Below, one piece after another: positions 1 through 64,000 of a stretch of DNA of 64,000 bases (positions are counted from its first letter, which is position 1; every line of letters begins with the position of its first letter). The notes below the pieces were generated by a model. That model was not told where the DNA came from and did not search any database. It saw nothing but the letters and a program-made list of their open reading frames with translations. The DNA is from an uncultured Faecalicatena sp. (GTDB lineage Bacteria; Bacillota; Clostridia; Lachnospirales; Lachnospiraceae). The stretch is taken from contig CAOKHZ010000019.1 of assembly GCA_948468385.1 (NCBI GenBank), positions 1 through 64,000 of the forward strand, in the 5' to 3' direction. The position numbers were made by a program, and so were the translations under genes.

Positions 1-144
1 TGTGTTGCAGTCCGTATACCGACGAAAATCAAAGATTTTTTATAGAAAGCAGGTTTTGACACATGGGGGATATGGAAATCATGTGGCGGAGCTTGCTTTT
101 TCATAGGTGTTCATATGCTATTTGCTGTGATTAAGCGAGTATTC
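1..144. other. intergenic stretch before the first gene
   Basis: No gene is visible. Inverted segments (AAAGCA near 47 with TGCTTTTT near 98, and CACATG with CATGTG inside) could form a weak terminator-like hairpin for whatever lies to the left or for the minus-strand araC-type gene that ends at 145. Confidence 0.3.
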
Positions 145-1122
145 TTACGTTCTGCGATATTGATTTGGAGTGACTCCCACCTTTTTTCGGAAAAGGCGAT
201 AAAAATAATTTTCATCTTCGATACCGATCATTTTACATATTTTGTTGGAAGGAAGGTTGGAAGCTTTCAGAATCCGTTTGGCTTCGTTTATTCGAAGCTG
301 AATCAGGTATTCGTTCGGTGTCGTATTCAGATATTTCTTAAATAACCGGCTTAGGTAAAATTTGCTGAAACCGGAAAATTCGGCCAGGTACTCGATGGTC
401 AGAGGTTTTTCATAGTTGCTTTCCATATAATGAACCAGATATTTCAGCGTTTCTGGCAAGGTGTTTACGGTTTCCCGATAGCGTTCGGTATTTGTCATTA
501 TTTTTACGAGAAGAGATTCGAGTTGCGAGGAAATCTGTAATTCCCAATAAGGAAGAAGGGAGGAATAGGTGTATATCAGAGTTTCCAAGGCATTATGAAA
601 ATCACTGTTTTGCGTTTCATGAAAAGAGGCATCGTTGCTCTCCATAAAAAGATCATAGATATGTTGTATGCGCTGACCGTTAAAATGCAGCACGCAGTGT
701 TCCCATACATGGCCATTCGTCTTATATAGATGCGGTTTTCGGCAATCTATGAGGATGCCGTCCCCGCTTCGAAGATGGTAAACCTTTCCCTCATATTCCA
801 CATATCCTGCACCATCATAAGTATAAATCAGGGCATAGGTATCAGCGTCCTCTCTTTTAGTAAAGTAAAATTTGCTGGCCTTGGTTAAGGAAAAGGACTG
901 GATGTAGAGCAGTTGCTTCAAGGCATATTCGGAATAGGGTTTGCCGGGAAGGGTACTTATTTCGCCGTCCACGCAGTAAACGCAATTTTTAAACAGATTG
1001 GATTCGCTGAGAAATCTCATGGATATTTCCGGATTGGGGTCGAGTTCCATGATTTCGTTTACATCATCCATGTTGGTGACGTTTCTTAAATATTGTTTTG
1101 CAAAATGAATCTTGTTAAACAT
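145..1122 (-). CDS. AraC family transcriptional regulator of the rhamnoside locus
   Basis: 325 residues, starting at an ATG behind a good GGAGG. The N-terminal half looks like a cupin-type sugar-sensing arm (residues about 60-160, with YVEYEGKVYHLRSGDG typical of the beta-barrel). The last 100 residues carry the two AraC helix-turn-helices, including AEFSGFSKFYLSRLFKKYL and the family signature ending VTPNQYRR. It is divergent from a GPH sugar transporter and GH78 rhamnosidase, so it most likely activates them in response to a rhamnoside or rhamnose. The inducer is inferred from context, not seen. The paralogue at 42841-43857 sits beside the second rhamnosidase-type locus. Confidence 0.9.
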   Translation of the reverse strand: MFNKIHFAKQYLRNVTNMDDVNEIMELDPNPEISMRFLSESNLFKNCVYCVDGEISTLPGKPYSEYALKQLLYIQSFSLTKASKFYFTKREDADTYALIYTYDGAGYVEYEGKVYHLRSGDGILIDCRKPHLYKTNGHVWEHCVLHFNGQRIQHIYDLFMESNDASFHETQNSDFHNALETLIYTYSSLLPYWELQISSQLESLLVKIMTNTERYRETVNTLPETLKYLVHYMESNYEKPLTIEYLAEFSGFSKFYLSRLFKKYLNTTPNEYLIQLRINEAKRILKASNLPSNKICKMIGIEDENYFYRLFRKKVGVTPNQYRRT

Positions 1123-1225
1123 GGTAAATCCTCCTGAGACTTTTTATTTGCGTGTCGATGGCCGTGACATCGAGTTCAACTATGGTTTTGATTCTTATTT
1201 TTATCAGCATAAGAAAAAAACGTGA

Positions 1226-1318
1226 TCAAAAATATGCTTATTTTTATAGAAAATGTGCAGTCAAAAATATGCTTAAATAAGGCAATAAAAACGATTTGAA
1301 TACCACTACTAATATAAT
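1226..1318 (+). promoter_or_regulatory. probable AraC-type operator direct repeats and promoter
   Basis: The 15-mer TCAAAAATATGCTTA occurs twice in direct orientation, at 1226-1240 and 1261-1275 (35 bp start to start). A TATAAT -10 box follows at 1313-1318 with no good -35, as expected for an activator-dependent promoter. The intergenic region lies between the divergent AraC gene and the transporter at 1417. Assignment as the AraC binding site is inference. Confidence 0.6.
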
Positions 1319-1416
1319 ATACTTTCAATAAAAGAGCAAGTGAAAAATATTTATTTGTGCTGATTTATATAGAAAAGCGGAGACAAATAAATATAGACAT
1401 GAAAGGAGAAAGGAAA

Positions 1417-2766
1417 ATGAATCAAAAAGTAACTCTGAAAGAAAAAATTGCGTATGCACTGACAAATTTGGGAAACATTCCAATCCAGACGCTGATTAGC
1501 ACGTATCTACTGATTTTCTACACGAACGTGGTAGGACTGGATCCGGCGGCTTGTGCGACCTTGTTTCTGATTGCCAGGATATTGGATGGTATCAACGACC
1601 CGTTCGTGGGGTTTGTCATTGACCATCTGCCGACTACAAAATGGGGGCATTTCCGCCCGTCTTTGATCGTGGGCACCATACTGTGTTCCCTGAACTTTTT
1701 GTTGCTATGGTTCGGGCCGATGATGGTGCCGGCCGGAAAATTGGTGGTTGCCTATATTTCCTACATTTTAATCGGTGTTTTGTTCCCGGTGATGGATATT
1801 TCGTTAAACAGCCTGCTCCCAGTGATGACGGAGGACATGGAGGAGCGTAACATGTTAAGTTCGCTGAAAGGCTTCGTTTATACGTTGGGCTCTCTTGTTC
1901 TTGGTATGGCGGCACCCATTATTTTGGGCAATACCACGGAGGCCGGAGGCTATGTGAAATTAGTGCTCATTACGACGGCGGTTATTTTGGCGTTTTCCAT
2001 CGTCGGCGCAGCGGGTGTGAAAGAGCGGGTGCAGGTGAAGCAAGAAAAGGGGCAAGCCCAGTATAAGCTGAGAGATTTGCTCATCATTTTGACAAGGCGG
2101 CCGGTGTTGGCAACGTTCATGTGTTCGTTGTCTTATTACATAGGGATGATGGTTCTCAATGCGGTAAATGCATACTTTTATACTTACGTGTTAGGAAATC
2201 TGACCTTGTTTAGCGTGGCTTCCATGGTTCAGATGGCGGCATTGGTCGTGGCGACGTTGTTGGCAAGCATGTTGATCAAAAGAATCGGGAAAAAGAAGCT
2301 GTATATCGTTGGACTGGTGATTTTTGGCATCCTTCCGTTGGTACGTTTTATTCAGGTGACCAATGTGGCACTGGTCATGGTGGCCACGGCATTCATCGGT
2401 TTCGGTTCGGGACTATGTACGCCGCTTGCATATGGCATCCAGGCAGACAACACGGATTATATCGAGTTGGAATTGGGGTATCGCGCCGAGGGTGCGGTGG
2501 CGGCACTCTCTAGCTTTATCACGAAATGCGCGATGGGAATCGGCGGCGCGATTCCGGGATATTTGCTGGCAATGGTAGGTTTTAATGCGGAGGCGGCGGT
2601 GCAGACGGAATCGGTAAACGTGGCGATTACGATGTGCGTTACGATAGTACCAGCGGTGTTTGCTTTGATGGGCGCGGCAATCTTTGGCATATTTTATCCG
2701 TTGACAAAGGGAAAGCTGGATGAACAAGTTGAAACATTGCGCAAATTGCATGGAGGTAAAAAGTAA
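1417..2766 (+). CDS. GPH-family (MFS) sugar:cation symporter, rhamnoside locus
   Basis: 449 residues with about 12 hydrophobic segments. The opening pattern (NLGNIPIQTLISTYLLIFYT, then RILDGINDPFVGF) is the glycoside-pentoside-hexuronide symporter signature, related to MelB/XynB transporters. The ATG at 1417 is chosen over an upstream in-frame start at 1357 because AAAGGAGAAAGG lies just before it. The stop codon overlaps the GH78 start by one base (TAATG), so the two are translationally coupled. It probably imports rhamnose-containing oligosaccharides or the aglycone-free sugar. The transporter at 46938 is a clear paralogue with the same N-terminal phrasing (FYTNVVGLDP in both). Confidence 0.88.
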   Translation: MNQKVTLKEKIAYALTNLGNIPIQTLISTYLLIFYTNVVGLDPAACATLFLIARILDGINDPFVGFVIDHLPTTKWGHFRPSLIVGTILCSLNFLLLWFGPMMVPAGKLVVAYISYILIGVLFPVMDISLNSLLPVMTEDMEERNMLSSLKGFVYTLGSLVLGMAAPIILGNTTEAGGYVKLVLITTAVILAFSIVGAAGVKERVQVKQEKGQAQYKLRDLLIILTRRPVLATFMCSLSYYIGMMVLNAVNAYFYTYVLGNLTLFSVASMVQMAALVVATLLASMLIKRIGKKKLYIVGLVIFGILPLVRFIQVTNVALVMVATAFIGFGSGLCTPLAYGIQADNTDYIELELGYRAEGAVAALSSFITKCAMGIGGAIPGYLLAMVGFNAEAAVQTESVNVAITMCVTIVPAVFALMGAAIFGIFYPLTKGKLDEQVETLRKLHGGKK

Positions 2767-5582
2767 TGAGGATTTATGATTTGAGAACGGAGTATAGGAA
2801 GAATCCTATCGGAATTGACGCGGTGAATCCAAGATTCTCATGGAAAATTCAATCCAATCTGCAAAATGTCATTCAGACGGCTTATCAGATCCAGGCTTTT
2901 GAGGATGAGAGGGCAGAGAGGCTTTTGTGGGATTCAGGGAAAGTAGAAAGCGATGCTTCTCAGCGTGTTTTATGGGCGGGGCCAGAACTTGGTTCCACCC
3001 GGCGGGTTTATTGGAAGGTGACAGTATATACGAGAGAGGAAATGGCGGAAAGCGAACTGTCGTTTTTCGAAATGGGACTTTTGAAGGATGGGGACTGGAA
3101 GTGCCAGTGGATTGAACCAGAGGACGAAGTTGACCCGGCGGTTTTTAAGCCGTCACCTTATCTACGAAAAGTGTTTACGATAAAAAAGGCGGTGGTGAAG
3201 GCGAGGATTTATATGACTGCCCATGGCTTGTATGAATTCTGGATAAACGGACGGTCGGGGAGCGAGGATAAATTTAAGCCGGGCTTTACCAGTTATTATC
3301 ATCGTGTTCAATATCAGGTGTATGATATTACTGATTTTTTACGAGAAGGGGAAAATGTCTGGGCGGTTGCGCTTGGCGACGGCTGGTGGCGAGGACTCGT
3401 CGGCGGTCTTAGTATCAATGACTTTGGATTTAAACTTCATTTTTTCGGGCAGATTATTTTGACGTATACGGATGGGAGTGAGGAAATCATTGTCACGGAC
3501 GAGTCTTTTAAAACTTCGGAAGGTGCCATAAAAAGAGCGGATATGAAATGTGGCGAGGTATATGACGCGACGGCGGAGCCGGAAGGTTGGAAATTTCCTT
3601 CCTTTGACGATACCTTGTGGAAAAACGTGCATTTGGCGGAGGATGAGCATTGCAGAAAGGATATTTTGATTCCATCCCGAAGCGTGGCGGTGCGGGAAAA
3701 AGAATGTTTTGAGGCCAGAGAATTTACGGATGCAGTTGGAAACCGCGTGTTGGATTTTGGCCAGAATGTTGCCGGTTATGTAAAGATGAGATTGCGGGGG
3801 CTGAAAAAAGGGCAGCAGGTCATGCTCGTGCACGGGGAGGATATAAAGGACGGCATTTTTAGTATAGAGAATCACAAGTTGGGCTCGATGCCGCATGAAG
3901 ATTTGTTTCAGCAGATTGTCTATGTTGCCAAAGGGGACGAGGTGGAGACATATTGTCCGATATTTGCCGTATTTGGATTCCGGTATGTGTTGGTCAAGGG
4001 GTACGATGGAGAAATTGAACCCGGAGATTTTACTGCCGTTGCCGTATATTCGAATCTTGATGAAACCGGGTACTATTCGTGCTCAAATGAGTTGATTAAT
4101 AAACTGGTAAGTAATAGCAAGTGGAGCATGAAAGGAAATTATTTGGATGTGCCAACGGATTGCCCGACGAGGGAGAGAAGTCCCTGGACGGGAGATTCCC
4201 AGGTGTTTTGTCGGACGGCTTGTGATTTTATGAATGTGTATCCGTTTTTTGAAAAATGGATGTTGGATTATAATTGTGAGCAGCTTGTAAATGGAAAATT
4301 ATGCAATACCGTTCCGTCTACGAACACGCTTCAAAATAAAAAAGAATTAGAGCGCAAAATGGAGGAAGTCAGAAAGGGGAAAGGAGTGCTTTCTGAAACG
4401 GAAGAAATGGCACTTTCTGTACAGTTGGGAAATATGGAGATTGGAGGTCCGATGGACGGTGCCGCTGGGTGGTCTGACGCGGCAGTTATCAATCCGTTTA
4501 CCATGTATCTTTGTTATGGGGATAGGAAAATTCTTGAAAACCAATATGAATCGGCGAAAAAACATGTGGAATACATGTTCTCCAAGGCGAGACAGAAAAA
4601 TGAATTCAGAAAAGACGCTTTAGAATACCAAACTTATACGGATGGGGAATTGGATGCGGATTGTATTTGGGATACGGAGTTTCATTGGGGAGAATGGTTT
4701 GAAGCAGACGTAGGTGCAGACGGCGAAGTGGCACGCATGCAGGACAAATTTACAAAACCGGATCCGGAAGTGCCAACTGCTTTTTTGTGCTACAGTACGA
4801 GGCTTCTCTCTAAAATGGCCGAGATACTGGGAAAAAGAGAGGATGCATCCTATTATTTGGGCAAGAGCAACAAGGTAAAAAAGATGTTTGAAAAATACAT
4901 GATTGGAAAGGATGGGGTGATTAAGGCTGGTCGCCAGGCTCCGCATGTCAGGGCAATTGCTTTTGACTTGTGCGGTGAAGAGAAGAAAGGACTTGTTCTT
5001 ACATATCTGGCAGAATTGGTGAGGAAAAATGAGTATCACTTGAATACGGGATTTCTTTCCACGCCATTTATCTTAAGTGTTCTGGCGGACGGAGGATATG
5101 TGGAAGAAGCTTATAAGCTTCTTGAGCAGGAATCAAGTCCATCCTGGCTTTATAATGTCAAAAAGGGTGCTACGACGATTTTGGAACAGTGGACGGGATT
5201 GGATGAACATGCGTATTCTTACAATCATTATAGTTACGGCGCGGTATGCGACTTCTTGTTTACCAGGGTGGCAGGAATACAGCCGGTTTTGGAGGAACCG
5301 GGGTATAAGAAGATAAAGATTCAACCTTGCGTCGGGGGAACATTGGAATATAGCAGGGCGGATTATGAAAGCATTTATGGAAAGATTCATTCCGAGTGGG
5401 TGAAATTAGGAGAGGAAGTGAGGTATTCTTTTGAAATTCCACCAAACACGAGCGCGGTTCTCTCGCTGGGCACCAGCGAGGAGAAAATGGAAAGTTTAAA
5501 GAAGAGATATCCATCGGCGGCATATGAAGATGGTTATGCCACATTTACCGTGGGAAGCGGAACGTATGAAATGGTTCTGTGA
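2766..5582 (+). CDS. alpha-L-rhamnosidase, GH78 family
   Basis: 938 residues, the usual size of a full GH78 enzyme, which removes terminal alpha-L-rhamnose from plant glycans or flavonoids. An N-terminal beta-sandwich region with the family opening (NPRFSWKI) is followed by a carbohydrate-binding domain and an (alpha/alpha)6 catalytic barrel. The conserved stretch DVPTDCPTRERSPWTGD near residues 461-477 carries the acidic catalytic pair region. ATTILEQW and a C-terminal beta domain follow near 790-938. No signal peptide is present, so the enzyme is probably cytoplasmic and acts on imported oligosaccharides. It is translationally coupled to the transporter upstream and followed by a terminator. 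Confidence 0.93.
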   Translation: MRIYDLRTEYRKNPIGIDAVNPRFSWKIQSNLQNVIQTAYQIQAFEDERAERLLWDSGKVESDASQRVLWAGPELGSTRRVYWKVTVYTREEMAESELSFFEMGLLKDGDWKCQWIEPEDEVDPAVFKPSPYLRKVFTIKKAVVKARIYMTAHGLYEFWINGRSGSEDKFKPGFTSYYHRVQYQVYDITDFLREGENVWAVALGDGWWRGLVGGLSINDFGFKLHFFGQIILTYTDGSEEIIVTDESFKTSEGAIKRADMKCGEVYDATAEPEGWKFPSFDDTLWKNVHLAEDEHCRKDILIPSRSVAVREKECFEAREFTDAVGNRVLDFGQNVAGYVKMRLRGLKKGQQVMLVHGEDIKDGIFSIENHKLGSMPHEDLFQQIVYVAKGDEVETYCPIFAVFGFRYVLVKGYDGEIEPGDFTAVAVYSNLDETGYYSCSNELINKLVSNSKWSMKGNYLDVPTDCPTRERSPWTGDSQVFCRTACDFMNVYPFFEKWMLDYNCEQLVNGKLCNTVPSTNTLQNKKELERKMEEVRKGKGVLSETEEMALSVQLGNMEIGGPMDGAAGWSDAAVINPFTMYLCYGDRKILENQYESAKKHVEYMFSKARQKNEFRKDALEYQTYTDGELDADCIWDTEFHWGEWFEADVGADGEVARMQDKFTKPDPEVPTAFLCYSTRLLSKMAEILGKREDASYYLGKSNKVKKMFEKYMIGKDGVIKAGRQAPHVRAIAFDLCGEEKKGLVLTYLAELVRKNEYHLNTGFLSTPFILSVLADGGYVEEAYKLLEQESSPSWLYNVKKGATTILEQWTGLDEHAYSYNHYSYGAVCDFLFTRVAGIQPVLEEPGYKKIKIQPCVGGTLEYSRADYESIYGKIHSEWVKLGEEVRYSFEIPPNTSAVLSLGTSEEKMESLKKRYPSAAYEDGYATFTVGSGTYEMVL

Positions 5583-5593
5583 CAAGTAAAATT

Positions 5594-5647
5594 TTCGTTA
5601 CAATTTGACTCCGCATCGATGTGGTGCCGGATTGTAACGAATTTTTT
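5594..5647 (+). terminator. rho-independent terminator after the GH78 gene
   Basis: TTCGTTACAAT at 5594-5604 pairs perfectly with ATTGTAACGAA at 5631-5641. A second inner stem is formed by CCGCAT/ATGTGG, and a run of T follows at 5642-5647. Confidence 0.85.
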
Positions 5648-5662
5648 ATCCCCCCATGGGGC

Positions 5663-5692
5663 TTGTTGTGGTTGGTTGCCATAGTGTATACT
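5663..5692 (+). promoter_or_regulatory. candidate cbi promoter
   Basis: TTGTTG at 5663-5668 and TATACT at 5687-5692 are separated by 18 bp and give a leader of only about 26 nt. There is therefore no room for a cobalamin riboswitch. The palindrome CCCCATGGGG lies just upstream at about 5653-5662 and could be a metal-regulator site; that is a guess. Confidence 0.45.
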
Positions 5693-5724
5693 TTAGTCAA
5701 GTAAAACAAGAGGAGGGCTTTGTT

Positions 5725-6819
5725 ATGCATATGGCAGACGCGCTTTTGGCACCGGCAGTGGCGTCGACGATGTACGTGGCGTCCGGTTCGGCGGCGGGAG
5801 TATCCATTGTAAATCTGAGGAAGGAAGAGGCGACGTTAAAAGAGGATTTGAAGGTCAAGCTTCCGGCGATGGCGGTGATGTCCGCGCTTGTGTTTGCCGG
5901 GCAGATGGTCAATTACACGATTCCCGGAACCGGTTCTTCCGGGCACCTTTGCGGCGGCATGATGCTGACCGGGGTGTTGGGACCCTATGCCGGATTTTTG
6001 TCTATGATTGTCATTCTGGCCATCCAGTGCTTGTTTTTTGCGGACGGCGGACTGATGGCACTGGGGGCGAACGTGTGGAACATGGCGTTTTATGGTTGCT
6101 TTGTCGGCTATTTTCTGATTTATCGCCCGATCATGCAGGGAAAATTGTTTTCGGCGAAGGGCGGTTCGGCGAGTGTCACGAAGTCGGCGATGCGGATGAA
6201 AATCGTGCTGGCTTCCGTGCTCGGATGTGTTTTGACGCTTCAACTGGGCGCGCTTTCCGTGGTTTTGGAAACGTCCCTTTCGGGTGTTACGGAGCTTCCG
6301 TTCGGCGGTTTCCTTGTATTGATGCAGCCGATCCATTTGGCAATTGGCCTGATTGAGGGATTGATTACGGCGGCGGTGCTTGTGTTTGTTTATGAGGCGC
6401 GTCCGCAGCTTTTGCGGGACGTTGACACGTCCGGGGAGGTTAAGGGAAAATGTTCGTTAAAGACCACGTTCGTCATTCTCGCGTTGGTCGTGGCCGTCAT
6501 CGGGGGCGGCGTTTCCTTGCTGGCAAGCCAAAATCCGGACGGGCTGGAGTGGTCCTTGTTTGGCAATGCGGACGGAGGCTATTCGGAAAACATGGGGCTT
6601 GACGAGGAAGCGTATGGGATTTCCAGCAATCTGGCGGACTCTGCGGCATCCGTTCAGGAGAAGACGGCATTTCTTCCAGACTATGCATTTTCCCAAGACG
6701 CGGAAAATCCGATGGGAACGACGGTTTCCGGTCTGGTCGGATCCACCATCGTGGCGGCCTTTGCAATACTGACATGCTTTATCGGCGGATATTTCCGAAA
6801 GAGGAAATTGGCATCATGA
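5725..6819 (+). CDS. cbiM: cobalt/nickel ECF transporter substrate component, CbiM with CbiN-like C-terminus
   Basis: 364 residues. The start MHMADALLAP at 5725 is the family N-terminus, in which Met1-His2 help coordinate the metal, and GAGGAGGG precedes it. The GTG at 5656 would add an unlike extension. CbiM membrane segments run to about residue 230 (SSGHLCGGMMLTG, ALGANVWNMAFYG). Residues about 250-364 add a TM, an extracytoplasmic PDGLEWSLF...LPDYAFS segment and a last TM, which is the arrangement of CbiN/NikN. M and N are thus fused. CbiQ and CbiO follow. The metal (Co or Ni) cannot be settled from sequence. Confidence 0.9.
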   Translation: MHMADALLAPAVASTMYVASGSAAGVSIVNLRKEEATLKEDLKVKLPAMAVMSALVFAGQMVNYTIPGTGSSGHLCGGMMLTGVLGPYAGFLSMIVILAIQCLFFADGGLMALGANVWNMAFYGCFVGYFLIYRPIMQGKLFSAKGGSASVTKSAMRMKIVLASVLGCVLTLQLGALSVVLETSLSGVTELPFGGFLVLMQPIHLAIGLIEGLITAAVLVFVYEARPQLLRDVDTSGEVKGKCSLKTTFVILALVVAVIGGGVSLLASQNPDGLEWSLFGNADGGYSENMGLDEEAYGISSNLADSAASVQEKTAFLPDYAFSQDAENPMGTTVSGLVGSTIVAAFAILTCFIGGYFRKRKLAS

Positions 6820-6966
6820 GTAAGGCAAAGTGCGGGAGATGCGGGGCGATGAATAAGATGAAAGAAGCATCGCAGGAGGCTCGTGCGATGAATAAGACGA
6901 AAGAAGTATTGCGGGAGATGCAAGGCGATGAATAAGACGGAAAAGGCGCTGCGAGAGATTCAGGCG
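6816..6966 (+). repeat. 39-40 bp imperfect tandem repeat spanning the cbiQ start
   Basis: Units begin with GCGATGAATAAGA at 6846, 6885 and 6925 (39, 40, then 39 bp to the next GCGATG at 6964). A more decayed unit begins at ATGAGTAAG (6816). Each unit carries an RBS-like GGGAG/GGAGG and an ATG. The third unit encodes the first 13 codons of the annotated cbiQ. Confidence 0.8.
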
Positions 6967-7728
6967 ATGGACGAGCTGGCGGCCATGGATTCGCCCATTC
7001 ACCGGCTTGCCCCGCTGGCCAAGCTTTTGGTTACCGTCGCGTACATATTTGTCACGGTGTCATTTTCCAAATATGACATGACGGGCTTACTGATTATGAT
7101 ACTTTATCCGGTGGCCGGTTATCAGTTCAGTCTGATACCGGTCTATACTTGTTTTTACAAATTGAGAATCGTGTTGCCGTTAGTTTGCGCGGTAGGAATA
7201 TTTAATCCCTTTTTTGACAGGGGCATAGTCATGACGCTTGGGACAATTTCCGTCAGCGGCGGGGTGATTTCCATGCTGACCTTGCTGATGAAGGGAGTCT
7301 TTTGCTTGATGGCTTCCTTTTTGTTGGTCGCGACCACCTCCATCGAGGAGATTTGCCATGCGCTCAGGCAGTTTCATGTGCCGAGGATCTTGACTTCCCT
7401 TTTGCTTCTTACCTGGCGTTATGTCTCGCTTTTGTTGGAACAGGTGAGCATTATGACGCAGAGCTATCACCTGCGCGCGCCGGGGCAGAAGGGCATCCAT
7501 GTATCCGCATGGGGATCATTTCTCGGACAATTGATTTTGCGCAGCATGGACCGGGCGGCGGCCTTGTATGAAAGCATGGAACTGCGCGGGTTTCATGGGG
7601 ATTTTTACTATGCGGGGCAGAAGAAAATGACGGCGGCCTCGTGGATGTACATGGTGGTCTGGATTGGGCTTTTTATACTGATGCGCGCATATAATCTGCC
7701 GCAGATTCTGGGGAGTTTATTTGTGTGA
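6928..7728 (+). CDS. cbiQ: ECF transporter transmembrane component CbiQ
   Basis: 266 residues, the integral membrane coupling protein of the metal ECF transporter. It has the conserved start region SPIHRLAPLAKLL, several TM segments, and the coupling-helix motifs seen as MELRGF near residue 220 and TQSYHLRAPG earlier. The first 13 residues (MNKTEKALREIQA) come from the tandem repeat, so the ancestral start may be the in-frame ATG at 6967. It lies between cbiM and cbiO in one operon. Confidence 0.88.
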   Translation: MNKTEKALREIQAMDELAAMDSPIHRLAPLAKLLVTVAYIFVTVSFSKYDMTGLLIMILYPVAGYQFSLIPVYTCFYKLRIVLPLVCAVGIFNPFFDRGIVMTLGTISVSGGVISMLTLLMKGVFCLMASFLLVATTSIEEICHALRQFHVPRILTSLLLLTWRYVSLLLEQVSIMTQSYHLRAPGQKGIHVSAWGSFLGQLILRSMDRAAALYESMELRGFHGDFYYAGQKKMTAASWMYMVVWIGLFILMRAYNLPQILGSLFV

Positions 7729-7823
7729 GTGATTTTTGATAAATTTTGGCCATGGTTTGGCTATGGCTGAGCTGTGACTGGTTTGGGATGGGAAATGGTT
7801 TTGAGTGCCGGGAGCGTGTGTTT

Positions 7824-8558
7824 ATGGATATGATTTGCTTTGAGGACGTGACGTTTGCTTATGAGAAAGAGAACATGGTTTTAGACCATCTGTCGTTTTC
7901 CATCAAGGAAGGGGAGCAGGTGGGGCTGATTGGTGCCAATGGGGCGGGAAAATCAACACTTATGAAGGCGATGCTGGGGCTGATTTCTTACGAGGGGCAC
8001 ATTTACGTGGATGGCCAGGAGGTGAAGCCGCAAAATTACGCGGCGGTTCGCAAAACGCTTGGTTATGTTTTGCAGGATTCGGACAATCAGATGTTTATGC
8101 CGACCGTGTTCGAGGATATGATTTTTGGCCCGGTGAATTATGGGATGAGCCGGGAAGAGGCGGAAAAACGGGTGGAGGAAACGCTTGCCAGGATGGGGCT
8201 TTTGCATTTGAAAAACCGGCATAATTATAAATTGTCCGGCGGTGAGAAACGGATGGCGGCGATTGCCACGATTCTTGCCATGGAGCCGAAGGGGATGCTG
8301 ATGGACGAGCCGTCCACCGCGCTTGACCCGAGAAACCGCCGGAGGCTGATAGAGGTGCTAAATGAACTGCCGGTGACGAAATTGATTGCCACACATGACC
8401 TGGACTTGGTGCTGGAGACTTGTGACCGGGTGCTGCTTTTGGATGACGGAAAGATTGTGGCGGACGGCGCGGCGGGGGAAATCTTGCGGGACAAGGAACT
8501 GTTGGAGCGGCATAATCTGGAACTGCCGTTTTGCTTGGCGGGGGTGCGCATCAAGTGA
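7824..8558 (+). CDS. cbiO: ECF transporter ATPase CbiO
   Basis: 244 residues. The ABC ATPase energises the CbiMNQ complex. Walker A is GANGAGKST at about residues 37-45, the signature is LSGGEKRM, Walker B is GMLMDEPSTALD, and the switch region reads LIATHDLD. The ATG at 7824 is preferred because the family starts close to the first beta strand (MICFEDVTFAYEKEN) and GGGAG precedes it. An upstream in-frame start at 7746 would add 26 unlike residues. Confidence 0.9.
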   Translation: MDMICFEDVTFAYEKENMVLDHLSFSIKEGEQVGLIGANGAGKSTLMKAMLGLISYEGHIYVDGQEVKPQNYAAVRKTLGYVLQDSDNQMFMPTVFEDMIFGPVNYGMSREEAEKRVEETLARMGLLHLKNRHNYKLSGGEKRMAAIATILAMEPKGMLMDEPSTALDPRNRRRLIEVLNELPVTKLIATHDLDLVLETCDRVLLLDDGKIVADGAAGEILRDKELLERHNLELPFCLAGVRIK

Positions 8559-8568
8559 AAATTAAGGC

Positions 8569-8597
8569 TTTACACCTTTTACATGGATTGTTATAAT
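8569..8597 (+). promoter_or_regulatory. strong sigma-A type promoter
   Basis: TTTACA at 8569-8574 and TATAAT at 8592-8597 with exactly 17 bp between them. They lie about 50 bp before the small gene at 8648. Confidence 0.8.
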
Positions 8598-8647
8598 GAA
8601 AATATCATATACATGTAAACGATAGAACTCAGAAAGTGGGTGGTCAC

Positions 8648-8812
8648 ATGCCAAGCGATAAGGAAATGATTAACAATTTAATTGATAATTACACAAGTTT
8701 ACAACGTATTAAGAAAGCGGAAGATGCGGAAAAAGAACTCGACTATCAGATCAGGATATTAAAAGCAAAACTCGAATCTTTTGGCATTATTACAAGTGAA
8801 TTGGATTTGTAG
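8648..8812 (+). CDS. small charged coiled-coil protein, 54 residues, unknown function
   Basis: ATG at 8648 to TAG at 8812. The product begins MPSDKEMINNLIDNYTSLQR and ends FGIITSELDL. It is strongly helical and rich in Lys, Glu and Leu with heptad-like spacing, with no TM or signal. It has its own near-consensus promoter at 8569, which argues for a real transcript. The RBS is poor (GTGGGTGG). No function recognised. Confidence 0.6.
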   Translation: MPSDKEMINNLIDNYTSLQRIKKAEDAEKELDYQIRILKAKLESFGIITSELDL

Positions 8813-8881
8813 AGTTACAACTTGTTTTCGGGCATAGGGAATATCAGGTTCTATAATCATGACAGAAGGAGGTTTTTAGTA

Positions 8882-9499
8882 ATGAAGGTTTTGATGATTA
8901 ACGGAAGCCCGCGCGTGGGCGGCAACACCTCGATTGCCTTGAAGGAGATGGAGAAGGTGTTTTTGGCGGAAGGCGTGGAGGTCGAGACAATCCAGGTAGG
9001 AAATAAGGACATTCGCGGATGTATCGCCTGCGGCCAGTGTGCGAATAAGGGAAAGTGCGTATTTGACGACATCGTAAATGAAGTCGCGCCCAAGTTCGAG
9101 GAATGTGACGGCCTGGTGGTCGGAAGTCCGGTTTATTATGCGTCGGCAAATGCCACGCTGGTTGCCTTTTTGACCCGATTGTTTTATAGCACGCATTTTG
9201 ACAGAACCATGAAGGTGGGAGCGAGCGTCGTGGTGGCGAGAAGGGGCGGATTGTCCGCGACCTTTGACGAGTTGAACAAGTTTTTCACCATCAGCGGCAT
9301 GCCGGTGGCCTCCAGCCAGTATTGGAACAGCGTGCATGGTAGGGGCAAAGGCGAGGCCGAGGGCGACGCGGAAGGATTACAGACGATGCGGACACTGGCG
9401 AAGAACATGACGTTCTTGATGAAGAGCATCGCGTTAGGAAAAGAAAAATATGGACTGCCGGAGAAGGAAGAACATCTATGGACGCATTTTATCCGGTGA
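8882..9499 (+). CDS. NADPH-dependent FMN reductase-like flavodoxin-fold protein
   Basis: 205 residues. It starts MKVLMINGSPRVGGNTS, the FMN phosphate loop of the iron-sulfur flavoprotein/NADPH-FMN reductase family. This is followed by CIACGQCANKGKCVFDD, a cysteine-rich segment near residues 47-62 typical of the Isf-like subgroup, and then VVGSPVYYASANATLVAF. It probably reduces quinones, nitro compounds or an iron-sulfur partner. The ATG at 8882 follows AGAAGGAGG; an upstream in-frame start at 8822 lacks an RBS. Confidence 0.87.
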   Translation: MKVLMINGSPRVGGNTSIALKEMEKVFLAEGVEVETIQVGNKDIRGCIACGQCANKGKCVFDDIVNEVAPKFEECDGLVVGSPVYYASANATLVAFLTRLFYSTHFDRTMKVGASVVVARRGGLSATFDELNKFFTISGMPVASSQYWNSVHGRGKGEAEGDAEGLQTMRTLAKNMTFLMKSIALGKEKYGLPEKEEHLWTHFIR

Positions 9500-9583
9500 C
9501 ACACTTTGTCCGACAGTTCCTAAGTTTGCAATGAGGCGCGCGAATGTAAGGTGCGTAAAAATGTGAGGTGTGAAAAGGCGGCC

Positions 9584-10087
9584 ATGGAAATACAATCGTT
9601 ATCAAGTACATATGAGGTAAGCCTTTTGGGTGATTTAGATATCCCGGTGGTGTTGGAGCTGTGCGGTGGAAATCCTCGGTATTACCGATATTGTCCGCCT
9701 CCCGTCAGCGAGGAGGGCATACGCCGGGACATGCGGGCCATTCCTGACGGGAAAGAGCCGAAAGACAAATATTATCTTGGCTTCTGGGACGGCGGGGCTT
9801 TGATTGCGGTCTTGGACTTAATTCTGGCGTTCCCTGATGAGAGGACGGCGTTTATCGGATTTTTCATGATGCGGGCCGACATGCAGGGAAAGGGAATCGG
9901 ATCCAAGCTTGTATCTGAAATTTGCGCGGCACTAAAAGAAAATTTTTCGTATGTCAGATTGGGTTATGTACAAGGAAATGAGCAGCCGAAGCATTTCTGG
10001 CTGAAAAATGGATTTGTGCCGACCGGGACGGTCACAAAGACGGAAAGCTATGACATCGTCGTCATGCAAAGAGAGTTGTATACGTAA
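9584..10087 (+). CDS. GNAT family N-acetyltransferase
   Basis: 167 residues from ATG 9584 (AAGGCGG upstream; a GTG at 9551 is also possible). The acetyl-CoA binding loop is visible as RADMQGKGIGSKLVSEI near residues 106-122, and the C-terminal strand/helix as WLKNGFVPTG. The substrate is unknown. The last codons (Tyr-Thr-stop) are supplied by the left end of the MITE-like repeat at 10079, so the natural C-terminus may once have been different. Confidence 0.8.
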   Translation: MEIQSLSSTYEVSLLGDLDIPVVLELCGGNPRYYRYCPPPVSEEGIRRDMRAIPDGKEPKDKYYLGFWDGGALIAVLDLILAFPDERTAFIGFFMMRADMQGKGIGSKLVSEICAALKENFSYVRLGYVQGNEQPKHFWLKNGFVPTGTVTKTESYDIVVMQRELYT

Positions 10088-10117
10088 GCGGCAGATTTAA
10101 CTGCCGCTCAGTTTATC
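10079..10117. repeat. left-end fragment of the MITE-like repeat, also a bidirectional terminator
   Basis: TATACGTAAGCGGCAG then CTGCCGCTCAGTTTAT, matching the first hairpin of the full copies at 21110, 29619 and 36803. The convergent GNAT and TetR genes both end inside this hairpin. Confidence 0.7.
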
Positions 10118-10788
10118 ATTGGTCATCATCGCGTCCTTTCGCCGTTCCATAATCAGGTCGGAAAGCTGTTTTTGCACGTCAGAATCCCGCACGCCGACCG
10201 CAAAAAGCGTGGCATTTATCATGTTCTGTGACAAGTGGTCGGGGTCTTGGGACAGGGACGCACCGATATCGGAAAATCCGGCCCGTATCATGGCGCACTC
10301 GATGGCGGCATAGATTTTGGCCTCGATGGCGGTATCTGGGTCGGAGGGCGCGAGATCCTTTTGGCGTGCTTGTACATGGCCAAGATATTTTTCAAAAAAA
10401 TAATGTTCCATGGCTCCTAACAAATCCACCTGGTCGGTGTGGATTTTCAGCAATACGTCAAAGATGTCCCGTGTTTCATCCGAGAATTTGCCGTGGCGTT
10501 GCTTGAGTGCCTGGACGCGTTTTTCATCCTGCAGGCTGTAAATGGAAATCTTGTCCGTCTTGTAGATGGCATCAAGACTATCCTGAAAGGATTCGATATA
10601 ATTGGAAAATAACATTTCTACAATCTCGTATTTGTCTTTGTAATGGGCATAAAAGGTATTTCTGCTGACGAGTGCCTCGTCCAAGATGTCCTTGACGGTA
10701 ATCTGGTCAAAGCTTTTTTCTTGCAGAGCGTAAGAAAGGCACTGACAATGGCCTTGTCGGTTCTTTTATATTGTAGGCTTTCTTTCAT
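10097..10788 (-). pseudogene. TetR/AcrR family regulator broken by a frameshift
   Basis: The intact reading would start at ATG 10788 (GGAGGATTCCC just upstream) as MKESLQYKRTDKAIVSAF and continue into the helix-turn-helix DILDEALVSRNTFYAHYKDK. The two halves are in different frames. Restoring one base near 10722-10732 gives a continuous LTLLQEKSFDQITVKDI. The C-terminal ligand domain runs to 10097. Either a one-base deletion has inactivated it or there is a sequencing error. It is flanked by a left-end and a right-end fragment of the dispersed repeat. The divergent neighbour is the GH43 gene. Confidence 0.75.
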
Positions 10789-10806
10789 GGGAATCCTCCG
10801 TTTTGC

Positions 10807-10842
10807 CGCAATGCTCACGGCAGATTTATCGGCCATGAGTAT
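10807..10842. repeat. right-end fragment of the MITE-like repeat
   Basis: GCTCACGGCAGATTTATC and GGCCATGAGTATAG match the third hairpin and right terminus of the full copies (ACTCACGGCAGATAAAATC ... GAGTATAA at 36893-36930). It lies just upstream of the broken tetR. Confidence 0.55.
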
Positions 10843-11136
10843 AGAAGGTCGATTGTTTCGTGTAATGTGTTTCTACAACGGTTCATTTTGCTACTGTCTG
10901 AGACTTTCACGATAAATAATCTGATAATTTGACGTTAATAGTCAATTACATGACAATTATAACATAATGTGCAGCCGCTGACTATCTGAATTTTTTTATC
11001 TCTTTCTTTTTTTATGTTTTTTAGTAAGATATTTTATAGAAAGTAACGAGAGGTTTCGAGTGCCAGCTTTATGGGCAAGGCGAATTCGGATCTCGTACCA
11101 CGCGGAAAGTGAAAAAGAAAGAGGAGGAAGATCAGT
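10843..11136. promoter_or_regulatory. intergenic control region between tetR pseudogene and GH43 gene
   Basis: No gene. An inverted repeat TTGAC(7 bp)GTCAA at 10929-10945 could be a TetR-type operator. TATAAC at 10958-10963 may be a -10 box for the rightward gene. GAGGAGG at about 11122 is the RBS of the GH43 gene. Confidence 0.4.
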
Positions 11137-12735
11137 ATGAATCCATTATTACCATTACAAGAGTACATGCCGGACGGAGAACCCCATGTGTTCGGGGACA
11201 GAATTTATTTGTTCGGGTCGCATGACGTGGCGGGCGGAACAAAGTACTGCGCGGCGGAAGATTACGTGGTCTGGTCGGCACCGGTTACCGACATGACGGA
11301 TTGGCGGTGCGAGGGGCAGATTTATAGGGCGGAACAAGATCCGCAGTATGATGCGAAAACGGGCGGGGAACTTTATGCCCCCGACGTGGTGCAGGGAAAC
11401 GACGGGAAATATTATCTTTACTATAATTTCGTGGCAAGTGGCACGGATGGCTTTCATGGCGGCTTTCATGTGGCCGTGTGTGATGAGCCTGCCGGAAAGT
11501 ACGAGTATCTTGGCATCGTGAGAAATCCGGACGGAAGCATTTGCAATACATATTTAATGTCTGACCCGGCCGTTATAAACGACGATGGCGTGATTCGCCT
11601 TTATGCGGGATGGTCTTTGTCCATGGTGGCTCAGGCGGCGCATCGTCAAGATGAGAAATATGCGGATGCACGAGCCAAACATCAGCAAGAAGCTAAAGCG
11701 GCAGAAGGGGCGGGCGAGGCAAGCCAGATGACGGATGCCAAGGACGGCGCGAGGCAACTGCCGCCGCCATGGCAGATGCCGAAAGAGGGGCTGTATCAGG
11801 TTTACCAGATGCTGTTTGGAAAGACGAAGGAAGAGGTTGACGTGCTGGAATATCCTTTGATGGGTGCAAACACGTATACTCTGGCGGACGACATGCTGAC
11901 CGTCACCTCGAAGGCCAAGCGGATTGTGGAGGGGCAGTTTGCCACGCCGCCGGAGAGCAGCTTTTTCGGACACGCGTTTTACGAGGCATCTTCCATTCGT
12001 AAAATCAACGGCAAATATTATTTTATCTATTCCTCGGAAAATAGCAATGAGCTTTGTTACGCCACGAGTGATTTCCCGGATAAGGACTTTGTTTATGGCG
12101 GAACGATTATTTCCAACGGGGACGTGGGATATGAGGGACGTAAAGATGAAGACCGGCTTAACATGACCGCCAACGACCATGGCAGTATCGAGTGTGTGAA
12201 TGGGGAATGGTATGTTTTTCATCATCGGCAGACGAACCGCTCCACGTTCAGCCGTCAGGCATGTGCGGAAAAAGTCGTGATAAAAGAGGATGGCAGCATC
12301 GCGCAGGTGGAGTGCACGAGCGAGGGACCAAACAGAGGACATTTACAGACGGAGGGCGAGTATCCGGCGGCCGTTTGCTGCAACTTGACGAACGGGCATA
12401 TGCCGCATTGTACCAATACCATGATTGAGGATGACATTCCCTATATCACGCAGAAAGAGGATGAGGTTTACATTGCCAATATCAAAGAAGGAACGCTGTT
12501 TGCCTATAAGTATTTCGATTTTCATGGGGAAACGAGCCTGGGACTTGTGACAAGAGGAAGCGGAACGGGTGTATTTGAAGTGTCATTGGCCGGACGGAAA
12601 GTGGGCGATATCGCGGTGGAGCCGGATACGGAATGGAATGTGTACGAGTGTACATTTTCGGCGGAAATGACAGCGGACTTGACACTTGCATATAAAGGAA
12701 CGGGGGAAAGGGAGGTGTTGAAATTACAGTTTTGA
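11137..12735 (+). CDS. glycoside hydrolase family 43 (xylosidase/arabinofuranosidase-like)
   Basis: 532 residues, no signal peptide, so probably cytoplasmic. The five-bladed beta-propeller opening (PDGEPHVFGDRIYLFGSHD) holds the catalytic base region. ELYAPDVVQGNDGKYYLYYN and SSIRKINGKYYFIYSSE carry the other two GH43 acidic positions. About residues 440-532 form a beta-sandwich like a CBM6-type module (LGLVTRGSGTGVFEVSLAG). A charged insert (about residues 175-215) is unusual for the family. It probably cleaves xylo- or arabinoxylo-oligosaccharides delivered by the xylanase and transporter genes that follow at 13.5 and 15.6 kb. Confidence 0.87.
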   Translation: MNPLLPLQEYMPDGEPHVFGDRIYLFGSHDVAGGTKYCAAEDYVVWSAPVTDMTDWRCEGQIYRAEQDPQYDAKTGGELYAPDVVQGNDGKYYLYYNFVASGTDGFHGGFHVAVCDEPAGKYEYLGIVRNPDGSICNTYLMSDPAVINDDGVIRLYAGWSLSMVAQAAHRQDEKYADARAKHQQEAKAAEGAGEASQMTDAKDGARQLPPPWQMPKEGLYQVYQMLFGKTKEEVDVLEYPLMGANTYTLADDMLTVTSKAKRIVEGQFATPPESSFFGHAFYEASSIRKINGKYYFIYSSENSNELCYATSDFPDKDFVYGGTIISNGDVGYEGRKDEDRLNMTANDHGSIECVNGEWYVFHHRQTNRSTFSRQACAEKVVIKEDGSIAQVECTSEGPNRGHLQTEGEYPAAVCCNLTNGHMPHCTNTMIEDDIPYITQKEDEVYIANIKEGTLFAYKYFDFHGETSLGLVTRGSGTGVFEVSLAGRKVGDIAVEPDTEWNVYECTFSAEMTADLTLAYKGTGEREVLKLQF

Positions 12736-12764
12736 TCCCCGCGGCAACGAGCCAAGCGGCCATC

Positions 12765-13379
12765 CTACTTCTCATCTTGATAATCCGCAGGCCAGAAAAG
12801 CTGGTTCATCCGATTGAAAAAACCGAGAATCTGTTCCTTGACGATAAAGGCAATCCGTTCTTTTGGCATCTTGCAGTCATCCTTAATCCAGGCAGACCAG
12901 ATGCCAATCATCCCATACACCATGTACTGGTAGTGGATCCTGGCTTCCGGCGAAGGCTGGTAGGAGGCATTGGCGTGCGCTCCCAGATATAAATTTAAAC
13001 ACGCATTGACTAATTGTTGTGACAGTTTGGTACTGGTGGGGCCAAATAGTAACAGTTTATAAAGCTCCTTGTTTTGTTCGCTGAGCGTGCATACGTGTAA
13101 AATGTAGGCATACCCGGAATCCTCAAAACTGCCGGAGAATCCTGCGGCATCTACTAAATCTTGAAACAATGTCTTGTAACAATCGTAGGTGATGACATCC
13201 AAAAGTGCATATAAATCAGAATAGTGCCGGTAAAAGGTGGAACGGTTGATGTCGGCTTTTTCACATAGTTCGCCGACACTTATTTTTTCAATGGGTTTCT
13301 TGCTCAATAATTTCAAAAAACATTCTCGAATGACTCGAAGCGTGTATTCTTTGCGGCGGTTTCTTTTTTGTGTTTCCAT
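12765..13379 (-). CDS. TetR family regulator in the xylan locus
   Basis: 204 residues from ATG 13379, chosen because AAAAGGAG lies just upstream; a start at 13400 would add seven residues. The N-terminal helix-turn-helix reads ISVGELCEKADINRSTFYRHY, the AcrR-like pattern with Phe-Tyr in the recognition helix. The C-terminal half is a variable ligand domain of the TetR_C type. It lies between GH43 and, divergently, the GH10 gene, so local control of xylan genes is likely. Confidence 0.85.
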   Translation of the reverse strand: METQKRNRRKEYTLRVIRECFLKLLSKKPIEKISVGELCEKADINRSTFYRHYSDLYALLDVITYDCYKTLFQDLVDAAGFSGSFEDSGYAYILHVCTLSEQNKELYKLLLFGPTSTKLSQQLVNACLNLYLGAHANASYQPSPEARIHYQYMVYGMIGIWSAWIKDDCKMPKERIAFIVKEQILGFFNRMNQLFWPADYQDEK

Positions 13380-13511
13380 AGGGCTCCTTTTGCGCGACAA
13401 TTTTTCAAATCTGTTGCATTCAAAACAAAGCAGAAATACTGTTTCTTGATTGAAATATCCCTTTAATTATATACTTAAATCAATCAGAATGCAATTGGAG
13501 GAGGAAGGAAA

Positions 13512-15506
13512 ATGAAGTGGATGATTTTGACGGGCATCGTGGTGGTATTCGGAATCGTTACGGGGGTTAGGTTGCGGAAAAGAGGGGTAAAGCCGGAACA
13601 GACCAAGGAGGATGCCGGGGGCGGATATCTCTGTCGGCAGGACGTGGCGGCAGTGGTGAAGCATAACACGCTCATGAATGGCGTTACCTCCTCCCGGGGA
13701 GAGAGTTTGGGAATCATACAAGAAGACCGGCTTTTCTTAAATGAGGATGGGACGTTTACATTAAGGAAGGAACTAAAAAGTACCAGGACGAATCTTTTGT
13801 TAAAGGAACCGGTGCGCGTCACTTATAAATTTCAGGGAACCTATACGCGGGCGGAAAACAAGGTGGAGTTAAGCAAGGCCGTCAGCGGTACGGGAGATGT
13901 GGACTGGGGAACGATTTCCAGGTTTTTAGACACGGGAAACGGCACGTATGACAGCACTACGAGTCCAGGAATTTTGAGTTTGTATCCCACGGCCTTTTTT
14001 GTGGAAAGATGCAAGAATGTGCCGATGGTCGTGCATCTGGACGAAAGAAACGCATCTTTTGTATTCGAGGAGTTTGAGCCGATTATTTTAAGCGAAGAAG
14101 AAGCGGGGGCCGTTCAAACACAAATTCAGGAAATGGATTTGGAGTGTGGTCTTATGAACGCCGCGCTGGTGGAAAATCCGTCGGACTATGTTTTAAAAGA
14201 TGTTTTTGCAGAGCAAGGAATGCGGGTGGGGACTTGTATCAATCCCGCTTATTTGGAAGAACCTTATGTTAGCATCCTAAAAACTCAGTTTTGCAGTGTG
14301 ACGTTGGAGAATCATTTAAAGCCGGCGGCGACACTTTGTCAGGAAAAAAGCAGGAGAAGCGGCAGGCTTTCCGTGGAATTTTCACCTGAAACGGTAAAGC
14401 TCTTAAATTGGTGCAAAGAGAACGGGATGCCGGTGAGGGGGCATACGCTTATCTGGTATATGGGAACGCCTGAGTGGGTGTTTCATGAGGGCTACGAGTC
14501 GGATGCCGCGAATGTAGGACGGGATGAAATGTTGCGGCGAATGAAGGATTATATTCAGGGCTTTTTTGTTGCCTTGTCAGAGGGTGGTTGGGAAAAGATG
14601 CTTTATTGTATTGACGTGGTCAATGAGGCCGTCATCGCACCATCGCAAATGCGGAAGTGTCCGTGGCAGGAAATCATAGGGGAGGATTATGTCTGGCATG
14701 CCTATCATTTCGCCCGCAAATACGCCCCGGCAAACATTCGATTATGTTATAACGATTTTGATTTGGAAACAAAGACGGAAAAGGTCATCGAACTGGTAAA
14801 CGGCCTGAAAGACGAAGACGGAAAAAAGATGGTGGACATTGTCGGCCAGCAGGGACATTATGGGGCATATAGCAATACGGATTCCCTCATGGACGCGTTG
14901 GAGAAAATCGGCCGGGAAACGGGATGTGAATTGCAGATAACGGAGTTGGATGTTTCTGTTTCCAGACAAGGCACGGAGGAAGAACTTAAATTGCAGGGGC
15001 GTTTCTATTATCATTTCGTTCAGCAGGTATTAAAATTACGTCAAAAGGGGGTTTGGATCACCGGAATTACGCTGTGGGGATTTGCCGACGCATTGTCCTG
15101 GATGCCGAGCGGGCATCTTCATCTGTATGACCGGAACATGGTGTTGAAATATGCGTTTTTTGGCATGCTGGGAATAAAGGAACTGGCAGGCTTTGACGGT
15201 GAAGAAATGGGAGCACAAGGTATCCGAGGTTTGCCGGAAGGGCAAAAAGAACTGTGCTTTACCGTGGAGGGTGAAGAGGAAAAATTTGTGCGGCTCGAAG
15301 ATGACGGCACCTATACGGATACCACGGCAGGGTCAAAAATCACGGGAAGTTATGTGTTCGATGGGACGGACACCTACATGCTCACCCCGAAAGCGGGCGG
15401 CTATGCCAACCTGACGATGTCGGAAGACGGAAATTCTGCCGTGAGGGTGGAAGCGGCCGGTGGAAAAACAAGGTTGCGAAGAAGTGAAAAGCAAGGGAAT
15501 AAGTGA
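13512..15506 (+). CDS. membrane-anchored GH10 endo-1,4-beta-xylanase
   Basis: 664 residues. A single N-terminal TM (residues 3-20, MILTGIVVVFGIVTGV) followed by basic residues suggests an uncleaved surface anchor. Residues about 205-555 are the GH10 barrel: acid/base Glu372 in DVVNEAV, nucleophile Glu478 in ITELDVS, and GHTLIWYMGTPEW before them. The flanks, about 60-190 and 570-664, are beta-rich and look alike (DGTFTLRKE and DDGTYTDTT, each followed by a strand of the form TYKFQGTYT or GSYVFDGTD). They may be lipocalin-like or binding modules. It should cut xylan at the cell surface for the downstream transporter. Confidence 0.9.
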   Translation: MKWMILTGIVVVFGIVTGVRLRKRGVKPEQTKEDAGGGYLCRQDVAAVVKHNTLMNGVTSSRGESLGIIQEDRLFLNEDGTFTLRKELKSTRTNLLLKEPVRVTYKFQGTYTRAENKVELSKAVSGTGDVDWGTISRFLDTGNGTYDSTTSPGILSLYPTAFFVERCKNVPMVVHLDERNASFVFEEFEPIILSEEEAGAVQTQIQEMDLECGLMNAALVENPSDYVLKDVFAEQGMRVGTCINPAYLEEPYVSILKTQFCSVTLENHLKPAATLCQEKSRRSGRLSVEFSPETVKLLNWCKENGMPVRGHTLIWYMGTPEWVFHEGYESDAANVGRDEMLRRMKDYIQGFFVALSEGGWEKMLYCIDVVNEAVIAPSQMRKCPWQEIIGEDYVWHAYHFARKYAPANIRLCYNDFDLETKTEKVIELVNGLKDEDGKKMVDIVGQQGHYGAYSNTDSLMDALEKIGRETGCELQITELDVSVSRQGTEEELKLQGRFYYHFVQQVLKLRQKGVWITGITLWGFADALSWMPSGHLHLYDRNMVLKYAFFGMLGIKELAGFDGEEMGAQGIRGLPEGQKELCFTVEGEEEKFVRLEDDGTYTDTTAGSKITGSYVFDGTDTYMLTPKAGGYANLTMSEDGNSAVRVEAAGGKTRLRRSEKQGNK

Positions 15507-15566
15507 AGAAGCAAAATGAGAGAATGAAACAAAGTGGGAAAAGAGAACATAAGGAAGGAGAAAATC

Positions 15567-17102
15567 ATGGAATATTTAAAGGGAAGTATTTTTGACTCTG
15601 ATTCAATGCAAACAAAGGTGAAGACAAATCGCATGACGGGAAAGGAACGTTTTCTCGGGCATATTCTGGGACCAGGTCTCGTATATGTTTATTATTGCGT
15701 GGTTCTTGGACTCCGTGAACTTTTTTACATGGACATTATTCGCATCAATGAGATTTATGGTAATGTTTCGACGTATCTTGTGCTGACTACCGTTACCACG
15801 CTTGTTGGAATCGGGACGGGTTTTTTTATCAATCACATGACCGAGAAAACAGTGTGCCGCGCAGGGCGTTTCCGACCATACATTCTCATGGGGATTTGGA
15901 TTATGGCATTTTCCGGCTTTTTCATGTTTTGGTCACCATTTCAGAAGGGAAGTACGGCGTTTCTCGTATGGCTGTACATTTTCAACATTATATATAACTG
16001 CGTCGGCGTTCAGCTCTATGCCCTTCGCGACAACATGGTCTCCGTTACCAGCCGGAACATTTTGGAACGCAACAATGTGACGACCCTGCGTTCGGCAATC
16101 AGCGTGATGATAGCGGGAGTCGTGGTGTCTCTCGGCATTGTCGGGACGATATACCCGATGATTCTTCAAAAGGACGTGTCTGGCGCGAGTTGGTACATAA
16201 CGGTGGGAATTACCGCCGTGTTTGCAATGATTTTTTCTGTCGTTGAGTATTTTTGGACTCGTGAGCGCGTCACCGAGGAAAATCAGAAGGTGCTTGCCAG
16301 CCAGAAAGGGGATGCCACCGTCCACGTACCTCTTCTGCAACAGCTTAAAAATGTGCTTACGGATAAGTATTTTGCTCTGGCACTTGTTGTCAGCATCGGC
16401 TTTGTGTTCTATGATTGCCTTCAGGGAGGCAATGCACGCGTCAACATGATAACCTATATTCTTGGGGGTAACGAGGAGAACGGGCTTCAGTTTCTTTACC
16501 TTATGGTATCCATGCAGCCGATGGCGATTGGTGCCGTGGTGGTGCCCATCCTTGCAAAGAAATTTTCGGCGAGGAGCATATTGATGGTGTCTTCTGTTGT
16601 TACAGTAGTCGGTGTCGTAATTGCGCTTGTAAATCCCTACAGCTTTGTCGTTGCCGTTGCCGGTGGCTTTGTATTTGCAGCCGGGATTTTTGCCGTTACC
16701 AACATGTCCCGTGTATTTATGCAGCAGGCCAGTGACAATATCGAGTACAAATATGGTTATCGGCCTGAGGGCACACTCGCAGTGGGTATTATTACGACGG
16801 TTTATACTGCCGTTCTCAGCCCATTGAATGCCATTTATGAAACGGGATTGTCTGCGTTTGGCTACAAGGCACCGGAGGTGGTGGACGGTGTCACGACGAT
16901 TTTCAAGCAGAATGAGGCGGTGGATAGATGGATTTTATTTGCTTATTATGGAGCGTATGCCATCTTTGCGGTTCTTGTTTTTATCGTGTGCATTTTCTTT
17001 GATGCCGAGAAAAAAATGCCGGAGATTCACGAAAAGCTTCGCGAGAGGGCGAGGCAGGCGGCAGAGGATAGGGGAGAGGTGTACCTTTCGCCAAGGGAGT
17101 GA
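15567..17102 (+). CDS. GPH-family (MFS) transporter, likely xylo-oligosaccharide importer
   Basis: 511 residues from ATG 15567 (AAGGAAGGAG upstream), with about 12 TM segments. It carries the GPH-like RFRPYILMGIW loop and EYKYGYRPEGTL near the C-terminal half, the equivalent of the DIEYGYRAEG loop of the other GPH proteins here. It follows the xylanase gene by 60 bp with no terminator between, so the two are probably one operon. It is more distant from the two rhamnoside-locus transporters than those are from each other. Confidence 0.83.
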   Translation: MEYLKGSIFDSDSMQTKVKTNRMTGKERFLGHILGPGLVYVYYCVVLGLRELFYMDIIRINEIYGNVSTYLVLTTVTTLVGIGTGFFINHMTEKTVCRAGRFRPYILMGIWIMAFSGFFMFWSPFQKGSTAFLVWLYIFNIIYNCVGVQLYALRDNMVSVTSRNILERNNVTTLRSAISVMIAGVVVSLGIVGTIYPMILQKDVSGASWYITVGITAVFAMIFSVVEYFWTRERVTEENQKVLASQKGDATVHVPLLQQLKNVLTDKYFALALVVSIGFVFYDCLQGGNARVNMITYILGGNEENGLQFLYLMVSMQPMAIGAVVVPILAKKFSARSILMVSSVVTVVGVVIALVNPYSFVVAVAGGFVFAAGIFAVTNMSRVFMQQASDNIEYKYGYRPEGTLAVGIITTVYTAVLSPLNAIYETGLSAFGYKAPEVVDGVTTIFKQNEAVDRWILFAYYGAYAIFAVLVFIVCIFFDAEKKMPEIHEKLRERARQAAEDRGEVYLSPRE

Positions 17103-17134
17103 AGTGGAACGAAAAGTTTGTGGGAATAAATTTC

Positions 17135-17163
17135 TTGCCATTATATCGCTATAGGGATATAAT
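17135..17163 (+). promoter_or_regulatory. promoter overlapped by a 24-bp palindrome, DUF3990 module
   Basis: TTGCCA at 17135-17140 and TATAAT at 17158-17163, 17 bp apart. Positions 17140-17163 form a palindrome with 22 of 24 symmetric bases (centre CTATAG, outer arms ATTATATC and GATATAAT). It fills the spacer and -10, the natural place for an autorepressor such as the XRE partner. Confidence 0.7.
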
Positions 17164-17211
17164 ATGAATAGATGTTCTGTATATTGAAGTGGCAGACAAG
17201 GAGGCGGCGTG

Positions 17212-17889
17212 ATGGAACTGACTTTATATCATGGTTCGGAAAATCAAATAGAAGTTCCACAATATGGAAAGGGCGCGAGGACGAATGATTATGGGCGGGG
17301 ATTTTATTGTACAGAGAGCAAGGAGCTGGCGAAAGAGTGGGCTTGCGCCAAAAACCATGGCGGATATTCCAATCAATATGTATTGGATTTATCAGGGCTT
17401 AGGGTTTTGCGATTGAATCAAGAACCCTATCATATTTTGAACTGGCTTGCCATTTTGGCACAATATAGAACCTATTGGCAGAAAAGCAGTATTTCAGAGG
17501 AGGCAAAAAAATATATTCGGGAGCATTTTTTTGTGAATGTAGAGGAGTATGACGTGGTAATTGGCCATCGGGCGGATGATTCCTATTTTTCCTTTGCACA
17601 AGACTTCGTCTCAGGAACCATTTCCCTTCAGAAATTGTCGGAAGCGATGCGTCTGGGAAGGTTAGGAGAACAAATCGTGTTAAAAAGTCGAAATGCCTTT
17701 GAGCGCATACGCTTCATGGGCAGTGAAGAGGCAGATGCAGAAATTTATTATGACAAGAAGAAATTGCGTGACCGTGAGGCCAGAAGGGAATACCGGCAAA
17801 TTCGCGGGGAAAATTCGGTGTTAAATGAAATATATATTTTGGATATCATGAGGGAGGGGATGGAAAATGACGATCCGCGCTTACGATGA
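17212..17889 (+). CDS. DUF3990 family protein, ADP-ribosyltransferase-like, probable toxin
   Basis: 225 residues from ATG 17212 (AAGGAGGCGGC upstream; GTG at 17209 also in frame). Conserved blocks are LYHGS (residues 5-9), NDYGRGFYCTES (25-36) and GEQIVLKS (152-159). In ADP-ribosyltransferases of the H-Y-E type the histidine, the tyrosine and a Glu/Gln sit in such blocks. DUF3990 assignment and ART relationship are from memory of the family. The C-terminal 45 residues are highly charged. The stop overlaps the next gene by 23 nt. Paired with an XRE protein, it looks like the toxin of a toxin-antitoxin pair or a defence effector. Confidence 0.72.
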   Translation: MELTLYHGSENQIEVPQYGKGARTNDYGRGFYCTESKELAKEWACAKNHGGYSNQYVLDLSGLRVLRLNQEPYHILNWLAILAQYRTYWQKSSISEEAKKYIREHFFVNVEEYDVVIGHRADDSYFSFAQDFVSGTISLQKLSEAMRLGRLGEQIVLKSRNAFERIRFMGSEEADAEIYYDKKKLRDREARREYRQIRGENSVLNEIYILDIMREGMENDDPRLR

Positions 17890-18508
17890 ATTGTATCTGG
17901 ATTCGGCGCAGAGAATTCTGGGCGACATGATGGATTTTGCCGTGAATACTTGCGGAATGGAGCCGGATGAATATTTTGTACATTTCCTCGTCTCTTCGAT
18001 TTCGAAGCAGTTTGGCGAGGGGAATCCGCTTTATGTGGCGGGATGCACGGGGTGTGAGTTGTTTCGAAAGGTGCTTCTAGAATGTGGGATTTCCGATGTG
18101 GAGCAGGAAGATGCCATGTATCTGGACAAATCGCCGGAATATTGGAGTGGATGGATATTGGCCTATTATCAATGGTATACCGCGAGGTCATTTCAGAAGA
18201 TTCATCGGGCAATTACGATGGAGGATTTGTGTGACTTGTATCCCGTGTTGCATGAGGCGGACGTGGCAAAAGCGGTGGAAGTGCTGGAGGCTCGATATCG
18301 GCAATATTATAAGGAGACGAATTTGAAACGTTTTCGCAAACGGAGCGGGCTTACGCAGGCCGCGCTCGCCCGTGAGTCGGGGGTCGCGGTAAGACAGATT
18401 CAATTGTTTGAGCAGAGGCGCAGGGACATCAACAAAACGCAGGCGATACAACTGCTGGCACTTTCAAAGGTTCTGGGGTGTTCGATGTTTGACTTGATGG
18501 AAATTTAA
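17867..18508 (+). CDS. XRE helix-turn-helix protein, DUF3990 partner (probable antitoxin)
   Basis: 213 residues, ATG at 17867 inside the end of the DUF3990 gene with GAGGGAGG upstream, so translation is coupled. Residues about 1-145 are an uncharacterised helical domain (DELYLDSAQRILGDMMDF, then FLVSSISKQFGEGNP and SPEYWSGWILAYYQW). Residues about 155-213 are a cro/C1-type HTH (LTQAALARESGVAVRQIQLF). The sensor-like N-terminus plus HTH suggests it both neutralises the upstream protein and represses the palindromic promoter at 17140. Function is inference. Confidence 0.72.
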   Translation: MTIRAYDELYLDSAQRILGDMMDFAVNTCGMEPDEYFVHFLVSSISKQFGEGNPLYVAGCTGCELFRKVLLECGISDVEQEDAMYLDKSPEYWSGWILAYYQWYTARSFQKIHRAITMEDLCDLYPVLHEADVAKAVEVLEARYRQYYKETNLKRFRKRSGLTQAALARESGVAVRQIQLFEQRRRDINKTQAIQLLALSKVLGCSMFDLMEI

Positions 18509-18525
18509 AGTGGTGGGCAGGTTAT

Positions 18526-18655
18526 AGTTCAGCCAGGTCTGCGCATCTACTGCGCAGACCGTATGAAAATGTGATGGGGAGAAAGCATATGGCTCATCGC
18601 GAAGCGATTTTAATGGCCATATGCCGTTGCGGTTCGGCTTTGGCTGAACTGCAAC
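18526..18655 (+). ncRNA. multi-stem intergenic element with alternative pairings
   Basis: AGTTCAGCCA (18526-18535) pairs with TGGCTGAACT (18641-18650). It encloses a perfect 10-bp hairpin 18536-18545/18551-18560 and a compound hairpin GCATATGGC (18585) / GCCATATGC (18616-18624) holding ATCGC-GAA-GCGAT. The right arm can instead form a local hairpin 18626-18655 (GTTGC ... GCAAC, with G-U pairs). It sits right before the ATPase gene RBS. It could be an RNA switch or a mobile repeat. Confidence 0.5.
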
Positions 18656-18685
18656 ATGGTAAGTGTGAAAAGGAGTGATGCGGAT

Positions 18686-19399
18686 ATGAATCAGCAGTTT
18701 ATTCAAAGCGTGTCGATTAATTGGGATAAGATAGAACGGGGCAGTTATTTGCGTGAAATCGAGGCGATTCGGCAGTTGGACTACCTCGCGTTTTCAAATT
18801 CCATCACGTTTTTCGTCGGGGAGAACGGCAGCGGGAAGTCCACCTTGTTGGAAGCGCTTGCCATTGCCTCGGGCTTCAACCCGGAGGGCGGCACGAAAAA
18901 TTATAGTTTTTCGACGTATGATTCCCACTCGGAGCTTTGTTCTGCCATGCGGGTGAACAAAGGATATCGGACGGCCGGCTGGGGATATTTTTTACGTGCG
19001 GAAAGCTTTTATAATGTGGCCACGATGGAGGAAGAGTACTCGGACATCAATCATCCGTCACAGAAATATCACGAGAAGTCGCACGGGGAAAGTTTTCTGG
19101 CGGTGGCGCAGCGGCAGTTAAAGCCAAACGGCCTCTATTTTTTGGATGAGCCGGAGGCGGCCTTGTCCCCGCAGAGGCAGTTGACGCTTCTGATGGCGAT
19201 TTATGATTGTGCCATGCAGGAGTCCCAGTTTTTCATTGCGACCCATTCCCCGATTTTACTTGGCATTCCGGGCGCGGAGATACTAAACTTTGACGACGGC
19301 CGTATTCATCCGTGCGAGTACGAGGAGACGGACAGCTACCAGGTGATGGAAATGTTCATTAACAATCGGGAGCAGATTTTGCGGAGGTTGTTGTCGTAA
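18686..19399 (+). CDS. AAA family ATP-binding protein (ABC/SMC-like ATPase)
   Basis: 237 residues from ATG 18686 (AAAAGGAG upstream). Walker A is VGENGSGKSTLLEALAI at about residues 44-60, Walker B is GLYFLDEPEAALSPQRQL, and FIATHSPILLG is the H-loop region. There is no TM. This is the compact predicted-ATPase group related to the ABC/Rad50 fold, often found alone or next to defence genes. The partner is not evident. It follows the DUF3990/XRE pair with a structured element between. Confidence 0.8.
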   Translation: MNQQFIQSVSINWDKIERGSYLREIEAIRQLDYLAFSNSITFFVGENGSGKSTLLEALAIASGFNPEGGTKNYSFSTYDSHSELCSAMRVNKGYRTAGWGYFLRAESFYNVATMEEEYSDINHPSQKYHEKSHGESFLAVAQRQLKPNGLYFLDEPEAALSPQRQLTLLMAIYDCAMQESQFFIATHSPILLGIPGAEILNFDDGRIHPCEYEETDSYQVMEMFINNREQILRRLLS

Positions 19400-19450
19400 C
19401 CAATAGACGTTCGATGGAGTGTACAAAAAATAATGTTTTATTTGAAATAA

Positions 19451-19513
19451 TTTCAATATTGAAACTATTTGACAAAATTAATAAAAAAAGCTATAATAGT
19501 TTCAATATTGAAA
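19451..19513 (+). promoter_or_regulatory. MarR promoter with two identical operators
   Basis: TTGACA at 19469-19474 and TATAAT at 19492-19497, 17 bp apart. The perfect palindrome TTTCAATATTGAAA occurs at 19451-19464 (before -35) and again at 19500-19513 (after -10), 49 bp apart. This is a classic autorepression layout for the MarR gene at 19536. Confidence 0.88.
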
Positions 19514-19535
19514 TTATTATAAGGAGAAGCTATTT

Positions 19536-19979
19536 ATGGAGAATGCTTTTTATAGGTTTATGTGTGCAATGGATTTGGACGAATTTAATGTTATTAGAGA
19601 TAGTGAAATAGGTGCTTCTTTACCTTATGCAGATATTTTACAATTATTTATCATACGGCATAAAGACAAAATGACAATTAGTGAGCTTGCTGATTATATG
19701 CGTTTATCTCGTCCGGCTGTAACTCAAAAAGTGAATGAACTTGTAAAAAAGGGATTGGTAATTAAGACGCAATCTGAATGTGACAAACGGATCTTCTATC
19801 TTTCACTTTCTGATAAGGTTACTGAAAATTGCAATGAGCCAAGAATGGATACCGTTTTAGAAGCTGTCGATAAAGAATTTTCAGAAGAGGATAAAGCTAT
19901 ATTTACAAAAATATTAAACTTTATGGCTGATTATGTAAGCGAAAGGCAGCTTCCGATTTGTGACGGAAAATTATTCTAA
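19536..19979 (+). CDS. MarR family transcriptional regulator
   Basis: 147 residues, with AAGGAG upstream. The winged helix is visible as MTISELADYMRLSRPAVTQK followed by VNELVKKGLVIKTQSECDKR, the wing with conserved Asp-Lys-Arg. Local base composition is clearly more AT-rich than in flanking genes, as it is for the next two reading frames, suggesting acquisition as a cassette. It probably represses itself and the DHFR-like gene through the two operators at 19451 and 19500. Confidence 0.88.
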   Translation: MENAFYRFMCAMDLDEFNVIRDSEIGASLPYADILQLFIIRHKDKMTISELADYMRLSRPAVTQKVNELVKKGLVIKTQSECDKRIFYLSLSDKVTENCNEPRMDTVLEAVDKEFSEEDKAIFTKILNFMADYVSERQLPICDGKLF

Positions 19980-20012
19980 TTACTGCACGATGGAATATAG
20001 GAGCATAAACAT

Positions 20013-20177
20013 ATGATTGGTAAAAACAATGCAAATAATGATTGGGAAAGACTTTATGCAGCGGCAAAAAGTATGCAGAACTCAAGAAAGGTATCTTCTT
20101 GGATAGAGGTGGGACAAGTTGCTGCAAAGCAATTAAAAGACTTATTCCCAAATTGGTGGGGGATGAAAGGAGTATAA
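20013..20177 (+). pseudogene. short ORF resembling a truncated cytidine deaminase N-terminus
   Basis: 54 codons with AGGAG upstream. Residues 9-35 (DWERLYAAAKSMQNSRKVSS, then WIEVGQV) resemble the first helix of small Firmicutes cytidine deaminases. The zinc-binding motifs that should follow are absent, and the last 20 residues read KQLKDLFPNWW. It is probably a deletion remnant. Identification is from memory of family sequence and is tentative. Confidence 0.4.
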
Positions 20178-20184
20178 GGTAAAA

Positions 20185-20715
20185 ATGAGAAAAGTTGTTC
20201 TGTTTATTGCAATGAGCCTTGACGGATATATCGCAGATAGTAATGGTAGTGTTGGATGGCTGAATGGACAAGGCAATGATAAAGAAAATATAGATACCTA
20301 TTCTGAGTTTGCAAAGGATATTGATACAGTTTTAATGGGGTGGAACACATATCATCAAGTTGTTACAGAGCTTTCTCCAACAGAATGGATATATGGTGAC
20401 TTTACTACTTATGTGATTACGCATAACAAGAGTAATTCTAATGAACAAATTCTCTTTACAGATGAAAGCCCGATAGATTTGTTGGAAAAATTAAAGCAAC
20501 AAGATGGCAAAGATATTTGGATTTGTGGTGGAGCTAATCTTGTTCAACAGTTAATGTGTGCAGATTTAATTGATAGATATTACATTTCTGTCATTCCAAC
20601 GCTTTTGGGGAAAGGTATTCGACTTTTTGGAGAGTTCTCAAAAGAGCAGAAACTATCATTGGTTCAAACACGAAATTATAATGGAATTGTTGAGTTAATC
20701 TATGAACACAGATAG
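20185..20715 (+). CDS. dihydrofolate reductase family protein (RibD C-terminal domain type)
   Basis: 176 residues, AT-rich, with GAAAGGAG upstream. MSLDGYIADSNGSVGWL is the signature start of the YwjB/YyaP-like group. VLMGWNTYHQVV and IWICGGANLVQQLM are the NADPH-binding positions. These proteins are reductases of unknown substrate. With the MarR gene upstream it forms a small regulated cassette. Confidence 0.85.
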   Translation: MRKVVLFIAMSLDGYIADSNGSVGWLNGQGNDKENIDTYSEFAKDIDTVLMGWNTYHQVVTELSPTEWIYGDFTTYVITHNKSNSNEQILFTDESPIDLLEKLKQQDGKDIWICGGANLVQQLMCADLIDRYYISVIPTLLGKGIRLFGEFSKEQKLSLVQTRNYNGIVELIYEHR

Positions 20716-20742
20716 CTTTTAAAGTTTGGAGGGAAATGCATC

Positions 20743-21117
20743 ATGAATTTCGAGGATGAGAAGGATTACATCATGCGTATTATCAAGGAGATGGTCAGCG
20801 TGTTATTTTCCGTATTGTTGGGCAGGAAATTTGTCTCGGTTGAGTTGGAACTGGCAAACAAGTACGAGGTTTCCGGGAAGGATTTGCGTGATTTGCTGGC
20901 CATGGCTGACAAGGGGGACATCAATGAGGCGGAGAATCTTTTGCTGGACGGCATGGACTATGCAAATCAGGACGAGGTGGCTGCAGCAGCCTTGTTTTAT
21001 CAGTATTTGAGCGAGAAAGAGGAGGCGTTTTTGCTGCAAAACAATTATTCGAAGGAAGAGGTGCTCGAGGGCATGAAGTGGGTGATGCAAAAGGCAGGGT
21101 ATGCGGATTTATACTGA
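20743..21117 (+). CDS. DUF6483 family protein
   Basis: 124 residues, all-helical, no TM or signal, with TTGGAGGG upstream. It begins MNFEDEKDYIMRIIKEMV and has the block LLLDGMDYANQDEVAAAALF. It is recognised as the Lachnospiraceae DUF6483 type from memory. Function unknown. Its last codons (ending Leu-Tyr-stop) overlap the left end of the MITE-like repeat that begins at 21110. Confidence 0.75.
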   Translation: MNFEDEKDYIMRIIKEMVSVLFSVLLGRKFVSVELELANKYEVSGKDLRDLLAMADKGDINEAENLLLDGMDYANQDEVAAAALFYQYLSEKEEAFLLQNNYSKEEVLEGMKWVMQKAGYADLY

Positions 21118-21210
21118 GCGGCGAAAATAACTGCCGCTTAGTATAAAATTATGCGCACAGCCGCATAAAGAAATATGCCGCTTCGCGGCTGCGGCTTTAG
21201 CGAGTATAAA
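21110..21210. repeat. MITE-like repeat, copy A (internally shortened)
   Basis: It begins TATACTGAGCGGC, with the hairpin completed by GCCGCTTAGTATA. Then comes the shared core CACAGCCGCATA ... TATGCCGC ... GCGGCTGCGGC, and it ends CGAGTATAAA. The left half of the third hairpin is missing compared with copies at 29619 and 36803. Confidence 0.75.
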
Positions 21211-21284
21211 TGGCATTATGGAATGATTTAAGCGGTGGCAGGTGATAATAGAAGAAGGGGGCTGATGTAATAGAGGGAAAGCGG

Positions 21285-22406
21285 GTGTTTTTGTTGAAGA
21301 AGGTTTACGCGTACCTTATGGCAGTAGCTTTGACATTTACGGTGAGCAGTTGCGGAGTTTTTTCTCCCGCGTCACAATCTACAATGCCGGAAACAGAAAA
21401 TACATCTCAGGATTTCAACGTGATGGTACCGGAAATGTTGGAATTGGAACCAGGATTTTCAACGCTTCAATATGATGGTGACTATGGATTTGACGCATTT
21501 CTAACGCAAGGTGGGGCAAGTTCTGACCAGGAAGTGCTACAGTTTGTGCATACGTTTCTCTCTGGGGACGATGCGCGAACGCGAAGCGGAGACATCGATT
21601 TGGGCGTGGATGCGAGTGGCGACTTTTTTGGTTGTAGTACGATTTCCGTGGAAAATACGGAAGGCGGCTATTGGTTCGGACGCAATTTTGACTGGTAGAA
21701 TTGTGACGCGTTAGTGGTCATGACCCAACCGGAAAGTGGTTATGCTTCCATTTCCACGGTGAATCTCGACTTTATTCGCCAGGGGGCGGGCTTTTTGCCC
21801 GGTTTTTTGACGGATGAAATGCTGACGACCGCGGCCATTTACGCCCCGCTGGATGGAATGAACGAAAAGGGCCTATGTGTTTCCGTCAATATGATCGAGG
21901 ATGGCGACACCATCCGGCAGGAGACGGAGAAGACGGATGTCACGACGACCACGGCCATTCGGCTGTTGCTTGACCGGGCGGCCACGGTGGAGGAGGCGTT
22001 GTCATTATTGGAGCAGTATGATTTGCATTCCTCCATGAGTTTCATGGTTCATTTCGCCATCGCGGACGCTTCCGGGAGGAGCGTCGCCGTGGAGTACGTC
22101 GATAATGGGATGGTTGTGATTGAAACGCCGGTACTCACCAATTTTTATTTGGCAGAGGGAGAAAAGCATGGCGTGGGAACGGGGCAGTCGCATGCTCGTT
22201 TTGAAATATTGACGGAAGCATTGGAGCAAAATCAGGCGATGACCGCCGAGCAGGTGCGGGACGCGTTGGAAGATGTCAGTAGGGGCGAATTTGGTGAATT
22301 TGAGTCCACCGAGTGGAGCGTCGTGTATGACCAGACGGAATTGACGGCGACCTATTACCATCGGGAAAATTATCCGGAGGCATATCGCTTTTCCTTGGCG
22401 ACGTAA
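21285..22406 (+). pseudogene. choloylglycine/linear-amide C-N hydrolase lipoprotein interrupted by in-frame TAG
   Basis: A single reading frame of 373 codons (GTG start, GAGGGAAAG upstream) is interrupted only by TAG at codon 138 (21696-21698). Before it are a lipoprotein signal with lipobox TVSSC and the nucleophile Cys117 in FFGCSTISV. After the stop it continues with the family pattern (CDALVVMTQPESGYASIS, LDGMNEKGLCVSVNMI, TTTAIRLLLDRAATVEEAL). Relatives usually have an aromatic residue at the stop position (GRNFDW then Tyr-Asn-Cys). It is probably a recent nonsense mutation. Restart at 21714 or 21720 would give a fragment without the catalytic cysteine. Confidence 0.8.
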
Positions 22407-22465
22407 GTTGGTCTGGACGGAATTGGAAGGGCGTGACAACGGCGCGGCAGAAACGTGTCGGTATC

Positions 22466-22870
22466 TTATCGTGGCTGATGGTTTTTCCGAAATTCGGAGG
22501 GCGTCGTCTGGTAATATTTATAAAAAATTTTTCGAAAATTGTTAAAGGATTCAAAACCAAGTTGTTCGCAAATTTGCGAGATGGGCAGTGCGCTCTCGGA
22601 AAGGAGTTGGGCTGCCTTCGTCATTTTTTGCTTCTGGATATTTTCCCGGAAGGTCATGCCGGTGGCGTTTAAAATCAGGCGTTGGAGGTGGCGTTCGCTA
22701 TAATTGAAAAACGCCGCCATTTCACTTAAGGAAACCGTGGCAAAATGTGCCTGCATGTAGCGCAGGATGTACATCAAGTCCTCATTGGACTTGTTCCAGC
22801 AGACGTTGGGGATTTCCGCCGTTTCATAAAATGCCCGTTTGAAAAAATCGGGGAGAATGTCGAGACGGCG
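22466..22870 (-). pseudogene. AraC family regulator remnant (C-terminal half only)
   Basis: The two HTH motifs are intact (MAAFFNYSERHLQRLIL and ISQICEQLGFESFNNFRKIF, ending TTPSEFRKNH). Upstream of about residue LDILPDFF the frame runs into DNA that on the other strand encodes rhamnosidase-like sequence, so the sensor domain is gone. An open frame continues to 23056 but its first 60 residues are a shadow. Confidence 0.7.
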
Positions 22871-23436
22871 TTTTTGTACGCGGACGCTGTGACGCTTTCG
22901 AAGTTTGCCAAGGTACTGGGTAAATTGGAAGATGGGATGAAGTTGGAAACGTTTGCAGAGGAAGTGAAGCAAAATTATAACGAAAAGCTTCTCGTGCGGC
23001 ATCCCGAGGAGGGATATTGGTGTTATCGGACATGGGGGAGTGCGGATGAAATTCATTTGACGCAGGCTGCCGAGGCATTGCCTTTGTCATGGACGGGATG
23101 ACGACATTGGGAGAGTACTGGGAAACGAATCCGCGCAGCCATTGCCACGACATGATGGGACACGTTATTGAATGGTATTATAATGGAATCGCGAGAATTC
23201 GCGCCGAGGAGCCGGGATTTGCAAAGGTGACGATTCGGCCGTTTCTTCCAGAAGGGATGAAGGAATTTACCTGCAGCTATTGCTCGGTGAGAGGGAAAAT
23301 CAAGGTGCATGTGAAAGAGCGTGAGGACGACATTTTGCTGGAGGTGCAGGTGCCGGAGGGCGTGGCGCAAAAAATAGACACGACCGGGCTGGAGAATAGC
23401 GGAAAAAGGGTAAACGTCTGGGCAAATAATGGATGA
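22850..23436 (+). pseudogene. rhamnosidase (GH78-like) remnant in two frames
   Basis: The first piece (VETAFLYADAVTLSKFAKVL) resembles the helical barrel segment STRLLSKMAEILGKRED of the GH78 enzyme at 2766. A second piece from about 23089, in another frame, gives the barrel end and C-terminal beta domain (TTLGEYWETNPRSHCHDMMG, then EPGFAKVTIRPFLPEG). The middle of the barrel and all of the N-terminus are missing. A deletion has brought this gene and the AraC remnant together. Confidence 0.65.
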
Positions 23437-23480
23437 TTTTGTCTGTTTGTGAAGCACCCTGAATTTCAAGAAAATCCCTG

Positions 23481-23529
23481 TTTCCAAACCTCGTTTTATA
23501 TGTTAGAATGTAAAAAATGGAAACGAGGT
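23481..23529 (+). promoter_or_regulatory. promoter with inverted repeat flanking the -10
   Basis: TTTCCA at 23481-23486 and TAGAAT at 23504-23509 (17 bp). ACCTCGTTT at 23488-23496 is the inverted partner of AAACGAGGT at 23521-23529, which includes the RBS region of the following gene. It could be an operator. Confidence 0.5.
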
Positions 23530-23536
23530 GTCGGGT

Positions 23537-25237
23537 ATGTTGAAAAGACCAATAGGGATTGGCATTGAGAATTATAAAGACATGATTGATGGGACTTATT
23601 ATTATGTGGACAAAACCTTGATGATGAAAGAACTGTTGGATTATGGCACGAAGGTGGAGCTTTTTACCCGACCGCGCCGTTTTGGCAAGACGTTAACGCT
23701 CAGCATGATTCGGACTTTTTTTGAAAGAGAGAGCACGGCGGATGGGGCGGCAGTGGACAATCGTCGTTATTTTGAAGGGACGAAGATTATGGGAACCGGA
23801 GACAAGTACCTGAGTCATATGGGAAAGTATCCGGTTATTTCCATGTCGTTAAAGTCTGCCAGGCAGCCGGATTACCATATGGCTTACGAGAGCCTGGTGG
23901 ATGAGATTATCAAGGAATATGTTCGGCATAATTATGTTTTGGATTCAGATTGTCTAACGGAGGCGTATCGTGAGAAATATGATGCCATTATGAATCGGCG
24001 GGCGGAGCCGATTGCTTATGCGAAGGCGATGGCCTTTTTATCGGAGTGCCTGAAAAAGTATCATGGAACCAATGCAATCATTTTGCTTGATGAATATGAC
24101 GTGCCGTTAGAAAATGCATTTTTCAAGGGATATTACGAGCAGATGGTGGACTTTGTGCGTTCTTTGTTCGAGTCGGCCTTGAAAACTAACGATTGCTTAC
24201 AATTTGCGGTTGTCACGGGGTGTTTGCGTATTAGCCGGGAAAGCATTTTTACCGGTTTGAATAACTTGAAAATTAATTCCATTTTGGATAATAGGTTTGG
24301 GGAGTATTTTGGATTTACGCAGGCGGAAGTCGAAGACATGTTGATATTTTATGATTTGCGTGACAAAATTGGTGAGTCAAAGGAATGGTATAATGGATAT
24401 TTGTTTGGGGAAACGCAAGTGTACAATCCTTGGAGTATTATTAATTATGTAAGCACGGCCATTACGAATACTGTGGCATTGCCTCGCCCATATTGGTCAA
24501 ATACCTCTTCCAACGCCATCATTCGGGAACTGGTGGAAAAGGCGGACGAGGGCGTAAAGGGGGAAATTGAGGAGTTGATTTCCGGTGGAACGATTGAAAA
24601 GCCGGTTCATGAGGATGTCACTTATGGGGAGATTTACGAGAATCAGGATAACTTGTGGAATTTCTTGTTTTTTACCGGATATTTAAGGGCGGTGTCGCAG
24701 CGTCTTGAGGAGGAAACCATTTATTTGACCATGGCGGTTCCGAACAAGGAAGTGAATTATATTTATAAAAACACGATTCGGAAATGGTTTGAGCGGCAGG
24801 TTCGGGCAATGGATTTTTCCGACATGCATCGGGGGTTGATGAAGCTAGATGCCGACGGTGTTCAGGATGTTATTAGACGGCAATTGAGAAAGACGATTAG
24901 TTACCATGACGGGGGCGAAGCGTTTTATCATGGCTTTTTGCTGGGGGTGTTAAGTGGCATTCAGGGATACCATATTCGTTCCAATCGTGAAAGTGGAAAT
25001 GGAAGGCCGGACATTTTGTTGATTCCGTTGGATGAGATGCAGCCGGTCATCATTATTGAAATCAAGCAGGCGGAAAAGTTTAATCAGATGGAAGATGGCT
25101 GTGAAAAAGCATTGGAACAAATAAAACGTCAGGATTATGCGGCGGGAGTTTTGGACGAGGGATACGAAAACATTTTAGAGTATGGGATTTGTTTTTGTAA
25201 GAAGAGTTGCGTGGTGAAAGGGCGGAAATGTCAATGA
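23537..25237 (+). CDS. AAA-ATPase-like / PD-(D/E)XK nuclease-like protein (DUF1703 type)
   Basis: 566 residues from ATG 23537. The N-terminal AAA-ATPase_like domain starts PIGIGIENYKDMIDG, and its P-loop equivalent reads RPRRFGKTLTLSMI (residues about 44-57), as usual in this family. Walker B is AIILLDEYDVPLENA. The C-terminal domain has RPDILLIP and VIIIEIKQAEKF, the D...ExK core of the PD-(D/E)XK fold (PDDEXK_9). Many paralogues occur in gut Firmicutes and Bacteroidetes; their role is unproven, possibly mobile-element or defence linked. It is followed by a convergent terminator. Confidence 0.88.
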   Translation: MLKRPIGIGIENYKDMIDGTYYYVDKTLMMKELLDYGTKVELFTRPRRFGKTLTLSMIRTFFERESTADGAAVDNRRYFEGTKIMGTGDKYLSHMGKYPVISMSLKSARQPDYHMAYESLVDEIIKEYVRHNYVLDSDCLTEAYREKYDAIMNRRAEPIAYAKAMAFLSECLKKYHGTNAIILLDEYDVPLENAFFKGYYEQMVDFVRSLFESALKTNDCLQFAVVTGCLRISRESIFTGLNNLKINSILDNRFGEYFGFTQAEVEDMLIFYDLRDKIGESKEWYNGYLFGETQVYNPWSIINYVSTAITNTVALPRPYWSNTSSNAIIRELVEKADEGVKGEIEELISGGTIEKPVHEDVTYGEIYENQDNLWNFLFFTGYLRAVSQRLEEETIYLTMAVPNKEVNYIYKNTIRKWFERQVRAMDFSDMHRGLMKLDADGVQDVIRRQLRKTISYHDGGEAFYHGFLLGVLSGIQGYHIRSNRESGNGRPDILLIPLDEMQPVIIIEIKQAEKFNQMEDGCEKALEQIKRQDYAAGVLDEGYENILEYGICFCKKSCVVKGRKCQ

Positions 25238-25242
25238 AACGG

Positions 25243-25269
25243 CGTGCGGGGGGTTATAACCCCCGCACG
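25243..25269. terminator. bidirectional terminator hairpin between convergent genes
   Basis: CGTGCGGGGG pairs with CCCCCGCACG around a GTTATAA loop. The minus-strand peptidase stop codon lies in the loop. Confidence 0.75.
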
Positions 25270-26645
25270 AATTCTTTATAAAATTTTACGCACGGCTCAA
25301 TGGCGGCGATGTCGATGTTTTCATTCTCGGAATGTACGGAGGCCAGCTGCGCGGCGGAGAGGCGAATCGGGGCGAAGCGGAAAATGCACCGGCAGATGTC
25401 CGTAAACGTCCTCGCGTCCGTCCCGGCCGGCAGGATGAAGGGTATCGCCGGGTAATCGGGAAACGTCTTGGCAATACATTTTTTCATATACTCGAATTCT
25501 TTCCCGGAAAAATCGGCCGGTTCGTGGTATTCCGATTTTTCATCGATGGTGATTTCGACGTCGTATTTCTTCGCCAGTCGTCTCAGGGCTTCCAAATCGG
25601 TCATCATGTCCGTACCGTCCACGCTCTTGAAATTGGCATCGCAGGTGCAGGACTTGCCGTCGGGGAGCGTCCTTAGTTCGGTAAACGTGCAAGTCGTGCC
25701 AATCATGCCGCCCGCCTGCGGGTTTAATTTGGGCATGACTTGTTCCAACGGTTTTCCAAACAAGTCCAAGTTGGAAAACAAGGCATTCATCGGAAATTTG
25801 CAATGTGGCGCGATGGCGGTAAACATTGCCTTTACCTGCGGGTTCAGCCTGCGGATGAAGGGCGGCGTTTCCATTGCGCTTGTGATAAATCGTGCCATCC
25901 GTTCCGTGGCCGTCGCGTTCGTGGCGGCGGTCAAAGACGGGTGCACGTTGGCGGCGTTGGCCGTGCAGTGCAAGAGATACCTCCCCTTTTCATGCACGGC
26001 GACCATGGCACATTTCTCACATTTCATGCCTCCAATCGGCGGGTCGATGATGGCTCCGCCTTCGTCTAAAATCATTTCAAAGGTAATGCCCTGCTCGAGA
26101 AAATATTTGTTGACTGTCGGGATGCCGTCTCCGGCGTATTCCTCATTGTGGGAGGAGGCGATGTAAATGTTGCATGGCATGTCAAAGCCTTCCTCCAATA
26201 ATTCCTCGAGGGCTGAAAATTCGGCGAAGAGCGGGGTCTTGGTATCGACCGTGCCGCGCCCCCACAGCTTGCCGTCGGCGATGGTCGCTGAGAACGGGGG
26301 ATATTTCCACTCGCCGGTTCCCTCTACCACGTCATGGTGCGACATCAGCATGACGTTTCGGCTCGTGTCCTTCCCTTCTATTTTGTAGACCCAGCAGTCG
26401 TCGCTGAATATTTTGAGTTCGCTTTTTTCGTGGACGAGGGGAAAGAGTTCCCTCATCACGTTTCGCAATGCGGTAAATTCCGCATCGTCATGAGGCTGGT
26501 TCTTTTTGGACACGGTTTTGCATTGAATCATTTTTGCCAAACGCGTGGCGTAGAATTCTTGTTCCTTTTTTGTGTGGGACGCGGGATGCTTCGCGTCTCT
26601 TTCGCCTTGCATTTTGGCGGGTAGTGGTGCAATGGATAAACACAT
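25254..26645 (-). CDS. M20 family metallopeptidase
   Basis: 463 residues, cytoplasmic. The zinc site motifs are visible: SHHDVVEG (His-Asp), WGRGTVDTK, and the Glu-Glu pair in HNEEYAG, with PAGTDART near the end. It resembles the carboxypeptidase S/acetylornithine deacetylase-like branch. The exact substrate is unknown, but dipeptides or N-acylated amino acids are typical. It starts one base after the stop of the transporter gene, with GGAGAAGG as RBS inside that gene's end, so the two form an import-and-cleave operon. Confidence 0.88.
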   Translation of the reverse strand: MCLSIAPLPAKMQGERDAKHPASHTKKEQEFYATRLAKMIQCKTVSKKNQPHDDAEFTALRNVMRELFPLVHEKSELKIFSDDCWVYKIEGKDTSRNVMLMSHHDVVEGTGEWKYPPFSATIADGKLWGRGTVDTKTPLFAEFSALEELLEEGFDMPCNIYIASSHNEEYAGDGIPTVNKYFLEQGITFEMILDEGGAIIDPPIGGMKCEKCAMVAVHEKGRYLLHCTANAANVHPSLTAATNATATERMARFITSAMETPPFIRRLNPQVKAMFTAIAPHCKFPMNALFSNLDLFGKPLEQVMPKLNPQAGGMIGTTCTFTELRTLPDGKSCTCDANFKSVDGTDMMTDLEALRRLAKKYDVEITIDEKSEYHEPADFSGKEFEYMKKCIAKTFPDYPAIPFILPAGTDARTFTDICRCIFRFAPIRLSAAQLASVHSENENIDIAAIEPCVKFYKEFVRGL

Positions 26646-26646
26646 G

Positions 26647-28026
26647 TTATTTTCCTTCTCCTTCCTTATGGTTTCGTATGGTTTCTAAGACTTCTTTTTC
26701 ATCGTACATGAAATAAACAATCACGGAGGCGATTGTGAACACCCCGCCGACGGCGGCGGTTAAAAGCAACCCGGTTTTCCCGATGCTTTTTCCACTGACC
26801 GCGCCGATGACGACTAATGACGGGACGATCATCGTCGCGATGGAGGTTCCCATCTTGGTCACGAAACTTTTGGCGGCGGAGAACGTTCCCTCCTGGTTAA
26901 TCCCGGTTTTTACCGTGTCGAAACGGATGACGTCGGCCATCATGGAGCCGGGGATGATGTTGAGCACCGCGAACGGAAGTGACACGAACAAAGCGAAAAG
27001 AACCGCCGTTGCCATGGCGTATTGCCCGGGGAAATGCTCGACGAGGCAAATCAAGAATTCTGCCACGGTAAACACGATGCAGCCCACGATCATGGGGATT
27101 TTTTTGCCCTTTTGCTTGGTCCACTTGTTGATGAGCGGATAGAGAGCGAGGGAGCCGACGATGGAAGTGGCCATGATGATGATGGAATATTCCTCGGGAA
27201 TTCCCATCAGTTCCGTGATGTAATACATGATACAGGCCTGGAAGAAGCTCATGCCGGTTCCTTCAAGGAGCTGTCCCAACGTGACGATTCGAAAATGCCG
27301 GTTGGAAAAGGCGTGCTTTAGGGATTGCAAAAGCGGCGTGGTGGGACGTATGGAAGTCACGTAGTCGGATTCACGGATGACCACGGTCGGCAAAAGCAAA
27401 AGAATCGCCCCGATGACCGTGAAAACCAGGAACGTCATTCTCCATGCCATGACGGGCGTAAGCCCGAAACCTTTCATGAGGGCGACAATGGCCGTCGTGG
27501 CGTATCCAAGCATGCTGCCCACGACGAAGAATAAGGAATGGAATGTGTAACTGTCCACCAGCATTCCCTCGTCTTTGACCATTTCCGGGAGCAGCGCCCC
27601 ATGGGGAATCATGTACAAGGTGTAGAAAACATAGTATCCCCAGATAAAGACGGCCAGCCAGACGTTGTTAAAGGCCGGGTTGGTGGACGGCGACCAGAAA
27701 ATGAGGAGCGCGCTGACGGCGAATGGCACGGCGAACACCCGCATGAAGGGGATTCTCCGACCGTTCTTGAGCGTGCTTTTGTCACTCAGACTGGCCACGA
27801 GCGGGTCGGAAATGGCGTCAATGACGTGGCCGACGGCCTTGATGAGCCCGATGACGGTGAGGATTCCCGCAAACACGTAGCCTTGCGTAATCAGGGTGGG
27901 AAGTCCGGATTTTTCCGTCGGCTGGTAAAAATAAATCAGGTAGTTGTTCAGCATGGTGGTGAACAGCCCGACCGCGAACATGGGCAGGCAGTAGATGATG
28001 ATGGTACTTTGCGTCACTTTTTTCAT
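26647..28026 (-). CDS. MFS/GPH-family transporter upstream of the M20 peptidase
   Basis: 459 residues from ATG 28026 (AAGGAGAAATGCC upstream; a start at 28059 would add an unlike 11 residues). It has about 12 TM segments. VGHVIDAISDPLVASLSDKS and KNGRRIPFMRVFAVP are the GPH loops. The cargo is unclear. Coupling to a peptidase is unusual for a GPH protein and suggests a glycosylated or amide-linked substrate. Confidence 0.85.
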   Translation of the reverse strand: MKKVTQSTIIIYCLPMFAVGLFTTMLNNYLIYFYQPTEKSGLPTLITQGYVFAGILTVIGLIKAVGHVIDAISDPLVASLSDKSTLKNGRRIPFMRVFAVPFAVSALLIFWSPSTNPAFNNVWLAVFIWGYYVFYTLYMIPHGALLPEMVKDEGMLVDSYTFHSLFFVVGSMLGYATTAIVALMKGFGLTPVMAWRMTFLVFTVIGAILLLLPTVVIRESDYVTSIRPTTPLLQSLKHAFSNRHFRIVTLGQLLEGTGMSFFQACIMYYITELMGIPEEYSIIIMATSIVGSLALYPLINKWTKQKGKKIPMIVGCIVFTVAEFLICLVEHFPGQYAMATAVLFALFVSLPFAVLNIIPGSMMADVIRFDTVKTGINQEGTFSAAKSFVTKMGTSIATMIVPSLVVIGAVSGKSIGKTGLLLTAAVGGVFTIASVIVYFMYDEKEVLETIRNHKEGEGK

Positions 28027-28273
28027 GGCATTTCTCCTTGGTTGTCGAATTGTTACCATGCGCGGCCGAAGGCTGTCAATAACAATGTCGAATTTATTTT
28101 AGCATACCATAATCGGAGGACAAAGTCTATGGATTTCAGGGATTTCGAAAAAAGATACGGGGATAGGCTTGTTTTTTCAAATTGCTTCGGCTAAAATGTT
28201 AGGAAAGTATAAATATCATGACGGTATGGATGATTTGAGAGAAAAATCGAAAATAAGGAATGGAGTTGGGAAA

Positions 28274-28456
28274 ATGAAGTATCATTTTCATTATCTGCAT
28301 GAGTTGTTTCGATATAAAAGAATACGGTATTCTAAAAAGAAGCCGGATTACGTTATGTCGAAAGCATATTTTGATGGGATTGTCAGGCGAATGACGGAGA
28401 AAAATCAAATCAAGTCGTTTCAAGAGTTTTATGAATATTTCAAAGTGGAGGCGTAA
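28274..28456 (+). CDS. small basic protein, 60 residues, unknown
   Basis: ATG 28274 preceded by GGAG. It begins MKYHFHYLHELFRYKRIRYS. Aromatic and lysine-rich, no TM. It is two bases from the next start, so probably co-translated with the membrane protein. Both are AT-rich compared with neighbours. An upstream in-frame start at 28169 has no RBS. Not recognised. Confidence 0.5.
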   Translation: MKYHFHYLHELFRYKRIRYSKKKPDYVMSKAYFDGIVRRMTEKNQIKSFQEFYEYFKVEA

Positions 28457-28458
28457 AA

Positions 28459-28893
28459 ATGGAGAATTTTGGATTTTCTATGTTATGGTATTGGGCGGCA
28501 TATTTTGTGGTCACAAGCATAGGCGTATTACACACAATTTTTAATATTGTAGTATTGCACATGAAATCAATGAAAGATGGTCCGGGTATGGGCGAGGGAT
28601 ATGAGAAAACGAAACCTTGGCATCCTTTATACAATTTGATTATATTTCCTATATTTGTATCTCTTTATTTTCATGGATTAGGAACGGTAACGTTGTCAAA
28701 CGTTATAGCGACATCCATTATTTGGGGAACGATAACGGTAGTGTTTGACATAATTGGGTGGGTCTTAATAAAGCATCCCTGGTCTTTAACGTTTAAAGAG
28801 TTCTATATTGATTATCAACCCTGGATAACATTAATATACATAACAATATATGCAAGTCCATTTATAACTTATGGACTGATGAACGTATTGTAA
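28459..28893 (+). CDS. small integral membrane protein, unknown function
   Basis: 144 residues with GGAGG upstream and four predicted TM helices (about 7-29, 60-75, 80-105, 118-140). A polar loop MKSMKDGPGMGEGYEKTKPW lies after the first TM. AT-rich. Operon with the 60-residue gene upstream. No family recognised. Confidence 0.65.
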   Translation: MENFGFSMLWYWAAYFVVTSIGVLHTIFNIVVLHMKSMKDGPGMGEGYEKTKPWHPLYNLIIFPIFVSLYFHGLGTVTLSNVIATSIIWGTITVVFDIIGWVLIKHPWSLTFKEFYIDYQPWITLIYITIYASPFITYGLMNVL

Positions 28894-28924
28894 TTAAAAA
28901 TGTCAGTTTTACCGGGTGATTATT

Positions 28925-29050
28925 TAACCTCATCAGGGAAGTCCCTCGCTGACTTCCTTGTTTCAGTGGGAGTATAAGCTTCCACTGAAATGCCGCGAAG
29001 CGGCAATGAGGTTATGAGCAAGTAGCAAAGCGGATTGCGAATATCCGCTT
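28925..29050 (+). ncRNA. multi-hairpin intergenic element with four-way-junction potential
   Basis: TAACCTCAT (28925-28933) pairs with ATGAGGTTA (29006-29014) and encloses three perfect hairpins: GGAAGTC/GACTTCC (28937-28957), TTTCAGTGG/CCACTGAAA (28961-28990) and TGCCGC-GAA-GCGGCA (28991-29005). A separate hairpin AAGCGGAT/ATCCGCTT follows at 29028-29050, just before the next gene. Confidence 0.5.
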
Positions 29051-29075
29051 GACAATGAAAAAGGAGGCGTTTTGT

Positions 29076-29618
29076 ATGCAGTACAAATGCAGGGTCGAGG
29101 TTATCGATAAAAAGGTGTTTCCAGAGTATCAGTCGGCTTACTTGGCTGACCCCGAGAGCGGCACGTGCCCGTTTTACCAGGTGGGGGACGTGACGGTGTT
29201 TGAACGTTATGGCGGCGAGGACACGTTCTGGACGGCGGCGAAGGGGGCACATTGCGCCGAGGCGTGGGATTGCATCAGCCGTTATATTTATACGGCGTTG
29301 CAGGGCGGTTCCATCATGCGCGGCTGGACAAATGACGAGCATATGATGATTGCTTGTTGTAATGACGGCACGCGCCCCGTGATTTTTAAAATTGAGCGGC
29401 AGGATTACAAGGTCGTGAAGATTGAGGGGATGGGCTGTGAAAAATGTGCGGGGAAGGTCGAGGATGCCTTGTCGGCGGTGAAAAATGTCGACCGTGTGGC
29501 GGTTCGCTTGGACAAGAAGTGGGCCGAGGTATTTTGTGACAGAGCAAACGCGCCGGATGACGGGGCGTTAATCAAGGCGGTAGAAGCGGCGGGATACGAG
29601 GCCGTGGGGATTGATTAA
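29076..29618 (+). CDS. TIGR04076 family protein fused to a heavy-metal-associated (HMA) domain
   Basis: 180 residues from ATG 29076 (AAAAAGGAGG upstream). Residues 1-110 match the TIGR04076 type (YKCRVEVIDKKVF, GTCPFYQVGD, AEAWDCISRYIYTAL), small proteins of unknown function with conserved cysteines. Residues about 115-180 are a ferredoxin-like HMA domain with KIEGMGCEKCAGKVEDAL, i.e. the CxxC metal site, and ending AVEAAGYEAVG. The fusion suggests handling of Cu or another soft metal by the N-terminal domain. It stands alone, with repeat elements on both sides. Confidence 0.8.
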   Translation: MQYKCRVEVIDKKVFPEYQSAYLADPESGTCPFYQVGDVTVFERYGGEDTFWTAAKGAHCAEAWDCISRYIYTALQGGSIMRGWTNDEHMMIACCNDGTRPVIFKIERQDYKVVKIEGMGCEKCAGKVEDALSAVKNVDRVAVRLDKKWAEVFCDRANAPDDGALIKAVEAAGYEAVGID

Positions 29619-29751
29619 TATGTAAGCGGCAGACTTAACTGCAGCTTACGTATAATATGATGCGAACAGCCGCATAAGGAACTGTGCCGCTTTGCGGCTG
29701 CGACTGGTGCCAATGGTCACGACCGATAAAATCTGTCGTGAGTATAAGTTG
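29619..29751. repeat. MITE-like repeat, copy B (full length)
   Basis: It begins TATGTAAGCGGCAG directly after the stop codon of the previous gene. The core is ACAGCCGCATAAGG ... GCCGCTTTGCGGCTGCG, the third hairpin ACGACCGATAAAATCTGTCG, and the end GAGTATAAGTTG. It is closely similar to copy C at 36803 over its whole length. Confidence 0.8.
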
Positions 29752-29795
29752 TTGACACGCAGGAGAATGCACGGCGGTAAAGGAGGGAGCGCATA

Positions 29796-30689
29796 ATGTA
29801 TAACCCCCAGCTTGAAACTTTTTTGAAAGTGGCGGACGCGGGCAGTTTCAATAAGACGGCCGAGTTGTCTTATATCACGCCCACGGCGGTAATCAAGCAG
29901 ATAAATTTGTTAGAGGCAAACTTGGGAGTGAAGCTTTTTGAGCGGACGCATCGCGGGCTGGCACTTACAAAGGCGGGAGCGTCCCTCTATAAGGATGCCA
30001 AATACATGATTCAATATTGTCGGGATTCGGTCATTCGGGCGAAGAACGCCATGCAGGAGGATGAGAATGTCATTCGCATCGGAACTTCTCCGATGACCCC
30101 GGCACAGATTCTCGTGGAATTGTGGCCGAAGATTCATGAAATCTGTCCCGAAATCAAATTCCAGCTCGTCCCTTTTGAAAACACGCCGGAGAATGCGAGG
30201 GAGATTCTGAAAAACCTCGGGCAAAATATCGACGTGGTGGCGGGGATTTTTGACGACACGATGTTAAACCTGCGCCAGTGCGGCGGGTTTGAAATTTCCA
30301 GGGAGCCATTGTGCTGCGCGGTCTCGATACATCATCCCCTTGCCAGTAAAAATAAATTGTCGATTCAGGACTTGTACGGGGAAAACTTGATGCTGATGCG
30401 TCGGAACTGGAGCCGTTACGTGGATTTGTTGCGGGATGACATGTGGCAAAATCACGAGCAGATTCATCTTGTGGATTTTGATTTTTATAGCGTGGACGTG
30501 TTTAATCGCTGCGAGAACGGTAACGATGTTTTGGTGGCGGTTCAGGCGTGGGACAACGTCCACCCATTGCTAAAGGTAATTCCGGTGGAGTGGGAGCACT
30601 CCATTCCCTATGGACTGCTTCATTCCAAAACCCCGTCAGAAACGGTTGCAAGGTTTCTCGGTGCGATACAGACGGTATTACACGGGTGA
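29796..30689 (+). CDS. LysR family transcriptional regulator
   Basis: 297 residues with AAAGGAGGGAG upstream. The N-terminal HTH is FLKVADAGSFNKTAELSYIT ... NLLEANLGVKLFERTHRGLALT, the usual LysR pattern. The rest is the two-lobed inducer domain. No adjacent divergent gene indicates a target. The repeat protein at 30981 is downstream but separated by a strong hairpin. Confidence 0.88.
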   Translation: MYNPQLETFLKVADAGSFNKTAELSYITPTAVIKQINLLEANLGVKLFERTHRGLALTKAGASLYKDAKYMIQYCRDSVIRAKNAMQEDENVIRIGTSPMTPAQILVELWPKIHEICPEIKFQLVPFENTPENAREILKNLGQNIDVVAGIFDDTMLNLRQCGGFEISREPLCCAVSIHHPLASKNKLSIQDLYGENLMLMRRNWSRYVDLLRDDMWQNHEQIHLVDFDFYSVDVFNRCENGNDVLVAVQAWDNVHPLLKVIPVEWEHSIPYGLLHSKTPSETVARFLGAIQTVLHG

Positions 30690-30765
30690 ACAGTATTATG
30701 GGTGATATTGGGAGGTAAATGGAGGAAAAACGGTTTTGCCGTGGCAGGTATAGTTGTTTTTAGCA

Positions 30766-30807
30766 GTGCCAATGTTTGGAAGGATATGCTTCCATACATT
30801 GGCATTA
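30766..30807 (+). terminator. strong hairpin after the LysR gene
   Basis: AGTGCCAATGTTTGGAAG (30766-30783) pairs with CTTCCATACATTGGCATT (30790-30807) with two mismatches. No T tract follows, so it may be a processing or protein site rather than a terminator. Further short inverted segments follow to about 30860. The rest of 30690-30980 shows no gene. Confidence 0.45.
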
Positions 30808-30980
30808 TTAATGTGATGATGCCAGGGTTAAAAACCTTTTGCCCCCAACATCATTAATATTTCGGAAACATAATTTAAACATTATAAAAATAATTGACTG
30901 GTATCTTATATGGCATACCGAGGGTATTTAATGCGGGATACCCAGAGAATATAAAAAAGTAAAAAAAGGAGAGAAAAGAA

Positions 30981-31301
30981 ATGGCAAAGTCGAAATTGGT
31001 AGAAGTGAATGAAAAGATTGCAGAGGGAGTCGTGGGCGGTTACAAGAAAATCGAGGAAGGGGTCGTGGGCGGCTACAAGAAAATCGAGGAAGGAGTCGTA
31101 GGCGGCTACAAGAAAATTGAGGATAAATTCGTGGACAATTTCCTGACAAAGGAAGGAGAATCCGTGGAGGAAGCAAAGGCTCGGATGGCGGCAGAGCAAA
31201 AGGAGCGGGAAGAAAAGGCACGGGCGGCGCAAAAGGAAAGAGAAGAAAAGATGCGGTTAGAGCGAGAGGAAAGGGAAGATAAAATAGGACATACGAAATA
31301 A
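30981..31301 (+). CDS. repeat protein with VVGGYKKIE units, unknown function
   Basis: 106 residues with AAAGGAGAG upstream. After MAKSKLVEVNEKIAEG come three near-identical 11-residue units of the form VVGGYKKIEEG. A fourth, diverged element (KFVDNFLTKEGES) follows, then a long Lys/Glu/Arg-rich helix (KARMAAEQKEREEKARAAQK). No signal or TM. The repeats suggest a membrane-associating amphipathic surface and a coiled coil. It is a conserved small protein type in Lachnospiraceae by memory; no function is known to me. Confidence 0.7.
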   Translation: MAKSKLVEVNEKIAEGVVGGYKKIEEGVVGGYKKIEEGVVGGYKKIEDKFVDNFLTKEGESVEEAKARMAAEQKEREEKARAAQKEREEKMRLEREEREDKIGHTK

Positions 31302-31392
31302 GGATTTTTCTGACAAGTGTGTGGTAACATCGGAAAAATGGGCTCCCGTGGCGGACAAGTTGTGGAATGCAAAATTTGAAGAGCCGTCACGA

Positions 31393-31465
31393 GGCTATAA
31401 CCTATAGGTGCATACTGATAAACAAAACGAGACTTCTTTGGAGGTCTCGTTTTGTTTATACTATG
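31393..31465. terminator. terminator-like repeat, copy 1 of 2
   Basis: ATAAACAAAACGAGAC (31418-31433) and GTCTCGTTTTGTTTAT (31444-31459) form a perfect 16-bp stem. Flanks GGCTATAACCTA and TATACTAT are shared with the copy at 38295. Confidence 0.75.
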
Positions 31466-31506
31466 CATTACAAGACAAGCGTATACGTCAAGGAGTGTGC
31501 AACGAT

Positions 31507-33507
31507 ATGAAAAGGATGATTGTCATGGGAATTTTGACTGCTTTACTGGTTTCTTTGCTTGGCGGTTGCGGAAATGCGAACCCGCCGGAAGGGAAGGAAG
31601 AGAGAAAAACGCAAAGGTCGGGTGCGGAAGAGGGAGGGGCGGGAAATCCATTTCTGCAAGAGTTAAAAGAAATTCCGTCAAGTTATTATTCCGCGGCCGA
31701 AGAGCAGGGGACGCTCATGGAACTCTCATATGAGACGTATGAGTCGATGTCGTATGAGCAAAAATCGCAGAAGATAATGAAGCGAGCCATCGTATACCTT
31801 CCTTATAATTACGATGAGGAGGAACGATATCCCGTTTTTTATTTGATGCACGGGGGATGGAGCAACGAGACGACATGGCTGGGAACGCCGGATCATCCGG
31901 AAAGATTTAAGAACGTGATAGATCACGCGATTGCCAATCAAGAGATGGAGCCGATGATCATCGTGTGTCCGACGTACAATAATTTAAGCGGTTCTGACAG
32001 CGGGGATTATGGCCTTGCAATAAAGCTCACGGAGAATTATCACAACGAGCTGGTCAATGATTTGATGCCGGCGGTGGAGGGGACGTATAGTACCTATGCG
32101 GAAGGAACCACCGCCGAGGATTTTAGAAACAGCAGGGACTATCGTGGATTTGGCGGCTTTTCCATGGGCTCGGTCGCGACGTGGCGGACATTCGAATATT
32201 GTCTGGATTATTTCCGTTATTTTATGCCCTTGAGCGGGAGCCTGACCACGAACGGGGGCTACATGGACGAGATTGTAAAAAATTCCGGTCGGACATGGGA
32301 TGAATTTTTCATTCTGGCGATGACCGGCACGGATGATTTCGCGGCCTCGGCCTTTGAGCGGCAGATTGAGTCCATGCGGGAGTATACGGAGAGCTTTCGC
32401 TATTCGGATTCTGAGTCGGAAGGAAACCTCACGTACCGAATCAAGGAAGGGTATTCCCATGACGGAAGGGCTTCGACCGAATATGCCTACAATGGCTTTC
32501 GCTGGATCTGGCACGAAAATACCGATGCGGTAGGCGCGGAGGATGACGGCGTAAATGCCGCCACGGTACGGTCGGGACATGACGGCGGAGATGTCGACAC
32601 AATGCAGTCGGGGAACGTGGATGAGACGTTTTATACGAGGGATACGAAAATCGAGGACGTGATTTCGGATTCCGCCTTTGCGGATTATGGGAGATTGATA
32701 TTTCCAGTAGATGCGGGATACTACGGCGGAGAGACGCTTGGAGAGCTTCGGCTTACGTGGTACAGCCAGATTGACCCGGATAAGACGGTGGAAATTGCCA
32801 ATTATATGAAAGGGCATGCCGAGGCGGGAGACGTCATTTTTTATGACATTTATACGGAGGAGGAAAAGGCGGTCGACCCGGAAAAGGAGGATACCGGATT
32901 ATTTTTCTTCAAGGGAAATCCGGGGGAAAAGTTTGCCATATGCAATGCAGGCGGAGGGTTTGCCTATGTGGGTGCCATGCATGACAGCTTTCCCCACGCG
33001 CTGGAATTGTCCAAGAAGGGCTATAATGCGTTTGCCTTGATTTATAGGCCGGGCGCGCAGACGGCATGTGAGGATTTGGCAAGGGCGATCCGTTTTGTTT
33101 TTGAACACGCGGAGGAACTGGAAGTGGACACGGACTGCTATTCTTTGTGGGGCGGCAGTGCGGGAGGACGGATGGCGGCCTATCTTGGTTCGTATGGGAC
33201 GGCGGCGTTTGGCGAGAAAGATTTACCACGGCCGGGCGCGGTGATCATGCAGTATACCGGCCATGGCGAGTATGGGGAAAATGACCCGCCGACGTATGCC
33301 TGCGTGGGGGAAAATGACGGAATCGCCAGTTGGCGTACCATGGAGAGAAGGCTCGCGCGCATGAGCGACCTTGGCATTGACACGAAGTTTCACAAATATC
33401 CGGGGCTCGGCCATGGTTTCGGATTGGGAACGAATACGGCCGCGGATGGATGGATTGAGGACGCGGTGGCATTCTGGGAGAGACAAATGAAGGCTAAAAG
33501 AGAGTAG
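31507..33507 (+). CDS. lipoprotein with two alpha/beta-hydrolase domains (feruloyl esterase CE1-like plus acetyl esterase-like)
   Basis: 666 residues from ATG 31507. The signal peptide has lipobox LLGGC. Domain 1 (about 60-340) is an esterase D/feruloyl esterase-like fold: VFYLMHGGWSNETTW, nucleophile Ser in GFGGFSMGSVATW, and His in GYSHDGRAS. Domain 2 (about 415-666) has an oxyanion loop NAGGGFAYVG, a nucleophile Ser in GGSAGGRMA and a His in YPGLGHGFGLG. It probably removes feruloyl and acetyl groups from xylan at the cell surface, serving the GH10/GH43 genes 14 kb away. An upstream start at 31408 runs through the terminator repeat and is rejected. Confidence 0.85.
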   Translation: MKRMIVMGILTALLVSLLGGCGNANPPEGKEERKTQRSGAEEGGAGNPFLQELKEIPSSYYSAAEEQGTLMELSYETYESMSYEQKSQKIMKRAIVYLPYNYDEEERYPVFYLMHGGWSNETTWLGTPDHPERFKNVIDHAIANQEMEPMIIVCPTYNNLSGSDSGDYGLAIKLTENYHNELVNDLMPAVEGTYSTYAEGTTAEDFRNSRDYRGFGGFSMGSVATWRTFEYCLDYFRYFMPLSGSLTTNGGYMDEIVKNSGRTWDEFFILAMTGTDDFAASAFERQIESMREYTESFRYSDSESEGNLTYRIKEGYSHDGRASTEYAYNGFRWIWHENTDAVGAEDDGVNAATVRSGHDGGDVDTMQSGNVDETFYTRDTKIEDVISDSAFADYGRLIFPVDAGYYGGETLGELRLTWYSQIDPDKTVEIANYMKGHAEAGDVIFYDIYTEEEKAVDPEKEDTGLFFFKGNPGEKFAICNAGGGFAYVGAMHDSFPHALELSKKGYNAFALIYRPGAQTACEDLARAIRFVFEHAEELEVDTDCYSLWGGSAGGRMAAYLGSYGTAAFGEKDLPRPGAVIMQYTGHGEYGENDPPTYACVGENDGIASWRTMERRLARMSDLGIDTKFHKYPGLGHGFGLGTNTAADGWIEDAVAFWERQMKAKRE

Positions 33508-33569
33508 AGAGAAAGTCGCAATCCGCGGCCGGTTGGGTCGCGGATAGAGACGAAAAGGAGAGAAGGGCG

Positions 33570-34739
33570 ATGAATAATTTTATTTTTGAAAACGCGACGA
33601 AAACATTTTTTGGGAAAGGGTGCGTCAAGGAATACCTGGCCTGCCTTTCCAGCCACTATGGGAAAAATGTGATGCTTTGCTATGGCGGCGGTTCCATCAA
33701 AAAGAACGGCATTTATGACGAGGTGGTGGAAAGCCTTGTAAAGGTGGGAAAGAACGTGGTGGAGTTTTCCGGCATCATGCCGAATCCGACCTATGCAAAG
33801 GTGCTGGAGGGGGCAAGGGCGGCCAGGGAAAATGAGATAGACTTGCTGCTTGGAGTGGGAGGCGGGAGCGTGATGGACTGCTGTAAGGGCATTTCCATGG
33901 CGGCAGTCTATGATGGTGACATTTGGGATGATTTTTTTGCAAGACCCGGTGTCATGGAGTTTGAGCCGCTTCCTTTGGGAGTCATTGTCACCGTGTCTGG
34001 AACCGGAAGTGAGATGAACGGCGGGGCGGTCATCACGAATGAGGCGTTGAAGATGAAGACAGGCCGGGATTATGCAAAATGTAACCCGAAGTTTGCGCTG
34101 ATTGACCCTGCATACATGTATAGCGTGCCGAAACGGCAGATGGTGTCCGGGGCGTTTGACACGCTGTCCCACATCATGGAGATTTATTTTAGCAAACCGG
34201 ATGAGAATAATGTTTCAGATGACATCGCGGAGGCGTTGATGAAAAATGTCATCCAAAATCTGCGCGTGGCAATCGAAAATCCGCAGGATCCGGTGGCGCG
34301 AAGCAACCTGGCCTGGGATGCGGCCATGGCGGAAAACCGTATCATCAAGCTGGGCAAGCAGACGGATTTTGAGTGCCATCAGATGGAGCATCAGCTTGGA
34401 GCATACACAGACTGCAACCATGGCGAGGGATTGGCGGTATTGCATCCGGTCTATTATCGGCATATTTACAAGGACGGGCTTTCGAAATTCTGCAGGTTTG
34501 CCGTCAACGTGTGGGGAATACCCGAAAGAGGAAAGACGGAGGAGGAATTGGCGTATGCCGGGGTGGAGGCTTTGGCGGATTTTATCCGGGAAATCGGGCT
34601 GCCTGCAACCTTGCTGGAACTGGGCGTGGACGGGAGTGTGGATTTGAAGGAAATTGCTGATTCTTGTGCCATTGCCCCGGGGAGTTATAAAAAAATGACA
34701 CACGAAGAAATTTTGGAGATTTTTAAAGAAAGTTATTAA
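33570..34739 (+). CDS. iron-containing alcohol dehydrogenase (YqhD/butanol dehydrogenase-like)
   Basis: 389 residues with AAAAGGAGAG upstream. The nucleotide-binding GVGGGSVMDCCKGIS is near residue 95. Metal ligands are in GAFDTLSHIMEIYF and in MEHQLGAYTDCNHGEGLAVL (His residues). The family reduces aldehydes, mostly with NADPH. The next gene is a flavodoxin lipoprotein and then a convergent LysR. Confidence 0.92.
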   Translation: MNNFIFENATKTFFGKGCVKEYLACLSSHYGKNVMLCYGGGSIKKNGIYDEVVESLVKVGKNVVEFSGIMPNPTYAKVLEGARAARENEIDLLLGVGGGSVMDCCKGISMAAVYDGDIWDDFFARPGVMEFEPLPLGVIVTVSGTGSEMNGGAVITNEALKMKTGRDYAKCNPKFALIDPAYMYSVPKRQMVSGAFDTLSHIMEIYFSKPDENNVSDDIAEALMKNVIQNLRVAIENPQDPVARSNLAWDAAMAENRIIKLGKQTDFECHQMEHQLGAYTDCNHGEGLAVLHPVYYRHIYKDGLSKFCRFAVNVWGIPERGKTEEELAYAGVEALADFIREIGLPATLLELGVDGSVDLKEIADSCAIAPGSYKKMTHEEILEIFKESY

Positions 34740-34852
34740 CCGGTAAAAAGGCAGACAACGCTATGGGCGTATGGAAAAAATGCCGGAAACATGATGAAAA
34801 ATCATGATAAAAGAATGTGATAAAAAGAATGTGATAAATGGAGGAGATTAGG

Positions 34853-35530
34853 ATGAAAAAGATTATCGTATTATTTTTGGGTGTATGCATGCTTATCAGT
34901 TTAGTATCTTGCGGCAAGCAAGACGACGCGTCGGGGACGGATACGAATGCGACGACGCAGGAGGGCACGGAGAATGCTTCCGGTCAGGAGACGGTGGACG
35001 GCGCGAAAGATGACGCTTCGGGTTCCGGGGAAAATACCGGGACGGGAAAGACGCTGGTCGTATATTTTTCGGCAACGGGAAATACGAAAGAGGTCGCGGA
35101 TTATATTGCGGCAGAAACGGGTGCGGACATGTTGGAATTGCAGCCGGTGGATGCCTATAGCAGCGATGATTTGAACTGGAGGGATGACGACAGCCGGGTC
35201 GTCTATGAGCATGAGAACCCGGAGGCACGGGTGATGGAACTTGTTGAGTCCACGGTCTCAGACTGGGAGTCCTACGACACAGTATTTATCGGATATCCTA
35301 TTTGGTGGGGAATAGCCGCCTGGCCGGTGGATGCCTTTATTGCGGCCAATGATTTTACGGGCAAAACCGTGATTCCTTTCTGTACTTCCTCTACGTCCGG
35401 TTTGGGTGAGAGCGGGGAGTTGCTGGAAGAAGCGGCCGGAACGGGAAACTGGCTGGAGGGAATGCGATTTTCGTCGAATGCCTCGAAGGAGACGGTACAA
35501 AGCTGGCTTGACGGCTTGGGAGTATCATGA
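34853..35530 (+). CDS. flavodoxin-domain lipoprotein
   Basis: 225 residues from ATG 34853 (GGAGGAGATTAGG upstream; ATG 34838 is also in frame). The signal peptide ends in lipobox LVSC. It is followed by a 50-residue low-complexity Gly/Ser/Thr/Asp linker and a flavodoxin domain from about residue 63 (TLVVYFSATGNTKEVADYIA), with YPIWWGIAAWPVDAF and FCTSSTSGLGESG as FMN loops. An FMN flavodoxin anchored outside the membrane implies extracytoplasmic electron transfer. The cytoplasmic homologue is at 38493. Confidence 0.85.
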   Translation: MKKIIVLFLGVCMLISLVSCGKQDDASGTDTNATTQEGTENASGQETVDGAKDDASGSGENTGTGKTLVVYFSATGNTKEVADYIAAETGADMLELQPVDAYSSDDLNWRDDDSRVVYEHENPEARVMELVESTVSDWESYDTVFIGYPIWWGIAAWPVDAFIAANDFTGKTVIPFCTSSTSGLGESGELLEEAAGTGNWLEGMRFSSNASKETVQSWLDGLGVS

Positions 35531-35584
35531 GAGTTCCCGATTGAAAAAATGTATGGAGCGTGAAACGGGTGTCAGAAGCTGAGT

Positions 35585-35612
35585 GCTGCGGGGAATAGGT
35601 GGAGCCCCGCAG
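35585..35612. terminator. convergent terminator hairpin
   Basis: GCTGCGGGG pairs with CCCCGCAGC between the flavodoxin lipoprotein and the minus-strand LysR gene. A short TTTC follows. Confidence 0.65.
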
Positions 35613-35632
35613 CTTTCAGTATGGCATCCGGC

Positions 35633-36511
35633 TTACGATGTCATCTGTTGCAATTGTAATAGAAACTTCTCGGCGGCTTTTGTAAAGATCTGATATTTTT
35701 TCCACACGACATGCAGGGTGGTTTGGGTCGCGGAGGAGAGCGGTCGGAAGCATAAATTTCCCTCCCCCGTGACATTTATGATTTTGTCAAGACAGACGGC
35801 GTATCCCATCCCTTCTTCCACCATGAGGGAGCCGTTGAAAAGAAGGTTGTATGAAGCCACGATATTTAATTTTTCTTTGTCGCATGCAAGCAGCGTAGGG
35901 AGACTAGAGTCGAAAATGGCCTGCCTGGAGACGATGAGCGGCTTGTCCCATAAATCCGTTGGCTGAATGATTTCTTTTTGAGCCAGGGGGGAGTCTCGCC
36001 GCATCAGAATTCCGAAGCGGTCTTTTGAAGGGATTTTCAAATGCTCGTACTTTGACGTGTCAAACGCGCCGAATAAAAGGCCAAAATCTAGCAATCCCCG
36101 ATCCAGGTTTTCGGTCACGGTAGTCTTGTCACCGCTGACAATGTGAAAATGAACGAGCGGGTATTCTTTTTGAACGGTTCGCGCCGCTTTGGCCAAAAAG
36201 CGGACGCAGTCGGATTCTCCGGCTCCGATGGTGATGTCACCGGCAACGGTTTCATCCGTCAAGGAAATTTCATCTTCTGTTTTCTTTACCAATTCCATGA
36301 TTTCTTCCGCCCGTTTGCGGAGAAGCATTCCCTCTTCCGTCAACGTGATTTTGCGGTTGCTTCGGATAAATAACTGTTTTCCGAGTTCTTCTTCCATGTC
36401 CTTTAACTGCCTGGAGAGGGTGGGCTGTGAAAGATGCAAAGATTTTGCCGCGCCGGAGATGCTCTGCTCCCTCGTGACGGCCAGAAAATATTGTAAAACA
36501 CGCAATTCCAT
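35633..36511 (-). CDS. LysR family transcriptional regulator
   Basis: 292 residues from ATG 36511 (GAAGGAGGTTGAATTTT upstream). The HTH reads YFLAVTREQSISGAAKSLHL ... SQPTLSRQLKDMEEELGKQL. The inducer domain follows, like that of the YwbI/CynR-type regulators. It is convergent with the dehydrogenase/flavodoxin pair, which it may control. Confidence 0.88.
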   Translation of the reverse strand: MELRVLQYFLAVTREQSISGAAKSLHLSQPTLSRQLKDMEEELGKQLFIRSNRKITLTEEGMLLRKRAEEIMELVKKTEDEISLTDETVAGDITIGAGESDCVRFLAKAARTVQKEYPLVHFHIVSGDKTTVTENLDRGLLDFGLLFGAFDTSKYEHLKIPSKDRFGILMRRDSPLAQKEIIQPTDLWDKPLIVSRQAIFDSSLPTLLACDKEKLNIVASYNLLFNGSLMVEEGMGYAVCLDKIINVTGEGNLCFRPLSSATQTTLHVVWKKYQIFTKAAEKFLLQLQQMTS

Positions 36512-36802
36512 AAAATTCAACCTCCTTCTGTCAAAAGTTTTCCAACTGTGTGGTTGTGCGAATTTTGCGAATGTATGAGTTGGGTGGAACGCTTAATGAA
36601 GGTGACACTTGGCCTTGTCATCATATGGTTTCTAAATGTGGTATTAGTATATCATAATGCATCATGCTTGTAAAGCATATACAAATATTTAATATAAGTA
36701 TTTGCTATTTATCAGCGTGCATATTATACTATTCTCATGGAAAATGAAAAGCAAGTCATACGACCGGCTTGAGAAGGATAGGATTCACTGTCAACCCGGT
36801 TG
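36512..36802. promoter_or_regulatory. intergenic region with promoter candidate toward the MATE gene
   Basis: No gene. TTGCTA at 36702-36707 and TATACT at 36725-36730 (17 bp) point rightwards. The AT-rich stretch 36640-36730 has short inverted motifs (GCATCATGC, GCTTGTAAAGC). The LysR promoter should also lie here. Confidence 0.4.
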
Positions 36803-36934
36803 TATACTGAGCGGCAGATTTGACTGCCGTTCAGTATAATATGATGCGCACAGCCGCATAGGGAAATATGCCGCTTTGCGGCTGCGGCTGGCGCAATACT
36901 CACGGCAGATAAAATCTGTCGCGAGTATAAATTG
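36803..36934. repeat. MITE-like repeat, copy C (full length, reference)
   Basis: Hairpin 1 TATACTGAGCGGCAG/CTGCCGTTCAGTATA (36803-36838); hairpin 2 CAGCCGCA ... TGCGGCTG enclosing GCCGC-TTT-GCGGC; hairpin 3 ACTCACGGCAGAT/ATCTGTCGCGAGT; end GAGTATAAATTG. Left end TATACTGAGCGGCAG and reverse complement of right end TATACTCGCGACAG give imperfect terminal inverted repeats. Confidence 0.8.
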
Positions 36935-36955
36935 TAATGGAAGGGAGACTATAGG

Positions 36956-38302
36956 ATGGAAAAAGAAAATAAGATGGGAACGGGTGCGATTCCTTCATTA
37001 CTGCTAAAGACGGCAATCCCGTTGATGCTTTCGTTGCTTGCAAATAATTTGTATAACATGGTGGATAGCATTTTTATCTCGCATATGAGCGAGGATGCCC
37101 TGACCGCGCTTTCCATGGCATCCCCGGTGCAGCAGCTGATGGCGGCGCTTGGCTGCGGAATCGCGGTGGGACTGAATGCGGCGGTTTCCAAGGCATTGGG
37201 GGAGAAAAACCCGGAGAAGGCAAAAAATACGGCATCCGCGGCAATTTTTCTGGGAATCTGCGCGTGGGTAATCATTATAGTGTGCTGCATTCTGTTTGTA
37301 CGGCCGTATTTCCAATGGCAGGCGGGGCAGAACCAAAGAATCGCGGAGTACGGCGTCTCCTATCTTGAAATATGCATGCTGTTTTCCTTGGGACAAATGA
37401 TGCAATGGGTGTTTGACCGCCTGATTATTGCCAATGCAAAATCCATGTTATTTTTGATAACGCTTGGCACGGCGGCGGTCGTGAACCTGATTTTAGACCC
37501 TATTTTCATCTTCGGACTCCTGGGATTTGCACCGATGGGAACCGCGGGAGCGGCATTGGCGACCGTGATAGGACAAAGCTGCGGAGCCGTTCTGGGCGTG
37601 ATTTTAAATATCCGGTACAATAAGGAAATTCCAATCCGGTTTACCATAAAGCCGGATGGACGCATGATACTTGACATATTGCGGGTGGGGATACCGACTT
37701 CCATCATGCAAGGGCTGGTATCTGTCATGGGAATCGTAATGAACACGATTTTATACGGTTTTTCCTCAACGGCGGTCGCGGTATATGGAATTTGCGCGAG
37801 AGTCCAAAATCTCGCCGGGATTCCCGTGCATGGCATTGACAATGGGCTGATTCCAATCGTGGCATACAATTATGGTGCCAGGAAGAGAAAACGGATTGAC
37901 GAAAGCATCCGGTGGGCATTTATTTACGCGATGACATTGACCGGAATTGTAATCGTGCTGTTGGAGATGTTCCCGGCTCCGCTGCTTGCCTTGTTTGACG
38001 CGTCGGAAACGATGTTGGCCATCGGGGTTCCTGCCATCCGGATTTTGGCGGTTGGCTGGCTGCTTTCCGTGTTCGGCTTTGTAATCGGTACTACGTTTCA
38101 GGCACTGGGAAACGGAGGTTACAGTATGTACGTGACGGTCATGCGGCAGGTGGCGCTGCCGATTGGATTTGCCATGCTTTTCTCGAGGACGGGGAATCTC
38201 CGGATGATTTGGGTGGCTTTTTTAATGGCGGAAATATTGACGATACCACTGGTGGTTTTCTTGTTTGGAAAAACGAAGAGAATGGTTTTGAACCGGCTAT
38301 AA
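36956..38302 (+). CDS. MATE family efflux transporter
   Basis: 448 residues with AAGGGAGAC upstream. There are about 12 TM segments in two similar halves. Characteristic pieces are MLSLLANNLYNMVDSIFISH and GCGIAVGLNAAVSKALGEKN. This is the DinF/MepA-like branch, which exports drugs or dyes by cation antiport. Its transcript ends at the terminator-like repeat at 38295. A second MATE gene is at 40843. Confidence 0.9.
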   Translation: MEKENKMGTGAIPSLLLKTAIPLMLSLLANNLYNMVDSIFISHMSEDALTALSMASPVQQLMAALGCGIAVGLNAAVSKALGEKNPEKAKNTASAAIFLGICAWVIIIVCCILFVRPYFQWQAGQNQRIAEYGVSYLEICMLFSLGQMMQWVFDRLIIANAKSMLFLITLGTAAVVNLILDPIFIFGLLGFAPMGTAGAALATVIGQSCGAVLGVILNIRYNKEIPIRFTIKPDGRMILDILRVGIPTSIMQGLVSVMGIVMNTILYGFSSTAVAVYGICARVQNLAGIPVHGIDNGLIPIVAYNYGARKRKRIDESIRWAFIYAMTLTGIVIVLLEMFPAPLLALFDASETMLAIGVPAIRILAVGWLLSVFGFVIGTTFQALGNGGYSMYVTVMRQVALPIGFAMLFSRTGNLRMIWVAFLMAEILTIPLVVFLFGKTKRMVLNRL

Positions 38303-38366
38303 CCTAAAAGTATAAACTGATAAACAAAACGAGACTTCTGCACGGGTCTCGTTTTGTTTATACTAT
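38295..38366. terminator. terminator-like repeat, copy 2 of 2
   Basis: Stem ATAAACAAAACGAGAC (38320-38335) / GTCTCGTTTTGTTTAT (38346-38361), identical in its arms to the copy at 31418. The flanks GGCTATAACCTA and TATACTAT are also shared. Its left end overlaps the last codons of the MATE gene. Confidence 0.75.
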
Positions 38367-38492
38367 AGGTGCGTGGAAAGTAGAATACGGTAAATGAAAT
38401 ATTGCACGCAGAATAGCAGTTACAATCCAATCCGCGTTGGCGCGGCACTGAGTGGTAACGAATCGCGTGTCAAAGAAGAATGGAGGCAGAAC

Positions 38493-38981
38493 ATGAAAAA
38501 ATCATTGGTTGCGTATTTTAGTGCGAGCGGTGTTACCGCAAGCGTGGCGAAAAATCTGGCAGAGGCGGCCAAGTCCGACTTGTATGAGATTATTCCCCAG
38601 GTGCTTTACACGAAGGCAGATTTAAATTGGATGGATAAAAAGGCCAGGAGCACGGTGGAGATGCATGATAAGGTGTTTCGTCCGGCCATGGCAAATGCGG
38701 ATGCCGACATTTCGGCGTACGAAGTCATTTATGTCGGTTTCCCTATCTGGTGGTATGTGGCTCCGACCATTATCAATACGTTTTTGGAGGCGTATGATTT
38801 TTCGGGAAAGACCATTGTTTTGTTTGCAACGTCGGGAGGAAGCGGTTTTGGAGATACATTAAAGGAGTTAGAGGGAAGCTGTCCGGGGGCGAAAATCATG
38901 GAAGGAAAATTGTTAAATGGCAGACCGTCTGTCGCGGAGCTGGAAAACTGGGTGAAAGGTCTTGGGATTGATGGAGAATAG
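38493..38981 (+). CDS. cytoplasmic flavodoxin family protein
   Basis: 162 residues from ATG 38493 (TGGAGG upstream; the track start 99 bp earlier has no RBS). SLVAYFSASGVTASVAKNLA is the FMN loop, and VGFPIWWYVAPTIINTFLEA and FATSGGSGFGDT are the other two. It is the same subfamily as the lipoprotein at 34853 but without a signal. The stop overlaps the start of the next gene by 11 nt, indicating one operon. Confidence 0.88.
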   Translation: MKKSLVAYFSASGVTASVAKNLAEAAKSDLYEIIPQVLYTKADLNWMDKKARSTVEMHDKVFRPAMANADADISAYEVIYVGFPIWWYVAPTIINTFLEAYDFSGKTIVLFATSGGSGFGDTLKELEGSCPGAKIMEGKLLNGRPSVAELENWVKGLGIDGE

Positions 38982-39708
38982 TCGAGAAATTAGAAAAAGG
39001 CCGTATGTCATTTGCCATATTTTAAGTTCCCTGGATGGGAAGATTAACGGTTCGTTTATGGCAACGGAAGCGACGCGTTCTCTCAGCGGGGAATACGGGC
39101 GGTTTCGTGAGGAAATGAATGCGGATGCCTGGCTGTATGGAACGACGACCACGAAAGAATTTTTAGGATTTCGCGAGCCGGTTTTGGAGGAAAACGCAGA
39201 TGTCCCAGACGGAGATTTTGTGGTAGATGACAAGGCGGACTTGTATTATGTCTCGGTGGATGTCGATGGAGAGATTGGCTGGGAATCGGGTCGTTTTTGC
39301 AACAAAGGGAGAACCGAGGCGCATGTGATTGAAATCCTCACAAAAGCCACTTCCGCGTCTTATAAGGCATATTTGCGGAAACATGGCGTATCCTATTTGA
39401 TTGCTGGGGAAAACAAGTTGGATTGCAAGGTGGCCATGGAAAAGCTTTACAAATTATTCCATATTGAGAAAGTATTGATTTGTGGAGGCGGTTTGGTGAA
39501 CTGGTCTTTTTTGCAGGCCGGCATGATGGATGAATTGAGTCTTTTTCTCGCACCGGTGACAGATGGAAGCAGAGGAACCGCGTCCTTGTTCGCACACGGC
39601 GCGATGGCGGAAAAAGGGTGGCCGGTGGAATTTTCGCTGAAAGAGGTAAGGACGTTTGAGGACGGAGGAGTCCATCTGAGGTATTTGCCGAAGAACGTGG
39701 ACGAATAG
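38971..39708 (+). CDS. RibD C-terminal-domain reductase (dihydrofolate reductase-like)
   Basis: 245 residues from ATG 38971. It begins near PYVICHILSSLDGKINGSFM, the RibD/HTP-reductase start. The NADPH region is EKVLICGGGLVNWSFLQAG and the end LFLAPVTDGSRGTASLF. There is no deaminase domain, so it is a stand-alone reductase of uncertain substrate. It overlaps the flavodoxin gene and precedes an aldo/keto reductase: a redox operon. Confidence 0.85.
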   Translation: MENSREIRKRPYVICHILSSLDGKINGSFMATEATRSLSGEYGRFREEMNADAWLYGTTTTKEFLGFREPVLEENADVPDGDFVVDDKADLYYVSVDVDGEIGWESGRFCNKGRTEAHVIEILTKATSASYKAYLRKHGVSYLIAGENKLDCKVAMEKLYKLFHIEKVLICGGGLVNWSFLQAGMMDELSLFLAPVTDGSRGTASLFAHGAMAEKGWPVEFSLKEVRTFEDGGVHLRYLPKNVDE

Positions 39709-39833
39709 AGACGGCTCGAAACTATGAATGAGGACGGCGATTGCGAAAGCACTTTGGACGAAGCAATCAGCGTTTAGCGATGGCAGTGTCACCGTCGGGT
39801 GACAAGTAGGTTTAGGAAAATGGAGGTATGGTT

Positions 39834-40721
39834 ATGGAATATGTAACATTGTCAAATGGAGTAAAAATGCCGATTCTGGGATATGGTGTGTACCAGGTGA
39901 CGAAGGAAGAGTGCGAGCAATGCGTGCTGGATGCCTTGGAGGCAGGGTATCGCAGTCTGGACACGGCGCAGTCCTATTTTAACGAGGAAGAGGTGGGCTC
40001 GGCCATCCAAAAGAGCCAGATTCCGCGTGAGGAGATTTTCTTGACTTCCAAAGTGTGGGTGGAGCATTATGGGTATGAGCAGACCAAAAAGTCCGTGGAG
40101 GAATCTTTGCGAAAGCTCAAGACGGATTATCTGGACTTGATGTTGCTTCATCAGCCGTTTAATGATTACTATGGCGCGTATCGGGCACTGGAGGACTTGT
40201 ATGACGAGGGTAAGTTAAAGGCGATTGGCGTTTCCAATTTTTATCCAGACAGGCTGGTGGATTTGGCGTCCTTTACGAGAATCCCGCCGATGGTCAACCA
40301 GATTGAGACGCATGTCTTGAACCAGCGCGTAGATGACAATACATGGATGAAGAAATACCAGGTTGCACATGAGGCGTGGGCACCGTTCGGGGAAGGCCGC
40401 GGAGGGCTGTTTGAGAATGAAGTGTTAAAGGGGATTGGTGAGAAATACGGAAAGACCACGGCGCAAGTCATGCTTCGCTGGAACATTCAGAGGGGAGTAA
40501 TCGTGCTTCCGAAGTCCACCCATAAGGAACGGATGATTCAGAATCTGGACGTGTTTGACTTCCAATTGACAGAGGAAGATATGAGCACGATTGCGACGTT
40601 GGATACGAAGACAAGTTCCTTCTTCTCACATTATGATCCGAACATGGTCGAGTGGTTCGTGAAGATGGTCGAGGAGAGAAAGACAAAGCATGACAGCGGC
40701 AAGGAAAAGAAGAATTGGTAA
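39834..40721 (+). CDS. aldo/keto reductase
   Basis: 295 residues; ATG 39834 is preferred over 39828 because GGAGG sits 7 bp before it. The catalytic tetrad is visible: Asp in YRSLDTAQSYFNEEEVG, Tyr in that same loop, Lys in FLTSKVWVEHYG, and His in LDLMLLHQPFNDYYG. The NADPH phosphate-binding stretch VIVLPKSTHKERMIQNL follows. This is the 2,5-diketogluconate reductase-like branch. A terminator follows at 40753. Confidence 0.93.
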   Translation: MEYVTLSNGVKMPILGYGVYQVTKEECEQCVLDALEAGYRSLDTAQSYFNEEEVGSAIQKSQIPREEIFLTSKVWVEHYGYEQTKKSVEESLRKLKTDYLDLMLLHQPFNDYYGAYRALEDLYDEGKLKAIGVSNFYPDRLVDLASFTRIPPMVNQIETHVLNQRVDDNTWMKKYQVAHEAWAPFGEGRGGLFENEVLKGIGEKYGKTTAQVMLRWNIQRGVIVLPKSTHKERMIQNLDVFDFQLTEEDMSTIATLDTKTSSFFSHYDPNMVEWFVKMVEERKTKHDSGKEKKNW

Positions 40722-40752
40722 ATGGGAAAATAATCGGTAATGAGAAAAAGGA

Positions 40753-40782
40753 ACGGGCATCTTTCTTGAGAAGGATGCCCGT
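40753..40782 (+). terminator. terminator hairpin, copy 1 of an identical pair
   Basis: ACGGGCATC and GATGCCCGT with loop TTTCTTGAGAAG, followed by ATTCT. The identical 30-mer occurs at 48370-48399. Confidence 0.7.
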
Positions 40783-40842
40783 ATTCTATCAATCGACAGA
40801 TGCCCGCATATCAACGGTACGCTGGTAGCCAGAATTTAATCA

Positions 40843-42201
40843 CTATTCGGAATCATTAACCTTTGGAAAGTATTTCCGGTAGGTAAATATAAACAGTACG
40901 ATTGCAAGGGCGGTAGACAGATAGTCCGTGATCGGCTGCGCCGCCGCAAGCATGGTCGCGGAGTCAAAAATGCTTCGGAACAGAAACAGTACCGGCAGAT
41001 AAATGATTCCCTGACGGCTAATGGAAAGGATCAGGGCGGGAAGCGCGGCACCGGTAGACTGGATGGCATTGATAAATACAAACAGCAGTCCCATGATAGG
41101 CCCGGAGTAAATATAAATTCGGGCAAAAGACATGCCGTATGAAAATGCATCCGGTTCTTCCAAAAACGCATGTACCAACGGACCGGCCCCGCAGTAGCAG
41201 ATAACGGTCATCACGGCACTTAGGCAAAAGGCGAGAATCAGAGAAAACTTAAGGATTGCCATATAGCGTTTCCGATTCCCGGCACCGAAGCAATAGCCAA
41301 GGAGCGGTTGGATGCCGGTGCCAAGCCCGATTAAGAGCATTACCACGATCATGTTGACTTTCATTGCCACGCCAAGTCCAGCAACCGCCATGTCACCGTA
41401 ATAAATCATAATATTGTTGACGATGATGTTTGAAAGGCTCATCAGAATATTGTTCAGTGATGCCGGAACGCCAATGGCAAGGATCCCGGTAGCAATGCCC
41501 TTCCTCGCCCGGTAATATTTTGGATGGATGGAAAGCAATGCATTTTTTGAAACCAGGTGCCCAATGTAGAAAACGGCCGCAAAGATATTGCCAAGGACGG
41601 TTGCGATTGCCGCACCGGCCACGTCCCAGCCAAAGCCAAGGATCATGACAGGGTCTAGCACGATATTGATTATGTTTCCAATCATCATGCCCAACATGGC
41701 GATATTGGCCTTGCCCTCGGCACGAATAATATTACTAAAACTATTGCCGATGATCAAAAACGGAATGGCGGTGGAAACGATGCGCAGATATTGTGAGGCA
41801 TAGCCCACGGTGTCATCGCTTGCACCGATGGCACGGCTTACCGGCTCGGCGAAAATAAATATGATGAACATCGCGATGATACCAATGCCAAGGCCGGTCC
41901 AGAAGCAGAAGGCAGACGCATTTTTCGCCTTTTTTGTATTGCCTTCGCCGAGCGACCTTGATATCAGGGACGTGCCTCCTATGCCGAAGAGCATTCCGAC
42001 GGCCATAAACAAAAGGAATGCCGGAGTCGCCACGGAAATGGCGGCGACCATGTAGGCATTTTTGGTCTGTCCTATGAAGAAAGTATCGGCCAGATTATAA
42101 ATCAATACCATGATCATGCTGACGATAGATGGAACGACATTGCTGATAACTGCTTTCGGTACCGGGGCATCCCGGAATATTTCTGTTGTTTTGTCTTGCA
42201 T
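40843..42201 (-). CDS. MATE family efflux transporter (MepA-like), MarR-controlled
   Basis: 452 residues with AAAGGAAG upstream. There are 12 TM segments; IVSMIMVLIYNLADTFFIGQ is the MepA-type start and GIGGTSLISRSLGEGNTKKA the conserved loop. It lies 91 bp downstream of a MarR gene on the same strand. This is the mepR-mepA arrangement known from staphylococci, in which the repressor is released by the exported drug. Confidence 0.9.
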   Translation of the reverse strand: MQDKTTEIFRDAPVPKAVISNVVPSIVSMIMVLIYNLADTFFIGQTKNAYMVAAISVATPAFLLFMAVGMLFGIGGTSLISRSLGEGNTKKAKNASAFCFWTGLGIGIIAMFIIFIFAEPVSRAIGASDDTVGYASQYLRIVSTAIPFLIIGNSFSNIIRAEGKANIAMLGMMIGNIINIVLDPVMILGFGWDVAGAAIATVLGNIFAAVFYIGHLVSKNALLSIHPKYYRARKGIATGILAIGVPASLNNILMSLSNIIVNNIMIYYGDMAVAGLGVAMKVNMIVVMLLIGLGTGIQPLLGYCFGAGNRKRYMAILKFSLILAFCLSAVMTVICYCGAGPLVHAFLEEPDAFSYGMSFARIYIYSGPIMGLLFVFINAIQSTGAALPALILSISRQGIIYLPVLFLFRSIFDSATMLAAAQPITDYLSTALAIVLFIFTYRKYFPKVNDSE

Positions 42202-42292
42202 AAATGCATCTTCCTTTCTTTAAATAGTTTCGAGAGCGACGAGTCAGACTCCGTGAGTTTGCCGTCACTGTGAATCATAACAGTTTGTTAAG

Positions 42293-42751
42293 CTACAAGC
42301 TTTTGAACGCGTCGGATTTCAGGTTGGTATAAATCTGGTGAAGCATTTTTTCTAAAAATTGCCGATTGGCTTCTGATAAACCGGCAAACATAATCTCATC
42401 CAATAAAGGTTCTTGTTGCATTATTTCTGAAATGAGTTGTTCCCCAAGCAGTTTGCCACGGTCTGTCAGTAGAATGGGTTTGGCACGTGCGCCTTGGACT
42501 GTACTCTTATAGATAAAGCCTTTCTGTTCCAGAAGCTTCAGCACATGGATTACGCTGGTATGCTTGACGTCGAAGTAAGCGGCAATATCCGAAAGCGTCT
42601 TCTCTGTGTCATTTTTCTGTGAGAGATAGATTAAGACATCCAGCTGCGTGCTGGTAAGTCCGTATTTTTGATATTTCTTGTTAAAGCCGGTTTCTAATTG
42701 ATTATGTATCTTTTTGAAATAGCCTTTTAGTTCATCCATTTTTTGTTCCAT
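42293..42751 (-). CDS. MarR family repressor of the MATE operon
   Basis: 152 residues. The winged helix reads TLSDIAAYFDVKHTSVIHVL followed by KLLEQKGFIYKSTVQGARAK. The start is ATG 42751 or, four codons on, ATG 42739. The RBS is weak because the palindromic operator lies immediately before the gene. It probably represses itself and the MATE gene. Confidence 0.88.
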   Translation of the reverse strand: MEQKMDELKGYFKKIHNQLETGFNKKYQKYGLTSTQLDVLIYLSQKNDTEKTLSDIAAYFDVKHTSVIHVLKLLEQKGFIYKSTVQGARAKPILLTDRGKLLGEQLISEIMQQEPLLDEIMFAGLSEANRQFLEKMLHQIYTNLKSDAFKSL

Positions 42752-42754
42752 CCC

Positions 42755-42800
42755 ATCATGTAGCTTGCTACATGATATACCACGATATGAGAATTGTCAA
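42755..42800 (-). promoter_or_regulatory. MarR-MATE promoter with palindromic operator
   Basis: On the minus strand TTGACA (42800-42795), 17 bp, then TATCAT (42777-42772). The inverted repeat ATCATGTAGC, TT, GCTACATGAT (42755-42776) has perfect 10-bp arms and overlaps the -10. Confidence 0.85.
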
Positions 42801-42840
42801 TACAAAACTTTGCATTTGACGTTTGAATGGGGTGATGCAA

Positions 42841-43857
42841 TCATTTGGGTGATTTACATTGTTTTCGGTACTTCCCTGGAGCGATGCCGACTTTTTTCTC
42901 AAATTTCGCGTAAAATGCGGATAATGTGGAATACCCCACGAGCTCGCTGATTTGTTCTACGGACAAGTCGGTGTTGGAAAGATATTCTTTTGCATGTTCC
43001 ATACGTAGATTGTCCCGGTATTCTATCGGGGAACTTCCCAGAAATTTTGTAAAAATATGTGCAAAACGACTGTCGCTCAAATTGGAGCGGAGTGCCAGGT
43101 CATGGACGCTCCAAGGCTGGTTGTAGCATTCTAGAATATAGGCGTGGATGTTAGACAGCCATTCGGGCAACGTCATTTTAGGACGTTCCGCTTTAGAAGA
43201 GATCAAGGTTATTAACAGATTGGTTAGTTGCTGGTGAAAGTAAATATCAAAATTCTCCGGGTTATTGTTCGCCAGTGAAATGATGTCATTGTAAATTCGT
43301 TGAATCTCTGTTCCTTTTAAGTAGGGAAATAATAGTTCTTTTTTTCTGATTTCTTTGTAGAAATATGCAGTGGCATTCCCGTCAAAATGTATAAAGGAAT
43401 ATTCCCAACCGCTTTCATCATTAGAATAAAAATAATGGTAGGAACGGCAGTCCAACAAAAATAGACTATCTGGTGCCAGATGATAGATTTGGCTATCAAA
43501 ATTCATGATTCCAGAACCAGCGTGAGTATAAATAAGTTGATAGAATTGGAAGTTAGAACGTTTAGTAAAATGTGTCGATAATGCGTGCCACCGACAGATG
43601 GTGATAGGATAAAGCAGGGCGGCAGCAATTTCTGGTGAGGGAAGATACATGAAATGATATAAGAGGGAGTTATATTGAATCTTGGCATCCAAAAATTCTG
43701 AAGTCATAACAGAAGGAAATGTGAAATTCCCATTCTTGTGTCCGGACATTGTTGTAAAAAGGTTTTCGCCACTTAGATGGCGCAGATATTCGACATATGA
43801 AGAGAGTTGTTGGTAGTCTATAGTATTGGGATTGGTGGAACCGTTGTATAGTAACAT
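42841..43857 (-). CDS. AraC family regulator of the second rhamnoside-type locus
   Basis: 338 residues from ATG 43857 (GGAGGTGTTT upstream). The N-terminal cupin arm includes QIYHLAPDSLFLLDCRSYHY. The C-terminal two HTHs include LALRSNLSDSRFAHIFTKFL, then LSVEQISELVGYSTLSAFYA and IAPGKYRKQ. It is divergent from the GH106-like gene, which it most likely activates. Confidence 0.9.
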   Translation of the reverse strand: MLLYNGSTNPNTIDYQQLSSYVEYLRHLSGENLFTTMSGHKNGNFTFPSVMTSEFLDAKIQYNSLLYHFMYLPSPEIAAALLYPITICRWHALSTHFTKRSNFQFYQLIYTHAGSGIMNFDSQIYHLAPDSLFLLDCRSYHYFYSNDESGWEYSFIHFDGNATAYFYKEIRKKELLFPYLKGTEIQRIYNDIISLANNNPENFDIYFHQQLTNLLITLISSKAERPKMTLPEWLSNIHAYILECYNQPWSVHDLALRSNLSDSRFAHIFTKFLGSSPIEYRDNLRMEHAKEYLSNTDLSVEQISELVGYSTLSAFYAKFEKKVGIAPGKYRKQCKSPK

Positions 43858-44014
43858 AAACACCTCCGTAGCAGGATATAGGAAAAATATAGCAGGTTAT
43901 CTGATTGTTTCTTGTACATTATAACAATAAAATAAGGCTATGAACAACTGTTTTGTGGAAAGTTGCAGAAAATTGTGAAAATGCACAAAAGAGAGGAGGA
44001 ATCTTGAAAAAATT

Positions 44015-46918
44015 ATGAAAAAACAAATTATGGAGGTGCCGGAAAAACAGTACCGGCCGGATGTGCGCTGGTGGCTGGCGGAGGGCATGCACACGGATCA
44101 AACTTTAAAACATGAAATGCAAATGCTCGATGATGTGGGAATTGGAGCAATCGAATTTCTGGCGATGGATGAGCAAGGTGCGGACTCCAAAGTGTATGGC
44201 TGGGGTTCGGAAGAGTGGGTGCATGATACTCATGTTTTGATTGCCGAGGCGGCGAGAAGGCAGATGGGAGTCAGCGTGACCAGTGGGACGAATTGGTCTA
44301 ATGCGAATCTGATTTCCATTACGCCGGATGACAAGGCGGCTGCCAAGGAATTGGATTTTGTGGAGGAGACACTGAAACCTGGACAGTCAAGAAGTGGTGA
44401 ACTTCCTAAATGCATAATTAAAACGGCAAACGTACATGCACAAGAGTTGATTGCCGTGGTGGCGGCCAGGGTAATCGGGGAGGAAGAAGGAAAAACAGTA
44501 CTGGACAAGGAAACGCTCGTCCTTACCGGCCAGGTGGCGGACAACGGTCTGGAGTGGACGGCACCAGAGGACGGAACTTATAAATTATTTGTTTTCTGGT
44601 TACATGGAACCGGACAAACGGCCAGTCCGTCCTGCGAGATTTCCTATACAATCAATTATATTGACCATTATGGAATCGACGCTTTTATTGATTATTGGAG
44701 CAAGGTAGTGCTGACAGAAGAACTGCGCAAAAACTTATTGGAATGTGGCCGTGGAATGATGTACATGGATTCATTGGAATTGGCAACGTTCGGGGCTGGA
44801 GGACAGTTTTGGGGATATCATTTCAATGAAGAATTCCAGAAAAGAAGAGGGTACGATATCGTGCCTTACCTGCCCTTTGTCGTAAAGAAATCCGGAATGA
44901 TGACGTTGTTTCATGATTACTATTTTGTGATGGAAGACAAAACATTTATAGAGAAATTCCATAATGACCTCTATCAGACCATGACCGACATGTATATGGA
45001 AAATATGTTAAAACCCATGCAGGAGTGGCTACATACGGTCGGCATGGAGTTGAGGGCGGAGATTTCCTATGGCTTGCCCTTTGAAATTTCCCAGCCGGGA
45101 AAATACGTGGACGGCATTGAGACGGAATCTCTGGAATTTGCTTCCCAGATTGAGAGCTATCGCGGCTTGGCTGGAGCGGCTCATATTTATAATAAGATTT
45201 ATTCTAGTGAAACAGGAGCTACTTTACTGAATTATATGATGCCCATTGATTTTTATAATCAGATTATTTTCACGCAGTTTGCGGCGGGCGTGACTCGTAC
45301 GGTGTTCCATGGATATTCCAGTATTTGCGGTTCGGAAGAATCCACTTACTGGCCGGGACATGAGGGAATGTTGCCGATGTTTTCCGAGCGGTTTGGATGT
45401 CGTCAGCCGGCTTTTCAGCATTACCCGGAATGGCTGGCGATGTTGGCCCGCTACCAGAAGTTGTTGCGAGATGGAAAGCCGAGAATGGATTTGGGAATTC
45501 TGCGACTGGATTATTATTTTAACAATATGGTCTTTGGTGGAGTGGGAGAACAAGAATTTTATGAGTGCAAGATGATGCGCGGGGACGAGGGGATGTACTG
45601 GCAGGATATGAATCTGCAACATGCCGGATTTACATGGGATTATTTCGCACCGCAAATTCTGGAGGAAGAGTTTACAGTTACCAAAGATGGTGAACTTTAT
45701 CCAGACGGTCCGGGGTATCAGGCGTTGATTCTCTATCAGGAGGCATTGCCTCTGCAGACGGCGAAAAAACTCTTGAAACTGGCAGAGGCCGGGCTGAGAA
45801 TTATATTTGTAAATGGTGTGACAGAGCAGATTCGACCAATGGGAGTCAGTGCCACACACAAAAAGGCGGCGAGCAAGACTCCGTTTGTGATGGAGTCGGA
45901 TGCCGAGTTGGGAGAAATCGTGGAACAGATTAAGGCATTGCCAAGTGTACGGGAGACCGATGTGCAGGCAGACACCATTCAATTGCTGCAAGAACTGGGA
46001 GTAGTACCCCGGGCGGCATTTGTGGAAGAAAATAAAAATATCCTTACTTGCATGCGCCAGACAGAAACCGAGACACATCTTTTCGTCTACAATATGCTTT
46101 ATACCCAGATGGAACCGGTGTCGGTATCCCTGCAGATTGCGGGAGGTGGAAAGCCTTATGAGGTGGATTGTTGGACGGGAGAAATCAAAGAGATTTCCGG
46201 CACGTCCAGTGGAAGTGCAACCGTTGTCACGCTGACCTTGCAGCCGGGTGACGCGACGATGCTGGTGCTTGACCAGGGAGAGAAAGCATGTGAGTTTTTA
46301 ACGGAATGCAGTGAGGTCTCAGAAATAGCGCTCCCCACATGGCATTTGGTGGTGGAAGACTGGAATGAGGGAGAGAAACGAGAAATTATAGAAGATCGTG
46401 GATTGGGGATCGTTACCAAGGAAGTCTATTTTGAAACAAAAAAGACGCGTTTGGATGCGGGAGAGGTCGCCACGATTCCATGGAAGGATATTTCTACCAT
46501 AGGGTCGGAGGTGTCCGGAGTGGGAATTTACACGGCGACAGTAAAAATTCCAGATGACTGGTCAGAAGAATATGGCGCAAAGCTGGAGATTGGTTCCACA
46601 AATGGCTGTACGGCCGCCGTCTATGTCAACGGAGAGAAAGCGAGAGCCTACAACATCAATCGACGCACGGTAGAAATCGGTGAATTGTTGCAACCTGGGG
46701 AAAATGAATTGAGGGTAGAAGTATCGAGCACTCTGAATAATCGTCTGTTGGCTAGAGGATATTATGAGACATCGCTGCAAAATTCGATGATTTTTTCAAC
46801 GGATGACATGAAAGAGGCCATGGAGGAAGGGCCGATGGGAAATATGGAGATATCCACCACGGTGAAGGATTACGGGATGACCGGCAAGGTTTGTTTAAAA
46901 ATCTATCGGAAAGCATAA
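44015..46918 (+). CDS. GH106-like glycoside hydrolase (probable alpha-L-rhamnosidase)
   Basis: 967 residues, no signal peptide. It begins with the family-like RPDVRWWLAEGMHTDQTL, a WW pattern with the barrel start, then VSVTSGTNWSNANLISITPD and YMDSLELATFGAGGQFWGY. A C-terminal beta-sandwich region has VYVNGEKARAYNINRRTVEI. The glycosyl hydrolase 106 assignment rests on these blocks and on AraC/GPH context matching the GH78 locus; an unassigned related family is possible. The transporter gene starts 19 bp later, so they form an operon. The RBS (AGAGAGGAGG) is clear though about 20 bp from the ATG. Confidence 0.72.
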   Translation: MKKQIMEVPEKQYRPDVRWWLAEGMHTDQTLKHEMQMLDDVGIGAIEFLAMDEQGADSKVYGWGSEEWVHDTHVLIAEAARRQMGVSVTSGTNWSNANLISITPDDKAAAKELDFVEETLKPGQSRSGELPKCIIKTANVHAQELIAVVAARVIGEEEGKTVLDKETLVLTGQVADNGLEWTAPEDGTYKLFVFWLHGTGQTASPSCEISYTINYIDHYGIDAFIDYWSKVVLTEELRKNLLECGRGMMYMDSLELATFGAGGQFWGYHFNEEFQKRRGYDIVPYLPFVVKKSGMMTLFHDYYFVMEDKTFIEKFHNDLYQTMTDMYMENMLKPMQEWLHTVGMELRAEISYGLPFEISQPGKYVDGIETESLEFASQIESYRGLAGAAHIYNKIYSSETGATLLNYMMPIDFYNQIIFTQFAAGVTRTVFHGYSSICGSEESTYWPGHEGMLPMFSERFGCRQPAFQHYPEWLAMLARYQKLLRDGKPRMDLGILRLDYYFNNMVFGGVGEQEFYECKMMRGDEGMYWQDMNLQHAGFTWDYFAPQILEEEFTVTKDGELYPDGPGYQALILYQEALPLQTAKKLLKLAEAGLRIIFVNGVTEQIRPMGVSATHKKAASKTPFVMESDAELGEIVEQIKALPSVRETDVQADTIQLLQELGVVPRAAFVEENKNILTCMRQTETETHLFVYNMLYTQMEPVSVSLQIAGGGKPYEVDCWTGEIKEISGTSSGSATVVTLTLQPGDATMLVLDQGEKACEFLTECSEVSEIALPTWHLVVEDWNEGEKREIIEDRGLGIVTKEVYFETKKTRLDAGEVATIPWKDISTIGSEVSGVGIYTATVKIPDDWSEEYGAKLEIGSTNGCTAAVYVNGEKARAYNINRRTVEIGELLQPGENELRVEVSSTLNNRLLARGYYETSLQNSMIFSTDDMKEAMEEGPMGNMEISTTVKDYGMTGKVCLKIYRKA

Positions 46919-46937
46919 GAGAAAGGGGATTTTTAAA

Positions 46938-48290
46938 ATGAATGAGAAAAGTCAAAAAATAGGTATTGGAGAAAGTTTTTGTTACTTGTTGGCAAATCTG
47001 GGAAATATCCCATTGATGACGTTGTTATCCACGTTTTTTCTGATTTTTTATACGAATGTGGTAGGACTTGATCCGGGAGCATTGGCAACCTTGTTCTTGA
47101 TTTCCAAGGTAGTAGACGGTATCAGTGATCCAGTGATGGGTTTCGTGCTGGATAAATTCCCGGTAACAAAAATGGGGAAATTTCGTCCCATGTTGATTTT
47201 GGGAACCGTAATCTGTGTGGCAAACTATATTTTGTTATGGTTTGGGGCAGTGTGGTCTCCGGTAGGGAAGTACGTGATTGTATATGTGACGTATCTGTTG
47301 CTCGGATGGACGTTTGACATCATGGATATCTCCTTGAACAGCCTGCTTCCGGTCATGACGGCAGATAATAAGGAACGGAATAAGCTTTCTTTGATTAAAT
47401 CAGTTGGTTACATGATTGGGGGGATGGGGTTATCTATTGTCGGTCCGATTATCGTGGCATCTGGAACGCTAGAGAGTTACTATATGTTGATATTTGGTGC
47501 GATGGTAGTGGTTTTGATTTGCTCCATCGGTGGCGCATTGGGGGTGAAAGAGCGTGTGGCATTTGAAGGTACGGAAGAGGAAAAATACAAATTTAAAGAC
47601 TTAATCGGCATTCTTCTTACAAAGCCAGTGTTCGTTGCGTTTGCCACATCATTGATAACAACGGTAGGAACGGGAACGGCAATGGGAGCAAATGCATATT
47701 ACTTTACCTACATTATGGGAGATATGGCATTGTTTGCGGGTGTTTCAGGTATTTCCATGATTGCCATGGTTCCAGGTATGGTTTTATCTCCGTTGTTGGC
47801 CAACAAGTATGGAAAGAAAATTGTGTATGTGTCAGGGCTGATTATCGCCGTTGTTGGTCCTGCAATACGAATTTTATCCCCGACTTCTCTCACTCTGGCA
47901 TATGTAGGAACGGCGATTGCAAGCCTCGGAGCAGGATTTGGAATGCCTCTGCTATATGGTATTCAGGCGGATAATACCACGTATGTTCAGTATACGACCG
48001 GAAAACGTGCGGAAGCGGCCGTTGCCTCTTTGAGTTCCTTTCTTGCAAAGGTGAGTCAAGGAATCTCAGGAGCTTTGCCGGGATACATGTTGGCATTATT
48101 TGGATTCGTTACGGGGTCAATGGAGCAGCCGGAGAGCATTAACATAGGCATCATTATCTGTGTGCTGGTATTCCCAATCGTGTTAGGAATTTTGGGGAGT
48201 CTGATTTTTGGAGTTGGATACAAGCTTGATAAAAAGCAGATAGATGAGATGGCACTAGCTATTGCGGAAGGAAAGATGAAGGTGGAATAA
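46938..48290 (+). CDS. GPH-family sugar transporter, paralogue of the one at 1417
   Basis: 450 residues with GAAAGGGGA upstream, 12 TM segments. NLGNIPLMTLLSTFFLIFYT and ISDPVMGFVLDKFPVTKMGK match the first transporter almost word for word, and both end with GKL/KLD-type tails. It probably imports the substrate of the GH106-like enzyme. Presence of the same transporter type in two rhamnosidase loci suggests duplication with substrate divergence. Confidence 0.88.
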   Translation: MNEKSQKIGIGESFCYLLANLGNIPLMTLLSTFFLIFYTNVVGLDPGALATLFLISKVVDGISDPVMGFVLDKFPVTKMGKFRPMLILGTVICVANYILLWFGAVWSPVGKYVIVYVTYLLLGWTFDIMDISLNSLLPVMTADNKERNKLSLIKSVGYMIGGMGLSIVGPIIVASGTLESYYMLIFGAMVVVLICSIGGALGVKERVAFEGTEEEKYKFKDLIGILLTKPVFVAFATSLITTVGTGTAMGANAYYFTYIMGDMALFAGVSGISMIAMVPGMVLSPLLANKYGKKIVYVSGLIIAVVGPAIRILSPTSLTLAYVGTAIASLGAGFGMPLLYGIQADNTTYVQYTTGKRAEAAVASLSSFLAKVSQGISGALPGYMLALFGFVTGSMEQPESINIGIIICVLVFPIVLGILGSLIFGVGYKLDKKQIDEMALAIAEGKMKVE

Positions 48291-48369
48291 GTACTGATGC
48301 CAAAGAAAAAGTGAATACAGATAGAAAATAGTTCGTTTCATGGTAGTAGGGTGCGGAACATAACGACAT

Positions 48370-48399
48370 ACGGGCATCTTTCTTGAGAAGGATGCCCGT
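48370..48399. terminator. terminator hairpin, copy 2, inside a larger stem
   Basis: The same 30 bases as 40753-40782. A flanking inverted pair GTAGTAGG (48343-48350) / CCTACTAC (48430-48437) and hairpin GGCGGT-TAATC-ACCGCC (48416-48432) enclose or follow it. Confidence 0.65.
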
Positions 48400-48453
48400 A
48401 TTAAGTTTGTGTCCGGCGGTTAATCACCGCCTACTACTCGATTTGTTTTGAAA

Positions 48454-49368
48454 TCAGTTTGCCAAGCCATAGTGGCGTAGCAGTTCCTGACAGAAGTCCG
48501 GCTCCTTGGATAGACGGGGGATTTCGGCCTCCCGATGGTCGGCGTACATCGCGTCAATCAGGGTAAAAATTTGAGCCATGCCTTGCTGTAGTCCTTGACT
48601 TAGTCCTTCACTTCTTCCTTGACTTAGTCCTTCATTTCGTCCCTTGACAATTCCGGTTTCCAATCCTTGTTGTTTTGCTTCTTCTAATTCTTCCGCGAAT
48701 AACTCGCGTAATGCCTGGCACATATTTTTAACCTCCTTCATTTTTTCCCAATTGGCGTGGATGATGACATCCATGACCGCCTGGTACAAGTTTGAATCCT
48801 GTTTTTCTTCGTAACGCTTTGCAAGTTCTTGAATATCATCGTCATTTTGGATGTCGTTTCGCAGGATCTTAAGCCAGAAATTGTTTTCTTTCGACAATTG
48901 GCGTACGACGATAAGCTGCATGGAAAAGATGTCCCCGTTTATATAATAAATGCCCTTTTCGATTGCATTTACTGTAAAGTGACGAAATTCCACCAAATGT
49001 TTTAACAGATTCCGGGGAAATCTTGTGCTCACAAATGTAATGGTGATTTCGTCTGGTGAAATTTCCATTTCTTGTTCGGTATTCGACTGATATAAGCAGG
49101 CATATGCATAAACTTTATAAAAATCGTTGATGCTAAAATAATCCGTCGGGCTTTTATATTCCACGAGATTGTACTTTTTGAAAATCCGTCCGATATTTTT
49201 CTTCAGTGGAATCTGATCCATCTTTTTGATAATCAGAACATCCATTTGTAACGGCTTTTTGTTTAAGAGTTGTTCGTCCCGGATGTCTAAATATTTTAAC
49301 TCATCAGTTAATTCGATTCGCAAGGCGGCCTGAAAAGCAGGATGCCATTGCAATCTTTCATTTGTCAT
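48454..49368 (-). CDS. Rpn-like PD-(D/E)XK family putative nuclease/transposase
   Basis: 304 residues with GGAGG upstream. The nuclease core is LQMDVLIIKK ... NLVEYKSPTDYFS (D, then E-x-K), near residues 41-83. The C-terminus has Gly-rich hydrophilic repeats (GRNEGLSQGRSEGLSQGLQ), typical of Rpn/PDDEXK_2 proteins in gut bacteria, which vary in repeat number. Rpn proteins promote RecA-independent recombination in E. coli and some act in phage defence; the role here is not known. Confidence 0.8.
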   Translation of the reverse strand: MTNERLQWHPAFQAALRIELTDELKYLDIRDEQLLNKKPLQMDVLIIKKMDQIPLKKNIGRIFKKYNLVEYKSPTDYFSINDFYKVYAYACLYQSNTEQEMEISPDEITITFVSTRFPRNLLKHLVEFRHFTVNAIEKGIYYINGDIFSMQLIVVRQLSKENNFWLKILRNDIQNDDDIQELAKRYEEKQDSNLYQAVMDVIIHANWEKMKEVKNMCQALRELFAEELEEAKQQGLETGIVKGRNEGLSQGRSEGLSQGLQQGMAQIFTLIDAMYADHREAEIPRLSKEPDFCQELLRHYGLAN

Positions 49369-49737
49369 TCGTTTCCTCCATTATAAAATTTTTTTGTGGG
49401 TATTGCAAGTCTGTTGTTGGCTATTTGTTACAAGTTACGACCATGTTGGCGTGACATGTAACCATCTTTTACCTAAAAGCATGGATTTTCTTTTCCCGAG
49501 TGTCATCCGGGAGGCGGCCGCCGCGAAATTGCTGACAGAAAAAGATGTTTTGAAATGGAATGTTACTTCCAGATGAAATAAGCATAGCATGGGGCGGCGG
49601 GGGATGCAATGTGTTTTTTGTTGATAACTCGACTTTTTTGTGAATAACTTGTGGATAACTTTTTTTGCACATTTCAAAGTATGGTGGAATGACTTGCGGT
49701 GGCATGGCGGAATGTGCTGGTTTTGTCGGAATAAGAA
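49369..49737. other. gene-poor stretch with three DnaA-box-like sites
   Basis: No supported gene. TGTTGATAA (49619-49627), TGTGAATAA (49639-49647) and TGTGGATAA (49650-49658) are in direct orientation. The last two are exact complements of the DnaA box TTATNCACA, and the first differs by one base. Confidence 0.5.
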
Positions 49738-49766
49738 TTGTTTTTTGATGTAAAAGTCCGTATAAT
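49738..49766 (+). promoter_or_regulatory. promoter of the structured leader and two-component operon
   Basis: TTGTTT at 49738-49743 and TATAAT at 49761-49766, 17 bp apart. Transcription would begin near 49773, about 300 nt before the response regulator ATG. Confidence 0.6.
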
Positions 49767-49787
49767 GGAGGAAGCGTTTGTTATTGC

Positions 49788-50015
49788 CTTATATCAGATG
49801 TGGAATGACTCCAGCCTCTATAGGCGGTGAGCAACATAATTGTATCAGTGGCGGGAGTCATTCCCCCATCTGATATGCCTCCGGCGGGCGCTGGACGTCC
49901 AGTGGACGTCCGTTTAGCGCCGACCGTAACGGAGTGAAGAGGCAGGCGCACAAAGATGTATTTTGTCAGCATAGCTGACTTGTGCGCCGCCGCAAGAACG
50001 CCAGTGGTGTTCTTG
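49788..50015 (+). ncRNA. highly structured 5-prime leader (five stems), unknown class
   Basis: Stem 1: ATATCAGATG plus GGAATGACTCC (about 49791-49812) pair with GGAGTCATTCC and CATCTGATAT (about 49854-49876). Stem 2: GGCGCT/AGCGCC (49887-49921) around two GGACGTCC palindromes. Stem 3: GGCGCACAA/TTGTGCGCC (49945-49988) with inner GTCAGC-ATA-GCTGAC. Stem 4: CAAGAACGCC-AGT-GGTGTTCTTG (49993-50015). A small GCCT-CTAT-AGGC hairpin is inside stem 1. No T tract follows. It lies between a promoter and the response regulator gene. Confidence 0.55.
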
Positions 50016-50078
50016 AATTGAAAAGACGCGGAGAATATTTGACACTATCAGAGGTAGAAAAGGAAAAGAGGTAATCCC

Positions 50079-50753
50079 ATGATACGTATTTTATTAGTAG
50101 AGGATGACAAAGGCATCGTGTCCAATCTGACGGAGTTTCTCCATGCGGAAGGGTACGAGGTGGGCAGTGCGCCCGGTCAACAAGATGCGCTTCGGCTGTT
50201 GGAAGAAGGGAAATTTGACCTCGTGCTTCTCGACATTTCCCTTTCGGATGGAAATGGTTTCGCCGTATGCAAGGCCGTCAAGGAAAATTATAAAATCCCG
50301 GTTATTTTCCTCACCGCCTCGGGGGATGAATACAGTACCGTGACGGGGTTCGAGCTGGGGGCGGATGATTATGTCGCCAAGCCGTTTCGGCCGCGGGAAC
50401 TGGTGATGCGGATTAAGAACATCCTTAGATTGACGGGTGCGGGTGGTGGCAGCATCGTCCATCTTGGCGACGTGGTCGTGGATACGGAGCGGGGCACGGC
50501 GAGCAGGAACGGAAAGGACTTGTATTTGTCGGCTCTTGAATACCGATTGTTGCTCGTGTTTCTCAACAATCGCGGCAGGGTGCTGTCGCGTACCATGCTT
50601 TTGGAGTCGATTTGGGACATTGGCGGGGAATTTGTCAATGACAACACGCTGACGGTTTATATTAAGAGATTGAGGGAAAAACTGGAAGAGGATCCGCAGG
50701 ACCCGCAAATCATCAAGACAGTTCGCGGGCTGGGATATAGGGTGGACGCATGA
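50079..50753 (+). CDS. OmpR family response regulator
   Basis: 224 residues. The receiver domain has the acidic pair in LLVEDDKG, phosphoacceptor Asp52 in LVLLDISLSDGNG, and Lys in DDYVAKPFRPREL. The C-terminal winged helix is LSALEYRLLLVFLNNRG ... TVYIKRLREKLEEDPQ. Its stop overlaps the kinase start by 4 nt. It probably binds the four 11-bp-phased GTCA repeats at 51837 to switch on the ABC transporter. Confidence 0.94.
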   Translation: MIRILLVEDDKGIVSNLTEFLHAEGYEVGSAPGQQDALRLLEEGKFDLVLLDISLSDGNGFAVCKAVKENYKIPVIFLTASGDEYSTVTGFELGADDYVAKPFRPRELVMRIKNILRLTGAGGGSIVHLGDVVVDTERGTASRNGKDLYLSALEYRLLLVFLNNRGRVLSRTMLLESIWDIGGEFVNDNTLTVYIKRLREKLEEDPQDPQIIKTVRGLGYRVDA

Positions 50754-51814
50754 TGACATTTTTAAGAAATCTGGAAGTGAAGAGAACGGTTTTATTGTAT
50801 GTGGCGCTGTCCGTCGCCGCGACGTTGGCGGCCTTTCTTTTGCCGGGCGTTGTCTGGCCAGGAGAGGGCGGATTTGGGGAGAAAATGCCTTTTATGGAAA
50901 AATGGGGATTTGGATTGTTCACGTTGGCACTCTGCCTTGTCTTTTTCCTTGTTTATTTTGTTGCCACATATAGGCGGTATCGCCGGATTGTCGCGCTGTC
51001 TGCCGAGATTGACCATCTTTTACATGAGGACGATCAGAGTATCAACCTGGCGAAATATGCGGAGGGGGAGCTTGGCATTTTGCAGAGTGAAATTTATAAA
51101 ATGACGGTGCGCTTACGGGAGCAGGGTCGGAGGCTTTCGGATGAAAAAGTATATCTGGCGGATTCGATAGCGGACATTGCGCATCAAATCCGCACACCGC
51201 TCACTTCGATCAATCTGGTGGTACAGTTTTTGTCCGAACCGGATTTGACAGAGGAGCGTAAGCGGGAACTCGTACGTGAATTATATAGAAGGCTGTCCGG
51301 TATCGAATGGCTGATTACCGCATTGTTGAAAATTTCTAAATTGGATGCAGACACGGTGCGGTTTCAGCAAGAGGAAACGACCCTTTCGGAATTGATTCAT
51401 GCGTCCGTCCAACCCTTGCTCGTGCCGATGGAACTTCGGCACCAAGTGCTGGACGTGCAGGCGGACGGAACATGCGTCTGTGACATTTCATGGACGCGCG
51501 AGGCACTCGCCAATATCGTGAAAAATTGTATGGAGCACACGCCGAATGGCGGACAAATCAAAGTACAGGCCACTGAAACCGTGCTGTATAGCGAAATTAT
51601 CATTTCGGATAACGGATTGGGAATCGACGAGGAGGATTTGCCGCATGTTTTTGAGCGGTTTTACAAAGGGAAGAATTCGAGTGAAACGAGCTTTGGAATC
51701 GGACTTGCCCTGGCAAGGATGATTGTTGCCGGGCAGAATGGCACGGTCAAGGTGAAAAACCAGGTGTCTGGCGGGGCGGAGTTTACGATTCGATTTTACA
51801 AGGGAACCATTTGA
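50750..51814 (+). CDS. sensor histidine kinase, intramembrane-sensing type
   Basis: 354 residues. Two TM helices (about 13-35 and 52-73) are separated by only about 18 extracellular residues, so there is no real sensor domain, as in BceS-like kinases that take their signal from a partner ABC transporter. The H-box ADIAHQIRTPLTSINL has phosphorylated His145. The N-box is NIVKNCMEHTP, then DNGLGIDEEDLPHVFERFYK and FGIGLALARMIV. Overlap with the response regulator gene shows co-expression. Confidence 0.93.
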   Translation: MMTFLRNLEVKRTVLLYVALSVAATLAAFLLPGVVWPGEGGFGEKMPFMEKWGFGLFTLALCLVFFLVYFVATYRRYRRIVALSAEIDHLLHEDDQSINLAKYAEGELGILQSEIYKMTVRLREQGRRLSDEKVYLADSIADIAHQIRTPLTSINLVVQFLSEPDLTEERKRELVRELYRRLSGIEWLITALLKISKLDADTVRFQQEETTLSELIHASVQPLLVPMELRHQVLDVQADGTCVCDISWTREALANIVKNCMEHTPNGGQIKVQATETVLYSEIIISDNGLGIDEEDLPHVFERFYKGKNSSETSFGIGLALARMIVAGQNGTVKVKNQVSGGAEFTIRFYKGTI

Positions 51815-51836
51815 AAGTCTTGGCGTATTACATTTG

Positions 51837-51890
51837 GTGACGGATTTGTCATTTTTAAGTCATCGGCGTGTCACGAAAGCGGGATATAAT
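51837..51890 (+). promoter_or_regulatory. response-regulator operator (four 11-bp-phased repeats) and promoter
   Basis: GTGA at 51837 and GTCA at 51848, 51859 and 51870 are spaced exactly 11 bp. TATAAT follows at 51885-51890 with no usable -35, as in OmpR-type activated promoters. Confidence 0.75.
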
Positions 51891-51990
51891 AAAGGTGTAA
51901 AACGGTATGGATGCGCAAAGTGAAATACCCGATAGCTTGCTGCGGGGTACTTCACTCCGTGCATTGACACAAAAAGGAGATGCGAATCGT

Positions 51991-52674
51991 ATGGAAATAT
52001 TGAAAGTGGAGCACCTTTGCAAGACTTACGGGAAAGGTGAAAATCAGGTGAAGGCATTGGATGACGTGTCCTTTTCCGTGGACAAGGGAGAGTTCGTCGC
52101 CATTATTGGGCCGTCCGGCTCGGGAAAATCGACGCTGTTGCACATTTTGGGCGGGGTGGACCGCCCGACAAGCGGGAAGGTGTATATGGACGGATGTGAC
52201 GTGTACGCACAAAATGAAGAGCAGCTTGCCATTTTCCGCCGCCGTCAGGTCGGACTCATTTATCAGTTTTATAACTTGATTCCGGTGCTGAACGTGGTTG
52301 AAAATATTACGCTGCCCGTATTGATGGATAAGCAAGTGGTAAATGAAGAGCGGCTAAATGAACTGCTTGACATTTTGCAGTTGAAAAACCGGGGAGAACA
52401 TTTGCCGCAGCAGCTTTCCGGCGGCCAGCAGCAGAGGGTGTCGATTGGCAGGGCATTGATGAACGCGCCGGCGGTGGTGCTCGCGGATGAGCCGACGGGA
52501 AACTTAGACAGCAAGAACAGCCAGGAAATCGTGGAGCTTTTGAAGTTTTCCAATCGCAAGTATCATCAGACGTTGATCGTCATCACGCATGACGAGAACA
52601 TTGCCTTGCAGGCGAACCGCATTCTTGCCATCGAGGATGGGAAAATCGTTCGGGACGAGGTGATTCACAGATGA
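51991..52674 (+). CDS. ABC transporter ATP-binding protein (MacB/BceA type)
   Basis: 227 residues from ATG 51991 (AAAAAGGAG upstream; an upstream frame from 51907 crosses the leader and lacks an RBS). Walker A is IGPSGSGKSTLL, signature LSGGQQQRVSIGRAL, Walker B VVLADEPTGNLD, H-loop VITHDE. The stop overlaps the permease start by 4 nt. It pairs with the FtsX-type permease to handle antimicrobial peptides or lipids, inferred from the Bce-like context. Confidence 0.93.
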   Translation: MEILKVEHLCKTYGKGENQVKALDDVSFSVDKGEFVAIIGPSGSGKSTLLHILGGVDRPTSGKVYMDGCDVYAQNEEQLAIFRRRQVGLIYQFYNLIPVLNVVENITLPVLMDKQVVNEERLNELLDILQLKNRGEHLPQQLSGGQQQRVSIGRALMNAPAVVLADEPTGNLDSKNSQEIVELLKFSNRKYHQTLIVITHDENIALQANRILAIEDGKIVRDEVIHR

Positions 52675-55490
52675 GCAATGAGCATAATGAAAAACGCGGG
52701 AAAAATTTCGGCAATAAGGCCGTATCTCTGGGCGACCCGTTTTGCAGGGTGGTGCTGGAATCTTTGAAGAAAAACAAGATTCGCACGGCCGTGACCATCA
52801 TCGGGATTATCTTGTCCGCCGCCATGATTTGCGCGGTGACAACGTTTGCTTATAGCACGCAGCAATATCTGGTGGAGTACGCCGTATATGAGACGGGGGA
52901 CTGGCACGGGCGGGAGCAGAATACTTCCTATGAGATTTACGAGAAGATAAGGTCGGACGAGGAGATTGCGGATGCCGTGTATTTTCAACAGTTGGGATAT
53001 GCAAAGGCGGAAGGCTGTAAGAACCCCTACAAGCCTTACCTTTACCTATTGGGAGTGGCAGAAGACGCAAGAGGGGCATTGCCGATTCATCTTTTGGACG
53101 GCAGGTATCCGGCCGCCGCGGATGAAATTTTGTTGCCGGAACATATGGAAACGTATGGCGGCATGAAATATGAGATTGGCGACAAGCTGACGTTGGATTT
53201 GGGAAATCGTATGCAGGATGGTTATGCGATGACACAGAATAATCCGTGTTACTATACCATGCAGGACGGGGAAACAGTGACGTATGACGAGGAAATACAG
53301 GTGCGTGAAACGCGCACGTATACCGTGGTTGGTTTTTGTGAACGGATAAGCTGGCTGTTTGAGGATTATTATGCGCCGGGCTACACGGCGTTCACGGTCG
53401 CGGACGAGTCGCCTTCGGACGCGTGCCTTTATGACGTTTATTTTCATATGGAAAATTTATCGGACATTTATGATTATATGACGGACAATGAGTTGTCAGG
53501 CGAGCGAAACACGCAGCTTTTGCTGTATTTGGGCGTTTCTCGCTATGACAGTTTCCACGTCGCGTTATATGGATTGGCGGCCATCGTCATTGCGCTTATC
53601 ATATTTGGCTCCGTCTCGTTGATTTATAACGCGTTTTCCATCTCGGTGTCCGAGCGCACGAAACAATTTGGCCTTCTTTCGTCCGTTGGCGCGACGAAAA
53701 AGCAATTGCGAAAAATGGTATTGTTTGAGGCGTTGTGCGTGAGCACCGTCGGAATTCCAATCGGGATCTGTGCGGGAATCGCTGGAATCGGCATTACGCT
53801 TATGTTGCTCGGGAATCAGTTTCTGGACATGGGGATGCCCATCAAAATGAAGCTGGCGGTTTCCCCGTTTTCGGTCGTGGCGGCCGTGTTCATCGCGCTT
53901 GTGACGGTGCTGATTTCCGCATGGATTCCGGCCAAACGCTCGGCAAAGGTTTCTCCAATCGAGGCCATTCGACAGAGCGCGGATGCCGATGCCAACCGGA
54001 AAGTGGCCAAAACATTTGGCTGGGTATATAAATTGTTCGGCCTGCCGGGAATGCTCGCCGACAAATATTATAAACACAACGGGAAGCGATACCGGGCGAC
54101 GATACTGAGCCTCTTTATGAGCGTCGTACTGTTCGTGTGCGCGTCGGCGTTTACCGAGTATCTGGTAATCGCGGCAAGCGGCGGCTTCAGTGGGGTGGAG
54201 TATGACTTGTGGGTTCAGCCGAATGAGGATGACTGGGAGCAGATGGGAAAGGAGGGGATGACAAAGGAAACGTTCATGGAAGAATTGCGTAACGTGCCGG
54301 GAATCACCGACGTGGCGATGCTGGGCAAGCATTATGAGAGCGCATGGATTTCAAAAAAATATTTGACGGATCGGTGTTTGGACGATTTGCAGCGGTGGGG
54401 AAGTCAGCCCGCGTATCTGGACGAGTCAGAGGCGCAACTGAATCTTTATATTGAATTTGTCGATGACGCGTCCTTTCAGACGTTGTTGGAAGAGCGGGGT
54501 TTAAACGAAAAGGAATATATGGATTCTAAGAATCCGAAAGCATTGGCCGTGGACGGCATACAAATGTTCAATCCGGATGCCGAACGTTATGAAACGACGA
54601 ACCTCCTAAAATCAGGGGACTTTGAGTTGACGGCGGTCATGACGAGGGAGCGTGACGGGTACTGGTTTTATGGCGAAACGGAAGATGAAAGCGGACAAGT
54701 GGTGGCAAGATATGAAAAAAACGATGGCGGCATATTGGGAACGAGGCCGGGGGCAGAGCCTGAAACGGAGTCGCAATATCTGGACGTTCCGATTGAGGAG
54801 GCATATGATTTGGTCACGTTGAAGCTTGGGGACGTGATTTATGATGGGGCGTATTATTTACCGGACAACACGGACGGTCTTGTCCTGCTTTACCCGCAAA
54901 GTCTTGAAAAAATGCTGTTTCCTAATATGGAAACGTCCGAAAGTGACTATGAATACTATCTTCTCTCCGAAAACCATAGGGTGAGTTGTCAGGAAATCCA
55001 GGCGTTTCTGAAAGAAAACGGGTTTAATGAGAACGGCGTGTTTGATGCCGCCGAGCAGGTGGAACAGGATCGCGGCATGATTACGGTCATTCGCGTCTTC
55101 GCGTACGGCTTTGTCGTGCTTATTTCCCTGATTGCCGTGGCCAATGTGTTTAATACGATTACGACCAACATCGGCCTGCGTCGTCGGGAATTTGCGATAC
55201 TGAAATCCGTCGGGATGGAAGAGGGGGCTTTTTATCGGATGATGAATTTGGAGTGCGTCCTTTATGGAATCCGGGCGCTCATGTATGGCATTCCTGTTTC
55301 GGCAGGCATCTCCTTCCTGATTTGGCGGGTGGTTTGCTCGGTGTACGAGACCGGCTTTACGTTGCCGTGGGCGGCAATCGCGGTCGCGGTCTTTAGCGTG
55401 TTCGCGGTGGTGTTCGTGACGATGCTGTACGCGATGGGAAAGGTGAAGAAGGAAAACATCATGGACGCGTTGAGAAATGAAAATTTGTGA
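52671..55490 (+). CDS. large FtsX-like ABC transporter permease
   Basis: 939 residues. One TM near residues 38-62 (VTIIGIILSAAMICAVTTFA), an extracytoplasmic domain, then TM clusters around 300-430 with ISVSERTKQFGLLSSVGATK, the FtsX coupling motif. A second extracytoplasmic domain (about 500-800) precedes a second TM block with LRRREFAILKSVGMEEG near residue 845. Two FtsX domains and a large second outer domain fit mechanotransmitting peptide-resistance permeases. Followed by a terminator. Confidence 0.9.
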   Translation: MSNEHNEKRGKNFGNKAVSLGDPFCRVVLESLKKNKIRTAVTIIGIILSAAMICAVTTFAYSTQQYLVEYAVYETGDWHGREQNTSYEIYEKIRSDEEIADAVYFQQLGYAKAEGCKNPYKPYLYLLGVAEDARGALPIHLLDGRYPAAADEILLPEHMETYGGMKYEIGDKLTLDLGNRMQDGYAMTQNNPCYYTMQDGETVTYDEEIQVRETRTYTVVGFCERISWLFEDYYAPGYTAFTVADESPSDACLYDVYFHMENLSDIYDYMTDNELSGERNTQLLLYLGVSRYDSFHVALYGLAAIVIALIIFGSVSLIYNAFSISVSERTKQFGLLSSVGATKKQLRKMVLFEALCVSTVGIPIGICAGIAGIGITLMLLGNQFLDMGMPIKMKLAVSPFSVVAAVFIALVTVLISAWIPAKRSAKVSPIEAIRQSADADANRKVAKTFGWVYKLFGLPGMLADKYYKHNGKRYRATILSLFMSVVLFVCASAFTEYLVIAASGGFSGVEYDLWVQPNEDDWEQMGKEGMTKETFMEELRNVPGITDVAMLGKHYESAWISKKYLTDRCLDDLQRWGSQPAYLDESEAQLNLYIEFVDDASFQTLLEERGLNEKEYMDSKNPKALAVDGIQMFNPDAERYETTNLLKSGDFELTAVMTRERDGYWFYGETEDESGQVVARYEKNDGGILGTRPGAEPETESQYLDVPIEEAYDLVTLKLGDVIYDGAYYLPDNTDGLVLLYPQSLEKMLFPNMETSESDYEYYLLSENHRVSCQEIQAFLKENGFNENGVFDAAEQVEQDRGMITVIRVFAYGFVVLISLIAVANVFNTITTNIGLRRREFAILKSVGMEEGAFYRMMNLECVLYGIRALMYGIPVSAGISFLIWRVVCSVYETGFTLPWAAIAVAVFSVFAVVFVTMLYAMGKVKKENIMDALRNENL

Positions 55491-55500
55491 GGCGTAAAAG

Positions 55501-55524
55501 AGGGGGCGGGGTAATACGCCCCCT
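55501..55524. terminator. convergent terminator hairpin
   Basis: AGGGGGCG pairs with CGCCCCCT between the permease and the minus-strand iron-sulfur membrane protein. Confidence 0.7.
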
Positions 55525-55529
55525 GAAGT

Positions 55530-56135
55530 TTATTGTGGGAAAGTTTGTTTTTGTGGCGGCGCGGCATTTTTGGCCTTGCATATGAGTTGCGTCATTGTTC
55601 CCATGGGGCAGTATACGCACCATGATCGGGGCTTGAATAGTATCATGGTAATAAACCCGAGCACGGTGGACGTGAGCATCACGCTGTAAAAACCGAAAGC
55701 GAATTGTGCCACGCCGTCGGAAAACAAGGTGCCGTGATAAGCCCAATGCCATGGGAGCTTGAACGTCCACAGAAGGGTCACTGCCATGCCCAGGTTCTTG
55801 ACCCCGGCAAATACCAGGTACGTGTTCCACAGCATGAGAAAGAACATGGCAAAGAAGAAAATCAAAAACCCATATCGAAAGTATTTTGACTTCATCCATT
55901 TGGGAACGTCCTTTTTGCGGGAAAGCCCGAACCGGCCACCCACGAGGGAGAACAACTGTCCCCTTCCGCAATATTTGTTGCAGTAGGCCTTGTTGCCGCA
56001 GGCGATGGCGATAATCAGCGGTATAAAAAAGCATAGAAGCCCAAGCCATGCGAATAGGATGTTGAAAAATCCTAAAATCAAGTAAGTAAGTGAAAAAATC
56101 CAGAGAAAGTCATACCATTTCTTTTTTTGTCTCAT
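55530..56135 (-). CDS. NapH/NosR-like 4Fe-4S membrane protein
   Basis: 201 residues from ATG 56135 (GGAGGTGTTG upstream), overlapping the ferredoxin stop by 4 nt. About five TM helices. Cysteine clusters are CGNKAYCNKYCGRGQ after the second TM and CVYCPMG at the C-terminal side, the incomplete polyferredoxin pattern of NapH-like proteins. It probably passes electrons between the quinone pool or a membrane partner and the ferredoxin encoded just upstream. Confidence 0.78.
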   Translation of the reverse strand: MRQKKKWYDFLWIFSLTYLILGFFNILFAWLGLLCFFIPLIIAIACGNKAYCNKYCGRGQLFSLVGGRFGLSRKKDVPKWMKSKYFRYGFLIFFFAMFFLMLWNTYLVFAGVKNLGMAVTLLWTFKLPWHWAYHGTLFSDGVAQFAFGFYSVMLTSTVLGFITMILFKPRSWCVYCPMGTMTQLICKAKNAAPPQKQTFPQ

Positions 56136-56329
56136 TGCTTCAACACCTCCAACGTAATGACGCTTGCGGGGCACTCTTTTGCACATTTTCCACATCCGAT
56201 GCAAAGTTCCTCGTCGATTTTTGCGTGGATGCCTTGGGGAACGGTAATCGCGCCTCGCGGACAAACTTTGATGCAGCATCCGCAGGCGACACAATCCCGG
56301 ACGTTGACGATTGCTTTTCGTTTAGCCAT
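56132..56329 (-). CDS. 2[4Fe-4S] ferredoxin
   Basis: 65 residues with two complete cluster motifs, CVACGCCIKVCP and CIGCGKCAKECP, the bacterial 8Fe ferredoxin layout. GGAG upstream (AAAGGAGATC). Overlaps the start of the membrane iron-sulfur gene, so the two work together. The longer reading frame on this strand at 56140-56394 is a shadow. Confidence 0.92.
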   Translation of the reverse strand: MAKRKAIVNVRDCVACGCCIKVCPRGAITVPQGIHAKIDEELCIGCGKCAKECPASVITLEVLKQ

Positions 56330-56567
56330 GATGATCTCCTTTTGTTTTTTATCAGTATACGATAGGGGCGCGATTTGTTCCGTGACAAAGTCACAGAGCG
56401 GAAATTGTCTACAAAAAAATTATTAAATAAAAATTATTCCAAATAAAATTGAAAACAAAAATTGAAAACAAAAATTGAAAACAAAAATAGTTGAGGTCGT
56501 GTTGTGAAAGGTGTATGATAGGATAAAAAAATAATGACTTGTGCTTATCTGTGAGGAGAGAATGAGA

Positions 56568-57911
56568 ATGTCTTTTATAAGTGTCATAGGCGGTATTGTG
56601 ATGATGTTGGCGGTGTTTGGCGGTGCCAATTACTATGTGGGGCGGAGGCTGTATCGGTGGATGTGCGTGATTCCCACGGGGGAATCGGCTTTTCTACATA
56701 TAAGTATTCCCGTATCTGTCGGCGTGTACGTGGCAATCGTACTGTTGATGGTTCTTGGATTTGCCCGTTCCATGTTGCCGGTTCCGGCGACGGTAAAAAA
56801 TGCTCTGGGTTGGGTGGGTTCGTATGGCATGGGGGTTTTCATTTATTTGTTTTTGTACTTTTTGGCTGCCGACGTGCTGATGCTTTTGGGACGTTTGTTT
56901 CGGCTAGTTCCCTCCCCGGTGCCGCCGGTTGGCCGTTTTGGCGCGGGGCTGGCCGTGGTTTTGCTGACCGTTGCAACTGTCGGCTACGGCATGTACCATG
57001 CGGGGCAAATCAAACATGTGGCCTATGAAGTATACCTTGACGGACTCGAAGAGTCCGCTGGCGCGAAGCGCATCAAATGCGGGATGCCCGGATGGGTATA
57101 CCTTGACGGACTCGAAGAGTCCGCCCGCCCCTCTGAGGCATGCGTTAAGGTGTCTCTGGGAGGCGTGGCACAAGGAGACGTGGAATTGGAAGACGTGGCA
57201 ACGAATGAAATGAAAATCGTCATGATAAGCGACCTGCATCTGGGCGCGTTGGATTCGGAGGAGCGTCTTGCGGGCATTGTTGACGAAATCAATGGACTGG
57301 AACCGGATCTTGTGTGCATGGTGGGAGACATTTTTGACAATGACTATGAGGCCATACGTGACCCGGACGAGGCGGCTCGCTTATTGGGAAACATCGCGGC
57401 GACATATGGTGTTTATGCGTGTCTTGGAAATCATGACGCGGGGGAAACGTTGGGCGAGATGGAGAAATTTTTAGAACGAAGCGGCATTCAATTGCTCAAT
57501 GACGAGTATGTCGTTATTGATGGGCGGTTCATCTTGGCCGGGCGGTTGGACTCGTCCCCGATAGGTGGGTTTGGGGACATGAATAGGACGGAGTTTGCAA
57601 GGGTGATGGAAGGGGCACCCCAAACGCTTCCCATCGTCGTCATGGATCACAATCCGGCCAATATTGGCGAGTATGGGTCAGAGGTGGATTTGGTGCTTTG
57701 CGGACACACTCATAGGGGACAAATATTTCCCGGAAGCTTGTTCACGCGGCTTATGTACGTCGTTGATTATGGGCATTACCAAAAAGATGACGAAAGCCCC
57801 CACGTCATCGTGTCCTCCGGCGTGGGGACTTGGGGAATGCCGATGCGGGTGGGGACGGATTGCGAGATCGTGAGTGTCACGCTGCGTCATGGTTCGCCTG
57901 ATGTCAAGTAA
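56568..57911 (+). CDS. membrane-anchored calcineurin-like metallophosphoesterase
   Basis: 447 residues from ATG 56568 (GTGAGGAGAG upstream; 56562 is too close to the RBS). Three to four N-terminal TM helices run to about residue 145. The phosphoesterase domain follows with metal ligands in MISDLHLG, MVGDIFDNDYE, CLGNHDAG, VVMDHNP and CGHTHRGQIFPG. Relatives act on UDP-sugars or lipids (YaeI/YkuE type). Between the TM part and the domain sits a duplicated segment EVYLDGLEESA, encoded by two 29-bp direct repeats. Confidence 0.88.
   Translation: MSFISVIGGIVMMLAVFGGANYYVGRRLYRWMCVIPTGESAFLHISIPVSVGVYVAIVLLMVLGFARSMLPVPATVKNALGWVGSYGMGVFIYLFLYFLAADVLMLLGRLFRLVPSPVPPVGRFGAGLAVVLLTVATVGYGMYHAGQIKHVAYEVYLDGLEESAGAKRIKCGMPGWVYLDGLEESARPSEACVKVSLGGVAQGDVELEDVATNEMKIVMISDLHLGALDSEERLAGIVDEINGLEPDLVCMVGDIFDNDYEAIRDPDEAARLLGNIAATYGVYACLGNHDAGETLGEMEKFLERSGIQLLNDEYVVIDGRFILAGRLDSSPIGGFGDMNRTEFARVMEGAPQTLPIVVMDHNPANIGEYGSEVDLVLCGHTHRGQIFPGSLFTRLMYVVDYGHYQKDDESPHVIVSSGVGTWGMPMRVGTDCEIVSVTLRHGSPDVK
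57030..57124 (+). repeat. in-frame 29-bp direct repeat inside the phosphoesterase gene
   Basis: Copies at 57030-57058 and 57096-57124, 66 bp (22 codons) apart. Each contains the palindrome GGACTCGAAGAGTCC. Confidence 0.85.
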
Positions 57912-57923
57912 GGAGAGGATGCC

Positions 57924-59471
57924 ATGAAAAAAGACTTATGTTCTGTAAGATCAGAACAAAGGGTTGCAAAGCCGGGAGAGGTATATTCCTTTTATGTTGA
58001 AATGTTAGGGAAGTACGGAGCCTGCCAGATCCTTGCCGTGGATGGCAGGAGCATCTGCTATGTGTTACTTGATTATCTGGAAGATGACCTGCCCAAAGAG
58101 GATGTCCTGGAGCACCTGAAAACCTATCACCGGGAGTCCTTCCGGTATCATCATCAGATTATAAAAGCGGGGATTGAAAACACTCCTGTTCCACGGGATT
58201 ATCAATACATAGGCCGGTGTGGGCTTAAAAGTAATCCGGCATGGGATTCCTACTCCTGGAAGTGGCCTTCAGGAGAAGATTATTATTATGAGGAGCGTTG
58301 GAAGTCTTTTGACGAAAATGCCAGGTCGGCATATAAAAAATATATAAACTGCGGTGATTTTGTTTCCGTCCATGGCCGGATGTTCAGAAAGAATACCGGA
58401 GGACTGCGGGATGAATTGTACCAGTGCCTGACAGAAAAGGATACGTTAGAAGATTTTCCTTGTATTACCTATGCCGAATTGCAGGGGTATTCCGGCAAGC
58501 TTGAGAAGCTGATCTCCACGGCACCGCTGCTTCGGACACTGCGGCTGAAAAAGGCAGGGGTGGAGGTGCTTGACCTTGGGAAAACCTGCCTGGACGATTT
58601 GGAGCTGGATATGAGCGGAATCAGAAAGCTGGTACTTCCGAAAGATACCCGGTCTCTTAAGCTGTATGGAAAGATTCAGCCGGATCTGCAGATTGATGAT
58701 AGTTTTTGTGATGGGAAGTTGAATCTGGAAATTTCTTTGAAAAAGGCGTTGCCTCAGAGATATGGGCTTCAAAAAACGCGGCTCCACAAGATACGCCTGA
58801 CCGACATAAGGGAGCTGGATATGGAGCAGGTGGCCGGGCAGTTTTCAGAGGCAGAATGCTTAAATATGAGTGGAAGCCCCGGCACTGTAATCCATATGCG
58901 GGTAGTGGGAAAGTTGCCCAGGTTGCGAAATCTTTACAGTAAGGACTTGTTTGGATACGGTGCAGGGGATATGGAAGCATTAGAGGGTTTGCATGAACTG
59001 CGTGAACTGGATTTTGACAGCGTACCGAAAGAAGCAGGCTTGTATTTGAAGAAACATTGGAAAGGGAAGCTGGATAGGCTCAGTGTCACCCACCTTCGGG
59101 ACGAAGGCTGGTTGAAGGATAATCTGGAGAATCCGCTCCGTCATTGGGACGGAAATGAGTTCATTCCCAGGGCGGCATACCAAAGTGCCAGGAAGTGCTA
59201 CAAAGATACAAGAAAGCAGCTTTTGGAAACGACGGACAGGAAAGAGATAGAGGAGATTGTCCGCAGGTACACACGATATTTTAATAAGCTTAATGACCGC
59301 TATGAGGAGTTCATCGAGACAGAGGAACGGGAGGATATTTTTATGGCGATGCAGAGACTTTACGAAGAGTGCATCCTGCACGGGGAGTGCGGGCAGGCGG
59401 ACGAAAAGGCGGCACCGCTGACACTTTTGCAAATCTGGGATGTGATGGACGAGGTGCGGGAGAACTGGTGA
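57924..59471 (+). CDS. Imm26-like N-terminus plus leucine-rich region, possible immunity protein
   Basis: 515 residues with AAGGAGAGG upstream, no signal or TM. Residues about 15-60 (AKPGEVYSFYVEMLGKYGAC, then QILAVDGRSICYVLLDYLED) resemble the Imm26 immunity fold. Residues about 185-385 are irregular leucine-rich repeats (LRTLRLKKAGVEVLDLGKTC, LHELRELDFDSVP). The C-terminus is helical. Family recognition is tentative. Together with the next gene it looks like an orphan immunity cluster without a visible toxin. Confidence 0.6.
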   Translation: MKKDLCSVRSEQRVAKPGEVYSFYVEMLGKYGACQILAVDGRSICYVLLDYLEDDLPKEDVLEHLKTYHRESFRYHHQIIKAGIENTPVPRDYQYIGRCGLKSNPAWDSYSWKWPSGEDYYYEERWKSFDENARSAYKKYINCGDFVSVHGRMFRKNTGGLRDELYQCLTEKDTLEDFPCITYAELQGYSGKLEKLISTAPLLRTLRLKKAGVEVLDLGKTCLDDLELDMSGIRKLVLPKDTRSLKLYGKIQPDLQIDDSFCDGKLNLEISLKKALPQRYGLQKTRLHKIRLTDIRELDMEQVAGQFSEAECLNMSGSPGTVIHMRVVGKLPRLRNLYSKDLFGYGAGDMEALEGLHELRELDFDSVPKEAGLYLKKHWKGKLDRLSVTHLRDEGWLKDNLENPLRHWDGNEFIPRAAYQSARKCYKDTRKQLLETTDRKEIEEIVRRYTRYFNKLNDRYEEFIETEEREDIFMAMQRLYEECILHGECGQADEKAAPLTLLQIWDVMDEVRENW

Positions 59472-59546
59472 GATATCAGATGCGTGTGGCTTGTGATGGA
59501 TACTGCAGTGGCGGAAAAGATGAAGCATGTATGAGGGAGAATGAAA

Positions 59547-60611
59547 ATGGGTTTTCGGGATGAAATGAAACAAGTGTTTTTACGCGTTGCGGCAGGAAAA
59601 ATAGAACCGGAGGAATGGGAAAAATGGTGGAACGGCAATAAGGTCGAGCTGGAAGAAATTCTGACCCGGGGAGACCGGGGGCGGATGATGCCCGCCTTAT
59701 GGAATGCAAACTATTATTGGATGGCAAAGACGCAAAGCGGCGTTGCCTATTATTTTCATGCCCAGGGGCGTCCGGTAAAGACTTCCGGTTATTATGGGGA
59801 AAAAGCAAGGGAAGAGGAAATCCGTGATAGGCGGAAAGCCATGGAGACATATTATAGGGATACGGCTTCGGTCAGACATCCGTGGGAAGAATATCTCGAG
59901 CGACATCCGGCAGAATCTATCATTTTTGACTGGAAAAGCCTTCTGGGCGCGCCGCCCGGACAGAAACCGGCGAAAATTTTCGGCTATAAAAAAGCAAGGA
60001 CGGGAGAACAGTGGAAAGAGTGCAAAGATGAATTGAAGCAGCGCCTGAAGGAGAACTTGCAGGCAAAGATTGCTCCTGCCGCAAAGGCATATGGCATGAA
60101 AAAGGCAGGTCCCAAAACTTTTGTACGGGAAAAGAACGGTCTGGTATCCCGCATTCAGTTTATCGGCTATTTCAGGGGCGGCGGATATGAGGCCATGAGC
60201 TGTTATCTTTGCCCCATATATGCCATAGAGTATGGCATCCTGGGCCTGCCGGGCCACGTCAGCCAGGGGGATTACTTTCAAAACATGCATAAAGGGTGGG
60301 GCGTGATCGAGTATGGCACGGAAGCCGTGGATGCCGGCATGGTAGAAAGTATCAATAGAAAATTTGATGATATTCTGGCGTTTCTGGTCGATGGTGTGCT
60401 GCCGGAATGGCAGAAAATCGACAGCCTGGAGACATACAATGACCCCAGGGAACCGATTGCAGTGATGTACCACAACGCGCAGCTTTTTGCCAGGACAAAG
60501 CAGATTGCGGATGCAGAGAAACGCAGGAACACGCTCCGGGAGACTTATGAGGAAGTATGTCGGTTCATGCGGTATTACCATGGTCTGACCAAAAGGACGA
60601 AAAGGGATTGA
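59547..60611 (+). CDS. DUF4304-like protein, possible immunity protein
   Basis: 354 residues; ATG 59547 is preferred over 59541 because GAGGGAG lies 7 bp before it. The N-terminal 120 residues are charged and unrecognised (EEWEKWWNGNKVELEEILTR). Residues about 165-260 have AAKAYGMKKAGPKTFVRE followed by SRIQFIGYFRGGGYEAMSCY, the helix-plus-sheet pattern of DUF4304 proteins, which occur in polymorphic-toxin immunity clusters. Function otherwise unknown. Confidence 0.55.
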   Translation: MGFRDEMKQVFLRVAAGKIEPEEWEKWWNGNKVELEEILTRGDRGRMMPALWNANYYWMAKTQSGVAYYFHAQGRPVKTSGYYGEKAREEEIRDRRKAMETYYRDTASVRHPWEEYLERHPAESIIFDWKSLLGAPPGQKPAKIFGYKKARTGEQWKECKDELKQRLKENLQAKIAPAAKAYGMKKAGPKTFVREKNGLVSRIQFIGYFRGGGYEAMSCYLCPIYAIEYGILGLPGHVSQGDYFQNMHKGWGVIEYGTEAVDAGMVESINRKFDDILAFLVDGVLPEWQKIDSLETYNDPREPIAVMYHNAQLFARTKQIADAEKRRNTLRETYEEVCRFMRYYHGLTKRTKRD

Positions 60612-60754
60612 TGACAAGGAGGATTTGCGGATATGTTGTATATGATTTTAGTGAAATTTGTTGCGGAGTTATGAGAACTCTCTTTACATTTTCGGAGAAA
60701 TATGACAAGATAAGAAATATATTTTAAGGGCATAAGTGGAAGAGGAAAAAGAAT

Positions 60755-61522
60755 ATGACGAACAAGGACATTTTACAAATTGCCATGGAGCAATCCGCAC
60801 GGGACATGAACTGCACGGGAAACGATTTTTTGAAGAACGAACATGTCATTGTCGAGTCGAAGATTGGGAGTGCGGCGAGGAAGTATTACAAAGAGCCGGT
60901 TGCCGCGAATTTGGTTTCATATGGGAATAACATTGTCGCGTCCGTAAAGAACGAGTATCGTGAAATCGTGTCGGAATATATCAAGAAGTTTGAGTTTTAT
61001 CATTGCTTTGAAACGCCGAACATGCATTGGCTGGATGAACGGCTTTCGTCAATGGGGCAAAACGTTTGCTTCATGGCAGAGTATTATCTGCCGGATGTCG
61101 ATAAATTAAAGAGGCTTCCATGCGGCTATCGTTTGAAAATGCTTGGCGCGGCGGACTTTGCGGCCTTGTATAAACCGGAGTGGGGTAATGCGTTATGTAC
61201 GGACAGAAAGGAATTGGACGTTCTGGGAATCGGGGCTTACGAAAATGATACATTGATTGGGCTGGCGGGGGCTTCGGCCGATTGTGACACGATGTGGCAG
61301 ATTGGTGTTGACGTGTTGCCGCAGTACCGCAGGAGGCAAGTCGCGGCCGCGCTGACAAGCAATCTGGCGGTGGAAGTCATGGAACGCGGCAAGGTGCCAT
61401 TTTATTGCACGGCGTGGTCAAATGTCCGTTCGGTGAGAAACGCGATTAAGTGCGGTTTCATTCCGGCCTGGGTCGAGATGACGGCGAAACCGGCGGAAAT
61501 GGTTCGTGAGTTAAATAAATGA
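60755..61522 (+). CDS. GNAT family N-acetyltransferase
   Basis: 255 residues with AGAGGAAAAAG upstream. The first 120 residues are a family-specific extension. The acetyl-CoA site is WQIGVDVLPQYRRRQVAAAL near residue 190, with AIKCGFIPAW at the end. The substrate is unknown. It is monocistronic, followed by the purF promoter region. Confidence 0.82.
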   Translation: MTNKDILQIAMEQSARDMNCTGNDFLKNEHVIVESKIGSAARKYYKEPVAANLVSYGNNIVASVKNEYREIVSEYIKKFEFYHCFETPNMHWLDERLSSMGQNVCFMAEYYLPDVDKLKRLPCGYRLKMLGAADFAALYKPEWGNALCTDRKELDVLGIGAYENDTLIGLAGASADCDTMWQIGVDVLPQYRRRQVAAALTSNLAVEVMERGKVPFYCTAWSNVRSVRNAIKCGFIPAWVEMTAKPAEMVRELNK

Positions 61523-61636
61523 GGAAATGATATTTGAGTCATGGTGGTGTTAAGTCTTGAAGAATATTCCAAATTAACAGATGGTGTGGGAACCGCTCTG
61601 GGGCTCGGTGCTGAACCGTAATAGAATTCTCCATGA

Positions 61637-61665
61637 TTGACATTCGCCTATCCTTGTATTATAAT
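61637..61665 (+). promoter_or_regulatory. purF promoter
   Basis: TTGACA at 61637-61642 and TATAAT at 61660-61665 with a 17-bp spacer, both perfect. The leader is about 55 nt, too short for a purine riboswitch. Confidence 0.88.
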
Positions 61666-61726
61666 CTTTTTGCAGAAATGACATAAGGGACTTAGGATAA
61701 AACTTAGGAAATGAAGGCGTGTTTAG

Positions 61727-63154
61727 ATGGACAGATTGGAAAAGGTTACAACGGGCATGGGCGAGGAATGCGGGGTGTTTGGAGCCTATGACATGGATGG
61801 CGGCGACGTGGCACCTTCCATTTATTATGGGCTGTTTGCCTTGCAGCACCGTGGGCAGGAGAGTTGTGGCATCGCTGTGACGGACACGAACGGGCAACGG
61901 AAGGTATTGTCCCAAAAGGGACTGGGGCACGTGGACGACGTGTTTGACCGGGAAGCCCTGGCCAGGCTGCAGGGGAATCTTGGCGTCGGGCATGTCAGGT
62001 ATTCGACGGCGGGCGGTACTTGCGTGGAGAACGCGCAGCCGTTGGTCATCAACTACGTGAAGGGGACGCTTGCCATCGCGCACAACGGAAACCTGGTCAA
62101 TGCCGTCGAGCTTCGGGAAGAACTGGGGCGCACGGGAGCCATTTTTCAGACGACGATTGATTCCGAGGTGATTGCTTACCATGTCGCGCGGGAACGGCTG
62201 AACACGAGGAAGGCCGAGGACGCGGTCAAGAACGCGATGAAGAAAATCAAGGGAGCTTACGCGTTGGTCGTCAGTTCTCCGCGTAAACTGATCGGGGCGC
62301 GGGATCCGCTTGGATTGAAGCCGCTTTGCATCGGTCGGCGGGACAACACCTGGTTTTTGGCATCGGAAAGCTGCGCGGTGGCGGCGGTTGATGCCGAGTT
62401 CGTGCGGGACGTGCGTCCGGGCGAGATTATCAGCATTACCAAGGACGGGCTTGCCTCGGACATGGAGATGGCGATAGAGGCGGGGAAGCAGTCGCGATGC
62501 ATTTTTGAGTATATCTATTTTGCCCGTACGGACAGTACGTTGGACGGCATCAACGTCTATCATTCCCGTATCGTGGCGGGGAAGGCTTTGGCAGAGTCGT
62601 ACCCGGTGGAGGCCGATTTGGTGGTCGGCGTGCCGGATTCCGGCCTGGTGGCGGCCAAGGGGTATTCCGAGCGGTCGGGCATTCCTTATGGGATGGCATT
62701 TCACAAAAACAGTTACGTGGGTCGCACGTTTATCAAGCCGCTCCAGAGCGAGCGGGAATCCAGCGTGAAGATTAAACTGAGCGTGATTGAAGAGGTGGTG
62801 CGGGGCAAGCGGATCGTCATGGTGGATGATTCCATCGTGAGGGGAACCACTTGTGCCAATATCATTAAGATGCTGAAAAAGGCCGGGGCGAGGGAGGTTC
62901 ATGTACGCATCAGCTCGCCGCCGTTTTTGTATCCGTGTTATTTTGGGACGGACGTTCCGTCGAACGAGCAATTGATTGCCCATTCTCATACGACGGAGGA
63001 GATTCGACAGATGATCGGGGCGGATTCGCTCGGGTACATGAAGATTGAGAAACTGTCGGACATGGTGGACGGTATCGGGTATTGTGACGCTTGTTTTACG
63101 GGAAACTACCCGATGGAGGTGCCGGGATATGACATCAGTCACGCTTTCGAATGA
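61727..63154 (+). CDS. purF: amidophosphoribosyltransferase
   Basis: 475 residues. It catalyses the first step of purine synthesis (PRPP plus glutamine to phosphoribosylamine). The catalytic Cys15 in EECGVFG is exposed after removal of a short propeptide, as in the Bacillus-type enzyme. GHVRYSTAG and AHNGNLVNA mark the glutaminase domain, [13 protein letters not shown] the PRPP site. Cysteines near the end ([19 protein letters not shown]) match the 4Fe-4S ligands of that type. purB follows after 82 bp. Confidence 0.97.
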
Positions 63155-63156
63155 CC

Positions 63157-63209
63157 GAAAGGTCGAGCTTAGCGAAAAGAACATGAAAGTCGAACTTGGC
63201 GAAAAGAAC
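63157..63209 (+). repeat. imperfect 28-bp tandem duplication between purF and purB
   Basis: GAAAGGTCGAGCTTAGCG and GAAAGTCGAACTTGGCG, each followed by AAAAGAAC, lie head to tail at 63157-63182 and 63185-63209. Confidence 0.65.
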
Positions 63210-63236
63210 TTCCTTGGAAACGAAAGGAGAGAGGTT

Positions 63237-64000
63237 ATGGGTACAGATTGTTATACGAGTCCGTTGTCTGAGCGTTATGCCAGCAAGGAGATGCAGTACA
63301 TTTTTTCACAGGACAAGAAGTTTCGCACATGGAGGAAACTGTGGATTGCCCTCGCGGAGACGGAGAAGGAGTTGGGGCTTCCCATTACCGACGAGCAGAT
63401 TGAGGAATTGAAGGCGCATGCGGAGGATATCAATTATGACGTGGCCAAGGAGCGCGAGCGCGTCGTGCGCCATGACGTGATGTCCCATGTCTACGCGTAC
63501 GGAGTGCAGTGTCCGAAAGCAAAGGGCATCATCCATCTGGGTGCAACTTCTTGTTACGTGGGTGACAACACCGACATCATTATCATGGCGGAGGCCTTGC
63601 GGCTCGTGCACCGTAAGTTGGTCAACGTGATTGCCGAGCTTTCTAAGTTCGCGGACGAATACAAGGCGCAGCCGACGCTCGCGTTCACGCATTTCCAGCC
63701 GGCGCAGCCGACGACCGTGGGAAAGAGGGCGACGCTTTGGATGCAGGAGTTCGCCATGGACTTGGAGGATGTCGAGTACGTGCTTGGAAGTTTGAAGCTC
63801 CTCGGTTCCAAGGGGACAACGGGGACACAGGCAAGCTTCTTGGAGCTTTTCGACGGTGACCAGGAGACGATCGACAAGATAGACCCGATGATTGCAAAGA
63901 AGATGGGATTTGAGGCCTGCTACCCGGTATCGGGGCAGACCTATTCCAGAAAGGTGGACACGAGGGTGGTAAATGTTTTGGCAGGAATTGCCGCCAGCGC
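63237..64000 (+). CDS. purB: adenylosuccinate lyase, 5-prime part (runs off the window)
   Basis: At least 254 codons from ATG 63237 (AAAGGAGAGAGG upstream), open to the window end. It begins [36 protein letters not shown] is the fumarase/aspartase superfamily C1 region, and [16 protein letters not shown] holds the conserved catalytic His. The enzyme cleaves SAICAR and adenylosuccinate in purine synthesis. It forms an operon with purF. Confidence 0.95.

Follow-up and report, generated by a model that had tools for sequence, protein, structure and literature searches.

A dispersed family of TA-inserting, hairpin-ended elements, very probably MITEs, in a group of Lachnospiraceae

Introduction

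Bacterial MITEs of the TA class have been characterized by their size, terminal inverted repeats (TIR), TA ends, target-site duplication (TSD) and stable folding (Table 1 of PMC2229807). ERIC/IRU elements of the enterobacteria measure 127 bp and possess 5'-TA termini, TIR, TSD and stable stem-loops, and no IS partner is reported for ERIC in the same source (PMC2229807). Correia/NEMIS elements of Neisseria have TA ends, TSD and paired transcripts and occur in two size classes of about 107 and 155 bp, with termini that are 24-bp inverted repeats of each other. RUP of the pneumococcus (107 bp, about 108-110 copies) has TIR, inserts at TA and has ends in common with IS630-Spn1 in the same genome, and BOX, also of the pneumococcus, is composed of modular hairpins that also occur as lone modules, with TIR and TSD; the terminal repeats of both BOX and RUP pair mutually (PMC3049150). 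The palindromic elements of Rickettsia (RPE) are found in-frame within protein genes, with 44 integrations in R. conorii (PMC10969869).

Here we describe, from an uncultured Faecalicatena sp. (Lachnospiraceae) and other gut bacteria, a family of dispersed repeats of about 125 bases, which resembles ERIC/IRU in size, 5'-TA termini, TIR, TSD, stable stem-loops and the missing IS partner, Correia/NEMIS in TA ends, TSD, a second size class and the potential for paired transcripts, RUP in TIR, insertion at TA and copy number, and BOX in its modular hairpins and lone modules, TIR and TSD. The likeness to ERIC/IRU is one of description and concerns other bacteria, and the ends of the present element each form a hairpin of their own. 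This self-folding of the two ends (H1 and H3 below) likewise sets it apart from Correia/NEMIS, BOX and RUP, and no partner comparable to IS630-Spn1 was found in the searches described below. An in-frame position as known from RPE was observed in one clear case, a single GH3 beta-glucosidase in two species.

Results

Copies of the element in the window

The window is the whole stretch of DNA that was analysed, i.e., positions 1 to 64,000 of contig CAOKHZ010000019.1 (assembly GCA_948468385.1). The genome it belongs to (G000) comprises 4.25 Mb in 62 contigs and is 94% complete; the genome of a sister species, G008, has stretches matching the window at 85-94% identity. A preliminary description based on the letters of the window had reported three copies (A, B and C) of a MITE-like element with three hairpins and imperfect TIR. 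When the sequence was re-read, all three copies were found at the positions given, and two partial copies beyond that list were located:

36803..36929, plus strand: copy C, full-length, TA + 123 bp + TA (from its borders; clean empty site ggttgTAaattg in G008)
36803..36838, plus strand: left terminal hairpin H1 of copy C, 15 bp stem, 6 nt loop (from the fold)
36845..36895, plus strand: central hairpin H2 of copy C with an inner GCCGCTTTGCGGC hairpin (from the fold; pairs counted in 61 copies)
36896..36928, plus strand: right terminal hairpin H3 of copy C (from the fold)
29619..29746, plus strand: copy B, full-length, left end decayed (from sequence matches and borders)
21110..21208, plus strand: copy A, short form, H1 and H2 with H3 shrunk to GCGAGTATA (from its borders; clean empty site gcggattTAaatg in G008)
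10079..10118, plus strand: partial copy, left hairpin alone (newly located)
10804..10846, plus strand: partial copy, right hairpin alone, upstream of a tetR-like gene on the minus strand (newly located)

Copy C is bordered by TA at 36803-36804 and 36928-36929, with the element (TACTG...GAGTA) at 36805-36927 in between, and copy A by TA at 21110-21111 and 21207-21208 (element 21112-21206). The decayed left end of copy B begins at about 29619, and its right TA is located at 29745-29746. Copy C folds into the three hairpins H1, H2 and H3 as proposed, and the imperfect inverted repeats were recovered as well, the left end reading TATACTGAGCGGCAGATTT and the right end, read inwards, TTATACTCGCGACAGATTTT. 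The left end had further been suggested to provide neighbouring genes with stop codons. This holds for two ORFs, as copy A gives a TGA stop to ORF 20743-21117 and the partial copy at 10079-10118 a new stop to ORF 9551-10087 (TATACTGA and TATACGTAA, respectively), but not for the ORF beside copy B, which stops at 29618, just outside the element.

The succession of left hairpin, tetR-like gene and right hairpin at 10079-10846 was considered as a captured gene, which was rejected: in G008, a tetR-like stretch of 75% identity is located beside the same neighbour (ORF 11137-12735), and the gene is thus an ordinary neighbour.

Other repeats are present in the window and elsewhere in these genomes. 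Another dispersed repeat, measuring about 134 bp and located at 28920-29055, has matches in G000 (C45, C38, C46, C13, C10, C20), G001 and G008, a 72-base stretch occurs at both 31393-31464 and 38295-38366 with 86% identity, and the stretch 23479-25220, which matches at 65-90% at several places in G000, G001, G006 and G008, apparently represents a repeated protein family. At locus L219, a short repeat at 3212-3305 (G000:C38:32711-32804) has about 26 matches of 82-88% among the G008 matches listed, and another short repeat at 2994-3092 has five matches in G001 among the matches listed.

Anatomy and variant forms

A profile HMM scan of the collected loci yielded 125 full-length matches, 95 of which remained after repeats of the same place had been dropped. 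On alignment, the ends of the element proved to be sharp, with TATACT on the left and AGTATA on the right. In the main subfamily, both ends, when read inwards, carry TATACT followed by GAGC or CAC and then GGCAGATTT, and are therefore imperfect inverted repeats of each other. What the preliminary description had missed is that each end possesses a partner arm of its own, with which it forms a palindrome (H1 and H3, with the third hairpin, H2, located between them), and that either end thus folds back on itself instead of pairing with the other. The fold of copy C into three hairpins reached -74.6 kcal/mol, compared to -39.65 (sd 3.64) for 200 dinucleotide shuffles, none of which was as good.

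In a short form, to which 13 of the 21 partial copies listed belong, including copy A, H2 runs straight into a GAGTATA-like end. Several of these copies break off at the same point although they occupy different sites, suggesting that this form moves as well. Truncated copies were also found to retain H1 or H3 alone. At three loci of one assembly (L062, L078 and L096), H3 is replaced by about 107 bp of other sequence, 61 bp of which are seen in L096, where the contig ends. These loci were considered as a longer, perhaps autonomous form and rejected as such, since the common stretch soon ends and no transposase occurs among the ORFs listed for L062; they represent a chimeric longer form.

Family size and distribution

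The possibility that only these few copies exist was refuted by searching the whole genome G000, in which blastn with copy C returned 52 matches (second-strand matches of one palindromic arm included) and a covariance model built from 14 full copies returned 77. Using this model, with at most 150 candidates scored per genome and palindromic second-strand matches included in the counts, the family was detected in 7 of the 12 genomes of the genus (G000 77, G001 126, G002 72, G008 57, G007 51, G006 14, G005 1), with zero matches in the other five. Among 61 genomes searched with copy C, six matched, every one within the genus, and none of the 49 genomes of the order outside it did so (25 of the family, 24 of the order). 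When the family was sampled with one genome per genus (150 and 200 genomes) and searched with exact end patterns, G000 alone was matched apart from one chance match, to the left-end pattern in G118 outside the genus, where the palindrome is missing. As these patterns cover some subfamilies only and miss, e.g., ...GACAGAT, it is chiefly the search with copy C that supports absence outside the genus.

An exact core pattern matched 89 stretches in named genomes, and the 80 listed come from 21 assemblies, mostly of Lachnospiraceae, some of which are identical to genomes with G numbers (e.g., CATLEQ and G001, judging by contig numbers and matches). Their titles refer to Lachnospiraceae, Petralouisia muris, uncultured Roseburia, Eubacterium plexicaudatum ASF492, which NCBI places in the Eubacteriaceae, and once to Clostridiaceae. 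Several of these carrier assemblies are presumably of mouse origin. Zero matches to the element were obtained in viral contigs (searched with two exact patterns), plasmids and phages. Identical copies occupy different sites in the assemblies CAMWXE (three copies) and CAMWXA (two copies), as do 99% identical copies in CAMWTP, CAOKWI and JAIEEY, indicating that movement has been recent in these five; the best pair of copies in G000 is 91% identical.

Insertion at TA and target preference

Nine sites were compared with sister genomes, four in the window, three in G000:C8 and two in G000:C38, and clean two-sided empty sites were obtained at two of them. At copy C, the G008 sequence ggttgTAaattg corresponds to ggttg-TA-[element]-TA-aattg in G000, and at copy A, the G008 sequence gcggattTAaatg corresponds to gcggatt-TA-[element]-TA-aatgg. 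At both sites the element was thus inserted at TA with the TA duplicated, providing the empty sites with target duplication that the preliminary description had proposed to look for. The left hairpin at 10079 was inserted into the TA of a stop codon, TAA, which is uninterrupted in G008; the border there is clean on the left only, and the right side is rearranged. At C38:34157, the element is absent from G008 and the junction lacks a clean TA, and C38:31155 is filled in both genomes. At C8:99652, all three genomes carry the element or decayed remains of it: G001 retains a 35-base hairpin in which the left end is fused to the right-end GGCAGAT motif, and G008 retains a decayed left end. No counterpart with both flanks was present among the matches listed for copy B and for two of the C8 copies.

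A T precedes the left TA in 56 of 81 copies and an A follows the right TA in 57 of 78, and the position three bases out is A or T in 72 of 81 copies on the left and 69 of 78 on the right, the rest of the 95 copies being excluded for altered ends or short flanks. Accordingly, the target is symmetrical (T-TA-A). The TA empty sites with duplication and the symmetrical target place the element among the TA-class MITEs, like ERIC, Correia and RUP. It is shorter than 200 bp, contains no transposase, occurs in many dispersed copies and displays imperfect TIR and TA duplication, as do bacterial MITEs. The earlier MITE reading thereby gains support from a genome-wide family with defined ends, two TA-duplicating empty sites and imperfect inverted repeats, and we consider it very likely that the element is a non-autonomous MITE, about 123 bp in length, which duplicates the TA at which it inserts.

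Search for a mobilising enzyme

A duplicated TA is the product of IS630/Tc1/mariner transposases, and for ISY100, 34 of 39 insertions displayed the normal TA duplication (PMC2170065). Our transposase search covered two families, DDE_3 (PF13358) and Y1_Tnp. Neither gave a match in the whole genome G000, so that, for these two families, the preliminary statement that no transposase is in the window was borne out. DDE_3 had zero matches in G001 and G008 as well, though these genomes, like G000, are copy-rich. At E <=0.001, DDE_3 matches occurred in 5 of the 12 genus genomes, in three of them over the cut-off, and in 7 of 15 other carrier genomes, which were reached via element loci and may overlap the genus set.

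When 23 of the 25 DDE_3 loci were compared with six forms of the element end (two loci below the cut-off, L204 and L205, were left out), none agreed above shuffle level, the best agreement being 13-15 of 19 bases versus 12-15 in shuffled sequence. The visible ends of the DDE_3 elements differ from those of the family (e.g., TAGTACAGC..., TAGTACTCTATCCGG..., TATAGTAAACGAC...), and the loci compared held no IS630/Tc1 gene with the same ends, as would mark an IS630-derived MITE. Three genomes with identical or near-identical copies, G237 (CAMWXE), G239 (CAMWTP) and G242 (CAOKWI), gave no DDE_3 match, and two, G238 (CAMWXA) and G249 (JAIEEY), gave one match each, with ends not matching the element. 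These five are mostly metagenome assemblies that may be incomplete, and the absence of an enzyme from incomplete assemblies is weak evidence. The transposase with the same ends that the preliminary description had hoped for did not turn up among the DDE_3 loci or in the Y1_Tnp search, and so the mobiliser may have been lost, have diverged or be of another kind.

As a separate observation, locus L206 in G007 contains an IS630-type transposase ORF close to an inverted repeat of 41 bases, and the locus ends in GC-rich sequence resembling a hairpin.

Two other types of enzyme were considered. The two terminal hairpins in inverted arrangement, the hairpin-only derivatives and an orientation bias (see below) are reminiscent of REP/REPIN-like elements, on whose single-stranded hairpin ends a Y1 (RAYT) transposase would act. 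The corresponding transposase was not found in G000, where no Y1_Tnp match resulted from the 8 candidates scored, and matches elsewhere were partial (one in G001, three in G008). The target is, in addition, symmetrical around a duplicated TA, which to our knowledge is not a Y1 feature, and we regard a REP/REPIN-like origin as highly unlikely. Serine-recombinase-type transposases leave the same dinucleotide at both borders, and an enzyme of this type with TA as crossover dinucleotide, instead of a DDE enzyme, would agree with most of the carrier genomes searched having no DDE_3 match. We hold this to be improbable, as the loose symmetrical TA target more closely resembles that of IS630/Tc1 elements, such as ISY100 (PMC2170065).

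Genomic surroundings

Among the 68 copies with enough flank (of 95), 59 are located outside ORFs of at least 300 nt compared to 40 of 237 control TA sites, as determined with a crude ORF caller. In 82 copies with sufficient flanking sequence, the 250 nt beyond each end were scanned for a start codon accompanied by a Shine-Dalgarno-like motif, which was present at the right end of 48 and at the left end of 22; such a gene start is found at the right end only in 38, at the left end only in 12, at both in 10 and at neither in 22 copies, and the bias of right-only over left-only (38:12) has a two-sided binomial p = 0.0003. Between tandem genes, 28 copies are in sense and 12 in antisense orientation (p = 0.017), a few orthologous copies being counted twice in these orientation counts. 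The bias may stem from the replication strand, insertion preference or selection; it would not be predicted from neutral placement of a selfish element. At copies B and C, a terminator scan gave no terminator-like site, and a promoter scan gave two promoter-like sites (0.8 expected), both upstream of copy C and outside the element.

At L014:1499-1626 and its orthologue L036:2692-2819, in two species, the element lies in the open frame of a GH3 beta-glucosidase. In this protein the C-terminal domain comes first and the N-terminal domain last, and the element is located between the Fn3-like and the N-terminal domain, where it would add about 42 residues in both species. The same filter, applied to the 95 copies, identified two further copies flanked on either side by 60 or more codons of open frame (L123:3028-3155 and L022:1472-1597).

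Maintenance of the hairpins

In 61 distinct copies, 25 of 47 base pairs have changed on both sides (500 shuffles: 11.3, sd 2.0), and the proportion of cells that pair is 91.2%, compared to 87.8 (sd 0.2) when shuffled and at most 47.7% when slid. Covariation this strong is normally a mark of selection on RNA. Together with the very stable fold and the placement near start codons with a sense bias, it would fit a cis-acting RNA, i.e., a leader or processing element copied to many genes and kept by selection on its fold. RNA stems should then favour G·U. Counted in element copies alone, G·U versus A·C cells amount to 36:45 in H1, 48:32 in H2 and 35:24 in H3, so that G·U prevails in H2 and H3 taken whole but not in H1, and nowhere after two G·U-rich pairs are left aside (36:45, 17:32 and 20:23, respectively). 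The G·U surplus of H2 and H3 thus rests on these two pairs, and a clear preference for G·U over A·C is not seen. Furthermore, no Rfam 15 family reached its gathering score in the window, and a scan of 36700-37050 with a relaxed E-value brought nothing near such a score; many copies are truncated and some are antisense. The clean TA empty sites, finally, are those of a mobile element, though a later function would stay compatible with them. Taken as the explanation of the family, a cis-acting RNA appears quite unlikely to us.

Template switching is known as a source of RNA hairpins, which it also maintains, and as a cause of loop inversion (PMC8794818); the mechanism as such is therefore not new. 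For H1, 19 of 562 pairs within three differences fit better by at least 3 bases when one partner is inverted, and the H1 of L123 and L099 match exactly after inversion; for H3, inverted matches occurred in 2 of 1058 pairs. The orthologues L249 (G007) and L229 (G002) have 18 differences in 970 flanking bases and five in the 36 bases of H1. One reverse-complement patch, in which bases 1-25 are rewritten from 12-36, converts the G007 H1 into the G002 form; in the direction from L229 to L249, one step fails. Only 1 of 200,000 random five-base H1 mutants could be reached by one patch. Such a flip was seen in one of six orthologous pairs, the other five displaying point changes or deletions. As G·U is not clearly favoured and the five changes of one orthologous pair are accounted for by one switch, part of the apparent compensation may come from DNA copying and not from selection on RNA.

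Discussion

Comparison of the copies would be consistent with the following course of events. An enzyme provided in trans would cut the ends of the element and join them to TA targets in the manner of IS630/Tc1/mariner transposases. The palindromic termini H1 and H3 could extrude as hairpins, at which template switching at quasi-palindromes would rewrite stem bases and invert loops, as suggested by one orthologous pair and by loops occurring in both orientations; this may help to keep the hairpins paired without selection on RNA. Copies may be reduced to a single hairpin when the GGCAGAT motif of one end recombines with that of the other, as the remnant at one site indicates. Surviving copies are mostly intergenic. 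Many precede a start codon by a short distance in the sense orientation and would form stable mRNA hairpins there, which makes an effect plausible.

A further-reaching reading is that the self-flipping hairpin termini produce the covariation largely by DNA copying and that the element would move without an IS630-type enzyme, therefore requiring an undescribed TA-specific mobiliser, which maybe reads the extruded hairpins. This combination we regard as possible, if rather doubtful.

Whichever enzyme is involved, the element displays the features of a TA-class MITE. In a literature search, titles and the openings of abstracts contained no recognisable description of such a family in Lachnospiraceae, and in the main text of a 2024 review on prokaryotic MITEs a search for the terms Clostridi- and Lachnospir- found neither (PMC10969869). 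The class is therefore already known, and this family is new to the literature searched. It adds a TA-inserting MITE family to a group of Lachnospiraceae for which that search showed none.

With many copies per genome, close sister genomes and, in some assemblies, identical copies, the family offers a natural test of template switching versus RNA selection as the source of covariation, a question that bears on how functional RNAs are inferred, and as a mobile family it allows template switching to be counted. The many copies located beside start codons could, in addition, cause gene expression to differ from one related strain to another.
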